This document shows, piece by piece, positions 1 through 64,000 of a stretch of 64,000 nt of DNA. Location: NCBI GenBank assembly GCA_903833215.1, contig CAILEM010000153.1:124001-188000 (forward strand), in the 5' to 3' direction. Every line of letters starts with the position of its first letter. The stretch's first letter is position 1. Position numbers and translations under genes: made by a program. The DNA comes from an uncultured Armatimonadota bacterium (lineage in GTDB: Bacteria; Armatimonadota; Fimbriimonadia; Fimbriimonadales; Fimbriimonadaceae). The notes below the pieces were generated by a model, which saw only the letters and a program-made list of their open reading frames with translations, did not search any database and was not told where the DNA came from.

Positions 1-1157
1 ACTTCAGGAGCTTGATTATCTCCTGTCACCACAAGTGCCCCACCAGGAACCGACTGCAGATCTTTGACGATTGCATCGATGGCTTTCTGATAAGGTGTAG
101 TCGCCGCTGCTGCACCAGCAACACCTAGTGCAGCGGCGAGTGCTGATGCAACACCAAATACTTCCGACGGCTTAACTGCCCAACGGTGATCAGCAACGCC
201 GCCGACCAACCCCGGCGTGCTCTCGAAGGAGTAAAGCCGGTTCATCGTTCCGGTCAATCCCTTCACTCGCCGACCGTTCGCAAACTCGCGAGCGTACTTC
301 AGACTGCCTGGGTTCGCGGTCGGGCTAAGGAAGTCTCCATCGAGCGATACGACAACCTTCGCATTGGTGAAGTCATAGGTCGTGTCGAGCGGTTTGCCGA
401 ACGCCAACTTGGCTCCCTCGTGAACGTTCGATCGACCGATTGGCTCGTAGGCATGCCACTTGGAGCCGGGATAAGCGGCCAAGAATGTCGTCATCGTCGA
501 AACGAACGTTGGCGAAGTCGTCGATCCGGTGAGGATTCTTAGCCCAGCACCATTCTTCAATGCAGCTGGTTTGACCGTCTTGCCAAAGAATTCGTCGAAT
601 AGCTCCCACGAACTTGGGTTACCCGTATCGAATGTGCCTGGGTTCACCTGTTCGACTACCGTTGCACCCCGATCGGGATCGTAGAAATTTAGAAGCTCTG
701 CCTGCGATAGGACGTCAAGCGCTCCCATCGAAGCAGGATGATCTGGATTACCTTCGATCAATACAGGTCGACCTTCGATCTGCTCCACCAAAACACCGGT
801 GGCATATCCGCCCAAGGTCACTGCCGTCGCGTAAAACAGCGGCTTACCCGTTACGAGCTCTTCAGGAGCCTTTACGTAAGGAACAACTTTGTCCTGCGGA
901 AGGAATACGCCTCGGCAGCCTGCAAGTCCTGCAAGCGCCATCGAAGCTCCCATGTACTTCAATAGGTCACGTCGGTTCAGCTCTAGGAGTGTCGAACGAT
1001 TGGGGAATTCGTCCTCCATCCACGCCTGAAACTGCGGCGTATCGGCTAGCTCATCGAGACTTCGCCAATAGCTCTTGCCGCTTTGACCGGATAGGCGTCC
1101 TTTAACGGACTCCAAACCCTCGCCAATCGGCTCTTGGTGCTTCTGCTTTTCTTCCAT
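1..1157 (-). CDS. actB: Alternative complex III iron-sulfur/molybdopterin-type subunit ActB (partial, N-terminal part)
   Basis: Reading leftwards from the ATG at 1157 there is an open frame of 385 codons that leaves the window without a stop. The protein begins MEEKQKHQEPIGEG and has near residue 65 a twin-arginine-like segment (LNRRDLLKYMGAS) followed by a small-residue stretch ending in AGC. The body resembles the molybdopterin-oxidoreductase fold of the ActB1 part of alternative complex III, for example the VLVEQIEGRPVLIEGNPDHP region. In that family the molybdopterin-like domain is degenerate, and an Fe-S domain follows that would lie outside this window. The complex oxidises quinol and passes electrons to cytochrome c or directly to an oxidase. 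It starts 29 bases after the pentaheme cytochrome gene actA, which supports the assignment. The family call is secure; cofactor content cannot be judged from this part. Confidence 0.85.
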   Translation of the reverse strand, partial: MEEKQKHQEPIGEGLESVKGRLSGQSGKSYWRSLDELADTPQFQAWMEDEFPNRSTLLELNRRDLLKYMGASMALAGLAGCRGVFLPQDKVVPYVKAPEELVTGKPLFYATAVTLGGYATGVLVEQIEGRPVLIEGNPDHPASMGALDVLSQAELLNFYDPDRGATVVEQVNPGTFDTGNPSSWELFDEFFGKTVKPAALKNGAGLRILTGSTTSPTFVSTMTTFLAAYPGSKWHAYEPIGRSNVHEGAKLAFGKPLDTTYDFTNAKVVVSLDGDFLSPTANPGSLKYAREFANGRRVKGLTGTMNRLYSFESTPGLVGGVADHRWAVKPSEVFGVASALAAALGVAGAAAATTPYQKAIDAIVKDLQSVPGGALVVTGDNQAPE

Positions 1158-1186
1158 GCTCTCGTCTTTCAATCCCAAATCCTCGT

Positions 1187-1942
1187 TTAGTGGTGGCACA
1201 CCGAACAGTCGGCGAGTTGCTGGACGTGAATCCCGTATTTCTTGATCAACTCTTTTCCTGCTTCTAGATCAGCAGCTTCGTCGGAACCCTCGAATTTGCC
1301 GGTTGCGAGGACCTTCTCATCTTCAGGAAGACCCTTGATTCCATGCTCTTGAAGTTCCCAGTACAAATTGAAAACCTGCTGACGCGGGGTTTGCGTGTTT
1401 GCAGTCTTGTTCTCGTGGAGGTACCGCTCCGGTGCTCGGTGGCACTGGAGGCACCATGCCATCTGGAAGGAGTTTCCTTTCCAGGTGATCTGCATCTCGT
1501 TTACCGGGCCATGGCAAATATTGCAGTTAAGGCCGCGTGCGATGTGAATGCTGTGGTTAAAGAAAACGAACTGCGGGACCTTGTTGACCAAGTTCCACTT
1601 AATCGGAGTGTTCGTTTCATAGCTCTGCCGAACAGGCTCGAGCATGGGACTATTCGTCCAAATCTGCGAGTGACAGGACATGCACGTCTCCGTGGACGGC
1701 AAGCCAGCGAAAGCAGATTTCTCAACCGTGGTGTGGCAATAGCGGCAATCAATTCCCAATTCCCACGTGTGATGCTGGTGGCTAAAGGGAACAGGCTGGT
1801 TTAGCGGTACGTCTACTTTAGTGTTGGCAGGCGAACGCGAAAGTCCAGCGATAGCTAGCCAGACGGTTGGGACTCCGATAACAAAGCTAAGAAGACTTAG
1901 CTTCGCTACAGAGTTGGCGCTTGGTCTAAAAATCTGGGCCAT
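1187..1942 (-). CDS. actA: Alternative complex III pentaheme cytochrome c subunit ActA
   Basis: A 251-residue protein with one N-terminal membrane segment (about residues 14-34) and five CxxCH heme-attachment motifs at residues 66-70, 87-91, 140-144, 164-168 and 246-250. Five hemes behind a single anchor is the signature of ActA, the membrane-anchored pentaheme cytochrome of alternative complex III, which receives electrons from quinol oxidation on the periplasmic side. The next gene in the same direction is ActB-like, giving the usual actA-actB order. The last heme motif lies only one residue from the C-terminus, so the protein is complete. Length and motif spacing fit the family. Confidence 0.92.
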   Translation of the reverse strand: MAQIFRPSANSVAKLSLLSFVIGVPTVWLAIAGLSRSPANTKVDVPLNQPVPFSHQHHTWELGIDCRYCHTTVEKSAFAGLPSTETCMSCHSQIWTNSPMLEPVRQSYETNTPIKWNLVNKVPQFVFFNHSIHIARGLNCNICHGPVNEMQITWKGNSFQMAWCLQCHRAPERYLHENKTANTQTPRQQVFNLYWELQEHGIKGLPEDEKVLATGKFEGSDEAADLEAGKELIKKYGIHVQQLADCSVCHH

Positions 1943-1979
1943 TAACAGTTTTGCTCCGATACGTTGAGGGTAAACATCC

Positions 1980-3944
1980 CTACGACCGCGCTCCCCTCGT
2001 AGCGTGGTCGTCTTTGCTTAGCGCAATAATGACGGAGCCTTGTCTGTTCTGACGGCCCGTGTTTTGGAATGGGAGCAATCTTACCGACATCTCCCTCTTA
2101 TTTGCTGGCGAAAATCCACCTTTAATCACAACTGCGCGATCAACGGCAAGCATGAAGAAGAGAATCGCCAAATAAAGCATTGAATAGTGGAACAGCGTGC
2201 TTGCGCGCGGCCGGTTCGTTTGACGATAAAGCTGAAAACACAAGTAAAGCAGGATTAAATTAAGAACAAGGGCTGTTCCTGCATAAATCCACCCTACTTG
2301 TGGCATCAAAAAGGGGATTAGAGACACGGCAAACGTTATGATCGCATACACGCCGATCTGAATAACGGTGTTCCGATCACCCTTAACAACAGGCAACATC
2401 GGGACGCCAGCCGCTGCATATTCATCCTTGAGAAGCAGTGCCAGAGCCCAAAAGTGGACTGGAGTCCATACGAAAATAATCGCAAAAAGATATAGGGCAA
2501 GAGGCGGTAAATCGTTCGTAACCGCAGCCCAACCAACGAGAGGCGGGAATGCACCCGCCGCGCCACCGATGACAATGTTGTGCCAAGTTCGGCGCTTGAG
2601 CATCATCGTATAAACGACGACGTAGAAAACGAGGCCACTGAGGGCAAGAACAGCCGACAGCAGGTTCGCAACTCCCCACAGCAAACCAAAGGCCACCGTC
2701 GCAAGAACGAAGGAGAACTGAAGCACGCTCTTCGATGGAATCGACTGCGTGACTGTGGGCCGCGTCGAGGTTCTCTTCATCGTCAGGTCGATATCTCTAT
2801 CGATGACCATGTTGATCGCATTAGCCGCACCAGCTGACATGTAGCCGCCAACTCCCACTGCGAGGAACAGCCAGAAACCTGGCCAATCGCCCTTGGCAGC
2901 CACCATGGACGTGAGAGTCGTGAAGAGCAGCAAGCTGATCACACGTGGCTTCGTGAGGGCAATGTAGGCCTTTACAAGCGCCTTACCCGCCAGTGGCTCA
3001 GCCGAAGGTGCAGCTTCGGGTGCGGGACGAGCTTCAACACGCTCAATTCCCTCCCCTAGGGCAAACATCGTCACAGCAATCCAACTAATCCAGTTGACGT
3101 CAGCAAGCACGAGGTGCGCCATCTGCATTGGGATCGGGGCCTTCAGCCAGATATTGACCAGACCCAGCACTAACTGGCCGACGTAGATACCGACCATCCA
3201 CCGCAACGCGCTCTTAACTCGAGCGTCGGGCCTGAGATGTTGAACAAGTCCGGCGGCAAGGGCAAGATACAGCCCGATACTGATGGCGATGAGCGGGTGC
3301 AACGGCTGAAGCCGAACCATCCAAAACGTCTTTGGATCCATTGCCGCGCCGATGACGTTATCGACCGGACGCAGGGTGTGTCCTAAAGCTGAAACGGCAC
3401 CACTGACGGCGAGGAGGACCATGCCGAAGGCAGCCATCCCCAGAATCCAACCAATTCCGCTCTGACCCTTAAACCGAACCGGGCGAATGTCAGTGGACGC
3501 AATGGTAGCCACCGCAAAACTTCCCAACAGCATGAAGGTGCTGGTGACATGAAGCCCCATAAACATGAGTCGAAGGGCGCTGTCATTATTCACTACAAGT
3601 TGAAACTTCACGAGCGCCGCTCCGAGAAGCCCCTCAATGAGCGTGAATATCATTGCAGAGACGGTTGCTTTTCGTACTAAATGTCCCTTAGGGAAGGCTT
3701 GGAATGCCCAAACCAGCAAGTAGATAGCAAGAAGACCGACGAGGCCAGTTGAAATCCTGTGCGACGCTTCTACGAGGCGAGCAACTGCGCCATGTAGCGG
3801 AGTCGAGGCTCCATCGCAAAGGGGCCAGTGGCTTCCACATCCATCACCCGATTTCGATGCTCGGACGTATACACCCCAAGCAATGGCGGCAAGGTTGTAC
3901 GCAAGTACAAACCAACCAAACTTGCTGAAATTTTTTGGCTTCAT
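1980..3944 (-). CDS. ctaAB: Heme A synthase - protoheme IX farnesyltransferase fusion (CtaA-CtaB)
   Basis: A 654-residue polytopic membrane protein. The first ~300 residues are CtaA/COX15-like: eight hydrophobic segments with conserved histidine contexts (SGDGCGSHWPLCDG, LVEASHRISTG, MGLHVTSTF, LQPLHPLIA). After an alanine/proline-rich linker near 310-320 the remainder is CtaB/heme O synthase (UbiA family), starting KPRVISLLLFTT. It has the prenyl-diphosphate/Mg motif NMVIDRDIDLTMKRTSTRP and a second acidic region. Together they convert heme B to heme O and heme O to heme A for the terminal oxidase. CtaA-CtaB fusions are known, for instance in Thermus. The gene lies just upstream of the alternative complex III genes on the same strand, consistent with a respiratory cluster. 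The last ~45 residues form a polar tail not typical of CtaB. Confidence 0.93.
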   Translation of the reverse strand: MKPKNFSKFGWFVLAYNLAAIAWGVYVRASKSGDGCGSHWPLCDGASTPLHGAVARLVEASHRISTGLVGLLAIYLLVWAFQAFPKGHLVRKATVSAMIFTLIEGLLGAALVKFQLVVNNDSALRLMFMGLHVTSTFMLLGSFAVATIASTDIRPVRFKGQSGIGWILGMAAFGMVLLAVSGAVSALGHTLRPVDNVIGAAMDPKTFWMVRLQPLHPLIAISIGLYLALAAGLVQHLRPDARVKSALRWMVGIYVGQLVLGLVNIWLKAPIPMQMAHLVLADVNWISWIAVTMFALGEGIERVEARPAPEAAPSAEPLAGKALVKAYIALTKPRVISLLLFTTLTSMVAAKGDWPGFWLFLAVGVGGYMSAGAANAINMVIDRDIDLTMKRTSTRPTVTQSIPSKSVLQFSFVLATVAFGLLWGVANLLSAVLALSGLVFYVVVYTMMLKRRTWHNIVIGGAAGAFPPLVGWAAVTNDLPPLALYLFAIIFVWTPVHFWALALLLKDEYAAAGVPMLPVVKGDRNTVIQIGVYAIITFAVSLIPFLMPQVGWIYAGTALVLNLILLYLCFQLYRQTNRPRASTLFHYSMLYLAILFFMLAVDRAVVIKGGFSPANKREMSVRLLPFQNTGRQNRQGSVIIALSKDDHATRGARS

Positions 3945-4011
3945 TGATCACCCCGCACCAGAGATTTAGCGGAGCTATCTGTGACCAAAACCGAGTAAAA
4001 AGCTGCCCCGC

Positions 4012-4055
4012 GCTGAGCACAAGTGCCTTGTGTGCTCAGTTTTCTGAAAAAACTG
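4012..4055 (-). promoter_or_regulatory. Two overlapping hairpins in the leader of the ctaA-ctaB gene
   Basis: About 70-110 bases upstream of the ctaA-ctaB ATG two perfect inverted repeats share three bases. CTGAGCACA pairs with TGTGCTCAG (9-bp stem, 9-base loop), and CAGTTTT pairs with AAAACTG (7-bp stem, 5-base loop). Because CTG/CAG belongs to both stems they cannot both form fully, which could be an attenuator-like switch. The coordinates are accurate to a few bases. No ligand class or leader peptide is evident, so the function is inferred only from geometry. Confidence 0.35.
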
Positions 4056-4197
4056 AAAGTTGGAAGGGGACCGATCACAGAGTTGACACCAATTTAACCC
4101 CAATTCACCTCCCTCACGAGCCGGTCCAGCAAAAATGCTTGCGCTCAAACCGCAAAAAAGGCAGGTTCTTAGCAAACCCTAAGGGGTTGGCGTACGT

Positions 4198-5010
4198 CTA
4201 AGCGTCTTTGATTCGCTTTCGTTGAGTGTCGATCGCGTCCCATTCGCTAGCACTTGCGCCGCCGTTGACGATCACAAATGGTCCTTTGTAATCCGCTTCT
4301 TCAGCGATCTTGAGGCAGGCCGCTGAATGCGCTTCATCAAGCTCTGATGCGGACACAAACTCGAATTTTGCGTGGCAAGTCTCGGCACGACCCATGATTT
4401 GTGGCAGTGCCTCATATATAAACGGACGGGGCCAGTTTCCGAAATCTGCGCAGAGCCCTAATTGGCCCTCCATGCGATCGAGAATCTCATTTACGGCAGT
4501 AGGCGTTGCCAGAAGGTCGAACCAGTTCTCCGTTTCGATCCGGACACCGACCTCGGTTGCCACCGCCGCAATCTGCTTCAGTCGCGTCACGGCGAGGTCC
4601 ATCGTTTCGGTGCTGCATTTCTGTTTGCCAGCGATGACGCGAGCCCGATCTGTGCCCAACTGTGCAGCTGTACGGACCCACGAACTGATCCAATCAGCGC
4701 TATCCTGGCCGCTAGCAGCATCTGTAATGTCGCCCTCATCTATCAGCAGCGTCCACAACTTGATGCTGGATTGATCCAGTGCGGCACGAAACTCACTGAT
4801 GAAATCCTCTTCTCGCGACGGCAGGTGAAAATGACACAGCTGCATCGCCGAGTACCCGTGGTCTCGTAACGCCTTGGGCAGCTCAAGCAGGTCCAAAGGC
4901 GTTTCCGAGTGCGTAGCCTTGCCTTTGGGGCCACCGGCTGGCGAATCGTGATATGTCGTACCAATCGTCCGGTGCAGCGACCAGGAAGAGACCACGATGG
5001 GGTTGTTCAT
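4198..5010 (-). CDS. Sugar phosphate isomerase/epimerase-like TIM-barrel protein
   Basis: A 270-residue cytosolic protein of the xylose-isomerase-like TIM-barrel superfamily (AP_endonuc_2). It starts MNNPIVVSSWSLHRTIG, a typical first strand, and carries acid/histidine barrel-end positions such as RIETENWFDLLATP, LGLCADFGNWPRP and CHAKFEFVS, which in the family bind a divalent metal. Substrate cannot be told; relatives act on inositol derivatives, tagatose/psicose or sugar acids. It is transcribed away from the ctaA-ctaB leader in the same direction, and is separated from rimO by only 43 bases. A second protein of the same superfamily lies at 6541-7413, suggesting related sugar chemistry in this neighbourhood. 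Confidence 0.82.
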   Translation of the reverse strand: MNNPIVVSSWSLHRTIGTTYHDSPAGGPKGKATHSETPLDLLELPKALRDHGYSAMQLCHFHLPSREEDFISEFRAALDQSSIKLWTLLIDEGDITDAASGQDSADWISSWVRTAAQLGTDRARVIAGKQKCSTETMDLAVTRLKQIAAVATEVGVRIETENWFDLLATPTAVNEILDRMEGQLGLCADFGNWPRPFIYEALPQIMGRAETCHAKFEFVSASELDEAHSAACLKIAEEADYKGPFVIVNGGASASEWDAIDTQRKRIKDA

Positions 5011-5053
5011 CCGAACACTTTACATTCAAAGTGCCCCATTAGGTGAACTCCTC

Positions 5054-6448
5054 TTAAAGAGGTCTTGCTGGCATTGCTTGTCGTAGAGGCATCAGCTTCT
5101 TGCCTGCGCTGACGGGAGCCCGCATCAACTCGGCGTATAGATCGTACTCCTCAGCGCCGGTGACCTTGGCCCGAACGATTTCGCCCAGGGCCGCCTCGCC
5201 CTGCACGAATACCAGGCCATCAATCTCGGGCGCATCTCGATGCGATCTGCCAACGAGCCAGCCTTCCCGGGAGTCCTCGATGATCACATCGAGTTCGCGT
5301 CCAACCCAGCTTCGGTTGACTTCCAGCGAGATTTTCTGCTGGAGCTTCATGATCTTGTCATACCGCTCTTTCTTGATTCTGGGAGCGACTTGACCTTCGA
5401 GATCGTGAGCAGGAGTCCCTGGTTCTTTGGAGAACACGAATGCACCGACGCGATCGAGGCGTGACTGTTTGGTGAAGTCGAGCAGGTAATCAAACTCTTC
5501 TTGAGTCTCTCCTGGGAAGCCAACAATATATGTCGTCCGAATCGAGCACTCTGGCATCGCTTTTCGAACTTTTTCAAACAACTTGAGATACCGCTCACCA
5601 TCCCAAGGGCGCCTCATGCGGCGAAGGGTTTCTGGGTGGGCGTGCTGCAGAGGAATATCGATGTACGGCACGACTTTTTCGCACGTCGCCATTGTTTCGA
5701 TGACTTCGTCTGTGAGCCGGTTCGGATAGAAGTAAAGCAGTCGAATCCACTCAATGCCTTCGACCTTGTTGAGTTCTTTCAATAGCTTGGGCAGGGTGAA
5801 CTCTTTGTAAAGGTCGTAACCGTATTGGGTCACGTCTTGGGCAATCAAGTTGAGCTCTTTCGCCCCAGTTCTTGCAAGGTGGTTTGCTTCTTGGAGCACG
5901 CGCTCTATCGGCTTGCTCTGGTGTCCGCCACGGAAGCTCGGGATGGTGCAGAAGGTGCACCGATGGTCGCATCCTTCACTGATCTTGAGATAAGCGCTCC
6001 ATGGACGACCTGTTCTTGCTCGTGTTTGCACATCTGCCCATCGATGGTGAGGCGGCAAAACATCCAATCGCTCGGCACGTTCAGCTTGAACCTCTTGAAC
6101 GATCTCGGCAAATCTGCCCATTTGGCCAACACCTACGTAGAGGTCGGCACCTGGCGCCAATTTCATCAACTCAGGACCCAGGCGTTGGGCAAGGCAGCCT
6201 GCAACAATGACTTTTCCGGTCCGACCGGCTTTTCGCTCGCGTACCGCTTCCTTGATCGCTTGGATCGATTCCTCTTTGGAGGCCTCGAGAAATCCACACG
6301 TATTAATAACTGTTACAGCGGTCTTTTTGGCTGCTCCATCTATTTGGTAACCGGCATTCAACAAGACACCCGCGATCTCCTCGCTATCCACCTCATTTTT
6401 CGCGCATCCGAGGGTAACGATTCTAACTTTGTCTTGAGGAACCGGCAT
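5054..6448 (-). CDS. rimO: Ribosomal protein S12 methylthiotransferase RimO
   Basis: 464 residues in the order UPF0004 domain, radical-SAM domain, TRAM domain. The N-terminal Fe-S cluster cysteines are in TLGCAKNEVDSEE (C15), VINTCGF and VAGCLAQR. The radical-SAM cluster motif is CDHRCTFC in the context SEGCDHRCTFCTIPSFRGG, which is the RimO rather than the MiaB flavour. The C-terminal ~70 residues (RELDVIIEDSREGWLVGRSHRDAPEIDG) are the TRAM RNA-binding domain with the RimO-type DAPEIDG sequence. The enzyme methylthiolates an aspartate of ribosomal protein S12. The gene is divergent from the sugar isomerase-like gene at 6541, with a 92-base shared upstream region. Confidence 0.95.
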   Translation of the reverse strand: MPVPQDKVRIVTLGCAKNEVDSEEIAGVLLNAGYQIDGAAKKTAVTVINTCGFLEASKEESIQAIKEAVRERKAGRTGKVIVAGCLAQRLGPELMKLAPGADLYVGVGQMGRFAEIVQEVQAERAERLDVLPPHHRWADVQTRARTGRPWSAYLKISEGCDHRCTFCTIPSFRGGHQSKPIERVLQEANHLARTGAKELNLIAQDVTQYGYDLYKEFTLPKLLKELNKVEGIEWIRLLYFYPNRLTDEVIETMATCEKVVPYIDIPLQHAHPETLRRMRRPWDGERYLKLFEKVRKAMPECSIRTTYIVGFPGETQEEFDYLLDFTKQSRLDRVGAFVFSKEPGTPAHDLEGQVAPRIKKERYDKIMKLQQKISLEVNRSWVGRELDVIIEDSREGWLVGRSHRDAPEIDGLVFVQGEAALGEIVRAKVTGAEEYDLYAELMRAPVSAGKKLMPLRQAMPARPL

Positions 6449-6540
6449 ATTCGATCATTATGTCGCCCGGCTGAAGGAGAGTCCTAAAAAGACCACATCC
6501 TGACCGGTCGAACGGAGCCAATCCCAGGTAAAACCCGAGC

Positions 6541-7413
6541 ATGTTTACGACTCGAACAGGCTCCTTTCCCATCGGTTTTCGACGTGGCTGGTCCGATTGG
6601 CAAAAAGATCTCCACGGCTTGGTTGGATGGGCGACCTCAAATGAAATTGGCGTCATTGATTTAGGTGGCGACGCCGATGTTTCCGCCGAGAAACTGAAGG
6701 CGGCTGGCATTCGAGTAGGGTCTGCGGACCTTCCCTCTTGGAGCGGGCTCATCACCAGCGATACCGGAAAACGGGCAGAAGCAATTGCAAAGCAAGCCGC
6801 TTATGTTGAAGCTTGCGCCGCTCAAGGTGTACATAACTACTTCTTGGTAATGCTTCCGGAAGACGCCGCCAAGCCGCGTCATGAGAATTTCGAATTGATG
6901 GTGGAAGGGCTCAACCTTTTAACTCCTCATCTCGAGAAGCACGGTGGCCGGCTCGTTATCGAGGGTTGGCCAGGCGCGGGTGCACTCTGCTGCACGCCTG
7001 AAGGCTATCGCGCTGTCATCAAGGAAGTTCCTTCCACCAGTATCGGCATCAACTACGACCCATCTCACCTCATCCGAATGGGAATCGACCCTATCCGATT
7101 CTTGGAAGAGTTTGCCGACCGTGTTTATCACGTCCACGGCAAAGACACCGAGATCTTCCCTGAAGATACGTATGAATTCGGAACCGAGCAGCCAGGCACT
7201 TTCGCCAAGGGGCACGGTTTCGGCCACTACGCATGGCGCTACACCATCCCTGGCCACGGCCAAATGCGATGGGTGAAAGCCTTCGAGATCCTGACAGCAC
7301 GCGGCTATCAGGGATGCGTCAGCATCGAGCTCGAAGACGAGAACTTCAATACCAATGAAGCTGGCGAGAAGCAGGGCATCCTTGCTGGTTCTCACTTCTT
7401 GGCAAGCTGCTAA
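6541..7413 (+). CDS. Sugar phosphate isomerase/epimerase-like TIM-barrel protein
   Basis: 290 residues, same superfamily as the 4198-5010 product but clearly a different subgroup. It starts MFTTRTGSFPIGFRRGWSDW and contains the metal-site strands RLVIEGWPGAG, IGINYDPSHLIRMGID, VYHVHGKDTEIF and CVSIELEDENF, all typical of IolE/IolI-like sugar isomerases and epimerases. The DPSHL and HVHGKD motifs match proteins commonly found next to Gfo/Idh/MocA dehydrogenases, although that kind of gene is 40 kb away here. The exact reaction is unknown. It is followed by a good intrinsic terminator at 7451, so it is probably a single-gene transcript. Confidence 0.85.
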   Translation: MFTTRTGSFPIGFRRGWSDWQKDLHGLVGWATSNEIGVIDLGGDADVSAEKLKAAGIRVGSADLPSWSGLITSDTGKRAEAIAKQAAYVEACAAQGVHNYFLVMLPEDAAKPRHENFELMVEGLNLLTPHLEKHGGRLVIEGWPGAGALCCTPEGYRAVIKEVPSTSIGINYDPSHLIRMGIDPIRFLEEFADRVYHVHGKDTEIFPEDTYEFGTEQPGTFAKGHGFGHYAWRYTIPGHGQMRWVKAFEILTARGYQGCVSIELEDENFNTNEAGEKQGILAGSHFLASC

Positions 7414-7450
7414 GCGACATCTCTTCAGAGTCTAGAAATTGCATTTTTAT

Positions 7451-7495
7451 AACCTCTCTGCTGCATGCTAGTAGGCGTGCTGTAGAGAGGTTTTT
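7451..7495 (+). terminator. Rho-independent terminator after the isomerase-like gene
   Basis: AACCTCTCT pairs with AGAGAGGTT (9 bp), and inside it GCATGC pairs with GCGTGC through one G-T pair, closing a six-base loop. The stem is followed directly by TTTTT. It lies 38 bases after the stop codon of the 6541-7413 gene. The opposite strand lacks a good T run, so it acts in the plus direction. Confidence 0.85.
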
Positions 7496-7714
7496 CAAAT
7501 TTACGATGACGTCGGTTCGCTGAATACGGCAAGGCGACAATGATATTCGTGTGGACGGAGTAGATCGGAAGATTTGAACGACCAACGTAGGGCAGCAAAG
7601 GCGCGATAGAATATCGAGTCATTCCGTCTTGGTGAATGCGTCATTCGATAGTGAGTGTATCCAACGACACACGAGGGGTGAGGACCGACCAACGAGCCAG
7701 CCCTCCTGTTCATG

Positions 7715-9754
7715 CTATTTGATGGCCAACAGGCCCAGCTCGGTAGCCACATAGAGTGTCCCGTCACTCCCAATTACTGGACAACCTAAAATGGGCGAGC
7801 CCACTGGCAATCTCCACTTAATCGCCCCCGATGAACTGACCGCAATGACCTCATGAACCTGAGAAGTCCAGCCACCTGGACCGATGTAGACAGTACCATC
7901 GGAGCCAAGCGTTGGCCAGTCGAACTGCAGAGATCCAAGGACGTTGGTGTTTATGTTCCAGACTTTGCTTCCCGTCGGGCTCACTGCCGCGAGACCGTTC
8001 ATTGTCCGAACATAAATCGTTCCATCTTTACCAATGCAGGGGGATGTGGTCATTTCGATTGAGCTTTCAAGTTTGCAACTCCATTTCGACTTGCCAGCTG
8101 CTGTGACAGCGTACAGTGTCGGACTCGTGATAATCCCACCGGCATACCCGAGGGCATAAATTGTTCCATCGGATCCTACCGACGGCGATCCAATCAATGT
8201 CGCACCCGGCTTCTGACTCCATTTTGCTGATCCATTGGGATTGAGTGCAACGATGCGGGATACCTCTTCAGCCGTGCACATGTAGATCGTTCCATCAGTG
8301 CCCAATGCTGGCGATGAAGAGACGTTTGGCAGATTCTGCACCCACTTTTGGGTGCCATCAGGATTTATGGCGTAGAAATTGTTGACTGTAGGCACATATA
8401 TCGTGCCGTCGGCCGCAATAGTGGGGCACCCCTTGCATGGATCGGTAAGAAGAGGGAAACGCCACTTCTCGCTTCCAGACTTTGTGAACGCGTAGAATGC
8501 GCCTAATCCTGGAGCGTAGATCGTCCCATCTGACGAAACAACGGGGGAAAAACCTCCTAATCCGATGGTCGCATGCCATAGCTCGTACCCGTCACTAGCG
8601 ATTGCGTGAAGGCGTCCGTCAGATGCTGTGTAGTAGATCGAACCGTCGGAGCCGATGACTGGTGACGTCGCTGCGTCCGCACCTCCAGAAGTATCTGGTG
8701 TGATTGAAAAGAACCACTTCTGATCGCCGCTTGCGCCAAAGCCTTTCCCGCGACATGTGCCGGATACGTCACCACGAGCCGTTGGCCATGCTGAATTGGC
8801 GAGTCCTGATCCACCTGAGTCAGCCGGCTGGATAGCTAGCGTTGCGGAAGAAGATGTCCCGTTCGATGTTGCCGTGATATTAGCCGTGACAGCCTGTGAG
8901 GCCTTTTGGGTCGCTACGGTGAAAGTAGTGTTATCACTTCCAGCCGGGACGGTGATGGTTGCTGGTACCGAAGCAGAAGCGTTACTGCACTTGATGGAAC
9001 ACGTGACTCCTCCTGAGGGTGCGGGCCCCGAGAGGGTTACTGTTGCCGTGCTGGGACTCCCGCCTTTGACGGCATCCGGGTTGAGTATTAAGGATGTGAT
9101 TCCTAAAGGAGTCAGGGTCAGTGGCATCCCGATCTTTGCTGTTCCAAGTGTAACGGTGATCGTGCTAGTGGATTTGCTGGCGACCGACTTGGTAGTAATG
9201 GCGAAAGTGACAGAGGTAGCTCCCGCCTCCACGTTGACTTTGCTTGGGACGGATGCAGAGCTTGTGCTGGACTTAATGCCAATGGCAGTTCCTCCCAGCG
9301 GCGCAGCGCCACTGAGCCGAATGGTTCCAATGGACGAACTTCCACCGATGACAGTGGATGGGTTGAGGGTTAGTGCCGCGAGGGAGGGAGGATTGACCTT
9401 AAGGCTGGCTGTAGCCTTGAAAGTTCCAGACTTACCGGTGAGTGTGACAGTCGTTGGCGCGGCAACCGGCGAGGTGGTTGCATTGAACGTGATCGACTTG
9501 GAGCCGGCGGGAACGGTGACGCTTTCAGGTACGGTGGCGGCTCGACTACTGCTCGTTACGCTGACGGCGAATCCTCCGGAAGGGGCTGCTTTGCTGATCG
9601 AGATGGTACCGGTCGAGCCAGATCCTCCTATGACTGAACTTGGGTTGAGCTTGATGGACGAGAGGGTCTGACTTCTCGCGATTGTTCCGCTCACGGCAAT
9701 CATGACCATTAGCGTGAGACAAGCAAGATAGGATTTCCTAGAAAGGATATTCAT
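7715..9754 (-). CDS. Secreted protein with three Ig-like/Calx-type repeats and a PQQ-like beta-propeller
   Basis: 679 residues. The first ~30 form a signal peptide (LACLTLMVMIAVSGTIARSQ). Residues ~32-310 hold three tandem ~90-residue repeats, each with 'LNPSxVxGGSxSxGTxxLSGxAPxGG' followed by 'VPxxVxVPAGSxxxTF'. This is a beta-sandwich repeat common in secreted proteins of Armatimonadota and Acidobacteria. After a linker (PTARGDVSGTCRGKG) the remainder is a beta-propeller built from repeats of the form 'SPxxGSDGTIYxxxxxGxLxAIxxxGxxKW', as in PQQ-binding-like/BamB-type propellers. It is probably an exported surface or periplasmic protein; no catalytic residues are recognised. It is convergent with the gene ending at 7413. 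Confidence 0.85.
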   Translation of the reverse strand: MNILSRKSYLACLTLMVMIAVSGTIARSQTLSSIKLNPSSVIGGSGSTGTISISKAAPSGGFAVSVTSSSRAATVPESVTVPAGSKSITFNATTSPVAAPTTVTLTGKSGTFKATASLKVNPPSLAALTLNPSTVIGGSSSIGTIRLSGAAPLGGTAIGIKSSTSSASVPSKVNVEAGATSVTFAITTKSVASKSTSTITVTLGTAKIGMPLTLTPLGITSLILNPDAVKGGSPSTATVTLSGPAPSGGVTCSIKCSNASASVPATITVPAGSDNTTFTVATQKASQAVTANITATSNGTSSSATLAIQPADSGGSGLANSAWPTARGDVSGTCRGKGFGASGDQKWFFSITPDTSGGADAATSPVIGSDGSIYYTASDGRLHAIASDGYELWHATIGLGGFSPVVSSDGTIYAPGLGAFYAFTKSGSEKWRFPLLTDPCKGCPTIAADGTIYVPTVNNFYAINPDGTQKWVQNLPNVSSSPALGTDGTIYMCTAEEVSRIVALNPNGSAKWSQKPGATLIGSPSVGSDGTIYALGYAGGIITSPTLYAVTAAGKSKWSCKLESSIEMTTSPCIGKDGTIYVRTMNGLAAVSPTGSKVWNINTNVLGSLQFDWPTLGSDGTVYIGPGGWTSQVHEVIAVSSSGAIKWRLPVGSPILGCPVIGSDGTLYVATELGLLAIK

Positions 9755-10401
9755 GAATAAATGGATCTCCGAAATTTGGGGCAGATGCCCCTGACAGCAT
9801 AACTAGAGAGAAATCGAACCCTGATCTTAGTAGAAATGGATGCAATTTTCCAAGTGAAATAAGTGCAATTGAAACTCGCGAAATTCATTCATCGGCAATT
9901 GACTAATCTGCCAATCTCAAATGTTCTCGGAATCTAAATTAATATTGCTACATTTTTCGGCGAGGTTGCGACGCTTCGCTACTGACTCTTAACAGGATTT
10001 CGAATGTTGGATATAGGGCTTTTGGACCGCAAAGGCCTTCATAAGTATTTCATCGATGAATCGCACACTCCTCTTTCCAACACGCGGAGGCACGATGAAT
10101 ATCCATCACAAACAGATCCCACAGCCCGACCAATGTTTCGGCCCTAGTGCAAGACTTGTTCGCTGCAGGTTCAAAAGTCACTAGAGGGATGTCAGCGAAT
10201 CTCATGACGCAGAATTAGCGACTTGGCTAAATAGGCCGACCGTGGAATCATTTGGCCGTTCTTGCCATTCCCGAAAAGGGCTTTCCTCGAGGCCCCGATC
10301 ACCAAATTGACCACCGGAAACCACAATTTACGCACGAAATTAGCACCCTCGTCACTACTTTTGACTTGCCATCAAATATATCAAATCGCCCCTAGAGACT
10401 G
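9755..10401. other. Long intergenic region upstream of the heme operon
   Basis: About 650 bases between two divergently transcribed genes, noticeably AT-richer than the flanks from about 9830 to 9960. No convincing open frame, tRNA or terminator was found. It should hold the promoters of the secreted propeller gene (minus) and of the heme operon (plus). A TTGACT hexamer at 10361 lies upstream of hemA, but no acceptable -10 box sits at the right distance, so no promoter is called. Confidence 0.5.
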
Positions 10402-11778
10402 TTGGATAACCTTATGAATGTTGTGTCGCACCGAACAGACGGAATGATTGGCGTAAGGGATCAAGATCTCGCTCCAACTGGAGAGTGCCCATTCCGACAG
10501 GAGCACGACAATTGCCGGTCTGCATTTACCCCCATCGGGTTGATCGGAATTAGCTATCACACCGCAACGCTGCAGATTCGGAGCAAGGTAGGAGTCGTCG
10601 CGACTCGAATGAACCACATTCTCCGCCGATTTGACCGCACGGGATTCGAAGAGTGTGTCGTGCTTTCCACCTGCAACCGCACCGAAGTCTATTTTGTGGG
10701 AGGCTCCCATGCCGAAGCTGAGGCGATCCTAGCTGACGAAGCCGGCATTTCCTTCGATGACCTCGAACCCCATATCTATGCAAAGTCGGGGGCAAATGCG
10801 GCGCACCACCTCTTCGGCGTAGCGAGCGGACTCGATTCTGCTGTCCTTGGGGAGACTGAGATCTTGGCCCAAATTAAGGGTGCGGTCGCAACGTCACGAA
10901 CTGAAGGCATGGTTGGTCGACACCTCGATTTCCTAATCCGATGCAGCCAGGCCGCCAGTCGACGCGTTAGAACCGAAACGGAGCTCTGCCGAAACGTCAC
11001 ATCGGTTGGCTCACTCGCCGTTCGTGACGCAGACAAGAGTATCGGTGGTCTTGCTGGGAAAGTTGTCGTCGTCCTCGGAGCGGGCAAGATTGCCGAGCGA
11101 GTCGCTAAAGACTTGGTATCTGCCCAAACAATGAGCATTATTTTCGTAAACCGAACCCTTGCCAACGCCGAGAGCCTAGCCCTCAAATACGGTGGGGAAG
11201 CAAGGCCAATGGGTGACCTAGAATCAAGCCTCCGAGAAGCAGACGTCGTCTTCACGGCCGCATCCTGTGAGGACCCAATCATCGATTCAGCTCTCGTCGA
11301 ACGAGTCAGTGGCACTCGTGCAAGCAGACCACTCACCCTAGTCGATTTGGGCGTCCCTCGAAATACGCATGCCTCCGCTTCGGAAATCCCGAACTGGGAA
11401 GTACTCGACATGGATGCGATCATGGGACACTGCGGAGAGAACTCAGCCAAGCGAGCGGCATCCATTCCTCGTGCACTCGAAATCATGGGCGAAGAGCTCG
11501 ACGAGTACTTGACCGAGTGCTCAAGACGAGCAGCTTCTCCAACGATCGAAGCCCTGGTGAAATACGGTAACCACGTCAAAGAAGAGAACTTGACCTGGGC
11601 TCATTCAAAGCTTTCTCACCTAAGTGAAAAGGACCTTAAGGTCGTTTCCGATCTCGCAACTCGAATGGTTAAAGGATTCCTACAGAGCCCCATCAAGGAG
11701 CTCAAAGAGGAAGTGACAACGGATCATTGCCGAGAAGCCATCCTAAAACTGTTCCACATCGAAGCCGGAGGAAATTAA
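10402..11778 (+). CDS. hemA: Glutamyl-tRNA reductase HemA
   Basis: First committed step of C5-pathway tetrapyrrole synthesis: NADPH reduction of glutamyl-tRNA to glutamate-1-semialdehyde. The conserved protein starts at IGLIGISYHTATLQIRSK. It shows the catalytic cysteine in STCNRTEVYF, the signature GLDSAVLGETEILAQIK, the Rossmann loop GAGKIAERVAKDL and the C-terminal dimerisation helix region. The given start is a TTG and adds 46 residues of atypical sequence before the conserved domain. Alternative in-frame starts are ATG at 10414 or 10444, or TTG at 10540 just before IGISYH; none has a good ribosome binding site, so the start is uncertain. First gene of the heme operon; hemC begins within 2 bases of its stop. 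Confidence 0.95.
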   Translation: MDNLMNVVSHRTDGMIGVRDQDLAPTGECPFRQEHDNCRSAFTPIGLIGISYHTATLQIRSKVGVVATRMNHILRRFDRTGFEECVVLSTCNRTEVYFVGGSHAEAEAILADEAGISFDDLEPHIYAKSGANAAHHLFGVASGLDSAVLGETEILAQIKGAVATSRTEGMVGRHLDFLIRCSQAASRRVRTETELCRNVTSVGSLAVRDADKSIGGLAGKVVVVLGAGKIAERVAKDLVSAQTMSIIFVNRTLANAESLALKYGGEARPMGDLESSLREADVVFTAASCEDPIIDSALVERVSGTRASRPLTLVDLGVPRNTHASASEIPNWEVLDMDAIMGHCGENSAKRAASIPRALEIMGEELDEYLTECSRRAASPTIEALVKYGNHVKEENLTWAHSKLSHLSEKDLKVVSDLATRMVKGFLQSPIKELKEEVTTDHCREAILKLFHIEAGGN

Positions 11779-11779
11779 T

Positions 11780-12706
11780 ATCGGCAACCCAAAAGTCATC
11801 CGCTTGGGAACGCGCGGCAGCAGACTTGCCCTCTGTCAAGCAAACGCCATCCAGGACTCCATACAAACCGCTTACCCAGAAATGGAAGTCGAGATCGTAA
11901 CGATCAAGACGAGCGGAGACAAGGGCAACTACGAAGTACTTGGCGCATTCGTCAAAGAGATTCAGGAATCGCTTCTCGCCGGTGACATCGACATTGCACA
12001 GCACTGTCTGAAAGATCTACCGACTCAGCCAGTTCCTGGTCTCACGTTTGCCGCCTATCTCCCACGCGAGGACACCTCCGATGGCATCATCACTCGAGGA
12101 CCAAGCTGGGAAGATCTACCCGCCGGAGCCATTATCGGAACCGGTAGCGTTCGACGTACCTCCCAGATCGCAGCGATTCGACCGGATGTGCAGTTTAAGC
12201 CACTCACCGGAAACGTCGATACTCGTCTTCGCAAGCTGCAGGAAGGGGTCTACGATGCCATCGTACTCGCCACCGCAGGTTTGAAGCGTCTTGGTGTTCT
12301 AGAGAATTGGGCCGAGTCGGAATACGCAGGCCTCAGAATCGAACCTCTCCAAATTCTCCCCGCGGCTGGCCAAGCTGTCATCGTGCTCGAAGTCGCCCAG
12401 GGCTCGTTTGTTGAGCCACTGCTCGCCCAGTTTAGCGACGAGGACACTCGTCAAGCCTCCAGTGCGGAGCGCGCCTTCCTTCGGCATTTCGGAACCGGAT
12501 GTTCCGTGCCGGTCGCAGCTCAAGCAGTGGTTTCAGGAACCTCCATTCGCCTCGATGGACTCGTTGCGTCGCCCGACGGCAAAACGATCTTGCGCGGTAC
12601 AGAAATCGGCGAGGCCCGCGACGCCGAACAGATTGGGATTGAACTTGCCACCAGCCTATGCGCCCAGGGAGCAAGAGAACTCATCCCTGGAGGCATCACA
12701 AGTTGA
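11780..12706 (+). CDS. hemC: Hydroxymethylbilane synthase HemC, probably starting at a non-AUG codon
   Basis: Porphobilinogen deaminase, polymerising four porphobilinogens to hydroxymethylbilane. Conserved features: LGTRGSRLALCQANAIQ near the N-terminus, HCLKDLPTQP, RRTSQIAAIRPDVQ, GNVDTRLRKLQEG, and the dipyrromethane-cofactor cysteine in GTGCSVPVAAQA. The frame has no ATG or GTG before the conserved core. A TTG at 11804 would start at the core itself and has no ribosome binding site. A strong GGAGGA at 11767-11772 sits 7 bases before an in-frame ATC at 11780 (an ATT at 11774 is also in frame). Starting at ATC gives IGNPKVIRLGTRGS and 308 residues, the normal family length. The gene therefore appears to use a rare start codon, overlapping the end of hemA in its signals. 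Confidence 0.93.
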   Translation: MGNPKVIRLGTRGSRLALCQANAIQDSIQTAYPEMEVEIVTIKTSGDKGNYEVLGAFVKEIQESLLAGDIDIAQHCLKDLPTQPVPGLTFAAYLPREDTSDGIITRGPSWEDLPAGAIIGTGSVRRTSQIAAIRPDVQFKPLTGNVDTRLRKLQEGVYDAIVLATAGLKRLGVLENWAESEYAGLRIEPLQILPAAGQAVIVLEVAQGSFVEPLLAQFSDEDTRQASSAERAFLRHFGTGCSVPVAAQAVVSGTSIRLDGLVASPDGKTILRGTEIGEARDAEQIGIELATSLCAQGARELIPGGITS

Positions 12707-13476
12707 GCCAACCTTTAGCTGGCCTCAGAATTCTGATCACCCGTCCGAGAGGACAGGCATCGCAACTCGCCGATAAGCTCGTTGAACTGGGCGCGATTCC
12801 CGTTCAACTCCCGGCGATCGAGATTGCGGCACCACTTGACTTCACTGAATTCGACGCCGCATTACGCGACCTTAAGCGATATGACTGGGTCGTACTGACG
12901 AGCGTCAATGGGGTCGCCGCGGTTAGCCGACGTATGCAACAGCTTGCCTTGTCGCCGGATTTGCTGTCGTCGCGGAAGCTAGCTGTCATCGGTCCATCGA
13001 CGGCGGAATCACTCAAGGCTGCGTTCCGAGAACCGGACCTGGTGCCTCACGAATATGTTTCTGAGGCTTTAGCTGCCACGCTTGGTGAAGTCAAGGGGAA
13101 GAACTTCTTACTTCTTCGTGCCGATATCGCCCGAAAAGATCTTGCCGAAGACCTCAAAAAGAAAGGGGCAAAGGTTACCGAAGTCGCGGTGTATCGCATC
13201 GTGACCGAGGAAAGCTCGCGCCTCTCAGAAACGGAACCGCGACCGAACTACATCACTCTTACGAGTTCAGCCTCGGCTCATGCCACTCTGGCAAAGCTCC
13301 GAGAAGCGGGACGCGAAGACTGGATGAAGAAGGTTCCGATTGCCTGCATTGGACCGATCACGGCCCAAACCGTTCGCGACCTCGGTTACAAGGTCGCCGT
13401 CGGTGCCGATGAGTACACCATTCCTGGTCTCGTCGAAGCCATTATCAAACACGCCAAGGGGGTCGCACGTGCCTAA
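12703..13476 (+). CDS. hemD: Uroporphyrinogen-III synthase HemD
   Basis: 257 residues, cyclising hydroxymethylbilane with D-ring inversion to uroporphyrinogen III. The start is set at the TTG of a TTGA overlap with the hemC stop, preceded by GGAGG about 9 bases upstream; the mature N-terminus SQPLAGLRILITRPRGQASQLADKL is typical. Other family features are YDWVVLTSVNGVAAVSRR, KLAVIGPSTAESL, NFLLLRADIARKDLAEDLKKKGAKVTEVAVYRIV, YITLTSSASAHATL and IACIGPITAQTVRDLGYKVAVGADEYTIPGLVEAI. HemD is poorly conserved in general but this match is clear. It is translationally coupled to both neighbours. Confidence 0.93.
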   Translation: MSQPLAGLRILITRPRGQASQLADKLVELGAIPVQLPAIEIAAPLDFTEFDAALRDLKRYDWVVLTSVNGVAAVSRRMQQLALSPDLLSSRKLAVIGPSTAESLKAAFREPDLVPHEYVSEALAATLGEVKGKNFLLLRADIARKDLAEDLKKKGAKVTEVAVYRIVTEESSRLSETEPRPNYITLTSSASAHATLAKLREAGREDWMKKVPIACIGPITAQTVRDLGYKVAVGADEYTIPGLVEAIIKHAKGVARA

Positions 13477-14437
13477 CCGACTTCGAAGGATGCGACGAAC
13501 GGAATCTTTGCGAGCACTTGTTCGCGAAACGTCCGTTCGAGCTTCCGACCTTATCTATCCGATATTCGTTCGTGAAGGACAAACAGAACCCGAACCGATC
13601 GCTTCCATGCCCGGTCAATCGCGGCTTCCTATTTCCTCTCTCGCCGAAGAAGCCAAGAAGATCCAAGATCTTGGAGTGGGAGCAGTCCTTATTTTCGGAC
13701 TTCCCTCTCACAAAGACGATCAAGCAAGTTCAAGCTCAGACCCAAACGGGGTAGTGCAAAACGCCATTCGAACCATCAAAGCAGCAACACCTGACCTCGT
13801 CGTCATGACCGATGTGTGTGTTTGTGCTTACGTGCCCCACGGACACTGCGGAGTGCTTAAAGGCCACGAAGTCGACAACGATGCTTCGCTTTTCTTGTTG
13901 GCAAACATGGCAGTGTCGCATGCGGCAGCGGGTGCCGATGTGGTTGCCCCCTCTTCCATGATGGACGAGCAAGTTTTGGCCCTTCGAACGGCGCTTAACG
14001 CCAACGGATTCTTCAACACAGCCGTCATGGCCTATTCGGCAAAGTTTAGCTCGGCATTCTATGGTCCCTTTCGAGAAGCCGCCGATTCTGCCCCGAGCTT
14101 TGGGGATCGAGCTAGCTACCAGCATGACTATGCGAATGCGCGCCACGCTCGCCGTGAACTCATTCAAGACATCACCGAGGGTGCTGATATCCTCATGGTG
14201 AAACCCGGAATCGCCTATCTCGACATCGTCCTACGAGCTCGAGAGATTTCGGACTTGCCTATCGCTGCTTACGCCGTAAGCGGCGAGTACTCGATGATCA
14301 AGGCCGCCGCCGAAAGGGGCTGGCTTGACGAGAAGAAAATCGTTTTGGAAACCCTCACCGCCTTTCGACGGGCAGGAGCGGATCTCATCATCACTTACCA
14401 CGCAAAGGAGGCCGCATCATGGCTCAACAACAACTAA
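13469..14437 (+). CDS. hemB: Delta-aminolevulinic acid dehydratase (porphobilinogen synthase) HemB
   Basis: 322 residues, condensing two 5-aminolevulinates to porphobilinogen. A GTG start at 13469 overlaps the end of hemD and has a purine-rich AAGGGGG upstream. It yields VPNRLRRMRRTESLRALVRET, the normal HemB N-terminus; a longer upstream extension inside hemD is not believable. The metal-binding cysteines DVCVCAYVPHGHCG mark the zinc-type active site. The two Schiff-base lysines lie in VMAYSAKFSSAFYGPF and ILMVKPGIAYLDI. Octamer-type residues RDRAS-like (GDRASYQHDYAN) are present. The gene sits between hemD and hemQ, with overlaps on both sides. Confidence 0.96.
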   Translation: MPNRLRRMRRTESLRALVRETSVRASDLIYPIFVREGQTEPEPIASMPGQSRLPISSLAEEAKKIQDLGVGAVLIFGLPSHKDDQASSSSDPNGVVQNAIRTIKAATPDLVVMTDVCVCAYVPHGHCGVLKGHEVDNDASLFLLANMAVSHAAAGADVVAPSSMMDEQVLALRTALNANGFFNTAVMAYSAKFSSAFYGPFREAADSAPSFGDRASYQHDYANARHARRELIQDITEGADILMVKPGIAYLDIVLRAREISDLPIAAYAVSGEYSMIKAAAERGWLDEKKIVLETLTAFRRAGADLIITYHAKEAASWLNNN

Positions 14438-15090
14438 ATATCTATGCGACCTACGCTTACACCGATGCCTATTGGGCCCTATCGCCTGAAGATCAAAAAG
14501 CGTTCCGGTCCAAGCTTTCATCTGAGGCCATAGCTCTTGGCCACGGCACTCACTTTTACTCCGTTTTCCCCTGCCGCGCAGATGCAGACTTTATGATCTG
14601 GTCCGCTTGGATTGCAGAAGAACCAGAAGTATCTGCAAAGGCACTCGTCGACTACAACCAGATTGCCGACGGCTGGCGACGGTATATCAAGCCCGTACAG
14701 ATTCTTTGGGGCTTCACTCGGCCATCGATGTACTCCCGTGGAAAGAGCGAGCAGGACATGGATGCGTTCGATGAATCGCGATGCAAGTTCTTCATCGTGT
14801 ATCCATTCACCAAGACCAAAGAGTGGTACTTGATGGGTGTCGATGCGCGACAGGGCATGATGAACGAGCACATCAAAATCGGCAAGCAGTACTTTGACGT
14901 AAAGCAACTCTTGCTCTACTCGTTCGGCCTTCAAGACCAAGAGTTCGTTGTGTCGTACGAAGTCGAGAATCCGGTTCGCTTCTCTGAGTTGGTAAATGCG
15001 CTTCGCGGTGCCGAGGGACGGCGCTACACAGCTGCCGATACGCCACTCGTCACCGGCGTTCACCTGAAGCCGGAGGAGTTCGTTCGATGA
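14419..15090 (+). CDS. hemQ: Coproheme decarboxylase HemQ/ChdC (chlorite-dismutase family)
   Basis: 223 residues of the chlorite-dismutase/HemQ family. In HemQ the enzyme decarboxylates coproheme to heme b with peroxide. The diagnostic YPFTK (Y128, K132) matches the Tyr-Pro-Met-x-Lys active site of characterised HemQ proteins. H151 in MMNEHIKIGKQY is the likely proximal heme ligand, and RRYTAADTPLVTG is the conserved C-terminal strand. There is no distal arginine typical of true chlorite dismutase in the expected context. It overlaps hemB by 19 bases and shares ATGA with hemL. Together with HemH this implies the coproporphyrin-dependent branch, for which a HemY-type oxidase would be needed elsewhere in the genome. 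Confidence 0.92.
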   Translation: MAQQQLNIYATYAYTDAYWALSPEDQKAFRSKLSSEAIALGHGTHFYSVFPCRADADFMIWSAWIAEEPEVSAKALVDYNQIADGWRRYIKPVQILWGFTRPSMYSRGKSEQDMDAFDESRCKFFIVYPFTKTKEWYLMGVDARQGMMNEHIKIGKQYFDVKQLLLYSFGLQDQEFVVSYEVENPVRFSELVNALRGAEGRRYTAADTPLVTGVHLKPEEFVR

Positions 15091-16376
15091 CAAATCGTCC
15101 CAACTCGGAGGCGCTCTACAAGGAAGCCTGCGGCCTTATGCCTGGAGGAGTGAACAGCCCCGTACGCGCATTCAAAGCCGTTGGTGGAACACCTGTTTTC
15201 TTCAAACGAGCGAAAGGTGCCTACCTCTTTGACGCCGATGACCGATCTTATGTCGACTACGTCTCGTCTTGGGGAGCTATCCTGCTCGGACATGCCGACG
15301 ACCGAGTGGTTTCGGCCATTTCAGCGGCTGCAGCCAACGGAACAAGCTTCGGTGCCCCTCACGAAGGTGAAGTTCGCCTGGCTAAAGAGATCATCGAGCG
15401 AGTTGAACCACTGGAGAGGATCCGGTTCGTCAACTCCGGAACCGAGGCAACGCTTGCTGCCATTCGATTGGTTCGCGCGGCGACGGGTCGCAACAAGATA
15501 CTGAAGTTCGAGGGCAACTACCACGGTGCCGTCGACAGCCTCTTGGCAAAAGCCGGTTCGGGTATCGCGACCTTTGGCTTGCCGGATAGCGCCGGAGTGC
15601 CTAAGTCGATTACCCACGATACGTTGCTTGCCAAGTATAACGATGCCGCTAATGTCGAGGAGATCCTCAATGCGAATCGAGGCGAAGTCGCTGCGATTCT
15701 CGTGGAGCCCGTCTCTGGAAACATGGGCCTTGTGCCTCCGAAACCTGGATTCCTGCAAGCTCTCCGACGCCTTTGCGACGAGCACGCGGTGCTTCTCGTT
15801 TTCGATGAAGTCATGACTGGCTTTCGCGTCGCCAAAGGTGGCGCTGCGGAGCGGTTTGGCATCACACCAGACCTACTTTGCATGGGCAAAGTCATCGGTG
15901 GCGGACTGCCCGTCGGTGCTTACGGCGGGCGCAAAGATTTGATGGACCTCGTCGCTCCCCTCGGTCCAATGTATCAAGCAGGCACACTCTCCGGCAATCC
16001 GCTCGCGATGGCAGCCGGATATGCTGCGCTCTCAAATCTCGATCAGGAGCAATATGAAACGCTCGAAACTCTCGGTGCGCGCTTGGAGGCAGGACTGAAC
16101 CAAGCGTGCCAGGGGGAGAGCATCGCTGCCCAAGTGCAGAGGGTTGGATCCATGATTAGCGTCTTCTTTACCGAACAGCCCGTCAATGACTTTGACGAGG
16201 CCAACACCACGAACAAACCTCTCTTCGGGTCGGTGTTCCATTCGATGTTGGACAAGGGCTTTTACTTGCCACCAAGCGCCCTTGAAGCCTGGTTCATGAC
16301 GACTTCGCATACCGAAGCGGATATCGATCGAACCGTTGAAGCGTTTGCCGCCAGCCTTCGGGAAGTGGTCGCTTGA
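15087..16376 (+). CDS. hemL: Glutamate-1-semialdehyde 2,1-aminomutase HemL
   Basis: 429 residues, PLP enzyme converting glutamate-1-semialdehyde to 5-aminolevulinate, the second step of the C5 pathway after HemA. The N-terminal LMPGGVNSPVRAFKAVGGTPVFFKRAKG is highly diagnostic. The PLP lysine is in MGKVIGGGLPVGAYGG, preceded by LLVFDEVMTGFRV, and the glycine-rich SGTEATLAAIRLVRAATGR loop and TLSGNPLAMAAG follow the family pattern. It overlaps hemQ by four bases (ATGA) and its stop overlaps the TTG start of hemE. Confidence 0.97.
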   Translation: MTNRPNSEALYKEACGLMPGGVNSPVRAFKAVGGTPVFFKRAKGAYLFDADDRSYVDYVSSWGAILLGHADDRVVSAISAAAANGTSFGAPHEGEVRLAKEIIERVEPLERIRFVNSGTEATLAAIRLVRAATGRNKILKFEGNYHGAVDSLLAKAGSGIATFGLPDSAGVPKSITHDTLLAKYNDAANVEEILNANRGEVAAILVEPVSGNMGLVPPKPGFLQALRRLCDEHAVLLVFDEVMTGFRVAKGGAAERFGITPDLLCMGKVIGGGLPVGAYGGRKDLMDLVAPLGPMYQAGTLSGNPLAMAAGYAALSNLDQEQYETLETLGARLEAGLNQACQGESIAAQVQRVGSMISVFFTEQPVNDFDEANTTNKPLFGSVFHSMLDKGFYLPPSALEAWFMTTSHTEADIDRTVEAFAASLREVVA

Positions 16377-17386
16377 AGGATTCAAGATTCCTTAAAGCAT
16401 GTCGGGGGGAATCGCTTGACCGTCCTCCGATCTGGATGATGCGCCAGGCTGGCCGCTACCTACCGGAGTATCGCGAACTGCGAAAGGGCAAGACCATGCT
16501 CGAAGCAGTTAGCACACCGGATATCGCGGTCGAAGCAACGCTTCAGCCCATCCGCAGATTCGGATTCGATGCGGCGATCCTCTTTTCCGACCTGACGGTT
16601 CCTTTCACCCCGATGGGAGCGCCGTTTGACATCAAAGAGGGTGTCGGTCCCGTTGTTGCCCATCCGATTCGAACCCAAGCGGACCTTGATACGTTGAGCC
16701 TCTATGAACCGGAAGAAGGACTACCGTTCGTCCTTGAGACGATCCGAATTCTCAAGCAGGAATTGACGGTTCCCCTGATCGGCTTTACGGGAGCGCCCTT
16801 TACGTTGGCGTCTTACTTGATCGAAGGCGGACCGTCCAAGGATCACAAGCTCACAAGGTCGCTCATGCTAACCGAGCCGAAGTTTTGGCACGAATTGATG
16901 GCACTCTTGGCTGAGAACACCTTGCGCTATCTCACGGCTCAGCTTAATGCGGGGGCGGATGCGGTGCAGGTCTTCGATAGCTGGATTGGCGTGATCGACG
17001 AGGCAACTTATCGAGATTGCCTGCTGCCACACATGAAGCACATCTTCGAGGGGCTAAAACCTCTCGGCAAACCTGTGATCCACTTCGGAACCGGAACCTC
17101 AGCGTTGCTGAAGGTGATGCAGGAAGCGGGAGGCGATGTTTTGGGAGTCGATTGGCGAATCAGCCTGACCGACGCCGCCAAACTCGTCAAACCAATCCCA
17201 ATGCAAGGCAACCTCGATCCTGCCGTGATGATCACCAATCCGGAAGTCATCGCTCGACGGGCGAAGACGATCGTTCAACAGGGCCGCGAGATCCCTGGCC
17301 ATATCTTCAACCTCGGACACGGCATCTATCCGGATACGCCGATTGCCAACGTGGAGGCGCTGCTGGAGGCCGTTCACAGCGCGTAG
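16373..17386 (+). CDS. hemE: Uroporphyrinogen decarboxylase HemE
   Basis: 337 residues, decarboxylating uroporphyrinogen III to coproporphyrinogen III. A TTG start overlaps the hemL stop (TTGA) and gives KDSRFLKACRGESLDRPPIWMMRQAGRYLPEYRELR, the classic HemE N-terminus. The catalytic aspartate region is AAILFSDLTVPFTPMGAPFDI. Other signatures are GFTGAPFTLASYLIEGGPSKD, GADAVQVFDSWIG and GHIFNLGHGIYPDTPIANVEALLEAV. It is 29 bases ahead of hemH. All conserved positions appear intact. Confidence 0.97.
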   Translation: MKDSRFLKACRGESLDRPPIWMMRQAGRYLPEYRELRKGKTMLEAVSTPDIAVEATLQPIRRFGFDAAILFSDLTVPFTPMGAPFDIKEGVGPVVAHPIRTQADLDTLSLYEPEEGLPFVLETIRILKQELTVPLIGFTGAPFTLASYLIEGGPSKDHKLTRSLMLTEPKFWHELMALLAENTLRYLTAQLNAGADAVQVFDSWIGVIDEATYRDCLLPHMKHIFEGLKPLGKPVIHFGTGTSALLKVMQEAGGDVLGVDWRISLTDAAKLVKPIPMQGNLDPAVMITNPEVIARRAKTIVQQGREIPGHIFNLGHGIYPDTPIANVEALLEAVHSA

Positions 17387-17415
17387 AAACCGATCACCAA
17401 CGGAGATTGACCGAA

Positions 17416-18339
17416 ATGACACCACCCACCACCAAAGCTCTCCTCGTAATGCACTACGGCACTCCGAAGTCCATTGACGACGTTTTGCCATACTACACCC
17501 ACATTCGACGCGGGCGCCCACCCGAACCCGCCGCCCTTCAGGATCTTGTGGATCGATATCAGTCCATCGGCGGCCCTTCCCCGCTCACGAAGATTTCCGA
17601 AGACCAAGCGGCTGGAATCTTGGCTGGGTTGCAGAAGCGCGGAATCGACGCAAAGCTGTATATCGGGGCCAAGCACACCCATCCGTTCGTTGCGGAAGCC
17701 GTCGAGCAGATGGCAAATGACGGAATTACCGAAGCAATCGGCGTGGTCCTGGCTCCTCACTACTCGACGTATAGCATCGCCGCCTATCGTCACTACGCAC
17801 TCGATGCTAAAGAAAAGCACGGTCCTGAGATGGTGCTCGACTTCGTGGAGCGCTGGGGCACATTGCCTGAGTTTGTTGACGGCCTTGCGGACCGCGTAAA
17901 GGTACAGCTCGACGGCTGGAATCCTGAAGAAACCCTTGTCATCTTCTCTGCGCACAGCTTGCCAACCCGGATCATGGGTGAAGGTGATCCGTACCCCGAA
18001 GAGTTGATGGAAACGAGCAAGCTCGTGGCCGACAAGCTGGGGATTGCACACTGGACATTTGCCTTCCAAAGTGCTAGCACCACCGGAGAACCTTGGCTTG
18101 GGCCAGACGTGCTTGATGTCATCGCTGAGAACGCGACAAAGTACAAGAACATCGTCTGCTGCACGGTCGGCTTCGTGTCGGATCACCTTGAGGTTCTCTA
18201 CGATCTTGGAATCGAAGCGCGTGACAAGTGTGCCGAGTTGGGCCTGAACTTCCGACGCGTCGACACAATAAATGCCGATCTCAAGATCATGGATGCCCTT
18301 GCTGGTCTCGCCGCGGATTTGTTCCAGAAAACCGCATAG
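17416..18339 (+). CDS. hemH: Ferrochelatase HemH (probably coproporphyrin ferrochelatase CpfC)
   Basis: 307 residues from an ATG preceded by GGAGA. It inserts ferrous iron into the porphyrin; with HemQ in the same operon the substrate is probably coproporphyrin III rather than protoporphyrin IX (inference from the pathway). Family features: KALLVMHYGTPKSIDDVLPYYTHIRRGR, YQSIGGPSPLTKIS, the metal-site histidine in VIFSAHSLPTRIM, and the C-terminal VCCTVGFVSDHLEVLYDLGIEA with the conserved histidine/glutamate. An open frame continues far upstream inside hemE, but the N-terminus at this ATG is the natural one. Last gene of the operon; no clear terminator follows. Confidence 0.95.
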   Translation: MTPPTTKALLVMHYGTPKSIDDVLPYYTHIRRGRPPEPAALQDLVDRYQSIGGPSPLTKISEDQAAGILAGLQKRGIDAKLYIGAKHTHPFVAEAVEQMANDGITEAIGVVLAPHYSTYSIAAYRHYALDAKEKHGPEMVLDFVERWGTLPEFVDGLADRVKVQLDGWNPEETLVIFSAHSLPTRIMGEGDPYPEELMETSKLVADKLGIAHWTFAFQSASTTGEPWLGPDVLDVIAENATKYKNIVCCTVGFVSDHLEVLYDLGIEARDKCAELGLNFRRVDTINADLKIMDALAGLAADLFQKTA

Positions 18340-18393
18340 CTCTTAGCCCATTTTCAGGCAGGTTTGAGCCTAACCGTGATACCATGCACGGAT

Positions 18394-20718
18394 ATGCGAT
18401 TGGGCAAAGTGGCTCTTGTTGGGTTGGCCGCCTCGCCGTGGGTTTTGCTCATGGCGAACCCGGCGGGACAGAAGGCAACACTAAAAACACCAGACTTCAA
18501 TGAAGACGTCGCTCCGATTCTTCGGGGGCGATGTATTCAGTGCCACGGACCCGAAGTTCACAAGGGCGGACTTCGATTTGACAGCGCCGCTGCCATCCAA
18601 AAAGGTGGCAAGGGTGGACCGCTCTTCACTCCTGGAAAGTCTGCAAACAGTTACCTGATCGAGCGCGTGCTCGGCAAAGGCGGACTGCCTCAGATGCCAC
18701 TTGGCTTCGCCCCCCTTTCTGCTGAAGAAGTGGCCACCCTAAAGCGCTGGATCGACTCTGGGGCTCACATCCCTGCCAACGGAGTTGGAAAGCACTGGTC
18801 CTACATCAAGCCAATCCAGACAAAACTGCCCCAGGTCAAAGAGAAAGCATGGGTGCGCAATCCAATCGACGCCCTAGTTTTGGCGAAGCTGAACGCTGAG
18901 GGGTTGAGCCATTCACCGGCGGCACCAAAAGCGACGCTTTTGCGTCGTGTTTATTTGGACCTAACGGGGCTCCCGCCAAGCATCGACGACACGAACCGAT
19001 TTCTCGCTGACACGTCGCCCGATGCATACGACAAGGTTGTCGACAACCTGCTGGCATCGAAGGCTTATGGTGAACGACAGGCAACGCCTTGGCTGGACCT
19101 CGCCCGTTATGCGGACTCAACCGGCTATGAGAAAGACCTCAACCGTACGATGTGGCCCTATCGGGACTGGGTGATCAACGCCTTCAACCGAGACCTCCCG
19201 TTTGACGAATTTACGATCGAACAGATTGCGGGCGATTTGCTGCCTGAAGCCACCAAAGACCAGTTGGTTGCTACCGGCTTCCATCGCAACACGATGTTTA
19301 ACACCGAGGGTGGTGTGGACCAAGGCGAACAACGATGGCTGACGCTGGTTGACCGAGTCGCCACAACGGGTGGCGTATGGCTCGGCACAACGATTGGATG
19401 TGCGCAGTGCCACAACCATAAGTACGACCCCATCACCCAAGAAGACTTCTATCGGTTCCTGGCGTTCTTCGACCCTTCCAACGAACCAACGATGGACCTG
19501 AGTGACCCTAAGGTTCGTGCCTTGAGTGGGCAACTGGCCCAACTTGAGAAATCGCTTCCCAAGCTAAAAGGCGATGCGGACGCATTCAAGTCGGTCTCGG
19601 AAGCCGCGCAACAGCTTCGAAACGAGATCAACCAGATGACCAACATCAGCACATTGGTGATGGAAGAGAAGAAGGGTGCCTACCCTCCCAAAACACCGAT
19701 GCGAATTCGAGGTGCCTACCTCGCTCCTGGCAAGCTTGTCACCGCAAACGTCCCCAAAGTGCTGCCTCCACTGCCAAAGGATGTGCCACAGAACCGACTT
19801 GGGCTCGCGAAGTGGCTCGTCAGCCGCGACAACCCCTTGACGGCTCGCGTCCGCATCAACCAAATCTGGGAGCAGTTGTTTGGAGTAGGACTCGTGAAGA
19901 CGGTTGAGGACTTGGGTTCTCAAGGCGAAAAACCGGTCCACAAGGAACTGTTGGATTGGCTCGCCGTGGAGTTCATGAATCGTGGTTGGAGCACAAAGGC
20001 AATTCTGAGACTGATCGTGACCTCGAACACTTATCGACAATCGTCGGTTGAGACGGCAGCGATGAAAGAGCGAGATCCAGAGAACCGCTTGTTGGAACGC
20101 GGTCCTCGCTTCCGAATGAGTGCTGAAATGATCCGAGATTCCGCGCTCTCAGCAGCGGGACTTCTTAGCCATCATCTCGGTGGTCCAAGCGTCTATCCCG
20201 ATCAGCCGGATGGAATCTGGAATACACCTTACAACGACGAATCATGGCAAACGAGCAACGGACCTGATCGGTATCGACGAGGTTTGTACACGTTTTGGAA
20301 ACGAACTTCACCATATCCGTCCTTTCTTTCGTTCGATGCAACGAGCCGCGAGTTCTGTACGATTCGCCGACTAAGGACCAATACTCCGCTTCAGGCTCTT
20401 ACGCTGCTGAATGATCCGGTGTACCTTATGGCCTCGAAGGCGCTGGCCAAGAAGATGATGGGATTTGGTGCGAAGTCCAATGCGGCAAAGATCGATTATG
20501 GATTCCGGTCGGTCATGGCTCGAAAGCCTGCCCCAGTTGAGTTGAACCGCCTCGAGAAACTGCTTCTGCTTGAGCAGACCAAATTTGCCAAGGAGCCAAG
20601 CTCGGCGGCGGCGCTAATGGGCGAGAAGACCCCAGATCCCAAACTCGCCGATCCGGCGGCTTTCACCGTCGTCGCCCAGGTCTTATTCAATCTCGACGAA
20701 GCAATCACCAAGGAATAG
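18394..20718 (+). CDS. Planctomycete-type cytochrome c with DUF1549 and DUF1553 domains
   Basis: About 774 residues when started at the ATG at 18394, giving a signal peptide [20 protein letters not shown]; a TTG start ten codons earlier is possible. Order of domains: PSCyt1 cytochrome-like domain with [21 protein letters not shown]1549 ([15 protein letters not shown] to [11 protein letters not shown], including a second CAQCHNH motif), then DUF1553 ([31 protein letters not shown] onward). Such proteins are exported and abundant in Planctomycetes, Verrucomicrobia and Armatimonadota. They are nearly always paired with a DUF1501 protein, as here two bases downstream. The family is thought to act in polysaccharide or sulfated sugar metabolism or respiration, but no reaction is established. 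Confidence 0.93.
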
Positions 20719-20720
20719 AG

Positions 20721-22193
20721 ATGCACATTAACGATTCCATCGAACAACTGATCCTGCGGGATATCACACGCCGGAACCTGCTCAAGGTTGCCGGATATGG
20801 CGTTGGCTCTCTTGCCCTTAGCGCGATGCTCAGCGAGTCGTCATTTGCTGCATTTCAGAAGCAGAAAACGGCGCGAACAGATCCCTTTGCCCCGAAGCTG
20901 CCCCATTTCGCGCCTAAAGCCAAGCGAGTGATCTACCTGTTCATGGCGGGCGCCCCGTCTCAGCTTGACCTCTTCGACCGAAAACCTTTGCTTCAAAAGC
21001 ACAACGGCGAACCAATCCCGCCCGAGTTCGTGAAAGGCGAGCGGTTTGCCTTTATCAAAGGCACCCCTCGCCTGCTGGGTTCGCCACACGAGTTCACGAA
21101 GTCTGGTAAGTGCGGACACGAGATCTCCAACATCCTGCCCCACCTGCAAAAGGTCGCCGATGACATCACCATCGTCCGCTCGATGCACACAGATCAGTTC
21201 AACCACGCACCTGCCCAGCTCTTTATGAACACAGGTAGCGCGTTGCCTGGACGCCCGAGTGCGGGCTCTTGGCTGACCTATGGGCTCGGAAGTGAGTGTG
21301 AGAATTTGCCTGGTTTTGTGGTGCTCATCTCCGGACACAACAACCCGGATGGTGGCAAGTCTTGCTGGAGCGGAGGATTCCTTCCGTCGGTGTACCAAGG
21401 TGTCGAATTCCGATCAAAGGGCGATCCCGTTCTTTATGTCTCTGACCCCGAGGGCATCCGCCCCGCCACTCGGCGTGAAGAACTCGACGCGCTGAAGGAT
21501 CTCAACAAGATGCGTGAGAACGTGGTTGGCGATCCTGAGATCGAGACCCGCATTGCCGCCTACGAGATGGCCTACAAGATGCAAACAAGCGTGCCCGATC
21601 TCATGGACATATCCAAGGAACCCAAGGAAGTCCATGAGCTTTACGGGACCGAGCCTGGGCAGGCGTCGTTCGCCAACAACTGCCTACTCGCCCGTCGCCT
21701 TGTCGAGCGCGGCGTTCGGTTTGTGCAGCTTTACCACCGAGGCTGGGACCATCATGGCGAAGCCGAGTTCGACGACCTCACCCATGGCCTACCCAAACTA
21801 TGCAAAGAAACCGATAAAGCCGCCGCTGCCCTGATCACTGATCTGAAGCGTCGCGGACTCCTCGACGAGACGCTCGTTGTCTGGACGGGGGAATTCGGCC
21901 GCACCCCCATGAATGAAGCCCGAGATGGCTCGAAGTTCATGGGCCGAGACCACCACCCCCACGCCTACTCCATCTGGATGGCAGGCGGCGGAATCAAGCC
22001 AGGCATGGCCTACGGATCGACCGACGAACTCGGCTACAACGTCGCCACCGATGGCCTCCACGTCCACGACCTCAACGCAACGATTCTCCACCTGATGGGA
22101 CTCGATCATACGAAGCTTACATATAAGTTTCAAGGCAGAAACTTCCGCTTAACAGACGTTCACGGCGAGGTCGCCACGAAGCTAATCTCATAA
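20721..22193 (+). CDS. DUF1501 domain secreted protein (sulfatase-like fold)
   Basis: 490 residues with a twin-arginine-type signal ([21 protein letters not shown]). DUF1501 signatures are present: [94 protein letters not shown], and [32 protein letters not shown]. The fold belongs to the alkaline phosphatase/sulfatase superfamily, with aspartates and histidines that could bind metal, but the activity of the family is unknown. It follows the DUF1549/DUF1553 gene with a two-base gap, the standard pairing. Confidence 0.94.
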
Positions 22194-22205
22194 ACTCCAC
22201 CTGCG

Positions 22206-22249
22206 TTGATGCCCCCAGCCCTAGCGACAGCGGAGCCTGGAGGCATCAA
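22206..22249 (+). terminator. Imperfect hairpin after the DUF1501 gene
   Basis: TTGATGCCCCCAG pairs with CTGGAGGCATCAA with one mismatch in 13 bp around an 18-base loop. It starts 12 bases after the stop codon. The T-rich run that would complete a terminator (CTTTTTG) comes about 9 bases after the stem, so termination is plausible but not ideal. Confidence 0.4.
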
Positions 22250-22489
22250 ACCACCTGCTTTTGACAGGTCCTGCAAAGCCAAATCCAACAGTCATTCGTC
22301 GCTCGTGATGCTGGCAAGAGGTACTTTACATCACAGTCAGCGTAGGCTAACCTCCGGCTCAAACTCCTTCTGCCATGCCAGAAAGGCAGTGGACCGCACC
22401 TTGGACTTTCTTGTGTTTCCTGAGCAGTTCGTGTTCGCATGCTAGCCCAGATTGATCATACAGTCCAAAGGAGTTCCGTTATACTATGC

Positions 22490-22775
22490 GGTGAGGTCGC
22501 ACCCTGGCTCCCGTTACTTTCTTGCCGACCTTTGCCTCGAATGGCTCCCTGCATACCGATTGCCTACGTAAGCACGACCACTCTCTGCGCAGCGCCCCGA
22601 TCCGACAGAAATTCACCACAATCGCGCGTGTCGTCTTGGACCGGGCAGGGAAGCTGTTCGATCCCGGGCGCACCCGGACGTCAGTTGGCTGCTAGTCGAA
22701 GTAAAGGGCACCAGCCCTCACCTCCAAAATGGTTACGCCTGGACAAAGCCTGGCGTGGACTCGAGATGAGCAGCC
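22490..22775 (+). pseudogene. Possible decayed gene fragment (frameshifted)
   Basis: In the ~750-base gap before the VKOR-like gene, one frame reads protein-like from about 22490 (LPTFASNGSLHTDCLRK, then KFTTIARVVLDRAGKLFDPG) up to about 22675. A shift to the next frame continues HPDVSWLLVEVKGTSPHLQ and ends at a stop near 22770. This suggests a remnant with a single frameshift, but the family is not recognised and the pattern could be chance. Apart from this and the hairpin at 22206 nothing was found between 22194 and 22850. Confidence 0.22.
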
Positions 22776-22854
22776 ACTTTCAGTAAATCTAGGTTAAAGC
22801 ATCGGGGCACCCTCCATAGTCGACAACTGCAACTCATAAAGTACGCATCAGTAC

Positions 22855-22883
22855 TTGTGCTTTTTAATTCTTACGGTTATAAT
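22855..22883 (+). promoter_or_regulatory. Sigma70-like promoter of the VKOR-like gene
   Basis: TTGTGC at 22855-22860 and a perfect TATAAT at 22878-22883 are separated by 17 bases. Transcription would start near 22890, so the coding start must lie downstream of that. Confidence 0.6.
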
Positions 22884-22949
22884 AGCCTCGTTAGAGTAAA
22901 TGGTTGTGAATTGGCTAAGGCTATAGTTCGTGATAGAGAGACAGATCAT

Positions 22950-24032
22950 TTGAGCAGATCTGGGGCTACGTGTTTCCCCATAGCTAGGACGGTAGCATTC
23001 GTTATCTCGATCTGTGGCTTGCTTGATGTCGTGAGTCTTGCGGTTGGAGATAACTTTGCGTTACGAAATCTGTGCCCAGACACTGCACTTTGCTCATCTT
23101 CCGAAGTACTGGCCCACAAGTTAATATTCAATATTCCCTTTTCATACTTTGGGTTAGCAATGTGGCTGCTCCTAGCACTTCTATCCCTGGGAGTGCCAAT
23201 GTTGTCATACCCATTATTAGAGGCGTCCATTGCAGTCACATTCTCATTATTAAGTTGCATAATCTTAGCATCTGGTGCTAGGATCGGTTATGTTTGCCCG
23301 CGTTGCTTGCTTTCAGCGTTCCTCGTCGGAACTTATGCGATTGCAGCCACTAGATTCGGGCCACCTCATGGAATTCGACCAACTTTAAAGCTAGGCTTGG
23401 CAGTCCTTGGCATGACCACAATCGTCCCTTTTGGATGGCAATTAGTAACTGAAGAGCGCTTGACATCCGACGAAAGCTGCAATGCAGCCAAAAGGCTAGA
23501 CCCGGAAATCCAAAAGATTCTGAGCAGAAATACTCGCCCAAATCTCGGGGCTGCAAACGGACCGAAGGCGATCATCCTCTTCGGAGACTTCGACTGTCCG
23601 GCGACACGCGGCTTACTTAAGCAGATTTTGCCTTACCTGCCCCAACAATCCCTATATCGAGTCATGTGGGTACAGTTTCCTCTAAATGGCCACCAATATT
23701 CATTTGAGGCAGCGGCTATTTCCGAAGCGGCGCAGGACCATGGCACTTTTGCCAAATTCGTAGGGCTTACTGCGTCTGCAAGATCTCTTTCTGTACCTCT
23801 TTTGCACGATATGTGCCGTCAATGTAGCATTGATCTCAGTCGTGTGAGGCTTGAGGCCGAAACACCAACAAGCGAACTTCGGAAAAGATTGCTGGAAGAT
23901 ATTGGATTTGCCAAGGAGGCTGGTCTCCACGGCGTACCAGAGGTTTTTCTCCTATCCTCGTCACTCCAGGCCCGAGCGCTTGCGACGGCCGAACTACTTG
24001 CCATGCTAAAGAGGGCTTCAAAAAAATCATGA
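22950..24032 (+). CDS. VKOR-family disulfide oxidoreductase fused to a degenerate DsbA/thioredoxin-like domain
   Basis: About 360 residues from a TTG at 22950. The open frame extends back to a GTG at 22857, but that lies inside the promoter. The N-terminal half has four to five hydrophobic segments. It carries the loop cysteine pair LCPDTALC (six residues apart), the NIPFSYFGLAMW helix typical of VKOR (usually GIPxAxxG), and the CPRC active site. This is the layout of bacterial vitamin K epoxide reductase homologues that reoxidise periplasmic thiol oxidases. The C-terminal ~150 residues look like a DsbA-type thioredoxin fold (IILFGDFDCPAT, then GLHGVPEVFLL with the cis-proline). The usual CxxC is CPAT, with one cysteine lost. 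It overlaps the next gene by four bases. Confidence 0.8.
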   Translation: MSRSGATCFPIARTVAFVISICGLLDVVSLAVGDNFALRNLCPDTALCSSSEVLAHKLIFNIPFSYFGLAMWLLLALLSLGVPMLSYPLLEASIAVTFSLLSCIILASGARIGYVCPRCLLSAFLVGTYAIAATRFGPPHGIRPTLKLGLAVLGMTTIVPFGWQLVTEERLTSDESCNAAKRLDPEIQKILSRNTRPNLGAANGPKAIILFGDFDCPATRGLLKQILPYLPQQSLYRVMWVQFPLNGHQYSFEAAAISEAAQDHGTFAKFVGLTASARSLSVPLLHDMCRQCSIDLSRVRLEAETPTSELRKRLLEDIGFAKEAGLHGVPEVFLLSSSLQARALATAELLAMLKRASKKS

Positions 24033-24298
24033 TTATCAGCAAACGTGCACTCACAATCTTCTCAGGTACATGCCTACTTTTTGTACTTTCTGTTGCGGCA
24101 TCTGCCTGGCTTCCGTCGGGCCGTACGCCAGAATGCACTACAACGCAAAGTGGAATATGCCAGACAAATTCGTCTTGTACAAATAAGGGCCAATTTTATA
24201 GCTGTCGTGCCACCAGTGGGGACCCATCCAGTTGCACTTGCCTGCCAGGGAACGCGAAAAGCGGTCCCGCGAATCTTCACGTTTCCGACGCGAAATAG
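24029..24298 (+). CDS. Small secreted six-cysteine protein
   Basis: 89 residues. A signal peptide of about 26 residues ends at SVAASA. The mature part has six cysteines (C36, C44, C50, C59, C69, C71) in a serine/threonine/glycine-rich sequence, as expected of a small disulfide-stabilised exported protein. Its ATG overlaps the stop of the VKOR-fusion gene (ATGA), so the two are translationally coupled. I infer that it may be a dedicated substrate of that thiol-oxidising enzyme. No family is recognised; a bacteriocin-like or matrix role would be speculation. Confidence 0.7.
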   Translation: MIISKRALTIFSGTCLLFVLSVAASAWLPSGRTPECTTTQSGICQTNSSCTNKGQFYSCRATSGDPSSCTCLPGNAKSGPANLHVSDAK

Positions 24299-24373
24299 AC
24301 CCAGAAATGATTGGTCGCTCGGCGCTGCTACCGGGCGACCAGAGCCCACGACAATCAATGAGCAACCTCGACA

Positions 24374-26350
24374 ATGATAAGCTACCTCGCTATTTTGCTA
24401 ATATTGGCGAAAACAAACGAATCTGTTTTTCGCCTTGAAGCCGTTTCAGCGTGGGTGAATGATCTTTCGGCAGCATCGGGAAAGCAATTGACCTGTTCTG
24501 CGGATCTCGCACCTCGGATCGTATTCATCAGTTCCACCGACAGCGCTACTGGAAACCTAAAAGTTGCCTTGGCTTCCGCCTTGGGTGCCCATTGGGAAAT
24601 AACTAAGTCTGGTGAGCGACTTACGCGAATAGCTGGCTTTACTCGCGACCAAAACAGACTTGCCGAACAGAAATTGCGATCCCGAATCAGCGTTGCATTG
24701 CAGGCTCTTGCCGCCGCGCAACCAAAGCCGGAAGCCGCCGCTTGGTACGCCAGGTCCCTGTTATCAATGAGCAAATTCAAGGATGGCATTCAGACGGGGC
24801 GAGACCAAAAAGACGGCACCATTCCACCCTTAGAGCTTCCGTGCGACTTCCTCGTAAGGGCTTTGATGCAGGCGATGGACCCCGATGAATTGGCGAAACT
24901 TCCAATGAATCGTAGTGTCGTCTATTCAACCATCCCCACTGCCGCCCAGCGAGAATTCACCTTTAAGATGAAGGAACTTATCACGCCGTTTCGGCAATCT
25001 GAAGAGTTGCTAAGAGGGGCGGCCGAGTTCAACTGGACATTCCCGAGCACGTTCGACAAGTATGGGCTAGGGCTAGTGAGGCAAGCACTGGAAGAATCTC
25101 CAGCGGACAAGATCAATCTATTTGTTCGCAGAGATGTCAAGAACGTCTCATTTTTGCTTACGACCTATACCAAGACGGGAAAGCAACGAACCACTGGATC
25201 TGGAATCATTTCGGTGTTACCTGCGAAAGTCGCGCAGCACCAAGCCGACAGCAAAGTGCCTGTCCCGAAGCTATTCGCAGATCTCTGTCGCCTCTCAGTT
25301 GGAGGGAACCAACCCCTCAGCACAGAGAAAGAAGCCCTTCTCGACTTCGTTACCCTCCGGTCGACCCCCGAACCCTTATCCGTCGGAATCCCCGAGGCGA
25401 TATCTGCCATCGTGGGCCCTCGCCCCTTAGTGGCATGGCTCGGCGACGACGTCTTGGATGCCGCAGTGCATGCCTTACACGACGATACGATCAGTCGGAA
25501 CGAGTTTGCGTCAGCATTGTTTGCCCGATATAGCCAATCGGACGAGAATGGTTGGAAGGTGATTCGACCGATTGATCCCGAATCTTCAATGCTGCGAACC
25601 ATTGATCGGTCTTACTTCAGCCGATTTGTGTCTGCAGTCCGAGGCAAAACGGCAGGACTCCGTGAAATCTGTGTTCTATCTGCTGCCTCCGATACTTCGC
25701 TCTTCGACAAGCCAGTGTTCACACTGTTCTCGCCTGCCATTTCGCGCCTGGGATATAGCGTCCCCGAATCCAGCATGGGAGCATGGATGACGCGATTCCT
25801 CGGCTCTTTGTCAGATGAGTCGTGGAAGTCACTGGTCGCCGGGAATCCACTGGAACTACGAGGCTGCTCGGAACAAGCGGTATCGGAACTATCCGACTGG
25901 GCGACGCTGGGACCAACGGTATTGGATACTAAGAACTCCGATGTACCCGACATCTATAGAAATATCACCGACGCTTTTCCGCAGGGCTTTCCACCCGAGT
26001 CCACCGTGACGACCGATACCAGGTACTACAACGTCATGTCGAAGGTGCTGGATAATGGCGACCTCGCCATGCCGATCGGGTACGCCCATGTCGGGGATCA
26101 TATCGCTGAGGCGATCCGCATCGGCAGCATCAAATCACCCTCCGAGTTCTTCCCATATCGATACCGACTCGGGCAGATGAAAAGCCTCAACTTCACCATC
26201 CGGTTCACCCACGGTCTTGAATTCCACAGTTCTACCGGTGGCGGAACATCATACGAACCGACCAACGAAACCTACACTTGGGCCACACTGCCAAAGGCCG
26301 TCAAGCAGGCGATCGAGGACTCCGTAAAGCAAGCCCAAACCTCGGGCTGA
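24374..26350 (+). CDS. Large secreted protein of unknown function
   Basis: 658 residues with a short hydrophobic N-terminus (ISYLAILLILA). Residues ~20-90 (AVSAWVNDLSAASGKQLTCS to GAHWEITKSGERLTRI) resemble an STN-type domain seen at the N-terminus of secretins and TonB receptors, but the rest is not recognised. It ends GGGTSYEPTNETYTW and a helical tail. It follows the six-cysteine protein gene after 75 bases on the same strand and may be part of that operon. A ~90% identical copy of its last ~40 codons and 3' flank lies at 29631-29841, showing that a paralogue once existed next door. Confidence 0.75.
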   Translation: MISYLAILLILAKTNESVFRLEAVSAWVNDLSAASGKQLTCSADLAPRIVFISSTDSATGNLKVALASALGAHWEITKSGERLTRIAGFTRDQNRLAEQKLRSRISVALQALAAAQPKPEAAAWYARSLLSMSKFKDGIQTGRDQKDGTIPPLELPCDFLVRALMQAMDPDELAKLPMNRSVVYSTIPTAAQREFTFKMKELITPFRQSEELLRGAAEFNWTFPSTFDKYGLGLVRQALEESPADKINLFVRRDVKNVSFLLTTYTKTGKQRTTGSGIISVLPAKVAQHQADSKVPVPKLFADLCRLSVGGNQPLSTEKEALLDFVTLRSTPEPLSVGIPEAISAIVGPRPLVAWLGDDVLDAAVHALHDDTISRNEFASALFARYSQSDENGWKVIRPIDPESSMLRTIDRSYFSRFVSAVRGKTAGLREICVLSAASDTSLFDKPVFTLFSPAISRLGYSVPESSMGAWMTRFLGSLSDESWKSLVAGNPLELRGCSEQAVSELSDWATLGPTVLDTKNSDVPDIYRNITDAFPQGFPPESTVTTDTRYYNVMSKVLDNGDLAMPIGYAHVGDHIAEAIRIGSIKSPSEFFPYRYRLGQMKSLNFTIRFTHGLEFHSSTGGGTSYEPTNETYTWATLPKAVKQAIEDSVKQAQTSG

Positions 26351-26468
26351 GCTCCTTGGCAATGTCGATTATTGTCAGCTTGGTTGAGTCTCAATGCTGG
26401 ATTTGATGCCTCACATAAAAGGGTTTTGGGCGACTACCTCGTTGGCGTCGAAGGGATATTTCTGAACG

Positions 26469-26474
26469 TATAAT
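26469..26474 (+). promoter_or_regulatory. TATAAT -10 box next to the AraC regulator start
   Basis: A perfect TATAAT lies seven bases before the GTG at 26481. No good -35 hexamer is found at 16-18 bases. If used, the AraC mRNA would begin at or very near its start codon and be leaderless. Confidence 0.35.
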
Positions 26475-26480
26475 CCCTAC

Positions 26481-27293
26481 GTGAGTGAAGGGCGAAACCG
26501 CCATGGATTCTTTGGAGATGCCGAGCGAAGCGGAAGCTTTGCGAGCGGGCGCCTGCACCATCACGTATACAGCGAGCGAACGAGCACACAGCAACACACT
26601 CACGACTACGACCTCCTCTACTGGGTGAAATCCGGGCGATGTCGTGATAAGCGTCGACGATCAACTATCCTCGCGGGTGAGGGTGACTTGGTGTTTTTGC
26701 CCGCTGGGACACCGCATGCGACGGACTGGGAATCCGATGGACGATTGCTCCATATTGAGGTCGCACCAGATACCTTCCCATCATTCCATTTCCAAGAATC
26801 TAGTCGCGGCTCTGCAAGCCGTTTAGCGCGGATTGAGGCCGAACTGTTTGAGTGGGACGAGATTTCACCCTCCATTATTGAGCAACTTGTGATGACCCTC
26901 GATGTTTCGACCGCGTCGAATCGGTCCCAAGAACCGGCATGGTTAGCTCTGGTTGAGGACTATATCCGGGAGTTGGGTCCACGGCCCCTTTCGCTAGATG
27001 AGGCGGCAAATATTGCATCCTTGCACCCCACTCATCTCTCGCGAGCCTTTGTATCTTGGCGAGGGATAACCCTCTCCGAAGAGGCTCGGCTTGTGCGTCT
27101 ACGTCGCGCGGCGGCAAGACTTCGAAAGGAGCCTAACTCACGCGTGGGTGACATCGCCGCGCAGGAAGGATTCAGTGATCAAAGCCACTTCTGTCGGCAT
27201 TTTCGCCGATCGTTCGGCCGATCGCCGCAGTCCTATCGGCTTCGTTCGTCGGCTGATGGGATTACGTCCGCGAAAACGCTAACGACGTTCTAG
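26481..27293 (+). CDS. AraC-family transcriptional regulator with cupin sensor domain
   Basis: 270 residues. The N-terminal half is a cupin-like ligand domain (HTHDYDLLYWVKSGRC, GEGDLVFLPAGTPHATD). The C-terminal ~100 residues are two helix-turn-helix motifs of the AraC type (LSLDEAANIASLHPTHLSRAFVSWRGITL and RVGDIAAQEGFSDQSHFCRHFRRSFGRSPQSYR). Probably a sensor of a small effector or sugar. The frame starts at GTG, just downstream of a TATAAT. Target genes are not evident; its neighbours are a secreted peptidase and an SDR. Confidence 0.9.
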   Translation: MSEGRNRHGFFGDAERSGSFASGRLHHHVYSERTSTQQHTHDYDLLYWVKSGRCRDKRRRSTILAGEGDLVFLPAGTPHATDWESDGRLLHIEVAPDTFPSFHFQESSRGSASRLARIEAELFEWDEISPSIIEQLVMTLDVSTASNRSQEPAWLALVEDYIRELGPRPLSLDEAANIASLHPTHLSRAFVSWRGITLSEEARLVRLRRAAARLRKEPNSRVGDIAAQEGFSDQSHFCRHFRRSFGRSPQSYRLRSSADGITSAKTLTTF

Positions 27294-27327
27294 AAACTGA
27301 TCCACTATTCTGCCAAAACGTGAAGCT

Positions 27328-28656
27328 ATGTTTTCGATGCTGCTTTCAATGGCGGTTCTTGGCTCGCCCGTGCCTGGATATCTTGCTTACCCTACCGCCT
27401 CAACTCACTTGCTTCAAATGGATGTGCGATCACGACTGCTTGGTATCCATTCATCGTTTCAAGAGGCTTACAAGCAAAAGCATTATGTCGAGGCGGCTGC
27501 CCTTGGGCTTTACGCAATGGATCTCGGTGAAAAGCAGCCCGATGCGCTCTACAACACCGCATGTGCACTCTCCCTAAGCGGGGATAGAGAACGAGCCTTC
27601 AAGGTTCTTGATAAAGCTTCGAGATTCGGCTTCACAGACTTTAACCTCATCTCGACGGACAGCGATCTGGTGTCCCTTCATAGTGACCTTCGCTGGTCGC
27701 CGTTACTCTCTCGGATCGAAAAGGCAGCAGAAAGCAGGCATCGTCGCCTCTCGGATCCGAGCCGGGTGGAGTTTGTTACCTCAGATATTCCTCGTTTTTG
27801 GGCAGCTTATGACAAAGCAATAGCCAACCCTGCCGACAAGCGCGAGGCAATCTTTCAGCATGAATATCTGGACCGAGCGACACCAGGGATGCAGGACTGG
27901 ATTCGTGTTCGAAAAGTAACGGCGCGAACGCTAACCCAATTTGTGAACAAGAGTCCGAAATTCTACGCGAGTGCCCGCGATGCGACTTTACAGATAGCGA
28001 CGCAAAGGCCCGCCACACTCGAGGCATTTCAAAAGTTCAAGACCTTGTATCCTCAAGCCGAATTCCCGAATGTGGCGTTCTCGGTAGGGGCATTCTATGG
28101 GGGAGGGACGGTCTCGAACGCAAACCTATTGATGAGCGCGGAGATGTACTCACTGTCGCCTAAGACGTCAAAGGATGAGCTTGGACGCTGGCAAAAGTTA
28201 GTGCTGACGCCTACCAGCGACATTCCCTTCATCGTGGCTCATGAGATGATCCACTTTCAGCAACGATACACCCAGTCTGACCAGACGCTATTGGCGGCAT
28301 GCATCGAAGAAGGTGCCGCAAACTTCTTGGGCTCAATGTGCTCCGGCGGGGTGGGTGAGTTCCACCAGTTAAATGTCTACCCCTACGGAGACGTCCACGA
28401 GAAAGAACTCTGGGAAAGGTTCCAAAAGGATATGGATCGGACGGATAAGCAATCGGTATGGCTTTACTCCGAGAGCGGCGAAGGCGTCCGCCCCGACGAC
28501 CTGGGCTATTACATGGGCCACAGAATCTGTGAGTCGTACTATAAGAATGCTTCCGACAAAACGCAAGCCATCTACGACATCCTTAACATCAAAGACTTCA
28601 AATCCTTCCTAGCAAAAAGCCGCTACTCCGACAAGTTCACCGGGCTCAATAAGTAG
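27328..28656 (+). CDS. Secreted TPR-containing zinc metallopeptidase (DUF2268-like)
   Basis: 442 residues with an N-terminal signal (MFSMLLSMAVLGSPVPGYLAY). Residues ~40-120 look like tetratricopeptide repeats (SFQEAYKQKHYVEAAALGLYAMDLGEKQPDALYNTACALSL in outline). The C-terminal half contains the zincin motif HEMIHFQQ with a downstream glutamate in CIEEGAANFLG, as in predicted Zn-dependent proteases of the DUF2268 type. Substrate unknown. It lies between an AraC regulator and an SDR, all on the plus strand. Confidence 0.78.
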   Translation: MFSMLLSMAVLGSPVPGYLAYPTASTHLLQMDVRSRLLGIHSSFQEAYKQKHYVEAAALGLYAMDLGEKQPDALYNTACALSLSGDRERAFKVLDKASRFGFTDFNLISTDSDLVSLHSDLRWSPLLSRIEKAAESRHRRLSDPSRVEFVTSDIPRFWAAYDKAIANPADKREAIFQHEYLDRATPGMQDWIRVRKVTARTLTQFVNKSPKFYASARDATLQIATQRPATLEAFQKFKTLYPQAEFPNVAFSVGAFYGGGTVSNANLLMSAEMYSLSPKTSKDELGRWQKLVLTPTSDIPFIVAHEMIHFQQRYTQSDQTLLAACIEEGAANFLGSMCSGGVGEFHQLNVYPYGDVHEKELWERFQKDMDRTDKQSVWLYSESGEGVRPDDLGYYMGHRICESYYKNASDKTQAIYDILNIKDFKSFLAKSRYSDKFTGLNK

Positions 28657-28751
28657 TTTGAGCCAGTGATTTTCCCCACTACGTGGCGCTAGGGCTATAC
28701 TTTGGCTTCGTTGACTACTCTCACTGAATCAACGCAACTCAGGAGCGTTCT

Positions 28752-29618
28752 ATGTCCATAGCTTTGGTAACTGGCTGCAGCACAGGAATCGGTTTTGCGA
28801 CTGCCGTAGCAATGGCGCGTGCGGGCCACGAGGTTTTCGCCGGTATGCGTAACCCAAGCGGGTCACCGGAACTCGCGCAGCTTGCCGCGACTGAGAACCT
28901 GGCCGTAACCGTTGTTCCGCTCGATGTTGATTCCGACGAGAGCGTGCGCATTGTAGTGCAGCAGATATTGGCCGCAAAAGGGAGCATTGATGTGCTGGTC
29001 AATAACGCCGGAATAGGCGGCGGCGGCCCTGTGGAAGAAGTCGAACTTTCTGATTTCCGCAAGGTGATGGAAACCAATTTCTTTGGGGCCTTGCGATGTA
29101 TACAAGCGGTTCTGCCTGCGATGCGCGAAAAGAAGTCTGGCCACATATTAAATGTAACCTCAGTTTCTGGGCGCATGGCACTTTCACCACAAGGCCCCTA
29201 CACTGCCTCAAAGTTTGCGTTAGAGGCTCTGAGCGAGGTTCTGGCCCAAGAGGTCAAACAGTTCGGAATTCTGGTGGCCATTATCGAGCCGGGGGTGATC
29301 GCGACTCCGATTTTCGGCAAGGCTCCACAGCGGCAATGGAGCAGCCATTACCCCCAGGGAAAGCGCATGCGGGCCTTGTTCGCCGCCTCGTTGCAGAATC
29401 CGACGCCGCCTTCAGTGGTGGCGGACAAAATTGTGGAAATTGTGGGATCTTGTGACGCAACGCTGCGCCACCCAGTAGGCCCAGACGCGAAGCCGCTTTT
29501 GGAATGGCGTTTGTCCATGACTGATGAACAGCTGATCGAATGGGCTGGGGTAGAAAGCGACGAAGAGTGGGCCAGTAACGTCAAGCGCGATTTTGGGCTG
29601 GAAGTCCAGTTTCCGTGA
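28752..29618 (+). CDS. Short-chain dehydrogenase/reductase
   Basis: 288 residues with a complete classical SDR layout: cofactor loop TGCSTGIGFA, NNAGIGGGG, catalytic serine in VTSVSG, and YTASK (Tyr/Lys). The sequence after YTASKFALEALSEVLAQEV is typical of broad-specificity SDRs. The R residue in AGMRNPS suggests preference for NADP. A GGAG ribosome binding site precedes the ATG by about 7 bases (AGGAGCGTTCTATG). Substrate unknown. Confidence 0.92.
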   Translation: MSIALVTGCSTGIGFATAVAMARAGHEVFAGMRNPSGSPELAQLAATENLAVTVVPLDVDSDESVRIVVQQILAAKGSIDVLVNNAGIGGGGPVEEVELSDFRKVMETNFFGALRCIQAVLPAMREKKSGHILNVTSVSGRMALSPQGPYTASKFALEALSEVLAQEVKQFGILVAIIEPGVIATPIFGKAPQRQWSSHYPQGKRMRALFAASLQNPTPPSVVADKIVEIVGSCDATLRHPVGPDAKPLLEWRLSMTDEQLIEWAGVESDEEWASNVKRDFGLEVQFP

Positions 29619-29630
29619 GCGCCAAGTAGT

Positions 29631-29841
29631 CGACGCTTCAACTGGTGGCGGAACGACCTACGAACCGACCAACGAAACCTACACCTGGTCCACACTGCCC
29701 AAGGCAGTCGAGCAGATGATCGAGGACTCCGTAAAGCAAGCCCAAACCTCAGGCTGAGTTCCTTGGCAATTGCGATCTCCGCCAGCTTGGTTGAATCTCA
29801 ATACCAAATTTGACGCCACACATAAAAGGGGTTATGTGTGG
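29631..29841 (+). pseudogene. 3' remnant of a paralogue of the 24374-26350 gene
   Basis: From about 29631 to the stop at 29756 the sequence encodes TGGGTTYEPTNETYTW followed by a helical tail ending KQAQTSG. This is about 90% identical by eye to the end of the 24374-26350 gene, and homology continues through the 3' flank (GAGTTCCTTGGCAAT and CACATAAAAGGGG). Nothing of the rest of the gene is present. The intervening 3.4 kb is thus bracketed by imperfect direct repeats (26225-26425 and 29631-29835). Confidence 0.85.
29816..29841 (+). terminator. Hairpin at the end of the gene remnant
   Basis: CCACACATAA and TTATGTGTGG form a perfect 10-bp stem around AAGGGG. The corresponding position of the intact gene (about 26410) has lost the stem. 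No T run follows, so it may be a terminator or processing stem. Confidence 0.5.
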
Positions 29842-29872
29842 CTATCCCGACATGTAAAATGATGGTAGCAAC

Positions 29873-29928
29873 TGTGACTTTCAGAATTATGTGTCACCCA
29901 ATCTTTAGAGCTAATTGTCACCCTGCAC
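29873..29928 (+). repeat. Left terminal inverted repeat of the transposon
   Basis: Begins TGTGACTTTCAGAATTAT and contains two copies of TGTCACCC, 25 bases apart, which are probable transposase binding sites. It matches the reverse complement of 36116-36171 at 52 of 56 positions. Confidence 0.95.
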
Positions 29929-29929
29929 G

Positions 29930-30874
29930 TTAACCGGTGCCGATGACCAGGCTTTCCCGAGCGGTTTCGACAACCTGCCGGGTGACGGAGGCGATCCCGT
30001 TGATTTCCATCAGTCGAGCGGCTTGCGCGAGCAAGCGATGCAGAAGGCGGAGGTTGCCGCCCGTGATCCTGATGATCGCCCCCACGGCTTCCGCGTCACT
30101 CAGGCTGTTCTCGGGAAGCCGCAGATCCGGTGGGTTCCATTCCTGTAGAAGTTCGCGCATCTGGTTGGCTCCGAGCGGTCGAAACGTGTGGACGAACCCG
30201 ACGCGAGAATAGAACTGCGGGTACCGGGCAAGGCGCTTTTCAAGACCAGGCATTCCGATGAAAACCAACCCAATCCCGCCCGCATCGTAAATCGATCGCA
30301 TCTGCTCAAGGCTGGCCATCTTGAGGCGATCCGCTTCATCGACCAGGACGAGGTTCGTCGGATCATGAATCTCGGAGCGCTGTTTCGCCATCTCCTCGTA
30401 CATTGCAAGCCGTTCGCCATCAAGGGCGTCTCTGTTCACAGGTGGGCCGAAAAGCCAGTCCGTTTCCATGTAGAACTTCTTCCGAAGCTCTTCCTCGTGT
30501 GCGCGAAAACCGTCGAGGACGGGCCTTTGCTGCCGGTCGAGAATCTCGAACGGAATCGACTGTAGTCGGCGCCGCAGGGACTCGATGTCTTGCCCAATCC
30601 GACCTGGCGAATTGATCACCTCCGGTGTGTAAAGGACCGTGTTGCTTCCATTCACGTTAGACAGCTCGTCCAGGGTTTCCTTTCGAGGTTCGCAGGTTTC
30701 GAGCCTCGCCCAGCCAGCGAACCGACGGGCGGACAGCGTCTTTCCCACTCCTGGTGGGCCGCAGCAAGGGCCAATGTAACGATAGTGGCGGCAAGCGTCG
30801 CAGAACTCGGCGAAGCGCCGGTACTCCTGTGTGACGACGAACCCGTCTTCACCGACCGGAGGCAGCCTATTCAT
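29930..30874 (-). CDS. tniB: TniB-like AAA ATPase of the transposon
   Basis: 314 residues. Walker A is GPPGVGKTLSARRFAGW and Walker B is LVLVDEADRL. A sensor-like region follows (GLVFIGMPGLEKRLARYPQFYSRVGFVHTFRP). This is the architecture of transposition ATPases (TniB/TnsC/IstB class) that select the target and activate the DDE transposase. It overlaps the transposase gene upstream by 8 bases. Its stop lies next to the left terminal repeat. No separate TniQ-like gene is present in the element. Confidence 0.88.
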   Translation of the reverse strand: MNRLPPVGEDGFVVTQEYRRFAEFCDACRHYRYIGPCCGPPGVGKTLSARRFAGWARLETCEPRKETLDELSNVNGSNTVLYTPEVINSPGRIGQDIESLRRRLQSIPFEILDRQQRPVLDGFRAHEEELRKKFYMETDWLFGPPVNRDALDGERLAMYEEMAKQRSEIHDPTNLVLVDEADRLKMASLEQMRSIYDAGGIGLVFIGMPGLEKRLARYPQFYSRVGFVHTFRPLGANQMRELLQEWNPPDLRLPENSLSDAEAVGAIIRITGGNLRLLHRLLAQAARLMEINGIASVTRQVVETARESLVIGTG

Positions 30875-32324
30875 TGATATACCGTTTCAGCGAAGGCAAG
30901 GCGGAAGCGACCGGAGGCTCGTCCTTGGCATCTTCCATGTTCCACCTTCGGACCTGCAGCAGCGTGTCCACCACTCGCTGACGATCGGCGAGGGTCTGCT
31001 TCAACTCTCGTCGCCGCCGGTTTCGAGCTTGGAGGACGTCGCGAAGGGGCACCGTTTCACCGGCCAATTCCTGACAGACCGCACGGCAAAGAAAGCGGTC
31101 TTGCTGAAAGACGCGCACCTCGGCGACGTCGCGCGGGTCGTAGCGTAAGATCACACTCTCTCCGACATAAGCCGCTAAGTTCGGATCGATGTAGCGCATG
31201 CCTAGGAAATGGATCCCGTCGGGATGCACCTTGCGTGAACGGACGACCGTGATCAGAAGCAAGTCCAACTGCTCCAGCGAGTCCGCCAAGCGCGGGAGAA
31301 AGCCGTTGGCCCCCCAACGATCATTGGGCGTTGTACCGGTCTCGTTCTGCACACGGACGTGATAGGTTTCACAAAGAAAGCGCCCGAAACATTCGCTCAA
31401 ATCCCGCAACGTTAGCGTTGGCTTACCTCTCATCGCACCACCCTCCGGGGAGTAGCCAGGCAATTCGCAAAGGAACATTTCCTGTACCGTTTGAAAGAAC
31501 CGCTCGATTCGACCGCGTCCACGGGGCTGCCCCGGTAGGGAAAAGATCAGGCGGATTTTCAGGTCGGCGGCGACCTGCTCTTGATGGAGCGAGGTGAAGT
31601 CGCTGCCATTGTCTGTGTAGAGCACGTCCGGGATGCCGCAAATGTGCCAGTGGGGATTTTCTTTACGCCATATTGGTTGGCGGAGGGCGAGCGACGTGTT
31701 AAGTGAGGAAGGCGCGTTGAACGTAAGGAAGTACCCCGCGACTGCGCGGCTGTAGTCGTCGAGCACGATGGTGAGCCACGGCTTTGCCGGTGGTTCTCCT
31801 TCCCGGACAAGTAGGATGTCGAGCAGGCAATGGTCAGCCTGCCATATTGAGTTTGGGCCGTCTGCTTCGCGCCGATGAACCAGATCGAAGGTTTGGGAGT
31901 AAGCCTTGCTGCCGTCCTGTGCGAGAGTCCTCAAGGCGTCCGGAATGCCTCGCACAGTTTGATAAACTAGGGAGTAGCTGGGTGGCAGAAGCCCGCCGTC
32001 GATAGCGACTTTACGGACTTGCCGGTGGATAACAGCAATCGTCAGCGGCGGCTTCTGCAAGGCCAACCCTTCTATGAGATGCGCGAGTTCGGTAGTCAGC
32101 ACCCGATGCTTGCCGCCGTCGCATCGACCTTTTCGAGACAATCCGACGAGACCTTCGGCTCGATAACGGCGCACCCATCTTCTGAGGTTACGCAGCGATT
32201 GCCCGGATGTGACTGCTATCGACGGCAGAGCTTCGCCGTCTTCCAGAAACGGCTTAAGAACACGAAACCGCTTCAAAGCAAGCTCTCGCTCGTCTGACGT
32301 CAGGTTCGATAGCAGAACGTCCAC
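30867..32324 (-). CDS. tniA: TniA-like DDE transposase of the transposon
   Basis: 485 residues. N-terminal helix-turn-helix segments (SGQSLRNLRRWVRRYRAEGLVGL) precede an integrase core with DDE residues in WQADHCLLDILL, VLYTDNGSDFTS and GRGRIERFFQTVQ. A Mu-transposase-type beta-barrel C-terminus follows (DGIHFLGMRYIDPNLAAYVGESVILRYDP in outline). The fold matches TniA/TnsB/IstA-type transposases that act with an AAA ATPase. It is shorter than typical TniA (~560). The paired 56-bp ends with two TGTCACCC motifs each fit a transposase with repeated end binding sites. Confidence 0.9.
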   Translation of the reverse strand: MDVLLSNLTSDERELALKRFRVLKPFLEDGEALPSIAVTSGQSLRNLRRWVRRYRAEGLVGLSRKGRCDGGKHRVLTTELAHLIEGLALQKPPLTIAVIHRQVRKVAIDGGLLPPSYSLVYQTVRGIPDALRTLAQDGSKAYSQTFDLVHRREADGPNSIWQADHCLLDILLVREGEPPAKPWLTIVLDDYSRAVAGYFLTFNAPSSLNTSLALRQPIWRKENPHWHICGIPDVLYTDNGSDFTSLHQEQVAADLKIRLIFSLPGQPRGRGRIERFFQTVQEMFLCELPGYSPEGGAMRGKPTLTLRDLSECFGRFLCETYHVRVQNETGTTPNDRWGANGFLPRLADSLEQLDLLLITVVRSRKVHPDGIHFLGMRYIDPNLAAYVGESVILRYDPRDVAEVRVFQQDRFLCRAVCQELAGETVPLRDVLQARNRRRRELKQTLADRQRVVDTLLQVRRWNMEDAKDEPPVASALPSLKRYINE

Positions 32325-32335
32325 CGTTATACTCC

Positions 32336-33238
32336 TCAGTGTTCAAGGCGACGCCGGCGCCAGGCCCGTACTTCCGCGTCGGCGGCTGCATCGGACTGTT
32401 CGGCATAGCGCAGGGTCGTCTGTAAGTTGCGATGCCCCAAGCGCTTTCGGATCGTGGCGAGACTCACTCCGTCGTTGACGAGTTCAGTTGCATGGGTATG
32501 CCGGAGTTCGTGCAGCGTGCATTCGACACCCACCCGCCGACAGTAACCAGCCCACCGCTCCTGCACCGACTGATAGCGCAGCGGTCCACCCCGGCCGTTC
32601 TTTTGGGCGCGAAACAACGGCCCGTTGCGGTACCCCATCTTTTTGAGATAGGAGCGAAGTTGGCGCAGAAGCCGGGGATCGTCGAGCAGTATCGTCCGCT
32701 GTTTTCCACCCTTGCCGGTGAGGGTCAGCCGCTCATTGTCCATGGCCAAGTCAAGGTCCTCGACATGGACCCCGAGCGCTTCGCTGATGCGCAATCCAGT
32801 TTCGAAGATGAGCCGAAAAAGGAGCCGGTCGCGCTCCTCGTTCGCTTCGATGACGCCAAGGATTTTCTCAACCGTCTGACGGCCAACCCCGCGCGGCAAC
32901 GGTGGCTCCCGCCGCACGCGTTCGATGCGGTCCATGGGATTGGCGGTCAGTAAGTCCTGCCGGCAAGCCCAACTTAGGAAGCTGGCAAGCGAGGCCTGCT
33001 TCCGGGCACGCGTAGCAGGGGCCAGACTTTCAATGGACTGTCCAAAAGCCCGAAGCGCGTCGGTCGAAACCTCCCGCAAGCAGACCGGGGCAAGAGCGGC
33101 AAACTGGGCGAGGTCGGTCTTGTAGGCGCGCTGCGTGTTCGGCGAATGGTTTGCCCGGTTCATGTCGCCGAGAAAACGATCGACACATTCTTGGAGCGTC
33201 GCGCAGGCTTCCATCTCCTTGGGTCTAGTTTGCATCAA
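32336..33238 (-). CDS. Tyrosine recombinase (XerC/D-like), probable transposon resolvase
   Basis: 300 residues with an N-terminal SAM-like core-binding domain (CVDRFLGDMNRANHSPNTQRAYKTDL in outline). The catalytic residues are R in ETGLRISEALGVHVEDLDL, HELRHTHA, LGHRNLQTTLRYA, where the tyrosine is the nucleophile. It precedes the transposase gene by 11 bases in the same direction, so the three genes form one operon. A likely role is cointegrate resolution at the site just upstream (33249-33356), as TnpI does in Tn4430, replacing the serine resolvase of Tn402-like elements. That role is inferred. Confidence 0.9.
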   Translation of the reverse strand: MMQTRPKEMEACATLQECVDRFLGDMNRANHSPNTQRAYKTDLAQFAALAPVCLREVSTDALRAFGQSIESLAPATRARKQASLASFLSWACRQDLLTANPMDRIERVRREPPLPRGVGRQTVEKILGVIEANEERDRLLFRLIFETGLRISEALGVHVEDLDLAMDNERLTLTGKGGKQRTILLDDPRLLRQLRSYLKKMGYRNGPLFRAQKNGRGGPLRYQSVQERWAGYCRRVGVECTLHELRHTHATELVNDGVSLATIRKRLGHRNLQTTLRYAEQSDAAADAEVRAWRRRRLEH

Positions 33239-33248
33239 GAGTTTCTCA

Positions 33249-33356
33249 TTCCTGCGATAACGATAGATTTCTCCGCCAGCCTCGTTTCATCTATCAGGGT
33301 AGAAACCGGGTGGCACGGAGGGCTTTTTCCTGCGATAACAAATATTATCACAGGAA
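33249..33356. promoter_or_regulatory. Candidate tyrosine-recombinase core site (res) with an extra half-site
   Basis: At 33327-33356 TTCCTGCGATAA and TTATCACAGGAA (12-bp arms, 11 of 12 complementary) flank a 6-base spacer CAAATA, the geometry of a Xer/TnpI-type core. An identical copy of the left arm, TTCCTGCGATAA, occurs at 33249-33260. Both lie just upstream of the recombinase gene, where a resolution site would be expected. The rest of 33239-33562 has no gene. Confidence 0.65.
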
Positions 33357-33562
33357 CTTCAAAAGCCGACTAAATGGGGTGTGCCGACGAAATGGAGAAG
33401 CACCGGCTTGACCGCGCAAAGCTTTCCCGGCTACGGCGACACCAGAACCCCGAAGGGTTACGATGGCAGGCAAGGACACTCGAAATGGGCGAAATTACCA
33501 GGGCGCGGTATTGAGGCCATTCAAATCGACCTCCGAGAGCAGGAGCGAGCGTTTCAATATCA

Positions 33563-33946
33563 CTAATCATTTGAAGCCATGGGCACCGCAAACGTGATCG
33601 TTCCCCAATAGACGTATAAACGGAACGGGTATACGTGTTGCTTTTGCTCAAGATCTACGCTTAAGATGCAAGGCGCTCCGCTTGCTTGACATGTTCTGAC
33701 CACCACTCGCCGCAAACGAAAGCTTCCGGTCTTGTTTCCTATTGTTCTAAGAGATTGAACTGCGTCCTCGGTAATTAGCCCTTGTGTCTCTACTGATCGG
33801 AAGTCCCCACCCTGAGTCTGTTCGAAAACCTGCCTTACAGTCTTCATCGCCAATCCCGTGGCACGAGACGTTAGAACTAGCGGCACAGACAGCGCCGTAA
33901 GAACAAGGCCGACGAGGACAACAACGATCATCCGTCGAACTCTCAT
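33563..33946 (-). CDS. Small membrane-anchored protein, possible immunity partner
   Basis: 127 residues with one N-terminal hydrophobic segment (MIVVVLVGLVLTALSVPLVL) and a short soluble domain with two cysteines (VRTCQASGAPCILSVDL). No family is recognised. It lies 62 bases downstream of the chimeric metallopeptidase/Rhs-junction gene on the same strand, the position expected of an immunity protein if the larger product is a toxin. That role is inferred from position only. Confidence 0.6.
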   Translation of the reverse strand: MRVRRMIVVVLVGLVLTALSVPLVLTSRATGLAMKTVRQVFEQTQGGDFRSVETQGLITEDAVQSLRTIGNKTGSFRLRRVVVRTCQASGAPCILSVDLEQKQHVYPFRLYVYWGTITFAVPMASND

Positions 33947-34008
33947 CCCATTGTCTCCGCTTCACGCATTATCGACGGCACTGACGTTTGACTCTTCCCC
34001 GAGGTTCA

Positions 34009-35964
34009 CTAACCACTCTTCCGAGTGCCAGGCGGTACATATACCATCGGATAGAACATATTCACACAATCAAGAACACTTGTGGCCCAGGTATAGCAGT
34101 TATTTGTTAGTGGAATGACCCAGTTTCCCCCGGCAGAGTACTCTCCGCCATCAAGACCTTTGATGCACGAACAGGCCCTACTGGCATCATCGCAACTCGC
34201 TGAGACTTGAACGCATTTCACCTTGTCCTTACCGCCATGCCCGTTGTTAAAGGTTTGCCATCCCGGTTTGCATGGATACGGATTCGGGTTGACCTGTCCG
34301 CCGCTCAAAATTCCATTTCCTGTCGGGTAATAGCCACCCGAACAGCCCCCATGCGGACCGGTGACGCAGATGCTTTCATGGCCGGGAATGTGACTAGTGA
34401 TCGACGTGTCTTCGTAGCATACATACACCGCACAGCCCCCAAAACCTCCTCCAGGCAACCCAATAGGCCTCGGACCTTTCTGGGGGCTCTCTCCGCTGGG
34501 ATCTGTATAGGTGGTCGGATTGTTGAAAGCGTACGCATAAGGGTGTTCCCCTGCTAACATCTGCTCCATCCGAACCTGGGTAATGAACCGTGCTTCGCCG
34601 GTGGAATATGCCCTGCGGCCTTGATTCCCGATCTTCATCGCTTCAAACCTCTCCATCTGTCTCCTCCGATTCTGTTCGTTAATCTCCATAATTCTTGATG
34701 CTTGCTCATGCGGACGCAGTGGCTTGGGAAGATGAAAGGACAGCGCCGCTGGCGGCGTCCAGTTATCCCCGTCAACGCTAAATTCCGCTTCCGCTCCAGA
34801 CAAAGTCTCTCGCATTCGAACCTGGGCTTTTCCTCCCAGACCAGAGCGTGCCACGGCTTTGCCCACCTCACACTTCTGCTGAGGTGTCAAACCATGCAGC
34901 CAACCAGGCCATTTGTCGCGCCAATTAATCGCAGGCGGCTTTTCGATAAGGTCAGCATCCAAATTCAAATGCTCACCTGCAAAGGTGAAGCACAACGTAA
35001 GCGCTTTATCAATGCATCGCTTTGCAGACTCAGTCGAGGCTCTTGATTCACTCTCGATAATTTCAGCCAGATCTCCGGCGAGACTCCACTCTTCAGGGAG
35101 CTTCTCTTGAAGAACTGCAAAAACATCATCAACACGGGTCACGTCGCTTGTGCTTTCCACGAACACTTCTGCCAGCAGCATTGCCATCACGACGGATTCC
35201 CACCGGCTTGGCGGCGTGTATCCCTTCGAAACTGCGACGGAAAGTTGTGTCAGCGAAATCAAGCGATCGTTGTCCATCGGCGACGTGTCAAAGCCTTTCG
35301 ACCGAATGAGGTCGTTGACGCGAAAATCGAGCACGAACGATTGGATACGCTGCACTTGCCCATATCGCACTTCGTCTGACAAGTCCTCCAAGACCCGATA
35401 GTCCTCAATCCCGTCTACCAATTCCACCCACACATGACCCAATTCATGAGCGAAAGCCGCCTCGTGAATGCGCGCAGCATCTAAAAATAGAAGGATGCGG
35501 TTTGGATCGCTGCCGGAATCGACCGAATGGCTGTGCGGCATCGCCTGCTCGGTCCTAAGATGGGGGATCGTGTCCAGCGGCACGAATTCCTTAGGGGTGC
35601 ATCCGTGGAGTTCTTGAAGCATATCGGTCAATCGTTGGCTGACGTTGCTTGGGATCGAAACCGGGTACAAATTGCGAGGGTCTGCAGTATGCTCGGTGAT
35701 GCCGAGAGTCATTACACTTGAAGCAAAGGTGTGGCCGTCCACAACCCATTCGATACCGTGTGCATTAGTCATACGCGACCCAACAGCCGGCAGGCCAATG
35801 TGAACGGCAAAGATGCTTGCCCGTTCCTTGAACGCGGCGAGTTCTAGTTCAAAGGTCGGGTCCGAAGGATTGGGTAGACGTTCCAACGCAGCCGCTACGC
35901 TTTGAGGGTCGATTTCATGAAACCGGTTAGGTCGTGTGCCCGACATATTCAAATTGTACGACAC
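34009..35964 (-). CDS. Chimeric protein: HELGH metallopeptidase-like domain, Rhs C-terminal junction, cysteine-rich tip
   Basis: 651 residues. A zincin motif AAFAHELGHVWVEL lies at 170-181 (H173, E174, H177), with acidic residues downstream that could be the third ligand. At 458-491 the sequence RFITQ...HPYAYAFNNPTTYTDPSG is the C-terminal signature of Rhs/YD-repeat core proteins, which normally separates the shell from a variable toxin tip. The following ~160 residues are unlike the rest: glycine-rich, eleven cysteines, and near the end NNCYTWA, a cysteine context seen in papain-like toxin domains. There is no Rhs repeat barrel and no obvious signal peptide. It is transposon cargo. Toxin function is inferred; the motifs themselves are clear. 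Confidence 0.72.
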   Translation of the reverse strand: MSYNLNMSGTRPNRFHEIDPQSVAAALERLPNPSDPTFELELAAFKERASIFAVHIGLPAVGSRMTNAHGIEWVVDGHTFASSVMTLGITEHTADPRNLYPVSIPSNVSQRLTDMLQELHGCTPKEFVPLDTIPHLRTEQAMPHSHSVDSGSDPNRILLFLDAARIHEAAFAHELGHVWVELVDGIEDYRVLEDLSDEVRYGQVQRIQSFVLDFRVNDLIRSKGFDTSPMDNDRLISLTQLSVAVSKGYTPPSRWESVVMAMLLAEVFVESTSDVTRVDDVFAVLQEKLPEEWSLAGDLAEIIESESRASTESAKRCIDKALTLCFTFAGEHLNLDADLIEKPPAINWRDKWPGWLHGLTPQQKCEVGKAVARSGLGGKAQVRMRETLSGAEAEFSVDGDNWTPPAALSFHLPKPLRPHEQASRIMEINEQNRRRQMERFEAMKIGNQGRRAYSTGEARFITQVRMEQMLAGEHPYAYAFNNPTTYTDPSGESPQKGPRPIGLPGGGFGGCAVYVCYEDTSITSHIPGHESICVTGPHGGCSGGYYPTGNGILSGGQVNPNPYPCKPGWQTFNNGHGGKDKVKCVQVSASCDDASRACSCIKGLDGGEYSAGGNWVIPLTNNCYTWATSVLDCVNMFYPMVYVPPGTRKSG

Positions 35965-36115
35965 ATTATTTCGAATGACTGCCTCATCGCCTGAAAAACC
36001 CGGAGCAAGATTGGCAGTCTGATTCCAAAACGGCGAAAGATCTATCCACAGCTATGGTCATCCGTCCTTGGTTTGCGTTTTTGCGTTTCGTGTGCAGACC
36101 CCAGACTCGCTCAAA

Positions 36116-36171
36116 GTGCAGGGTGACAGTTATCTCTGAAGATTGGGTGACAGATAATTCTGAAAGTCACA
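36116..36171 (-). repeat. Right terminal inverted repeat of the transposon
   Basis: Reverse complement begins TGTGACTTTCAGAATTAT and, like the left end, carries two TGTCACCC motifs. Four mismatches to the left repeat in 56 positions. Confidence 0.95.
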
Positions 36172-36203
36172 TCTTGATTCGGGCTCTTCGGTTGCTACCA
36201 AGG

Positions 36204-39098
36204 TCAGACCTGGATCGCTTGATACCCTGGCACGTTGTCGTCGAACCAGCGTCCAAAGTGCATTTGGTAAAGCGTCCCATCATCTTCGAAGGATTGAAGG
36301 TCGAAGGGGGTGCTTGCATTCCACGCATCGAGAATCGGGACACTCAACCTATAAGCCCAACCAGGAACAAAAATCCATGAGTCCACAGGCAATGGCTCTG
36401 AATCGTCTCCGGTTGTAATCGGCGCAACAACGTGAACGGTTCCACCACGCTTTTCTCGGAGCTGACTTAGTGAAATTCGAAACGCCTCTCCGCTGGCAGA
36501 CGTAGGTTGCTCCCAAGCAAGAATTCTGATTGCGGCGTCATCAGGTACGTCAAGCAAAATTGGGAACGTTGCATTCCCAAGGCTCCTATCCGTAATGGCG
36601 ATCATTTCCCTTGAGGAGCTGAGAATCTGCCCGATAACTGACTGCGCTCGGCTACGCTCACCAGACTCAAGTGCAAAAACAGCATTGACGGGCGTCTCCG
36701 TTTGAGGCAACTCCAAGGTCGGATCTCCAAGCTCTTCTATAATCATCTCAGCTCCTTGCCTCAGGGCCTCCAAGCGGGTCAACTCCTCTAGCCTGCTTTC
36801 TGGCGTTTGGTCTCCAAGAGCTGCTCTCATAACCTGTGACTTCAACATTTCTGTTGCTTGCACATGAACCTCACCTAACACTTGTGATATGGCTTGTTGA
36901 ACGTCATGGTGAGCACTCTGCATATATCGCTCGATGGCTTGTGCCCACTCACTTAGTCGAAGGTTGCGAAGTTCGTTTTCGGATAGGTTCGCTTCCGCAC
37001 TTCCAAGTGAGCGTGTGCCTAGGTAGGCCACCAGTGCACCAATCGCCACAAAGGGCCAATGTGGGCCGGGTACATGCAAAGCAGCGGTTAGGATACCAAT
37101 TGCGGCTCCAGTAGCAAGTCCAACTCCAGCAGCACGTTCCTTGTGAGCGTTTGATACCTCCGCTTCCTTCACTTCAACCTGCCACTGGAGATACTGGCCA
37201 ATTTTCTCAAATTGCGTTAGTCGGGAGACATAGTCCTCAAAAGTCTCAATCCCTGCCGCTCTTACTGTTTCTCGGATTCTCTCCGACTGTGATTCAAAGT
37301 ATGTGTCAAGAAGCGTTTGAACACCCTCCTCGCTGATCGCCTTTTGGATCTGAGACTTGAATCGAGGAACGTCACGAAGTTCCGACATGGGTAGCTTTTT
37401 GACTATTCGATGGCTCTCCGAAGTGAGGCCGTTCCGAAGGTTGGCAAGGGACTCCTGCTCCAGTTGCGACGCTAGGATTCTCAATTTCTCTGAGAGGATT
37501 GTCTGAGCACGGTCAAATTGGCTCTTAAACAAGTACAGTCGGCGGCGCTCATCAAGCAACTCCCTTTGAATATCATCCCTGGCTGCGTAAGCAATTGCCC
37601 GCAGATCCCCAGCAGCCGCTTTTGATGTTAAGCGACTGGGATCAGTAATGATGTGCCTTCGAAGGGTTTCTAAGAGCAAGACAAGGTTCCCGGTTCCATC
37701 CGTAGCTAGCCCCTCTCTGCCCTCATCTGACTCCGGCACTAGTGCTAAGTTCGCACTGAATGGAATCACCTCTGCGAACTCTATGTTTGAATATGCTTGC
37801 CCCAAGTAACGAACTGTTTTTTCAAAGGCGTCAGAAGTCAAATACTCACATTTATTTACGACTCCAATGATAAGTTTGCCGCGAACACGAAGCTTTTCAA
37901 GCATTGCGTCCAAAGCACGTTGCCCCATGTAATCCTTGTTGAATATCCACAGAGCCGCGTCGATTTGTTCGACGAATTCCTCTGCGACCGCTTCATTGTT
38001 ATCGGAACCGCCGAAACCAGGCGAATCCCAAATATCAACGGTCTCAAGAATCGGAGCTGGCAAATAGGACTCGATTCCTATGATCCCGTTGTGATCGGGG
38101 GTTTCCTCCGCTTCACGAAGAAGATTTTGCGCATCCTCAACCGTTGTCGCCGTTACTGAACCTACTCTAAATATGTTGGTGGTCTCGGTTTCCCCAAAGG
38201 CAACCCGGTGTGGGCAGAACGTACACTCCAATTCGCCTACGACGGCAATTTCTGCTCCTACAATCGCATTGAGAATCGAAGACTTGCCCGCTCGAAATTC
38301 TCCTACAACTCCCAATTTAAACGGCCGTCCTAGTCGTGCCACTATTTCTTCGATTCGCTTTGATAAATCAACTCCCCAGGCTGGCGGCATGGACTCAGTG
38401 GCGTCGGCCACAAGTCTTCCAAGTGAAACTGCCGCTTCTTGAACTGCGTCGGTATCCAGCGAAATTCGCTCTCGGTATGGCTGGCTTGTCGGCTCCGGGA
38501 CAGCCTGCGATGCGCTTGCAGTCGCCCTCGAACCAATGCAGTTGATGAATTTTTCTAATTCAATGGGGTCGTGTTGAAAGGGTCTTGGCTCCGCACTTCC
38601 CCACGGGGCGTGTGAACGTACCCATTGTAGTCGTTCCCTGAAAGACTCAAGGTCGTTAGTGTCCTCGGTAAAGATCAGGCTGTCGGCATATCCTTTAGGC
38701 AATGCCGAATATTCCCAGTTCCTCTCCCAATCGGAACGTGAAATGAGTGGCCATCCTGCCGTAGCGGTGAACCAAGGTGGGGTGTCTGTGCCTTCCCGTA
38801 GATAGGTGAGTAAGTCAAATGCGGCACGGCGGGCCTGATTCATAGGGCTTTTTCCACGGCCACGACCTCGAATTACTACCTCAGACGGAGAAATCTCCTC
38901 AACCATTTCTAGCGAAACTGCCTTAATCTCAATGCAGAAAACACCCTGCTCTTCATCCCAAATGAGGACGTCAATGTTGGCAACCCCTGGAAGGTTTACA
39001 TCGAACCAAAGATGTAGTCTGCCGTCATCAAGTTGAAGAAGTTGTTCGGCAAAATTGGATTCTCCAAAGTGGTCGGGCATAAATCCATATAGAGGCAT
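36204..39098 (-). CDS. Dynamin-like GTPase with N-terminal NERD nuclease domain
   Basis: 964 residues. Residues 1-~105 form a NERD (nuclease-related) domain with the PD-(D/E)xK pattern intact: E13, D43 in NIDVLIWD, E57-I-K59 and Q88. The dynamin-type GTPase follows: G1 GEFRAGKSS (266-274), G3 DSPGFGG, G4 NKCE. After it come long helical stalk-like regions and a hydrophobic double segment (VGLATGAAIGILTAALHV and WPFVAIGALVAYLG), as in membrane-remodelling bacterial dynamins. The last ~160 residues resemble a PLD-like fold without HKD motifs (inference). Its ATG overlaps the stop of the second dynamin gene. NERD fused to dynamin suggests a nucleic-acid-sensing or cleaving membrane GTPase. Confidence 0.85.
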   Translation of the reverse strand: MPLYGFMPDHFGESNFAEQLLQLDDGRLHLWFDVNLPGVANIDVLIWDEEQGVFCIEIKAVSLEMVEEISPSEVVIRGRGRGKSPMNQARRAAFDLLTYLREGTDTPPWFTATAGWPLISRSDWERNWEYSALPKGYADSLIFTEDTNDLESFRERLQWVRSHAPWGSAEPRPFQHDPIELEKFINCIGSRATASASQAVPEPTSQPYRERISLDTDAVQEAAVSLGRLVADATESMPPAWGVDLSKRIEEIVARLGRPFKLGVVGEFRAGKSSILNAIVGAEIAVVGELECTFCPHRVAFGETETTNIFRVGSVTATTVEDAQNLLREAEETPDHNGIIGIESYLPAPILETVDIWDSPGFGGSDNNEAVAEEFVEQIDAALWIFNKDYMGQRALDAMLEKLRVRGKLIIGVVNKCEYLTSDAFEKTVRYLGQAYSNIEFAEVIPFSANLALVPESDEGREGLATDGTGNLVLLLETLRRHIITDPSRLTSKAAAGDLRAIAYAARDDIQRELLDERRRLYLFKSQFDRAQTILSEKLRILASQLEQESLANLRNGLTSESHRIVKKLPMSELRDVPRFKSQIQKAISEEGVQTLLDTYFESQSERIRETVRAAGIETFEDYVSRLTQFEKIGQYLQWQVEVKEAEVSNAHKERAAGVGLATGAAIGILTAALHVPGPHWPFVAIGALVAYLGTRSLGSAEANLSENELRNLRLSEWAQAIERYMQSAHHDVQQAISQVLGEVHVQATEMLKSQVMRAALGDQTPESRLEELTRLEALRQGAEMIIEELGDPTLELPQTETPVNAVFALESGERSRAQSVIGQILSSSREMIAITDRSLGNATFPILLDVPDDAAIRILAWEQPTSASGEAFRISLSQLREKRGGTVHVVAPITTGDDSEPLPVDSWIFVPGWAYRLSVPILDAWNASTPFDLQSFEDDGTLYQMHFGRWFDDNVPGYQAIQV

Positions 39099-41035
39099 CA
39101 GGCTTTTCTCCAGTTCAATCTTCTCATCATCCGAACAGGCAACGCGATCAGAAGCGGTTCAATAGTCGGCCCCTTCAATGCCGAATCGATGTCTGTGATC
39201 ATTCGGGTGTGCATAGCCTTGCCTCCGCTCTGCTCAAACTGCTCATTGCAGTCAGTTTCAAGAGCTGAGGCAACACCGTCATTGGCCTTAGCCAAACGTT
39301 CCTTCATGTCTGCAAAGAGAGCCTCAATTTGGGGAACCACGTCTTTCTCCAAGACTTCTCGAATTTCGCGGGTGGCCTTGGCTTTGGCTTCGATGACCAT
39401 GTTCTTTACAAAGCCACCAAGCAGGGGCATTCCGGATAGAAAATCTCCCACTCCGATCAAAAATCGTTGGATGGAGTTCGTAGGATCAGGGATTGTCCAC
39501 TTTGTGCTTTCTGCTTCAACTCTAACGTCTGTCTTCGTTGTACAAACCGTTGAGATCTTTTCCGCAACACGCCCAGTTGAACTAAATTCCGATTCAAGAT
39601 ACTGCTTGGCCGAAGACGCGACCCAGTTCAGAATGTCGGCGTATCCACTGGTCGCGGCAAGTGATTCGCTCTGAACCAGCATTCGAAGGTCATTCGTGAT
39701 CGCGTCTAGCTGCATTAAGCCCCTTGCCCTCTCTCTTGAGTCATAGTCCACGCTTTGGATTCCGCTCCTCACCCGCCTTAGAGCGTCCTGAGATAAATTC
39801 GACGTACTGCCAGTAATTTGAGCAGTTGTCTTGGTCTTTGCGTTTGAGATTCTCTGCCTTAGGGCCTCATAAAGTTCTAAGTTTGCCTCTGCATCGGATC
39901 GAGCGGTAGTCGCCATAGTTCGGAACTCAGAGCCCTTCTGCCTGAGCGCGGCGTAAATTTGCAGGTTCCTCGTCAAGGCACGTCTTCCGTCAAGAAACTG
40001 CTCAAAGTGCTGCTGTAACAATGGCATCCCACTTATGTTGAGCACTTCTTCGCTTGAAAGCGTCTCGTGTTTCTTAGCCCACTGCCTCTCATCATCAGTC
40101 GGGGTCGCGCTCAAACCTTGTCGGGCAATCACCGCTGCCAACGCTGACATTGGAACAATGGCTGAGACTAGTTGCCCATACTCGCGTTCACTGCGGTCGA
40201 GTGCCTTTTGTTTAGAGGCATCGCTCAATTGATCCCATTTATTCACTACGAGAATCAGTTGTTTGGAATACCTACGGGCTTCCAGGAGTTCCTTTCTCAA
40301 TTCCCTGGCTCCGATCTTTTCCGCCGTAACCAACCAAATCACAGCGTCGGCTCGCTCGTATTGCCACTTGAGATGATGGAGATGCGATGCGGGAGCAAGT
40401 TGTTGGTTGATACCCATTGTATCGACGAGCCGAATTCCGGGCAGAAGAGCATTCTGCGAACAGACAACCCACTCCATTTCCATGACTGGGGAGAAGTATG
40501 GTTTTGAGCTTCCAAGTGAATTTGCAACTTGAGATTCTTCGACGTGAGCAATTTGCTCAGCTTGTTCACGAGATACCCGAAATTCAAGTAAGCCGCGAAA
40601 CTCGCCAAATTGCTCCCCCAGAGTCTCTTTTAAGCGAGTGGCTTCTCGATCATGAAGCAAGTTCCGGTCGGCAAATACCCTGACGTCGTGCCAAGCATGT
40701 TCCATAGCGATGTAACGGTTGAAACACCAAGTCTTTGGAAGGAAATCCGTTGCGGCGGCGTTTTGCCCCAGAATGGAATTGATGAATGTTGATTTTCCAT
40801 GCTTTCCCTCCCCCATGACAAAGACTTCAAATGGCTCCGCTGCCTTACGCTCAGCATCTTGGACTCCAGACAGCAGGTGTGCCAGTCTCTCGGAAATACT
40901 CGACTGCCTAATTCGCTTTTCAAGCCTCTTCTCTTGCTCAACGATAGACCGTGGAACCCCATTACCGCTAGCAAGCAACGCCCGCAAATGACGCTTAAAG
41001 TTAGCTTGCTCGATCTCGTAAAGGTTCGGAACCAT
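39098..41035 (-). CDS. Dynamin-like GTPase (second of pair)
   Basis: 645 residues. GTPase motifs: G1 VMGEGKHGKSTFINSILG (75-83), threonine region KTWCFNRY, G3 VDTMGIN, G4 NKWD. The downstream ~350 residues are helical, with a weakly hydrophobic segment around IGVGDFLSGMPLLGGFVKNMVIEAKAKA that may be the membrane paddle. Tandem, unequal dynamin-like GTPases are typical of bacterial systems in which two partners co-assemble on membranes. It overlaps the NERD-dynamin gene by one base and starts 6 bases after the coiled-coil/TM gene. Confidence 0.85.
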   Translation of the reverse strand: MVPNLYEIEQANFKRHLRALLASGNGVPRSIVEQEKRLEKRIRQSSISERLAHLLSGVQDAERKAAEPFEVFVMGEGKHGKSTFINSILGQNAAATDFLPKTWCFNRYIAMEHAWHDVRVFADRNLLHDREATRLKETLGEQFGEFRGLLEFRVSREQAEQIAHVEESQVANSLGSSKPYFSPVMEMEWVVCSQNALLPGIRLVDTMGINQQLAPASHLHHLKWQYERADAVIWLVTAEKIGARELRKELLEARRYSKQLILVVNKWDQLSDASKQKALDRSEREYGQLVSAIVPMSALAAVIARQGLSATPTDDERQWAKKHETLSSEEVLNISGMPLLQQHFEQFLDGRRALTRNLQIYAALRQKGSEFRTMATTARSDAEANLELYEALRQRISNAKTKTTAQITGSTSNLSQDALRRVRSGIQSVDYDSRERARGLMQLDAITNDLRMLVQSESLAATSGYADILNWVASSAKQYLESEFSSTGRVAEKISTVCTTKTDVRVEAESTKWTIPDPTNSIQRFLIGVGDFLSGMPLLGGFVKNMVIEAKAKATREIREVLEKDVVPQIEALFADMKERLAKANDGVASALETDCNEQFEQSGGKAMHTRMITDIDSALKGPTIEPLLIALPVRMMRRLNWRKA

Positions 41036-41041
41036 GATGAG

Positions 41042-41551
41042 TTATCGCGCCGTTCGGATAATGAGGAGAATGAGAATTGCAACCAACAGCAGTCCCATTC
41101 CGGCCAGTACCCAAAGCAATTGTTTCGCCTGGCTCTTAACCAAAGTAGTCATTGCATCCGCATTTTGCTTGGTAACCGCTTGATGTTCCTGCGCTAGCTT
41201 CTGAAGAGCTTCGGCAATCCGCTGTTCTTGCAGTTTAGAAAGCTCTTCTTGTCGCTGAGACATCGAAATTAAGGTGAGGTCTGCTGACGACTTGAATTCT
41301 GAGATTGCTGGTTCAAAAAGTTGTTGATAGTTCTCTCGACTTTGGACGACAACATTATTGAGTTGATCCACTTCTAGTTTCAGCTGGGCGGTTGTAGAAA
41401 TCAGTGATTGAACTGCTCCATCGGTGGCCGCCACATATATGCTTCTCGTATAAGCCTGAAATTCACGAAATAGCTCTTCTTCCTCGGGTGGAATCTCGGC
41501 GGACTTCACTGATGTTTCCGTAATTGCTGGACGAGTGTCTGTCGGTTCCAT
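41042..41551 (-). CDS. Coiled-coil protein with C-terminal membrane anchor, in the dynamin operon
   Basis: 169 residues, mostly heptad-like helix (for example AQLKLEVDQLNNVVVQSRENYQQ, then RQEELSKLQEQRIAEALQKL), ending in one membrane segment LLWVLAGMGLLLVAILILLII and a short basic tail. It is therefore a tail-anchored cytoplasmic coiled coil, a plausible membrane adaptor or sensor for the two dynamin-like GTPases encoded directly downstream. No named family is recognised. Confidence 0.75.
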   Translation of the reverse strand: MEPTDTRPAITETSVKSAEIPPEEEELFREFQAYTRSIYVAATDGAVQSLISTTAQLKLEVDQLNNVVVQSRENYQQLFEPAISEFKSSADLTLISMSQRQEELSKLQEQRIAEALQKLAQEHQAVTKQNADAMTTLVKSQAKQLLWVLAGMGLLLVAILILLIIRTAR

Positions 41552-41574
41552 ATGTACTCTTTGAATTATTATGA

Positions 41575-42396
41575 CTAAAGCTTTTTGACGGCATGTACCG
41601 CTTCTGTTGCCGCATTGGCTTCAAACAGGGCTTGGTGCATTTCCATCGGCGCATGAAACGGAAGATCCTTATATGCGGCAAGCTGGAGCGTGCCGTCGAT
41701 CGCAAGGTGATACGCGATGCCTACTGCAACACCCGTCTTCGCACTGCCTGACGTCCGCCCATAGATTTGAAGCAGACTGTCCCACAAAGGATCTCGGTCA
41801 ATCGGAAGATGCTCGTGGGACAAAGCGATAAGTTCGTCAAGTGCTATCAATACGGCCTCTGCGGCGGCTCCCATGATAATTGAGTGCGTAAGGAAAGACC
41901 TGTGATTGCCGATCCCAGCAAGTAAGTCTAGGTCTGGCAAGCCTCCATTTGCATCTAGCCCACCCGAACCGATCAAGAACCCAAGTGTGGCGCCCACAAT
42001 TTCCGGGAGAGATTCCGTTGGGTCAGATATAACCGATTTACTCCACCTTGGAATTTGAGTTGCAACTCCTTGGGTCACGCGGATTCCATTACCTACCATC
42101 TCTTTCCCACGCAAGAGCGAGCTTCGTGAAAACTCACGACCAGTTCCTTCTTTTGCTGCCCTCATCCCAGCAACAAAGAAATCATCAGCAGCTACGATTG
42201 ACCGCTTCATCAGTAATACTGCACCTGAAAGTCTGCGCTGCAATCCACGGCCTGCATGACTTGGAGTTCGCAGTACGCAACGAACCACGGCTTCCTTTGG
42301 CACGGAGTTCAGTGCCGTTCGGAACTCATCGGTGAGTCGCCTGACACGGTCATCCGGATTCCAACTATTGGCCGAGATCACACAGGTATCCATCAC
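41575..42396 (-). CDS. YdjM-like putative membrane-associated metal-dependent hydrolase, in the dynamin operon
   Basis: 273 residues. The segment GGLPDLDLLAGIGNHRSFLTHS (in outline, residues 151-172) has the pattern PDxD...HR...THS of the YdjM/DUF457 family of inner-membrane metal-dependent hydrolases. H230 and D234 in AYHLAIDG provide the usual second histidine/aspartate pair. Candidate metal ligands are D155, D157, H165, H171, H230 and D234. Hydrophobic stretches flank these motifs. Phosphatase or phospholipase activity is an inference. The gene lies 23 bases upstream of the coiled-coil/TM gene and 18 bases after the small PPPYD protein gene, so it is part of the same transcript. Confidence 0.6.
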   Translation of the reverse strand: MMDTCVISANSWNPDDRVRRLTDEFRTALNSVPKEAVVRCVLRTPSHAGRGLQRRLSGAVLLMKRSIVAADDFFVAGMRAAKEGTGREFSRSSLLRGKEMVGNGIRVTQGVATQIPRWSKSVISDPTESLPEIVGATLGFLIGSGGLDANGGLPDLDLLAGIGNHRSFLTHSIIMGAAAEAVLIALDELIALSHEHLPIDRDPLWDSLLQIYGRTSGSAKTGVAVGIAYHLAIDGTLQLAAYKDLPFHAPMEMHQALFEANAATEAVHAVKKL

Positions 42397-42414
42397 GAAA
42401 TTTTACTTGACGCT

Positions 42415-42702
42415 CTACTCGCCCGCTCCACTTCGGTCGTAAGGTGGCGGGAAGGGGTGCTGCGTCGCCTCATAGAACCTGATGGGATGGGTGGTTCCGG
42501 CGTCGTAATGGTAGGGATTTGAAGATGGGGCGATGCCTTTGCCGCTCGAATCGTAGGGCGGCGGGAAGGGCAATTGAACTGCGTCGAGTGCCACAAAGCG
42601 TCTCTGCGCTTCAACTTTGGGCACTTCCATCACCACGAGCTCACCCGGTAGCTCCAAGAATACTTTCACTGATTGAGAGTCCACATCAAAGATTATGCGC
42701 AT
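42415..42702 (-). CDS. Small protein with duplicated FPPPYD motifs, first gene of the dynamin operon
   Basis: 95 residues. The N-terminal ~45 form a short beta-rich segment (IIFDVDSQSVKVFLELPGELVVMEVP). The rest carries two copies of (L/H)PFPPPYD(S/R)SG separated by about 37 residues; the repeat is also visible in the DNA. PPPYD motifs are proline-rich ligands that could bind a partner, but no WW-like domain is known in these genes. It starts the operon, with the YdjM-like gene 18 bases downstream. No family is recognised. Confidence 0.6.
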   Translation of the reverse strand: MRIIFDVDSQSVKVFLELPGELVVMEVPKVEAQRRFVALDAVQLPFPPPYDSSGKGIAPSSNPYHYDAGTTHPIRFYEATQHPFPPPYDRSGAGE

Positions 42703-42809
42703 AAGCTAGTAGGAACGACATCGAATGCCTTTGGGCATCTTACTGTCCGCATTTTAGGCACCTCTTGCACTCCAGCTAAATCAGGTCATTGCTTGCAACA
42801 GTTTTTGAA

Positions 42810-43469
42810 TCACTTTTTTGTAAGCACGACGTGAACTTCACCAAGATCGATCTCCAGTCGAGGGCTGCCGCCCGACGCATCTCGGGATAAAAACATCTTG
42901 GTGGGAACATCGGAGAGGGGAACCGTGCGCCCGTTCTGTAGACTATTTGTCTCGGTCAGTTCTAAGTATTGACCACGCTTCTCCCATCGGCCATCTACAT
43001 CGAAGATATCTTTTTTGACCTCGAGTCTCTCCGTGAACGTTCCATCCTCGATGAAACTAATCCGAAATTCCAGATTTGGTGCCCCGGTCACACCGAGTGG
43101 ACTTCGCTTCGGTGATACTTCTGATGATAGCCACCAGTTAGGAGCTGACGACTGGTCTTTATCAACGCTCCAACTTCCTATAACTTCCTGCAAATTAGTT
43201 TCCTGCGAATTCGCACCATTCCCAGAGCGCTTCTGCTGGTCACCCGTAGTCGGTTCGCGAACTGCATTCGGTGGCGGCACTGCTGGCTGTGAGGTTTGTG
43301 CAGGGTTGGACGTTTCAATCGGCTCGGTTTTTGCCGCTACGATCGATTCAGAGTAGTTAGATGCGCAACCGCCAAGCAAAACTGATAGACCCAGCGGGTA
43401 GGAGATCAGTAACAAGAGCCGCTGTGAGGGTTTTCGTGCGGAGGAACACATCCCAAAGAATATACTCAA
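42810..43469 (-). CDS. Lipoprotein of unknown function
   Basis: 219 residues with a lipoprotein signal: hydrophobic LLLLISYPLGLSVLL followed by the lipobox GGC. After it lies a proline/threonine/glutamine-rich linker and a folded domain starting near LQEVIGSWSVDKDQ with strands such as LEFRISFIEDGTFTERLEV and RLEIDLGEVHVVLTKK, likely a small beta-barrel. No enzyme motif is seen. It is separated by 107 bases from the dynamin operon on the same strand; whether it belongs to it is unclear. Confidence 0.7.
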   Translation of the reverse strand: MSIFFGMCSSARKPSQRLLLLISYPLGLSVLLGGCASNYSESIVAAKTEPIETSNPAQTSQPAVPPPNAVREPTTGDQQKRSGNGANSQETNLQEVIGSWSVDKDQSSAPNWWLSSEVSPKRSPLGVTGAPNLEFRISFIEDGTFTERLEVKKDIFDVDGRWEKRGQYLELTETNSLQNGRTVPLSDVPTKMFLSRDASGGSPRLEIDLGEVHVVLTKK

Positions 43470-43686
43470 CGTGCTGTCCCATACAAGTTTTCATTTTGCA
43501 TTTATTTGGCGTAACCACAATAGAAATTCGGTCCGTTTGAACCTGCTGACAAAAACGCGACTTTAGACATGTACCACTACATTCGCAGAACCTTGCGCCA
43601 AATGCCTCGCAAATGCACAGATACGTGGTCCCCGCTAGCCTCCAGACTCTGGTTCGCGATTCTGGTCCGGCTACGCCCTCCCTCCA

Positions 43687-45882
43687 TTGCGAAACAGAGC
43701 CATAATCGTCCAGTCTCTAGTTGTGAACGGAATACCTAAGGAGGGGGCAGACCGGGCCGCGGGCGTGTTGTCCAGTGGCATCCTCCGTCTCCTGACCGTC
43801 GCGTTCCTCAGTTGCCTGTTGCCCGCCATGCCCATCGAATCGCCAATAGTGTCCCTCGTCGATGTCGACGTTCCCAGGATTCGTGAGGGAATCGCGTTTC
43901 GAGGTGCCTCCGTGCCGTTCGGCATGGCCATGTTCGGGCCGAATGGCGGCGACACCGCGAGCGGCTACAGCCTCACGACCCTACAAGGCGCGGAGGTCAG
44001 CGACCAAATGGTCGCCTACCTGCCGTTCCTGCCGACGACCCTTCCGGTGAGCGAGGCCCACGCGGCTGGCCCAGTGCGAAACCGAAACGTCGGTGGCGCG
44101 CCCGGCAGCTTCGCCGACACCTTGCCCGATGGGATCGAAGTGGAGTTGACCGCGTCGAAGCGCGTGGGGTTTGCCCGATTCACCTTCCCAGTCGGCGTTC
44201 CGCAGACCGTGCGTTACCAGGCGACCAGCGCCACCGCCACTGGGAGCCTCGTCACGGGGTCCCAAGACAAGGGAAGCGGCAGCAAGGTGTTCTTTGCCGC
44301 CGAGTTCGACCGCCCGTTCGACTCGCGGGCCCCCGGCGCGGTCGTCTTCGCAACCGGCGAGCGCCGACTGCTGATGAAGGTCGGCATCTCGTATGTTTCG
44401 ACGGCGAACGCTAAGCAGAACCTGCATCGGGAGATTCCTGGCTGGGATTTCGACAAGGTGCGCCGCCAAGCGCGCCGCGCCTGGAACGAAGTCCTGTCGC
44501 GGGTCGAGGTCCAGGGCGGCACCGTCAAGGATCGATCGCTGCTCGCGACGTGTCTCTACCGAGCCCACTTGCAGCCGAACCTGTTCAGCGACGTGAGCGG
44601 CGAGTACCTTGGCTTCGACCACCAGGTCCATCGCGCTGGCTTGACCCCTCAGTATGCGAGCTACTCGACGTGGGACACCTACCGCTCATGGGTACAGCTC
44701 ATCGCCGTGTTGCAGCCCAAACAGGCCAGCGACATGATGCAGACGCTCGTGCGATCCGCTGAGCAAGGTGGGGGCGCTATGCCGCGCTGGGCAGCCGCCA
44801 ACCGCGAGACCGGCATCATGGAAGAAGGCAGCGCGACGCCCCTCGTTGCCAGCGCGTTTGCATTCGGCGCGCGCGGCTTTGACACCGAAAGCGCGTTCAG
44901 GGCCATGCACCTCGTGGAAAGTCAGCCAGGCGCGCGTTGCCAGACGACGGAAGCGCACCCGTCGCTGGACCTTTTCCTGAAGCACGGTTTCATGCCGCAG
45001 GGCGAGGACTACAACCGCAAGCGGTCCGCGTCATTCACGCTCGAATACGGCATGGCGGCTTTCGCTCTGTCCTCGTTTGCTGTGAGCCTCGGCAAGACGA
45101 GTCAGGCAGCCCACTACCTTGAGCAGTCGCAGGCGTGGAAGCACCTGTTCAACTCCGCGAATGGCCACATCCAGGCCAGGAACGCCGACAGCAGTTGGTT
45201 TCCATCTGAATTTGACCCTGCCAAGGGGCATTTTATTGGCTTCACCGAGGGCAACAGCGCGCAATACACTTGGACGGTTCGCCACAACCTACGCGCAGTG
45301 ATCGAGAAAATGGGCGGGCGCGCCACAGCGATCTCCCGCCTCGACGAGTTCTTTCGCGAGCTGAACGCCGGACCCGCGAGCCCCCACTGTTGGATCGGCA
45401 ACGAGCCGAGCCTCACGATCCCGTGGGTCTATCACTGGTGCGGCGCGCCCGCCAAAACCCAACGTGTCGTCGACCGGATTCTGGATGAAGTGTGGCAGGC
45501 GGGCTCGATCCCGGGCGCGGACGACTTGGGCACGCTCTCCGCATGGTACGTCTGGGCGTCGGTCGGGCTCATGCCTGCCATCCCCGGCACGGAAATCCTG
45601 TTGCTCACAGCCCCACGGTTCGACCGAGTCATCATCCAACTCGCGGGCGGCAAGCGGCTCACCATCGAAACCGTGAACGGCGGACATCCCGACGCGCGAT
45701 TCATTCGCTCGGTCCTCCTTAACGGCCAAGCGCTGAGCGCGAACTGGCTGCGCTGGTCCGACCTCGCCGCTGGTGGAACACTTTCGTTGACGCTGTCGCC
45801 GACCCCAGACATGCTCTGGGGCGTACGCCCCGCCGACGAACCGCCGAGCTACGACTCTGCCCCCAACGCCGCCCGAACGTAG
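43687..45882 (+). CDS. GH92 alpha-mannosidase-like glycosidase
   Basis: 731 residues in the longest form from a TTG; the start is uncertain, since a good GGAGG lies at 43740 but no start codon follows at the right distance. A signal-like segment (ILRLLTVAFLSCLLPAMP) lies near the N-terminus. GH92 signatures: PFGMAMFGPNGGDTASGYS, YSTWDTYRSW, HCWIGNEPSLTIPWVYHW, and DDLGTLSAWYVWASVGLMPAIPGTEILLLTAP. The family hydrolyses alpha-mannosides by inversion with calcium. GC content is strikingly higher than its neighbours (about two thirds or more by eye), which suggests recent acquisition. It stands alone between unrelated genes. Confidence 0.85.
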   Translation: MRNRAIIVQSLVVNGIPKEGADRAAGVLSSGILRLLTVAFLSCLLPAMPIESPIVSLVDVDVPRIREGIAFRGASVPFGMAMFGPNGGDTASGYSLTTLQGAEVSDQMVAYLPFLPTTLPVSEAHAAGPVRNRNVGGAPGSFADTLPDGIEVELTASKRVGFARFTFPVGVPQTVRYQATSATATGSLVTGSQDKGSGSKVFFAAEFDRPFDSRAPGAVVFATGERRLLMKVGISYVSTANAKQNLHREIPGWDFDKVRRQARRAWNEVLSRVEVQGGTVKDRSLLATCLYRAHLQPNLFSDVSGEYLGFDHQVHRAGLTPQYASYSTWDTYRSWVQLIAVLQPKQASDMMQTLVRSAEQGGGAMPRWAAANRETGIMEEGSATPLVASAFAFGARGFDTESAFRAMHLVESQPGARCQTTEAHPSLDLFLKHGFMPQGEDYNRKRSASFTLEYGMAAFALSSFAVSLGKTSQAAHYLEQSQAWKHLFNSANGHIQARNADSSWFPSEFDPAKGHFIGFTEGNSAQYTWTVRHNLRAVIEKMGGRATAISRLDEFFRELNAGPASPHCWIGNEPSLTIPWVYHWCGAPAKTQRVVDRILDEVWQAGSIPGADDLGTLSAWYVWASVGLMPAIPGTEILLLTAPRFDRVIIQLAGGKRLTIETVNGGHPDARFIRSVLLNGQALSANWLRWSDLAAGGTLSLTLSPTPDMLWGVRPADEPPSYDSAPNAART

Positions 45883-46086
45883 CGGTACCGCCTGGGGTCT
45901 CGTCACTATCGAATACCGACGAGTCGTGCCACGCGTTTGCGTAAGCAGCCACGGTTGAAAAACGTAGTCCCGGCGTCAAGTAAACCGCGCCATGGGAAAC
46001 GCTGGAACGCCTTTGAAGTATCGGTGCAAAACTAAAGAGCGAGAATCTGAAGCGATCGGGTCCTGAACCACCGACGAACTATCCAA

Positions 46087-47049
46087 ATGCTAATTCAGTT
46101 TATGATGCTTGCCTTCCCCATGACTGATGAGCCAATTGTTGTGTTACAGAAGCCTTGGCGGATCAGCGATCAGTCTCGGCTGGGAAGACCCTTTGCGAAG
46201 GATCCATGTGCGATCACCTTCAAGGGTCGCACTCTGCTCTACTACTCGCTTCCTGGGAATCAAGGGCATGGCTGGGGCATAGGCATTGTGGGAAGCAAAG
46301 ACTTCATTCACTGGAAGAAGTTAGGACAACTCGAAGCCGAGCAACCAGCAGAGGGCAAGGGGATCGCTGCCCCATTCGCTTTAGTTAGGGACGGGGTGGT
46401 GCATCTCTTCTACCAAAGCTATGAGGGTGGCCCGAAGGACTCGATATGTCATGCAATTTCACAGGATGGGATTCATTTCCAACGTGATCCTACAAATCCA
46501 ATCTTCCGCCCCAAGGCTCCTTGGAGCGTAGGAAGAGCCATTGATGTCGAAGTAGCACATTTTCGGGATCGCTGGTTCCTATACTACGCAACCCGCGACC
46601 CTTCCTACAAAACGCAATTTCTCGGAGTCGCGGTATCCGAAAACGGCTTTTCTGCAGGCAGCTGGCGTGAAGCGTCTGCAGAAGGTCCAATACTGAAACC
46701 GGAATTACCTTGGGAACGAGAATGCATTGAGGCCCCAACCCTTCTAGAACTCGATAGGCGCCTGTTTATGTTCTATGCCGGTGCATATAACAATTCGCCC
46801 CAGGTCATCGGATGCGCTGTCAGCGACGACGGACTGCATTGGCAGCGAATAGCGCAGGAACCATTACTTGCAAATGGCCCAGTCGGATCGTGGAATTCCT
46901 CAGAGTCGGGACATCCTGGAGTCTATCGTTCTCCCGATGGCCAGAATTACCTCTTCTTTCAAGGAAATAATGATCAAGGCAAGACTTGGTGGATTTCACG
47001 CAAGCGAATTGAGATTTCATCCAAAGGTTTGCCAATTCTCGTGGACTAG
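46087..47049 (+). CDS. Five-bladed beta-propeller glycosidase-like protein (GH43/GH32/GH130-like)
   Basis: 320 residues. Repeated blade patterns with 'SxDGIHFxR' and 'SDDGLHWQR' motifs, an early acidic residue in KDPCAITFKGRTLLYY, a second in DVEVAHFRDRWFLYYA and a third in ERECIEAPTLLELDRRLFMFYAG are typical of GH43/GH32/GH130-type propellers that cleave or phosphorolyse small glycosides. There is a weak N-terminal signal-like stretch (MLIQFMMLAFP). The substrate is not deducible. It precedes a Gfo/Idh/MocA gene on the same strand by 123 bases, a common pairing in sugar catabolism. Confidence 0.78.
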   Translation: MLIQFMMLAFPMTDEPIVVLQKPWRISDQSRLGRPFAKDPCAITFKGRTLLYYSLPGNQGHGWGIGIVGSKDFIHWKKLGQLEAEQPAEGKGIAAPFALVRDGVVHLFYQSYEGGPKDSICHAISQDGIHFQRDPTNPIFRPKAPWSVGRAIDVEVAHFRDRWFLYYATRDPSYKTQFLGVAVSENGFSAGSWREASAEGPILKPELPWERECIEAPTLLELDRRLFMFYAGAYNNSPQVIGCAVSDDGLHWQRIAQEPLLANGPVGSWNSSESGHPGVYRSPDGQNYLFFQGNNDQGKTWWISRKRIEISSKGLPILVD

Positions 47050-47172
47050 CTCAAACATCCACCTTCTTCAGAAAGCGTCTTAAAGTGCATCCGCTCGTGG
47101 CGAACGATAGTAGTTCCGATTGACGACCTACGGCAAAGCTGAGACTGGCAAGGCAGATAAACTCCCGGCGGC

Positions 47173-48258
47173 ATGAAAGGTTCTCTTCACATTGCGGTAG
47201 TAGGGCTCGGGTTTGGAAGTGCGTTTGTTCCCATCTATAAGGATCACCCACTTGTGGGCAGGGTCACTCTGTGCGACAGCGATGCCGAGGCGCTCCGCCT
47301 AAATAACCAGAAATTCGGACTTGATGGAGGCTACTCTTCACTCGCAGAGGTGCTGAAAGACGATTCGATCGATGCGGTCCATTTGCTCACGCCCCTGCCC
47401 CTTCATGCAGATCAAACACTCCAAATCCTTGCGGCCGGGAAGCACTGTGCGTGCGCGGTGACGATGGGGCTCAGCTTGGAAGAAGTCGAAAACGTCCATC
47501 GCGCTGTTCGCGAGAGTGGCTTGCGGTACATGATGATGGAAACCGGCGCGTTCTCAAAGGAGTATTTTTTCGCGCGTGATATGCGTGATGCTGGCCAATT
47601 CGGGACCATCAACTTCGCCCGAGGCGACTACTATCAGGACCTAGAGGCGCCCTATCCAACTTATTGGAGAAGTGTTCCTCCGATGAAATACGCCACCCAT
47701 TGCCTTGGGCCTATCCTGTCTCTCCTCGAGACACGCGCCACGTCAGTCTCATGCGTAGGAGTTGGCAAGATGAGGCAAGACCTTATGGAAACCCCCGACA
47801 ATCCCTTTCCCATGCAGGTTGCCCATTTTCGGGTCGCCAACTCAGATGCAATCGTTCAGATCAATCGAGCTTGGTATCAGGCCGCTCACACCTATGTCGA
47901 GTCGTTCAGCATCATCGGAGAGCACCGGTCCTTCGAGTGGAACCAGTTAGAACATGAGGACCCCGTGGTCCACACCTTGGCCCCGGTTCAGAATGAGATT
48001 CGCTGGCGGGAAGTCATTGCTCAACGCGTTCCCACCCCGTCACGACCTGATTTGCTTCCATCAGCATTGGCGGCCTACGCGGATGGAGGGCACGGTGGAT
48101 CTCACCCCCATCTCGTGCACGAGTTCGTCCTGTCGATCGTCGAGCAGCGCCCATCGGCTATCAACGAGTCCGTTGCCGCCAACTGGACCGCCGCCGGGAT
48201 CTGTGCCCACGAATCATCTCTGCTCGGCGGAGAGTGGGTTACCATCCCCCAGTACTGA
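47173..48258 (+). CDS. Gfo/Idh/MocA-family NAD(P)-dependent oxidoreductase
   Basis: 361 residues. N-terminal Rossmann fold with IAVVGLGFGSAFVP and VHLLTPLPLHADQTLQILAAGKHCACAV, then the Gfo/Idh/MocA C-terminal fold. The substrate-side residues include MKYATHCLGPILSLLE. Such enzymes oxidise or isomerise sugars or sugar derivatives. The C-terminus ENSVAANWTAAG-like, ending GGEWVTIPQY, has a decayed second copy at 55021-55104, so a paralogue was once present 7 kb downstream. Confidence 0.88.
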   Translation: MKGSLHIAVVGLGFGSAFVPIYKDHPLVGRVTLCDSDAEALRLNNQKFGLDGGYSSLAEVLKDDSIDAVHLLTPLPLHADQTLQILAAGKHCACAVTMGLSLEEVENVHRAVRESGLRYMMMETGAFSKEYFFARDMRDAGQFGTINFARGDYYQDLEAPYPTYWRSVPPMKYATHCLGPILSLLETRATSVSCVGVGKMRQDLMETPDNPFPMQVAHFRVANSDAIVQINRAWYQAAHTYVESFSIIGEHRSFEWNQLEHEDPVVHTLAPVQNEIRWREVIAQRVPTPSRPDLLPSALAAYADGGHGGSHPHLVHEFVLSIVEQRPSAINESVAANWTAAGICAHESSLLGGEWVTIPQY

Positions 48259-48261
48259 CCC

Positions 48262-48381
48262 TTAATCTGGTTCCGTCACCATTTCCGATTGAATTTCAGC
48301 GTTGGCCTCGTCAGCCCACACGTAGCTCGTATCGCTATCCGTGAAACCGGTGGTCTCGACGAAGAGGTAGGTCCCCCTCAT
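48262..48381 (-). CDS. Small open frame or gene remnant downstream of the oxidoreductase gene
   Basis: A 39-codon frame from ATG at 48381, preceded by AGGATAAAAGG, encodes MRGTYLFVETTGFTDS, then a tyrosine/tryptophan/acid-rich tail ending in EPD. The composition looks protein-like and it is convergent with the oxidoreductase gene. It may be a true small gene or the end of a lost one; no family is recognised. Confidence 0.35.
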   Translation of the reverse strand: MRGTYLFVETTGFTDSDTSYVWADEANAEIQSEMVTEPD

Positions 48382-48485
48382 CCTTTTATCCTACTAAGCA
48401 GGACACCTTCTTGAGTTCGATATATTGCGAAATGGCAAAGCTCAACCAGGTTACAGGCGTTCGACTAGAATGATGTTGACACTTC

Positions 48486-51278
48486 ATGATCTATTGCCTA
48501 CTTGCCATCTTGTCATCCTCACAACTTCCAGAGGCACGACCAACTGCCGTTTTACAGTCGGGGCACTTTCGGGTGGAGTTCAGTGACCGAGGAATCCGCA
48601 GGATCGGTGGACTAGCTGGAATCGGGCTAGATGTGTTTGAATCACCCGTCGAAATCGTGGCCGACGGATCTTCGCTAAAAGCAGAAGGAAAAGTGACGGT
48701 AATTCATGCGACGAAGGAAAAAGTCCAGTTTGAGTACGACCTGGCTGAGGCACGGCTCGAAGTTGAGTATGAGGTCAAGCCGTCATGGCAGTTTGTGTCC
48801 AAGCGCGTACGCGTCTATTTCCACAGGCAGGGTCATCACTTTGTGGACACTGTGGATCAATTCAATCCTGGTTGGACTTACCCGGGAGTGATACGGAGTG
48901 CGGGCGGAGCGTCGAGCTACGTGTTTGAACCGATGGACCAAAGCTGGGCTTATTTTGGGCTTCAGCAAAACCCGTTCACTCGACAAGTGGAGCCTCGTAC
49001 GATGCACCTGATCTACCAGCCAAAAATCGATTGGGATAGCGCTGATGGACCGTTCGAAACAGATCGTGCCTGTTTCGGTCGAACCAACTCCACAGGAGAA
49101 GGGGTTATCCACGCTCCCACCATAGCCGAGTGGAAATATGTCCCGAACCTCAACAACGCGCTGCAAGCTAGCCCATCGTATGACATTGCGGAATACGATG
49201 CCATCGAAAAGTGTGTCGGAGCCTTCGTCGACCCTGCCCCGAAGCGCACTCTAAAGGTCCACATCAGCTGGTGTGAAAACGATTACCAAATCGACTTAGC
49301 CAATCCGGATGGGCCACCCCAGTACCACCGCATCCTGCAAAGAGCAAAGGACCTGGGATGCGACACCCTGCTTTTCACGCCCCAGAACTCTAAGTTGGCC
49401 AAACGCGAGGAGAGCACGGATGCCTGGGCTTGGGAAAGCCTGCTTTGGCTCGGCTACGGCATCAAGATCCGAGAGGGCAAATGGTCGATTGAGAAATCTC
49501 CAATTGACCCTAGCGTGCAAGAGTTCCTCAATGAAGCGAAGCACAAGCACATAAATCTCCTCGCTTACGTGTACCCAACCCTTGCCTGGCCAAAGGATCC
49601 CGCATGGACAGAGTGGGCAAAGAAGGCAAACCTACCGCTGGGCGGGTATGTCGGTGTCGATACTGGCTCACGCAGTTTTCAGAACTGGTTTGTCGACACG
49701 TTGATTCAGTTCATCAATCGAACCGGCATTGCGGGAGTCTCGTTTGACCACTGGTGGATTGCCTATGACAAGGCGAGCAGTCCCTACTCTCAGTGGTATG
49801 GCTGCCGACGAATTCTACAGGAGCTTCGACGCCGAAAACCCGATATCGTCATTGATGGCCGCCAACAGTATCAGAGCTTCGGAGTTTGGACTTGGATGGG
49901 CGGCAGTTACCCGCATCCGACGGGAACCGACGAACAACCAGGCAGCTTTCGACCGTTTGCAGATCTTCATATGGATAGGGTCGCGGCCGATCATCAGCGC
50001 TATGTGTCGTATCGATACACGGTTCGTGAATTTACGCCGCCCTCCCTCAATCCTGGGTTCATCTCTCACCAGACTCAGCGTAATGGCCCGAATGGCTTCA
50101 CAACGAACAACTTTCGCCTGAAGGACTGGGATGTGCAAGGTTGGAAATACTCCTTGCTTTCTACCATTGCGACGGCTCCCTACAACCTTGTGGTCAACAT
50201 GATCCCGGCGAGGAACAGCGAGGAGTTTCGGGCTCTTTCAAAAAATGATCAGGCTGATTTCCGTAAATGGATGGCCTGGCCCGACCAACACCGACCCTAC
50301 ATCGCCAAGACTCGCCCCATCCTTGGGCCACCGATGGTGGGCAAGGTTGACGGCACATCGATGATCGATGGAAGCCATGGCTACCTCTTCTTATTCAATC
50401 CGAACTACCGTGGTTTGCCGGCGGAGATGAACCTTAACCGGTCAATCGGCCTAACGGCAGGGTTGAAGTACACGATTCGTCAGATCTATCCAACGCCGAT
50501 GACCCTCGGTTCTGCGACTGGTTCAACTTGGAGCTATGGCCAGAAATTTAAGACCATCGTTACGGGAACGAGTGCGGTGGTGCTTGAGATCGGTCCCGCG
50601 CCGGAGTTTCACGGCCCAATCGTTTTGGACACGCCGGGTGAAGCAAGCCTGGAAAATGGGTTACTCAGCATTTCCGGAATCAGGGGACCTGCTGGCACTC
50701 ATCAAGCCATTCGAGTCTCGCTTCCAGTTGCATCACAGATCTCGAAGGCCGAGGTGGATGGAAAGAGGTTCGATTTTTCCTTCACAGAGGGAATCGCCAC
50801 TGTCTACGTGAGCTTCCCCGGTGAACCTAGTCGTCTGCACGATCCGGTCATTCCTTTCGATGGGTCATGGGAGTCTGAACCGGCAACCGGGAGCTTTCGT
50901 CTTCCGCAGTGGCTTCCAGCGGCGCTTAATGCCCGCAAGGCCAAATGGCCCGTGACCTACTCCGAAGACGACTTGCTTGCGCCCTGGCTTGGACAAGATC
51001 GGATACAGCTATTTGTGGCGATCGCTGATCCTAACGACAAAATGACTGTGACAATGAGCATCGACGGAAAAGTTGTGCCGTTAAAGAAGGCTTACAACGC
51101 CATTTATCCGAATGAGGCAAACACCTTCCTAGGTTGGTACCTGGATATCGCAGATTTACCAACTGGACAATCTCATCAGGTCGAAGTCCATCTTCCGAAA
51201 GGATTGGCACCGGGACAGTTTCAAGGTGTTTACCTTGATGGAGTCGATCCATCGTGGGGGCTCGTTCCAGCGGGCTAG
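48486..51278 (+). CDS. Large secreted putative glycoside hydrolase (TIM-barrel, clan D-like)
   Basis: 930 residues. A short N-terminal signal-like stretch (MIYCLLAILSSSQ), then a beta-sandwich domain (~30-250) and a central (beta/alpha)8-like domain. The central domain contains GCDTLLFTPQNSK, GVSFDHWWIAYD (with an aspartate at a strand end), DIVIDGRQQYQSFG and WKYSLLSTIATAPYNLVVNMIP. A C-terminal beta-rich domain follows. The overall layout, beta-sandwich, barrel, beta-domain, resembles GH36/GH31-type alpha-glycosidases, but the family is not certain. It lies after the Gfo/Idh/MocA gene on the same strand. Confidence 0.65.
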   Translation: MIYCLLAILSSSQLPEARPTAVLQSGHFRVEFSDRGIRRIGGLAGIGLDVFESPVEIVADGSSLKAEGKVTVIHATKEKVQFEYDLAEARLEVEYEVKPSWQFVSKRVRVYFHRQGHHFVDTVDQFNPGWTYPGVIRSAGGASSYVFEPMDQSWAYFGLQQNPFTRQVEPRTMHLIYQPKIDWDSADGPFETDRACFGRTNSTGEGVIHAPTIAEWKYVPNLNNALQASPSYDIAEYDAIEKCVGAFVDPAPKRTLKVHISWCENDYQIDLANPDGPPQYHRILQRAKDLGCDTLLFTPQNSKLAKREESTDAWAWESLLWLGYGIKIREGKWSIEKSPIDPSVQEFLNEAKHKHINLLAYVYPTLAWPKDPAWTEWAKKANLPLGGYVGVDTGSRSFQNWFVDTLIQFINRTGIAGVSFDHWWIAYDKASSPYSQWYGCRRILQELRRRKPDIVIDGRQQYQSFGVWTWMGGSYPHPTGTDEQPGSFRPFADLHMDRVAADHQRYVSYRYTVREFTPPSLNPGFISHQTQRNGPNGFTTNNFRLKDWDVQGWKYSLLSTIATAPYNLVVNMIPARNSEEFRALSKNDQADFRKWMAWPDQHRPYIAKTRPILGPPMVGKVDGTSMIDGSHGYLFLFNPNYRGLPAEMNLNRSIGLTAGLKYTIRQIYPTPMTLGSATGSTWSYGQKFKTIVTGTSAVVLEIGPAPEFHGPIVLDTPGEASLENGLLSISGIRGPAGTHQAIRVSLPVASQISKAEVDGKRFDFSFTEGIATVYVSFPGEPSRLHDPVIPFDGSWESEPATGSFRLPQWLPAALNARKAKWPVTYSEDDLLAPWLGQDRIQLFVAIADPNDKMTVTMSIDGKVVPLKKAYNAIYPNEANTFLGWYLDIADLPTGQSHQVEVHLPKGLAPGQFQGVYLDGVDPSWGLVPAG

Positions 51279-51308
51279 GTCTTGGCGTTCTGTTCCTCGT
51301 ATCGGTTA

Positions 51309-53546
51309 TTACGACTTTCGCTTTTTCTGATGGCTCAGGGCGAAGTACACGGTGAGAGTTCCAGCTACGTCGATCGTACCGCCGGACATTGCGCGAGCCG
51401 ATATCGTTATCGGGAAGGTTAGTGAACCGGTGAAATCCGTGTCGTGGTTAACTTGCTCGCTGGATTGAAGGGGAATCACGAAGCCGTTGCTTACATTCAC
51501 ATCCGGCTTAAAGTCACAGTCTTGAGTGATTTTTACGCTTTGCTTGTCGTTCACGGGAGGGGTTGTGTGGCCCTGCGGATCGGTTGTCTCCAGTCGGTGG
51601 TCGGCATTCATGACCGCTACGGGCACGACGCGAGCTTCCTTTTTGACGGTATCAAGCGTGATCATTAAGCTGAACAGGTTGCCACCTGGGTCCGATAAGT
51701 TGCCATCGACGGGCATCTTGACACTCGCACTAAAGGTTTCGTTTTTACGAAGGGGGGATCCGGGACTGCCGCAGGCTCCTTCCAGCCAGCGAGAAGTCAT
51801 GTTATCGGCAACAGACATCTTCACTTCACCAGGACCAATTGCCTGAAAAACAGTTTTCCCCGCGTTGGCTTTATTGGCCTCTCCGACTACTTGGGCACTT
51901 TTGGCCAGGGCATCCAAGACCTTTGCGCGCTGGTCTTCCGGAATGAGTTTCAGGATCGCTGGATCAAGAGTGGTTGGCGGCGTTCCGGAATCCGAAGGAA
52001 GAATCCGGAGCGGAATTCTTTGCACATCAAGGTCGCGTTCGACCGTGCGGATATAGCTGGCTTCAACCGTATTGAATAGTGCACGGAGAGAGACGTGCAT
52101 CCGAACGTCCGCCATGTACTCACCAGGTGTCCAATCGGTAACTTGAAGGTCACCTTTGGCGGCAACGCTCCATTTGGCGCGGTACATCATCTCCGTGATG
52201 ATGTTGATCGCTCCGACCGGTCCGCCTTTGATTCCGAGGGCCGTGAACATAGCGTCCACCATCGCCTGTTTCGCATCTGCACCCTTCAGCTGTGGGTAAA
52301 CGGATACCGAAACGTGTCGGTCAACCGGAGTCACCGTAGCATCATCCAACTTGACAAACTGGGGCTTTCCGGCCACATCAAGTTTTGCGATTCCGTCTTT
52401 ATCGGTCAGGATTCGGTCCGGATTGGGTTGTCCTTGGGCGGTTTGGATGATTTGCTTGGTTGCGTAGTAGACGTTCTGGCCAAATTTCCACGAGCACTCC
52501 ACATTGGCGAGTGGTCCATTTGAAGGGGCATCGGTGTCGAACCCGGTTGCAGCCGCGTAGGTACGTGCATTCTTGAGAGCATTGCTGTTTGCGCTGGCGT
52601 CGAAATAGAACTTTGCCGACAAAGTTCGGACCTCTCCTTCGTAATCCGAGGCCTTGGTGCGAACCAGGGGCTGCCCTTTTCCGAGAACGGAGAATTCTCC
52701 CTTGAGGCATGCGTACATCTCGAAGAATTTGACGATGCTGGCAATCACGTTGATGTTGCCGACGACCTTTGCGTACTTTCCAAAGGCATTTTCGCCCCAA
52801 TCAAGGGCATCCGAAAGGGCTCCGGGGATATTGGTGTCCGCCCCCACAAACAGGTCTTCTTGCCAACCGGGCAAAGGGGTCGGATTATCAACGATCATCG
52901 GCTTCCGTGAAACCAAGTAGGTTGAAGGTCGATGCTTTAGGGCCGCTTTGCGCAATGGCAGGGCGATTGCTTCGGTAAAGACGCGCGAGATCAGCAGGGC
53001 CTGAATCGGATCGAGAGTGCTGTCCTGCGTGATGGCCGGCGACGGGAAAATGGCATGGGACATCTCAAGATCGTTTAGAAAGCAGGTTAGGTTGCGAACT
53101 GCAGGATCGTTAGAATTGGGCCCAGACTGAAGCCACTTCTCAATGTACGGTTTGCAGGACAGCTTAACGCCGATGTTGCTGAATTGCGAAAGGCCATAGT
53201 CTAGCGAAGCTTCGAGGTCGCTCAACGCCACGCCCTGACCGGCGAGGTACATCACGCTGTAGTCCTGAATCTCGGTGTCGTCCACGGCGAGGTGCAACGG
53301 TGAATTGGTTTGGGGGCGGACGGTAAGGGAGTGACCACCCGGCCAGATGGAAAATCCGCAGAGCGTTAGGGCTTCGGTCACCAGCGACTCGAGTCCAGCC
53401 TTTTGCGACTTCATCTGCTGGGCGATGACAAACAGGCGCTGTGTGTTGTCCCCGTAGGGGGCTTTGGCACCTTGGTGGGAGTGAGCCATTGCCGCAGTCG
53501 AGGCCAAAGCCATGCTGAAGATGCTGATGATTTGGAGACGCTTCAT
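51309..53546 (-). CDS. Large secreted protein of unknown function
   Basis: 745 residues with a classical signal peptide (MKRLQIISIFSMALASTAAMA). The body is a mixture of helical and beta-rich stretches with conserved-looking cysteines (LTLCGFSIW, KLSCKPYIEKW, LTCFLNDLEM, GACGSPGSPL, DCDFKPDVN). No domain is recognised. Convergent with the putative glycosidase gene (30-base gap) and 12 bases downstream of the class V aminotransferase gene on the same strand. Confidence 0.75.
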   Translation of the reverse strand: MKRLQIISIFSMALASTAAMAHSHQGAKAPYGDNTQRLFVIAQQMKSQKAGLESLVTEALTLCGFSIWPGGHSLTVRPQTNSPLHLAVDDTEIQDYSVMYLAGQGVALSDLEASLDYGLSQFSNIGVKLSCKPYIEKWLQSGPNSNDPAVRNLTCFLNDLEMSHAIFPSPAITQDSTLDPIQALLISRVFTEAIALPLRKAALKHRPSTYLVSRKPMIVDNPTPLPGWQEDLFVGADTNIPGALSDALDWGENAFGKYAKVVGNINVIASIVKFFEMYACLKGEFSVLGKGQPLVRTKASDYEGEVRTLSAKFYFDASANSNALKNARTYAAATGFDTDAPSNGPLANVECSWKFGQNVYYATKQIIQTAQGQPNPDRILTDKDGIAKLDVAGKPQFVKLDDATVTPVDRHVSVSVYPQLKGADAKQAMVDAMFTALGIKGGPVGAINIITEMMYRAKWSVAAKGDLQVTDWTPGEYMADVRMHVSLRALFNTVEASYIRTVERDLDVQRIPLRILPSDSGTPPTTLDPAILKLIPEDQRAKVLDALAKSAQVVGEANKANAGKTVFQAIGPGEVKMSVADNMTSRWLEGACGSPGSPLRKNETFSASVKMPVDGNLSDPGGNLFSLMITLDTVKKEARVVPVAVMNADHRLETTDPQGHTTPPVNDKQSVKITQDCDFKPDVNVSNGFVIPLQSSEQVNHDTDFTGSLTFPITISARAMSGGTIDVAGTLTVYFALSHQKKRKS

Positions 53547-53558
53547 AGAAATTCGGAG

Positions 53559-54824
53559 CTAGGCGATGCCTTTGGTAGCGGCAATTGTAAGTGCAGTGGC
53601 GAGCCGATCGATCTCTTCGATGGATGTGTAGACGTTAGGCGTAATGCGGATACCATCGATCCCCGCCACGCCGTGAGAGGTCGTTACATACAAGCGATGG
53701 TTCTTACGAAGCCAGCTTGCTAGCGCATCTCGCGGCACTTTGTCGATTTGAATGGTTGTTAGTCCGCTTGAGTATGCGGGGTCGTGGCTGGATTGAAACT
53801 TAATATTCGGCAAGTCTCTGACTTTATCGACCCACCGGCGTTTTAGGTACTCAAAGCGTTTCGCCTTCCGCTCGATTCCTATTGCTTCGTGAAAGGTAAT
53901 CGCCTCGTCAAGGGCATTGTGAAGAGCGGCGGGGTGGGTGCCGAATTGCTCGAACTTTCGGATGTCGCCATCAAGGTCTGGGTCAGCTGGCTGCAAGGGC
54001 CAGATTTCTTGAATTCGGGGTTTTCTTACGTAGAGGAACCCGGTTCCAATCGGACCGAGCAGCCATTTGTGGAGAGCAGCGCCATAAAAATCACAGCCAA
54101 GGTCGAGTTGCTTGTCCGGCAGTCGCGCGAACCCATGGGCACCGTCGATAACAACCGGGATTTTGTGATGGCGACCAAGTTCGCAAAGATCAGCAACGGG
54201 GAACGTGGTCCCGTTTAACGAGTAAGTCTGACAAGCCAGAATCAGGCGCGTTCTTGGGGTAATTGCGCTTTCGAACGGATCCAGGAGTTGCTTGAAGGAG
54301 GTGGGGACCACGGGCAGAGCAACTTGGACGACTTTGATGCCGTCGCGTCTTTCGCGTTGACGAAGGGCGGTGATGAGTCGAGGATAGTCCTGTTCCGACG
54401 TGATAACTTGATCGCCTGACTGAAGGTTAAGGCCAAGGATAACGGTTTGCAGCGACTCCGTGGCATTCCGCATGATCGCGATCTCATCCGATCCAACCCC
54501 GAAGAGACCGGCGATGCGCTTTCGAACCGAATCCAGTTTCGGTTCGGAGAGACGCCACATCCGGTAGCTGGGCCCGCGATTGTCAAATTCGATTCCTCGC
54601 TTCACCGCATCGATGACGACCCGAGGGGCAGGGCAGACGCCGCCATTATTGAGCATCACCAAGTCGGGATCTAAGTCAAACCCTGACCTAACTTTTCGCC
54701 AGTAATCCTCATCATCAGGCGCGCCGTTAGTTCCTGCTTCCAATAAGGATTCAGCGAGGTCGAGGGCTGAATTCCGGAAGGCGATGGTGCTGAGGGTCCC
54801 GGTGATGAGTTGGCGACGTGTCAT
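53559..54824 (-). CDS. Class V aminotransferase-family PLP enzyme (isopenicillin-N-epimerase-like), exported
   Basis: 421 residues. N-terminal twin-arginine-like signal (MTRRQLITGTLSTIAF). PLP fold with MLNNGGVCPAPRVVID, the cofactor region RNATESLQTVILGLNL and DQVITSEQDYPR, acidic DGAHGFARL, and the lysine in GAALHKWLLGPIGTGFLYV. The group contains isopenicillin N epimerase-like, cysteine desulfurase-like and unknown members; the exact reaction cannot be told. A related enzyme lacking the signal occurs at 61251-62504. Confidence 0.85.
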   Translation of the reverse strand: MTRRQLITGTLSTIAFRNSALDLAESLLEAGTNGAPDDEDYWRKVRSGFDLDPDLVMLNNGGVCPAPRVVIDAVKRGIEFDNRGPSYRMWRLSEPKLDSVRKRIAGLFGVGSDEIAIMRNATESLQTVILGLNLQSGDQVITSEQDYPRLITALRQRERRDGIKVVQVALPVVPTSFKQLLDPFESAITPRTRLILACQTYSLNGTTFPVADLCELGRHHKIPVVIDGAHGFARLPDKQLDLGCDFYGAALHKWLLGPIGTGFLYVRKPRIQEIWPLQPADPDLDGDIRKFEQFGTHPAALHNALDEAITFHEAIGIERKAKRFEYLKRRWVDKVRDLPNIKFQSSHDPAYSSGLTTIQIDKVPRDALASWLRKNHRLYVTTSHGVAGIDGIRITPNVYTSIEEIDRLATALTIAATKGIA

Positions 54825-55020
54825 GTTCCAGGCTGGAGTTGATTATAGGCGAATCCGCTGCGGGGGAAACTTCAACGGGTCTTTGTCACCGCACGGAGAT
54901 GGGAGTGAAGATCACTAAGGCTAACAAATTTGTTTGAGAATTGCCGTCCCGAACATTCCCCCAAGATTTCAGAAGCCTGTCAGGCAATGGTGTTAGGTCG
55001 ACATAGGCGCCTATTGGAGT

Positions 55021-55104
55021 GCGAATGAATCGGTCGCCGGGATCTGCGCTCACGAATCGTCTCTGCTCGACGGCGAGTGGGTAGCGATCCCACAGTACGA
55101 CTGA
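55021..55104 (+). pseudogene. 3' remnant of a Gfo/Idh/MocA paralogue
   Basis: Encodes ANESVAGICAHESSLLDGEW followed by VAIPQYD and a stop. This matches the end of the 47173-48258 oxidoreductase (NESVAANWTAAGICAHESSL then LGGEWVTIPQY), with a six-residue deletion. No other part of the gene remains. Confidence 0.85.
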
Positions 55105-55107
55105 GCC

Positions 55108-55125
55108 TTTGACTCATGAGTCAAA
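55108..55125. repeat. 18-bp perfect palindrome after the remnant
   Basis: TTTGACTCATGAGTCAAA is fully palindromic and starts three bases after the remnant's stop codon. It could be an operator or the stem of a former terminator; no loop is present, so a regulator site is the more natural reading. Confidence 0.5.
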
Positions 55126-55318
55126 CACCTGTGTTGCGCTGATTCCAGCCTAATCCGCGAAACCCAGGTGAACTCAATCCAGTATCACAACTCGTTGCCC
55201 TCTCTTGGCGTCCGCAAGCTAAACAAATTCGGGAGAACTATTTGGCCCTTGGTTGAGCTGGCCCGACAAAGTTGTCATTGCGCAATTTGATTCCGATTCT
55301 ATAACTGAGAAGAATGCC

Positions 55319-55831
55319 ATGAGCGACTCAAATACCCAAGCACCACTATCCTCAGGCCCCTCAGCCCAGCCCCAACGACCCCAATTCAACTTTTGGCGGT
55401 GGTTCTGGCTGAGCTTCCTCGTCGTTTCGCTGGCCTGGGCATGGTACGACTTTTACGCCCCCTCCAACAACGTGATTTGGGCCAAAGACTACGCCTCTGC
55501 TCAGCGACAAGCTGTCCAATCAGGCAAGCCAATGATCCTCTTCCTCACCGGAAAATGGTGCGTCCCCTGTCGAATCATGAAGCGGACGGTCTGGGCGGAT
55601 AAGCAAGTGGAATCCACCGTCAATGCAAGCTTCACCCCTTTGATGATTGACGTAGATGATCCAAGTGCGGCTGAAGTGCTGAGTCGCTACCGATTCGGTG
55701 CGACTCCCACCACGATCATCACCGATCCACAGGGCAAGATCTTGCAGCAGGTGCAAGGAGGAATCGGCAAGACGGACTTCCTCGAATTGCTGGCAAAGAA
55801 CACTCCATCCGCTCGTCCCCATTCGCCTTAA
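55319..55831 (+). CDS. Membrane-anchored thioredoxin-fold protein
   Basis: 170 residues from the ATG at 55319; the frame extends back to 55253 but that part is atypical. One membrane segment (FWLSFLVVSLAWAWY) is followed by a periplasmic thioredoxin-like domain with active site KWCVPCRIMK and cis-proline in GATPTTIITDP. It is similar to DsbD-gamma/thioredoxin_7-type proteins that reduce or exchange disulfides in the periplasm. The next gene follows 79 bases downstream on the same strand. Confidence 0.85.
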   Translation: MSDSNTQAPLSSGPSAQPQRPQFNFWRWFWLSFLVVSLAWAWYDFYAPSNNVIWAKDYASAQRQAVQSGKPMILFLTGKWCVPCRIMKRTVWADKQVESTVNASFTPLMIDVDDPSAAEVLSRYRFGATPTTIITDPQGKILQQVQGGIGKTDFLELLAKNTPSARPHSP

Positions 55832-55910
55832 GAGAGGCGAAATGACCCGAGAGATATGGTCTGAGATAATCGGGACCCTCGGCCTGAGGGCGACGAGAGA
55901 CAATGACCAC

Positions 55911-56567
55911 ATGCGTACTATCACAGCACTCGCGTTTCTCTTGTTCGCTGTTTCGATGTCCAGCGCAGAAGGCTGGCTCTTGAAATCTCCCTATCAGCCA
56001 CACACAAAGATGAAGTGGAAAGTCGTCACCGACACCACGGTATCGGAGCACGCTGTTCAATCCGTGGTGACACACATATTGAAGATCGCTTCGGATGTCG
56101 ACGGAAAGGCAACCGGGACCCTGGATTTCACCGATATGGAGATCAATGGGAATAAGTCGGGGTTCGATGCCCCAACTTGGGATATGGTCTTCGCGCGGGA
56201 TGGAATGCTCACGACAGCAGGGGGCGGTCCAGACTGTCTTCGCCAACTTGCGCCGACGACGTTCATCTACCCAAACAAGGAAGTCGCCGTAGGTGCAACC
56301 TGGGAAGCGACGTTGAAGTTCGACGAGAATGGCAAAGGCGCAAAGGCAAAGTTCACTGTTCTAGAGATGACAAAACTCCACGAGGAGGATGTTCTCAAAG
56401 TCAAAACCACGCTGGCAGAGGAGTCCGGTCTTCACAGTGAAGGTCTGTTCTGGCTGTCCAAGGAAGGCATGGTCCTCAAGTATAAGGTTGACGTAAAAAA
56501 CTGGACAGTCGCTGGGTCAGGCATACCTAGTCTCGATGCCAAACTCACCGGTGAGCTGGTGAAGTAG
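55911..56567 (+). CDS. Secreted protein of unknown function
   Basis: 218 residues from the ATG at 55911, which gives a clean signal peptide (MRTITALAFLLFAVSMSSAEG). The mature protein is beta-rich (HTKMKWKVVTDTTVSEHAVQS, GTLDFTDMEINGN, and repeated strands to KLTGELVK), like lipid-binding or DUF-type beta-sandwich proteins. No motif identifies a function. It is followed by a hairpin with a short T-rich tail. Confidence 0.75.
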   Translation: MRTITALAFLLFAVSMSSAEGWLLKSPYQPHTKMKWKVVTDTTVSEHAVQSVVTHILKIASDVDGKATGTLDFTDMEINGNKSGFDAPTWDMVFARDGMLTTAGGGPDCLRQLAPTTFIYPNKEVAVGATWEATLKFDENGKGAKAKFTVLEMTKLHEEDVLKVKTTLAEESGLHSEGLFWLSKEGMVLKYKVDVKNWTVAGSGIPSLDAKLTGELVK

Positions 56568-56633
56568 CTCAATGCTCGCCTTCGATTCTCAGTCCGATCG
56601 GGTTGAGTGATCTTTTCCGAGATTCAAAGCCAC

Positions 56634-56671
56634 ATTCCCCGGCAACAATTGAGCCGGGGAATCTCAGATTT
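56634..56671 (+). terminator. Intrinsic terminator after the secreted protein gene
   Basis: ATTCCCCGGC and GCCGGGGAAT form a perfect 10-bp GC-rich stem around a 9-base loop, followed a few bases later by ATTTTC. It lies 66 bases after the stop codon at 56567. Confidence 0.55.
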
Positions 56672-56788
56672 TCAAATTCAGGTAATGCGCGGCCAAGACT
56701 CCTGTTGCCTGTCACAGGTTTGCGGGCCCTTTTGGCGGTAACTACGTCCTGAAAGAATCCATTCTGTCGCACTTGGCGTCAAAGCACT

Positions 56789-58924
56789 ATGCTGCACCCA
56801 ACGAAGGGTATTGCCTTGGCCATTTTGTTCGCCGCTTGTACTTCTGCTTTCGCGCAAATTTCGGCTGTTAAAAAGCCTTTTCAACTCCAAAAGCCTCCTA
56901 AATTCTCGCAAGTTGGAAACCCTGCTGGGTTATTCGTGCGTGACCAGGTTTTGGTTCGGAAGTGGTCAAGCACAAATCAGCAATTCCAAACCCAATTTTT
57001 GCCGTACCTCTTTCTTTCGTGGAAGAGCGAAGACCGTCACCTCGAGTTCGACCTTCAACATATCGGCGCGGCATACCCGCACGCAAAACTTTGTGTTTAC
57101 GCCTATCAAGAGCCAGCCGCTCTCGTGACACCTTCTGGATTGCAGCTAACTCCCGTTCAACAACTGCAAAATCAGGCGGCCAACTCGTCACAATGCGTCT
57201 ACTCGCGCAACATCCTAAACGCCACTCCGAACTCACATTACATCATCGAATTTGGTGGGTTCACCCCTTGGGGAAGGCCGAACTCTGTCTCAGGAGCAAC
57301 CTCGCCAAAGCCGATTTTGGGCGGCAATGGCGAAGACGGAAACCGTCGGAACCGGAACTCGGGCACCAAAACACTGGTAAACCGGGACGCACGAGTCGTC
57401 ATGACCTCGATGATTCGGCAGCAGTCTTATGTCCGCTTCTTTATCCGGTTAGAGGCCCCCGGCGCACTTTCCTCGGTGGCGGCAGTGGTCGATTACGGTG
57501 AGCCTCAGCCACCCAATAGCGCTCCTACAACCATCGAAGCGCTGGTTACACCAGCGAAGGGCGAAAATCCCGAAGAACTCTGGGGCAGCGAGAGGCAGAT
57601 TTATGGAGACAACGCCTATGTCTTCCGATGGAAGACCCAGAACTCCGCCAAGGAGAAAGCCTTCTGGCAACTTTCCGACAAGCCCTTTCCCGCCGACCCT
57701 GCTCAATACAATGATCCCGATTACTCTTTGAGTTGGGGGCTACTCACCGAGTTTGCTCAACCCGCAATTCCGGAAGGAAAGCCAGTCACGTTCTTTGCCA
57801 ACATCGCAGGCGTTTTCCCGAAGCAGGGGCTCGAGGAGCGCGATTTCTTCATCCGGGTTATCCAACTGGATAAAGACGGTGCCCTTGCCGCCCCGCCCTC
57901 AAACGCGCTCAAATTACGCCTTCTGCCCGCCCCCGCTACCCCAGACCCGAAAGACTCGAATTACTTGACCTTCACCACTGAGCTTGTTGGCTACAGACCT
58001 CCAAACTATGGCTCCAATCAACCGGACCGGTATTTGCTAACCAGAACTCCAAGTTCAGACCTGGACAAGTGGATTAAGCTCACCGGCGACCCAAATCCTC
58101 ACGAGGGCGACGAGGTATATCTCCCTCCCGCAGAGCCGGCAGACGCAAAGGCGTGGTACGAAAAAGTCTACAGCGCCATCACATGGTGCCTCGGTGCGAT
58201 TCAATCACTCGCCGACGATCTTCAGACGTTTGCATATTTCATGGATCAGATCTTCGTACAGCTCCCACTCCGATTGGTCAATTACCTGGGTTCGGTTGCT
58301 CAGCTTGATAAGGTCGCCGCTGCGACTGGACTTGATCAGGCTTTGAGTGCGGCGGGCTGGGTGAAGGGACAGGCCTTTGCTGCCACAAATATGGCTACTC
58401 ACCCAGACTATTACGCCGCGAGCATCCTCGATTCTGCCGGGGTGCCTGCAGCCGACTGGATCAATCTACGCGGAAAAGTACGTAGCGCCGTCGCCCAGGC
58501 TGCAATCGATTCACGCCCAACAAACCCGGACACTTCTGGAAAGCTTCTTGTCCCGGATCCGCAATACCAAACTCACCCTGCATTTGCCTACCTGAAAATC
58601 ACGGCAAAGCAGATGGGCGACAAATCCATCACGCTCGTCAGCAAAGCCGGAACCTACAACTTGAAAGCAATGGGCTACTACACCGACCCACAAAGTCCCG
58701 ATGCAAATAAGGGATGGCAGGATATGTATCACAAATCCGTAAGCATGCCGTCAATGTGCGACGGAATGACCATGGTGGTTCCCATCCAACTGGACTACGA
58801 CGCTTCCTTCTACGTAAACCCCAAGCAGTGGATTACGCGATATAACCAGACGATCGCGATGCGGTGGCTCCTTGATTACAAGGAGATCAAGTATCTGAAA
58901 GGTAATGCTGGATGGGGCGGTTAG
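56789..58924 (+). CDS. Large secreted protein of unknown function
   Basis: 711 residues with a signal peptide (GIALAILFAACTSAFAQ). The N-terminal third contains beta-strand-rich sequence and a proline-rich stretch, the middle has a segment AWYEKVYSAITWCLGAIQSLADDLQTF that is helical, and the C-terminal part ends in VSMPSMCDGMTMVVPIQLDYDASF. Cysteines are few. No domain is recognised. It is convergent with the alpha/beta hydrolase gene. Confidence 0.7.
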   Translation: MLHPTKGIALAILFAACTSAFAQISAVKKPFQLQKPPKFSQVGNPAGLFVRDQVLVRKWSSTNQQFQTQFLPYLFLSWKSEDRHLEFDLQHIGAAYPHAKLCVYAYQEPAALVTPSGLQLTPVQQLQNQAANSSQCVYSRNILNATPNSHYIIEFGGFTPWGRPNSVSGATSPKPILGGNGEDGNRRNRNSGTKTLVNRDARVVMTSMIRQQSYVRFFIRLEAPGALSSVAAVVDYGEPQPPNSAPTTIEALVTPAKGENPEELWGSERQIYGDNAYVFRWKTQNSAKEKAFWQLSDKPFPADPAQYNDPDYSLSWGLLTEFAQPAIPEGKPVTFFANIAGVFPKQGLEERDFFIRVIQLDKDGALAAPPSNALKLRLLPAPATPDPKDSNYLTFTTELVGYRPPNYGSNQPDRYLLTRTPSSDLDKWIKLTGDPNPHEGDEVYLPPAEPADAKAWYEKVYSAITWCLGAIQSLADDLQTFAYFMDQIFVQLPLRLVNYLGSVAQLDKVAAATGLDQALSAAGWVKGQAFAATNMATHPDYYAASILDSAGVPAADWINLRGKVRSAVAQAAIDSRPTNPDTSGKLLVPDPQYQTHPAFAYLKITAKQMGDKSITLVSKAGTYNLKAMGYYTDPQSPDANKGWQDMYHKSVSMPSMCDGMTMVVPIQLDYDASFYVNPKQWITRYNQTIAMRWLLDYKEIKYLKGNAGWGG

Positions 58925-58974
58925 CAAGCGCCTCATCTGAACATTTTCCGTCATGCCCCGTGGCTCTCAACATG

Positions 58975-59868
58975 CTAAGTTTTTGACTTATGCGACTTCA
59001 AAAACTGAACAAGCGTCAGTCCAAACTCTGGTTTGGCGAGCGTCGAAACATGGTCTCCGCCTTCGACAACCTTAACTTCTCCTCGTCCGAGTACTTTGCA
59101 GAGGTTGGCGACCTTCGCCTTTAAGGAATCGGACTCTTTGGATCCGTAGATATAGAGGCTAGGTGCCTTGCACTTTTTGAGGTCAGAGAGGCTCACTTGC
59201 AGTTTGTCGAAGCTCAGACCCGCCGTGGCGAAGGCTTGGACATCTTTCTTGCCATACAGAACATTGGTCAAGGCGTTCGCCTGCGCGAGGTTGATTTTTG
59301 GCCTGTCTGGCGGCATCACGTACATAAGATATGGTCCCAGACCCTTTCCGTCTGCGACTGCTTTGGCAAAAACATCAATCTCCTTGGAACCCGTTGGCTC
59401 CCCTTTGATGAGTGGTGCTTGACCGCCATAGACGATGCTGATAACACGGTTTGGAACGGTTGCCGCGACCTTGGCAGCGATGAACGCCCCCATCGAGTAG
59501 CCAACCAAGTGCGCCCTCCTGATCTTGAGGTGGTCGAGTAAACGCACAACGTCGTATGCCATCTCGGCTCCGTAGGCGTTTTTGTCATGCGGCTTACCGC
59601 TCTTGCCATGGCCCCTGCAATCGAGGGCGATCACTTGAAAGCCAGGTACGCCAGCGGTGTCGAGTTTAGTGTTGCCACGAGAATCTGCGCCCCACATGCT
59701 GGCATCACTCATCCAGCCATGAATGAGGACGATCGGCTCACCTTCTCCGGCGATATCGTAATGGATCTTCACCCCTTTGGAATCAAATACGCCTTCGGCA
59801 CCCTGTGCAAGCCTAGGCATGGAACAACAGGCGAGAGCCATCACCAATATAGATCGACAAGTTAACAT
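58975..59868 (-). CDS. Secreted alpha/beta hydrolase
   Basis: 297 residues with a signal peptide (ILVMALACCSMPRLAQG). Alpha/beta hydrolase fold with oxyanion strand IVLIHGWMSDASMWG, nucleophile serine in VGYSMGAFIA, and catalytic histidine in GGDHVSTLAK. The acidic member is in the YIYGSKESDSLK region. The N-terminal KIHYDIAGEGEPIVLIHGW resembles epoxide hydrolase/esterase relatives. Substrate unknown. Confidence 0.88.
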   Translation of the reverse strand: MLTCRSILVMALACCSMPRLAQGAEGVFDSKGVKIHYDIAGEGEPIVLIHGWMSDASMWGADSRGNTKLDTAGVPGFQVIALDCRGHGKSGKPHDKNAYGAEMAYDVVRLLDHLKIRRAHLVGYSMGAFIAAKVAATVPNRVISIVYGGQAPLIKGEPTGSKEIDVFAKAVADGKGLGPYLMYVMPPDRPKINLAQANALTNVLYGKKDVQAFATAGLSFDKLQVSLSDLKKCKAPSLYIYGSKESDSLKAKVANLCKVLGRGEVKVVEGGDHVSTLAKPEFGLTLVQFLKSHKSKT

Positions 59869-59985
59869 CGCTCCTTTGACCAGGGCACATCCTCAACCGT
59901 TGCAGAAGAAATCAATGCAATCTGATCGTTCCAATCGTCGCAACCGTTTTATGGCACGCCTTGTCCTAGAAGCAGGAAGAACAAA

Positions 59986-60354
59986 ATGAGTTATTCAATT
60001 GGCGATGGGATGGTCACCTGCGCGGTGGCAGCGGCACTGATTACTTATCTCACCTTGACTCACCAGAGTCGGCAAAAGAGGTTGGAGATCATACATCAGG
60101 AGCGGTTGGTAGCGATGGAAAAGGGGATACCCCTGCCAGAGTTTCCACCGGAGCCCGAACGGCGCGAGGCAGATCCAACCGTCCTTCCCATTTTGGGGAT
60201 GGTCCTGTCGACCCTTTCTTTGGGAACGATGGTCGTGCTCTATCTCAACCTTTCTCCGCAGCATAACAGTTTTTGGGTGGCACCTCTGCCCTTCGCTTTC
60301 CTTGGCGTCGGTCTTGCTGCCTACCATTTTCTGACCCGTGAGCGCGGGCGCTAA
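59986..60354 (+). CDS. Small membrane protein preceding the sigma factor gene
   Basis: 122 residues with an N-terminal membrane segment (CAVAAALITYLTL), a charged cytoplasmic stretch (HQSRQKRLEIIHQERLVAMEKGIPLPEFPPEPE in outline) and two further membrane segments. The layout resembles DUF6249-like three-segment membrane proteins that commonly accompany ECF sigma factors. AGGAAG precedes the ATG. The sigma factor gene starts three bases after its stop. Confidence 0.75.
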   Translation: MSYSIGDGMVTCAVAAALITYLTLTHQSRQKRLEIIHQERLVAMEKGIPLPEFPPEPERREADPTVLPILGMVLSTLSLGTMVVLYLNLSPQHNSFWVAPLPFAFLGVGLAAYHFLTRERGR

Positions 60355-60357
60355 ACG

Positions 60358-60909
60358 GTGGAGAGCGACTCAGAGCTAATCGATCGCGTGCAGCGCGGGG
60401 ACCAAAGGGCCTTCGCGGAGTTGGTCAGTCGTCATCGCGTCCAGGTGTTCAATCTAGCCGTCTCAATCTTGGGTCCAGCTTTTGTTCCCGAAGCCGAGGA
60501 CGTCGCGCAGGAGGTATTCCTGAAGGCTCATCGCTCACTGAAGTCGTTTCGGGGTGACGCAGAATTTGGGTCTTGGCTCTATCGAATTACGTTCAACCAA
60601 ACCGTGAATATGAAGGCACTGGCCCGCTTTCGAAAGCCACACGTGCATGAAAGGGCTTTGGAGATTCTTGTGAGTTCCGAGGCTGGCCCTGACCAACAAG
60701 CTGAGACAACCCAGCGAGACCAAGTCCTTGCTGAGTGCATTCAAACCCTGCCCGACGCCTATCAGTCGGCCCTGAGGCTGTACTACTGGCTAGGCAAGGG
60801 AGTTGGCGAAATTGCAGAGCTTCTTGGTGTTCCCGAAAACACCGTCAAGTCGTATTTGCATCGAGCCCGATTACTTCTTCACAGCAAGCTAAAAGAGAGA
60901 GGATATTAA
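60358..60909 (+). CDS. ECF-type RNA polymerase sigma factor
   Basis: 183 residues with region 2 (RAFAELVSRHRVQVFNLAVSIL, then EDVAQEVFLKAHRSLKSFRGDAEFGSWLYRITFN) and region 4 (LPDAYQSALRLYYWLGKGVGEIAELLGVPENTVKSYLHRARLLL), the ECF layout. It starts at GTG. Flanked by a three-segment membrane protein gene upstream (3-base gap) and a one-segment/helical membrane protein gene downstream (one base), so it is probably regulated by the latter. Confidence 0.95.
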   Translation: MESDSELIDRVQRGDQRAFAELVSRHRVQVFNLAVSILGPAFVPEAEDVAQEVFLKAHRSLKSFRGDAEFGSWLYRITFNQTVNMKALARFRKPHVHERALEILVSSEAGPDQQAETTQRDQVLAECIQTLPDAYQSALRLYYWLGKGVGEIAELLGVPENTVKSYLHRARLLLHSKLKERGY

Positions 60910-60910
60910 G

Positions 60911-61237
60911 ATGATGGAAATGGAGCCTTGGGACGAGGAAATGGATGGTTTGCTGCGGCGATCGATGGCGGCGGAAATGCCAGAGCTATCGCCGAATTTC
61001 GAACGCAATTTGATGATTTCACTTGACCGAACTTCCAAGCAACGGGAGAAATACCGACGCACATTGATAGTCGGTTACCTTCTCGCGTCTGCCACTACCT
61101 GCATCGTTATCATGCATGGCGAGGGACTTAGCTGGTCAGCAATAGGAGCGCTGTGCGTGGCTCCACTCGCACTAGTCGCTGCCGTTCCTGCTTTGTTGCG
61201 GCTATCCCAAACCGAAACCCATCGAGCGCTGCGATGA
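60911..61237 (+). CDS. Putative anti-sigma-like membrane protein
   Basis: 108 residues. The first ~50 are acidic and cytoplasmic (DEEMDGLLRRSMAAEMPELSPNFERNLM), then two membrane segments (TLIVGYLLASATTCIVIM and IGALCVAPLALVAAVPALL). Position directly after an ECF sigma gene and the small acidic cytoplasmic N-terminus are typical of anti-sigma factors, although no zinc-binding HxxxCxxC motif is present. Confidence 0.65.
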   Translation: MMEMEPWDEEMDGLLRRSMAAEMPELSPNFERNLMISLDRTSKQREKYRRTLIVGYLLASATTCIVIMHGEGLSWSAIGALCVAPLALVAAVPALLRLSQTETHRALR

Positions 61238-61250
61238 ACAAAGGCTGCCC

Positions 61251-62504
61251 CTATTCCATTGCCGCCAGTAGTTCGATGAATCGATCCAACTCCGATTCAG
61301 AGTTGTAGTAATGAACGGATGCTCTCACGACGCTATCGAGTCCACGGGCATCCATGTCATAGCGCGACTGACGACCGGGCGAGGCTTTCACGTTGATCTT
61401 TTCACGTGAGAATCGGCGCATGACTTCGTCCGCAGCTAGGTACTCGTGGGTGAAGCTCACAATTCCTCCCTTTACGACTCCTAGGTCTCGGACCTGAATT
61501 CTGGGAAGACTGGTTAGCTGGCTTCTTAGGCGATTCGCGAGGAACTGGACTCGGTTCCAAATCCTTTCAATGCCCCAGCCAAGGGCATAGTCCGCCGCTG
61601 TCCCTAAGCCGAGCCTCCCTGCCACATAACATTCGCCTACTTCGAAGCGCCGGGCACCTTCATAGGGGACATAGCGATGATCATCTAGCCAGGTTCCCGC
61701 ATCTTGAGTCGGAGTCGGCACTTTCAGTTGCTCAAGAATCTCGGAACGCACGTATAGCAATCCAGTTCCGCGCGGGCCACGGAGGTATTTCCTTCCGGGA
61801 GCACTGAGGAAGTCACATCCGATTTCCTTGACGTTCAGCGGGTACTGGCCCAACGATTGACTCGCATCCAGAAGGTATGGAACGGCCCAGTCTTTCGCGA
61901 CCCTTCCGACTTCAGCGACGGGATTCACGAGGCCACCGTTGGTCGGTATGTGGGTGACAGCGATGAGTTTGACTCTCTCATCCATCAACTCGCGCAATGC
62001 CTCGGCGGAGAGCTGTCCCGTTTCATCACATGGGATGATTTCGACTTCGATCCCCAACTGTCTGGCGGCATGTTCTAGCGTCAGCGATCCATTCACGAAC
62101 TCGGATCGAGACGCCACGACTCGATCTCCCGGGCGTAAGGTCAGCAAATCAAAAGCCGTGTTCCACGCGCGAGTCGAGTTATCGAACAGGGCAACTTCGC
62201 TTGGCTCAGCGTGAATCAGATTCGCGAGAGAATCGCAAACCGCACCGACGTTGGCTTTAGCTGCGGCTTCATAAGCCCCCATCAAAGACTCATTCGTGAG
62301 ATGACCCATGACTGCGTCCAAAACCGGTTGAGGCATCAGCGAAGCGGCGGCGTTGTTGAAGTGGGTCACCAACTCACAGCCGGGAGTCTCACGCCGAGCT
62401 CGTGCGAGATCGAATTCCACGGTTTGTGGTAGCCCTGCGTCAATCGTTGAATCAGAGCCAATCGGGGTGGGTGAGGTTCCCATTTTGGGGAGTATCCCAT
62501 ACAC
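61251..62504 (-). CDS. Class V aminotransferase-family PLP enzyme
   Basis: 417 residues, without a signal peptide. Family features: VTHFNNAAASLMPQPVLDAV, DNSTRAWNTAFDLL, VVASRSEFVNGSLTLEHAARQLG, IAVTHIPTNGGLVNPV, YLLDASQSLGQYPL, and the PLP lysine in SAPGRKYLRGPRGTGLLYV. Related to isopenicillin N epimerase/cysteine desulfurase-like enzymes. The start is uncertain by up to 8 residues (ATG at 62504 or M8). It may act on the same kind of substrate as the 53559-54824 product. Confidence 0.88.
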   Translation of the reverse strand: MYGILPKMGTSPTPIGSDSTIDAGLPQTVEFDLARARRETPGCELVTHFNNAAASLMPQPVLDAVMGHLTNESLMGAYEAAAKANVGAVCDSLANLIHAEPSEVALFDNSTRAWNTAFDLLTLRPGDRVVASRSEFVNGSLTLEHAARQLGIEVEIIPCDETGQLSAEALRELMDERVKLIAVTHIPTNGGLVNPVAEVGRVAKDWAVPYLLDASQSLGQYPLNVKEIGCDFLSAPGRKYLRGPRGTGLLYVRSEILEQLKVPTPTQDAGTWLDDHRYVPYEGARRFEVGECYVAGRLGLGTAADYALGWGIERIWNRVQFLANRLRSQLTSLPRIQVRDLGVVKGGIVSFTHEYLAADEVMRRFSREKINVKASPGRQSRYDMDARGLDSVVRASVHYYNSESELDRFIELLAAME

Positions 62505-62647
62505 AGTTGCTGTGTTTCACTTTGAAGATTCTCTGGCGTGAATATTTACCCACTCGCCAAAGTAATCCTAAGCGAGATTCCACCTCTGGATTTCCACTCC
62601 GAAATGCTCGGGAGGGTTCAATTATTCCGTTTTATAATTATTGCGCT

Positions 62648-63259
62648 ATGCCAATTACGAGTGATGATTTTTGGGGTTCCGCGGGCCGTGGTGATCTAGA
62701 GCGAATTCAATATCACCTTGACCACGGTGTGGATATTAACGCCCGAGGACAGGCTGGCATCAACGCACTTGGGTACGCCGCATTTGAGGGACATGCCTCC
62801 GCAGTGCGCCTGTTGCTCGCGCGTGGTGCCGATCCAAATGGAACCGGCTATATGGACGGCATGCCTATCGGCCTGGCAGCTTGGGCAGGGCAGGCGCTGT
62901 GTATTGAGCTGTTGCTTGATGCGGGAGCCGACATCAACCGTGGGCATGCGACCAACGGAGAGAGCCCATTGCATCATGCCAGCATCAAGAATCGAATCGA
63001 AGCCGTCGCCATCCTGCTAGAGAGGGGAGCCGAAGTGAATCATCGCGCATCGGACGGCGGCATAACCGAATTAATGCCAGAAGAAACACTATCTGGCGAA
63101 ACTCCACTTCACATGGCGGCGGTGGGTGGAAGCGTGGCACTTATTCTAGCGTTGTTGGCGGGCGGGGCCGATTCCTCAATACAGACTCACCGAGGCGAGT
63201 CGCCACGCGATCTGGCACGACGGATCCACCGTGAGGAAGAGATCATCGCCGCGCTGTGA
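62648..63259 (+). CDS. Ankyrin repeat protein
   Basis: 203 residues from the ATG at 62648; the frame extends upstream to 62402 but that part does not look like protein. Four to five ankyrin repeats: DFWGSAGRGDLERIQYHLDHGVDINARG, GINALGYAAFEGHASAVRLLLARGADPN, PIGLAAWAGQALCIELLLDAGADINR, SPLHHASIKNRIEAVAILLERGAEVN, and ETPLHMAAVGGSVALILALLAGGAD (each shown only as an outline). A cytoplasmic protein-binding role is likely. There is an AT-rich upstream region. Confidence 0.9.
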   Translation: MPITSDDFWGSAGRGDLERIQYHLDHGVDINARGQAGINALGYAAFEGHASAVRLLLARGADPNGTGYMDGMPIGLAAWAGQALCIELLLDAGADINRGHATNGESPLHHASIKNRIEAVAILLERGAEVNHRASDGGITELMPEETLSGETPLHMAAVGGSVALILALLAGGADSSIQTHRGESPRDLARRIHREEEIIAAL

Positions 63260-63311
63260 TCGGTATCCAGCCGACACCAAGCCACCCATAAGGTGAATAA
63301 TTCGAGCTTTC

Positions 63312-63357
63312 TTGCATACGAATGCAACACCTGCTACACTCTATGCATTCGTATGCA
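63312..63357 (+). promoter_or_regulatory. Autoregulated promoter of the LacI gene: -35/-10 boxes with two operators
   Basis: TTGCAT (63312-63317) and TACACT (63335-63340) are spaced by 17 bases. TGCATACGAATGCA at 63313-63326 and its exact reverse complement TGCATTCGTATGCA at 63344-63357 lie over the -35 box and over the transcription start and start codon, with centres 31 bp apart. They have the central CG typical of LacI-family operators. Confidence 0.82.
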
Positions 63358-64000
63358 TGAATCTGGAACTGAGAGCGGACAGAGGAGTATCGTCACCCTC
63401 GATGACATCGCTCGTCGTGCTGGAGTCTCGCAGCCCACGGTGTCCCGGGCACTAGCTGACAGTCCGTTAATTAGCGCGAAAACCAAAGCTCGAATCCGCG
63501 AGATTGCCGATGAAGCTGGATACCAAGTCAATCTCGTCGCAAGGAGCTTGAAGACACGGTCGACTCAAACGCTGGGACTCGTCGTGCCCCAAGTGAGCAA
63601 CCCCTACTTCCCAAAGCTCATCCAGTGCTTTGCCGACACTGCCCGCGCGGCTGGGTATCACCTGCAACTCCAACTGAGTGGGGCTGACCAAGAAGCGGAA
63701 GCAGCCTGCCTCGGGTACCTCCGAGAAGTGCGAGTCGACGGCGTGTTGATTGTGACTTCGCGAGGGGGACTTCCTGCCAGGAAACAAGCTGAAGCCTTGC
63801 TCGAAGCGGGGGTTCCTGTCGTTATCTTGGGATGGGTCGAAGACTGCGAGCATTTTGATATGGTGATGGCGGATGACGCCGTCGGCGGCAGTGCCCTTGC
63901 CCAGCACTTGATCGGGTTGGGCCATACGAGGTTCGGCATCGTCGGTGCTACCCCCCATCGAGGCCACTATGACCGGCTCGTCGGCTTCCTCGCCGGACTC
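63353..64000 (+). CDS. LacI-family transcriptional regulator (partial, N-terminal part)
   Basis: 216 codons, open at the right edge. An N-terminal LacI helix-turn-helix (TLDDIARRAGVSQPTVSRAL) and hinge helix region are followed by a periplasmic-binding-protein-like effector domain (TQTLGLVVPQVSNPYFPKLIQ, AGYHLQLQLSGADQEAE, VDGVLIVTSRGG, VPVVILGWVED, ADDAVGGSALAQHLIGLGHTRFGIVG). It is expected to bind a sugar or related ligand and, given the two operators at its own promoter, to control itself. The start codon lies within the second operator, so the 5' leader would be very short. Confidence 0.9.
   Translation, partial: MHESGTESGQRSIVTLDDIARRAGVSQPTVSRALADSPLISAKTKARIREIADEAGYQVNLVARSLKTRSTQTLGLVVPQVSNPYFPKLIQCFADTARAAGYHLQLQLSGADQEAEAACLGYLREVRVDGVLIVTSRGGLPARKQAEALLEAGVPVVILGWVEDCEHFDMVMADDAVGGSALAQHLIGLGHTRFGIVGATPHRGHYDRLVGFLAGL

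Follow-up and report, generated by a model that had tools for sequence, protein, structure and literature searches.

The question raised by this locus is whether a closely packed run of genes around two dynamin-like GTPases forms a coherent system and, if so, what that system does. The window, that is, the whole 64,000-nucleotide stretch of DNA analyzed here, belongs to the 6.2 Mb genome of an uncultured Armatimonadota bacterium and contains five ORFs on the minus strand, all in one direction, between positions 36204 and 42702. In the order of transcription these are P5 (42415..42702, 95 aa), P4 (41575..42396, 273 aa), P3 (41042..41551, 169 aa), P2 (39098..41035, 645 aa), and P1 (36204..39098, 964 aa), with gaps of 18 bp (P5/P4), 23 bp (P4/P3), and 6 bp (P3/P2) and a 1-nt overlap of P2 and P1. 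The first-pass annotation had described them as a five-gene operon; the five co-directional ORFs are indeed there, but the conserved unit consists of four genes (P3, P2, P1, and P4), with P5 outside it. With a probability of roughly 0.5, we read the P1-P4 unit as a horizontally spreading membrane-surveillance system, most likely acting in immunity.

P5 was rejected as a member of the unit because G018, a genome of the same genus, has a homologue with 70-71% identity to P5 but yielded no P1, P2, or P4 match when searched. This homologue (8951-9226 of locus L065) lies on a 23 kb contig of conjugation type (G018:C7) that contains a relaxase of conjugative type, named from its sequence, a coupling protein, a ResIII/Mrr helicase-nuclease, and two DNA methyltransferases, and it adjoins an integrase, a Phd-like antitoxin, and a restriction system. 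The two PPPYD motifs noted earlier in P5 were found as two FPPPYD copies. P5 is a real gene that moves with mobile DNA and not a component of the unit, and genes of its kind may mark mobile cargo.

The recurrence of the other four genes was examined across genomes, and the linkage was found across phyla. P3, P2, and P1 occur together at every locus that is long enough (the window, L032, L034, L041/L027, L042, L043, L050, L051, and L052), with P1 running off the contig in L032 and L050, and a P3 homologue lies directly upstream of P2 at all 10 of the 10 P2 loci examined. P4 is adjacent to the unit in four Armatimonadota loci: the window; L034, in the order P3-P2-P1-P4; L032, where it stands divergently beside P3, P2, and a NERD-bearing P1; and L027, a contig end of genome G157 carrying P4-P3, while another contig end of the same genome (L041) carries the C-terminal part of P3 followed by P2 and P1, which gives the order of the window if the two contigs join. 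P4 is missing from the P3-P2-P1 loci L042 and L043. The order is P1-P3-P2 in L050 (Myxococcales), a P4-P1 fusion followed by P3 and P2 in L051 (Oxalobacteraceae), and an Hsp70-P1 fusion followed by P3 and P2, all behind a second dynamin pair, in L052 (a Victivallales MAG); in L053 (Acidobacteria; one Acidobacterium), P3-P2 stands at a contig end. P3-P2-P1-P4 is a genuine recurrent four-gene unit, and the four proteins probably work together, for which their linkage in several orders and a natural P4-P1 fusion in one lineage are strong evidence.

P1 is the larger of the two GTPases, and the NERD and Dynamin_N assignments proposed for it held up in Pfam, both being over their cut-offs, as is Dynamin_N on P2. 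Its NERD nuclease-like domain (PF08378, E = 2.6e-8, 34.8 bits vs a cut-off of 22.1) covers residues 1 to ~190, and its Dynamin_N match has E = 2.1e-16. An intact D-ExK center had been claimed for the NERD domain, and at the level of sequence this is what we see, with D43, E57, and K59 all there; the same residues and E13 are present in the window, L032, and L012, while L013 has Q in place of D43. A NERD-helicase on Pimelobacter plasmids shares 36% identity with the NERD region. In the GTPase part, the G1 (GxxxxGKS) and G3 (DxxG) motifs are conserved among relatives.

The AlphaFold model of P1, built from a nine-sequence alignment, has a mean pLDDT of 69.8, with the dynamin part predicted well and the NERD part poorly (pLDDT <50 for residues 24-86, the alignment having contained one NERD relative). 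The best Foldseek match of the model is BDLP (E = 1.1e-15), and VIA-align of residues ~205-797 gave Fzo1 (Z = 30.2, rmsd 3.0, 335 residues aligned) and Mfn1 (Z = 28.8). A search of structures with the P1 sequence profile returned a chain of the Campylobacter dynamin pair (5owv_C, E = 2.2e-22) and BDLP (E = 1.1e-16). The dynamin part (residues ~205-797, with the start also given as ~210) is thus predicted to adopt the BDLP/mitofusin fold, with a helical neck and trunk around the GTPase. A hydrophobic paddle is suggested by the sequence at ~674-710, with a GPHWPF motif in most of the Armatimonadota members. The C-terminus (~806-964) forms an unassigned alpha/beta domain, possibly PLD-like, for which no Pfam family came over its cut-off among the relatives.

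The N-terminus of P1 is exchangeable: it is NERD in the window and L032, P4 in L051, Hsp70 (E = 3.7e-11) in L052, and missing in L034, L041, L042, and L043. Since NERD is missing from most P1 relatives, it cannot be the core activity. The Hsp70-dynamin fusion (L052, 4854-8216, 1121 aa) comes behind the further dynamin pair and a protein with an AvrRpt2/C39-like protease domain. We also noticed a second, distant NERD-dynamin plus dynamin pair, without P3 or P4 and with ~27% identity to P1 across the NERD and GTPase regions, at differing locations in two same-genus genomes, one of which is that of the window (G000:C124, 52.6-57.3 kb; L012 8576-13341) and the other of which holds L013 (8913-13672). 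A NERD-less relative of this pair, quite distinct from the pair of the unit, is directly followed by a P4 homologue in L033.

P2, the second dynamin-like GTPase, matches Dynamin_N with E = 1.4e-11. Its relatives are 30-43% identical in five other Armatimonadota genomes and ~21-27% in other phyla, with the G1 GxxxxGKS and G3 DxxG motifs conserved among them; a signature following the P-loop (PKTWCFNRY) is invariant among the Armatimonadota members. P3, P4, and P5 were all below every Pfam cut-off in the search of the window proteins. P3 is a small coiled-coil protein, which had been described as tail-anchored, and its C-terminus is an obvious tail anchor; a conserved N-terminal motif (LFxEFQxYxRS) is followed by the coiled coil and then by this membrane anchor. 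Its place beside P2 in other genomes suggests the role of an adaptor.

The first-pass annotation had proposed P4 to be a YdjM-like metal hydrolase. The motif PDLD...HRSFLTHS speaks for this, and residues D148, D155, D157, H165, R166, H171, H230, D234, and H254 are invariant in 11/11 family members; on the other side, P4 itself matches no Pfam model, YdjM (PF04307) included. Weak matches appear within the family, to DUF2227 in 6 of 11 members (best E = 2.8e-4) and to YdjM in 4 of 11 (best E = 4.6e-5), and hhalign of the family against E. coli YdjM gave E = 0.002 at a probability of 13%, with the HR..THS, G...HL..D, and LP..P motifs aligned. A YdjM match was absent from a search of the window's genome. 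P4 is therefore best described as a YdjM/DUF2227-like putative metal-dependent hydrolase and not as a YdjM member, the link probably holding at the superfamily level only. Its AlphaFold model (pLDDT 52.6) is too weak for a fold search, and the family against PDB sequences returned helical-bundle noise only. The N-terminal region is long and helical, and the start may be the ATG at 42393 instead of the GTG at 42396. P4 homologues also stand alone in L029, L030, and L031, with the same chromosomal neighbors in three Armatimonadota genomes that share a genus, which suggests a role of P4 without dynamins as well. In L028 (8104-10484), away from any dynamins, a P4 homologue overlaps ends with the gene of an FHA-domain protein.

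How widely the unit is distributed bears directly on what it may be for. Relatives of P2 were found in 6 of 291 Armatimonadota genomes, the window's own included, and relatives of P4 in ~10 of 291, plus three marginal matches, counts that may miss relatives as the large searches scored few candidates per genome. Four other groups, each sampled with ~300 genomes, yielded no second example. A scan of genome contigs with P1 alone gave nothing, while the P2 family profile search did find relatives. One reading of the locus, a lineage-specific remodeling of membranes in host physiology (vesicle release, internal membranes, or division), would be in keeping with the tail-anchored partner P3, with the mitofusin-like fold of P1, and with the influence of LeoABC on vesicle release (PMC4159319). 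Against it, the sampled same-genus genomes have no match to P2 or P4, and the P2 tree departs from the family grouping, placing the window with genomes of another family (support 88/95) and two genomes of the window's own family in a separate clade (96/96); we consider this reading improbable. The unit is an accessory cassette that apparently moves horizontally. Direct mobility is unproven, as no homologues were found on plasmids (P2, P4), phages (P2), or IMG/VR contigs (P2 and P4 families); P1 against plasmids gave matches limited to its single domains elsewhere.

The surroundings of some loci are consistent with defense. DarT/DarG lies 0.8 kb from the unit in L051, a DruE-like helicase is a neighbor in L043, and the PADLOC candidate PDC-S11 in L053. 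In L042, VWA (E = 6e-9), PP2C_2 (E = 1.6e-34), and Pkinase (E = 3.9e-11) matches occur in one gene run, with a beta-helix gene separating PP2C from the kinase, and make up a TerY-P-like triad. The window has no such triad and no defense neighbors of its own. As the neighbors were tallied without a background control, the list is suggestive only. The earlier idea of a defense or stress system stays plausible, given that the unit is rare and patchy and has DarTG, a DruE-like helicase, or the TerY-P-like triad near some loci, but it is unproven. We know of no defensive role for many paired bacterial dynamins.

A general machine for membrane repair or envelope stress, triggered by antibiotics or metals and not by phage, in which NERD (membrane DNA binding) and P4 (lipid turnover) would be auxiliary, is a possible but less favored explanation of the same locus. 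Heterotypic bacterial DLP pairs of the Cj-DLP1/2 type tether membranes and have been proposed to act in repair (PMC6104087), the VWA-PP2C-kinase genes of L042 resemble a triad linked to metal sensing (PMC11090510), and the P4 family is a distant match to an inner-membrane protein, E. coli YdjM. TerY-P modules are, however, tied to anti-phage systems too (PMC11090510), and the rarity, patchiness, module swapping, and nuclease domain are more like those of conflict systems.

If the unit does act in immunity, its parts could fit together as follows. P1 and P2 would form a heterotypic pair of the BDLP/mitofusin type, as the fold and the characterized pairs suggest, and the conserved N-terminal helix motif of P3, with its C-terminus in the inner membrane, may dock the pair there. 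On a breach of the membrane, for example by entry of phage DNA or at lysis, GTP-driven assembly would cluster the complex on site. Nearby DNA would then be cleaved by the NERD domain of the clustered P1, and P4, likewise at the membrane, would hydrolyze a phosphoester or a lipid. At other loci the same scaffold would work with a fused P4, with Hsp70, with no module, or beside the TerY-P-like kinase/phosphatase triad. More specifically, and as a tentative suggestion, the unit might represent an immune class in which an anchored mitofusin-like pair brings a DNA nuclease, a metal hydrolase, or Hsp70 to the breach as swappable effectors or sensors and so destroys injected DNA at its point of entry. 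Such a unit would link mitofusin-type membrane machines to DNA-cutting immunity. The purpose and trigger of most bacterial dynamin pairs are obscure, and the anchor and the swappable nuclease, hydrolase, and chaperone offer testable handles on them.

There is nothing unusual in the dynamin pair as such. In bacteria, DLPs mostly come in pairs, and one BDLP1 partner has a DnaJ-like domain (PMC6104087). Like BDLP1 and Cj-DLP1/2, the unit has two consecutive unequal DLPs, with the P1 fold matching BDLP, Cj-DLP chains, and mitofusins, while the dedicated tail-anchored P3, the NERD, Hsp70, and P4 fusions, and the P4 gene are its own. LeoABC/Eleos also has two consecutive DLP genes, and PADLOC profiles of LeoA/LeoBC gave weak, partial matches of 32-44 bits (P1 44 bits to LeoBC; P2 42 and 38 bits), with both proteins matching both profiles as any DLP would. 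To our knowledge, no nuclease, P3, or P4 has been reported for Eleos; the same holds for the description of LeoABC (PMC4159319). In B. subtilis, DynA is likewise a dynamin at the membrane during phage infection, clustering at the membrane of infected cells and delaying lysis (PMC8844932), but it is a single fused DLP with no nuclease or hydrolase, and lysis is merely delayed. The CoCoNuTs, which are McrBC-type GTPase systems, resemble the unit by analogy, with no homology claimed: in their GTPase scaffold an Hsp70-like module can replace the nuclease, and some types come with TerY-P triads (PMC11090510), whereas the GTPase there is the AAA+ McrB and not a dynamin. NERD of the same family (PF08378) is found in the phage-defense proteins of Mokosh and Nhi-like systems (PMC10952713), where it belongs to other proteins (a helicase in the case of the plasmid relative), while here it sits on a dynamin. 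No paper with "NERD domain" and "dynamin" together was found in the open-licence literature, nor any published description of the system. New relative to that literature are an anchor dedicated to the pair, the fusion of a nuclease to a dynamin, a partner that is YdjM-like, and modules that are exchanged.

The operon had also been placed next to a transposon, and the two are indeed close, with 32 bp between the P1 stop codon and the right end of the element. Inverted repeats of 64 nt (29873-29936 and 36108-36171, 89% complementary) mark the two ends of the element (29873..36171), where no target-site duplication was seen (gcaac vs tcttg). It encodes a TniB-like ATPase, an rve/Mu-C transposase, and a tyrosine recombinase (Pfam AAA_22, rve, Mu-transpos_C, and Phage_integrase), together with cargo that includes an Rhs-linked ORF. 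The short distance is what would favor the operon being a chance gathering of its cargo. The operon lies beyond the inverted repeats, so it is not carried by the transposon, and its genes recur in many genomes, with the order of the window seen across the two contig ends of G157; on this position and recurrence the cargo explanation, to which we give almost no weight, was ruled out. Within the element, the ORF at 34009-35964 has a HELGH (HExxH) zinc-peptidase-like motif in its N-terminal half, after which come a short stretch of Rhs-associated core (NCBIfam, E = 4.9e-6) and a C-terminus that is variable. A 204-nt direct repeat (26223-26426 and 29630-29833, 84% identical) is also present, its second copy ending 40 bp before the left end of the transposon.
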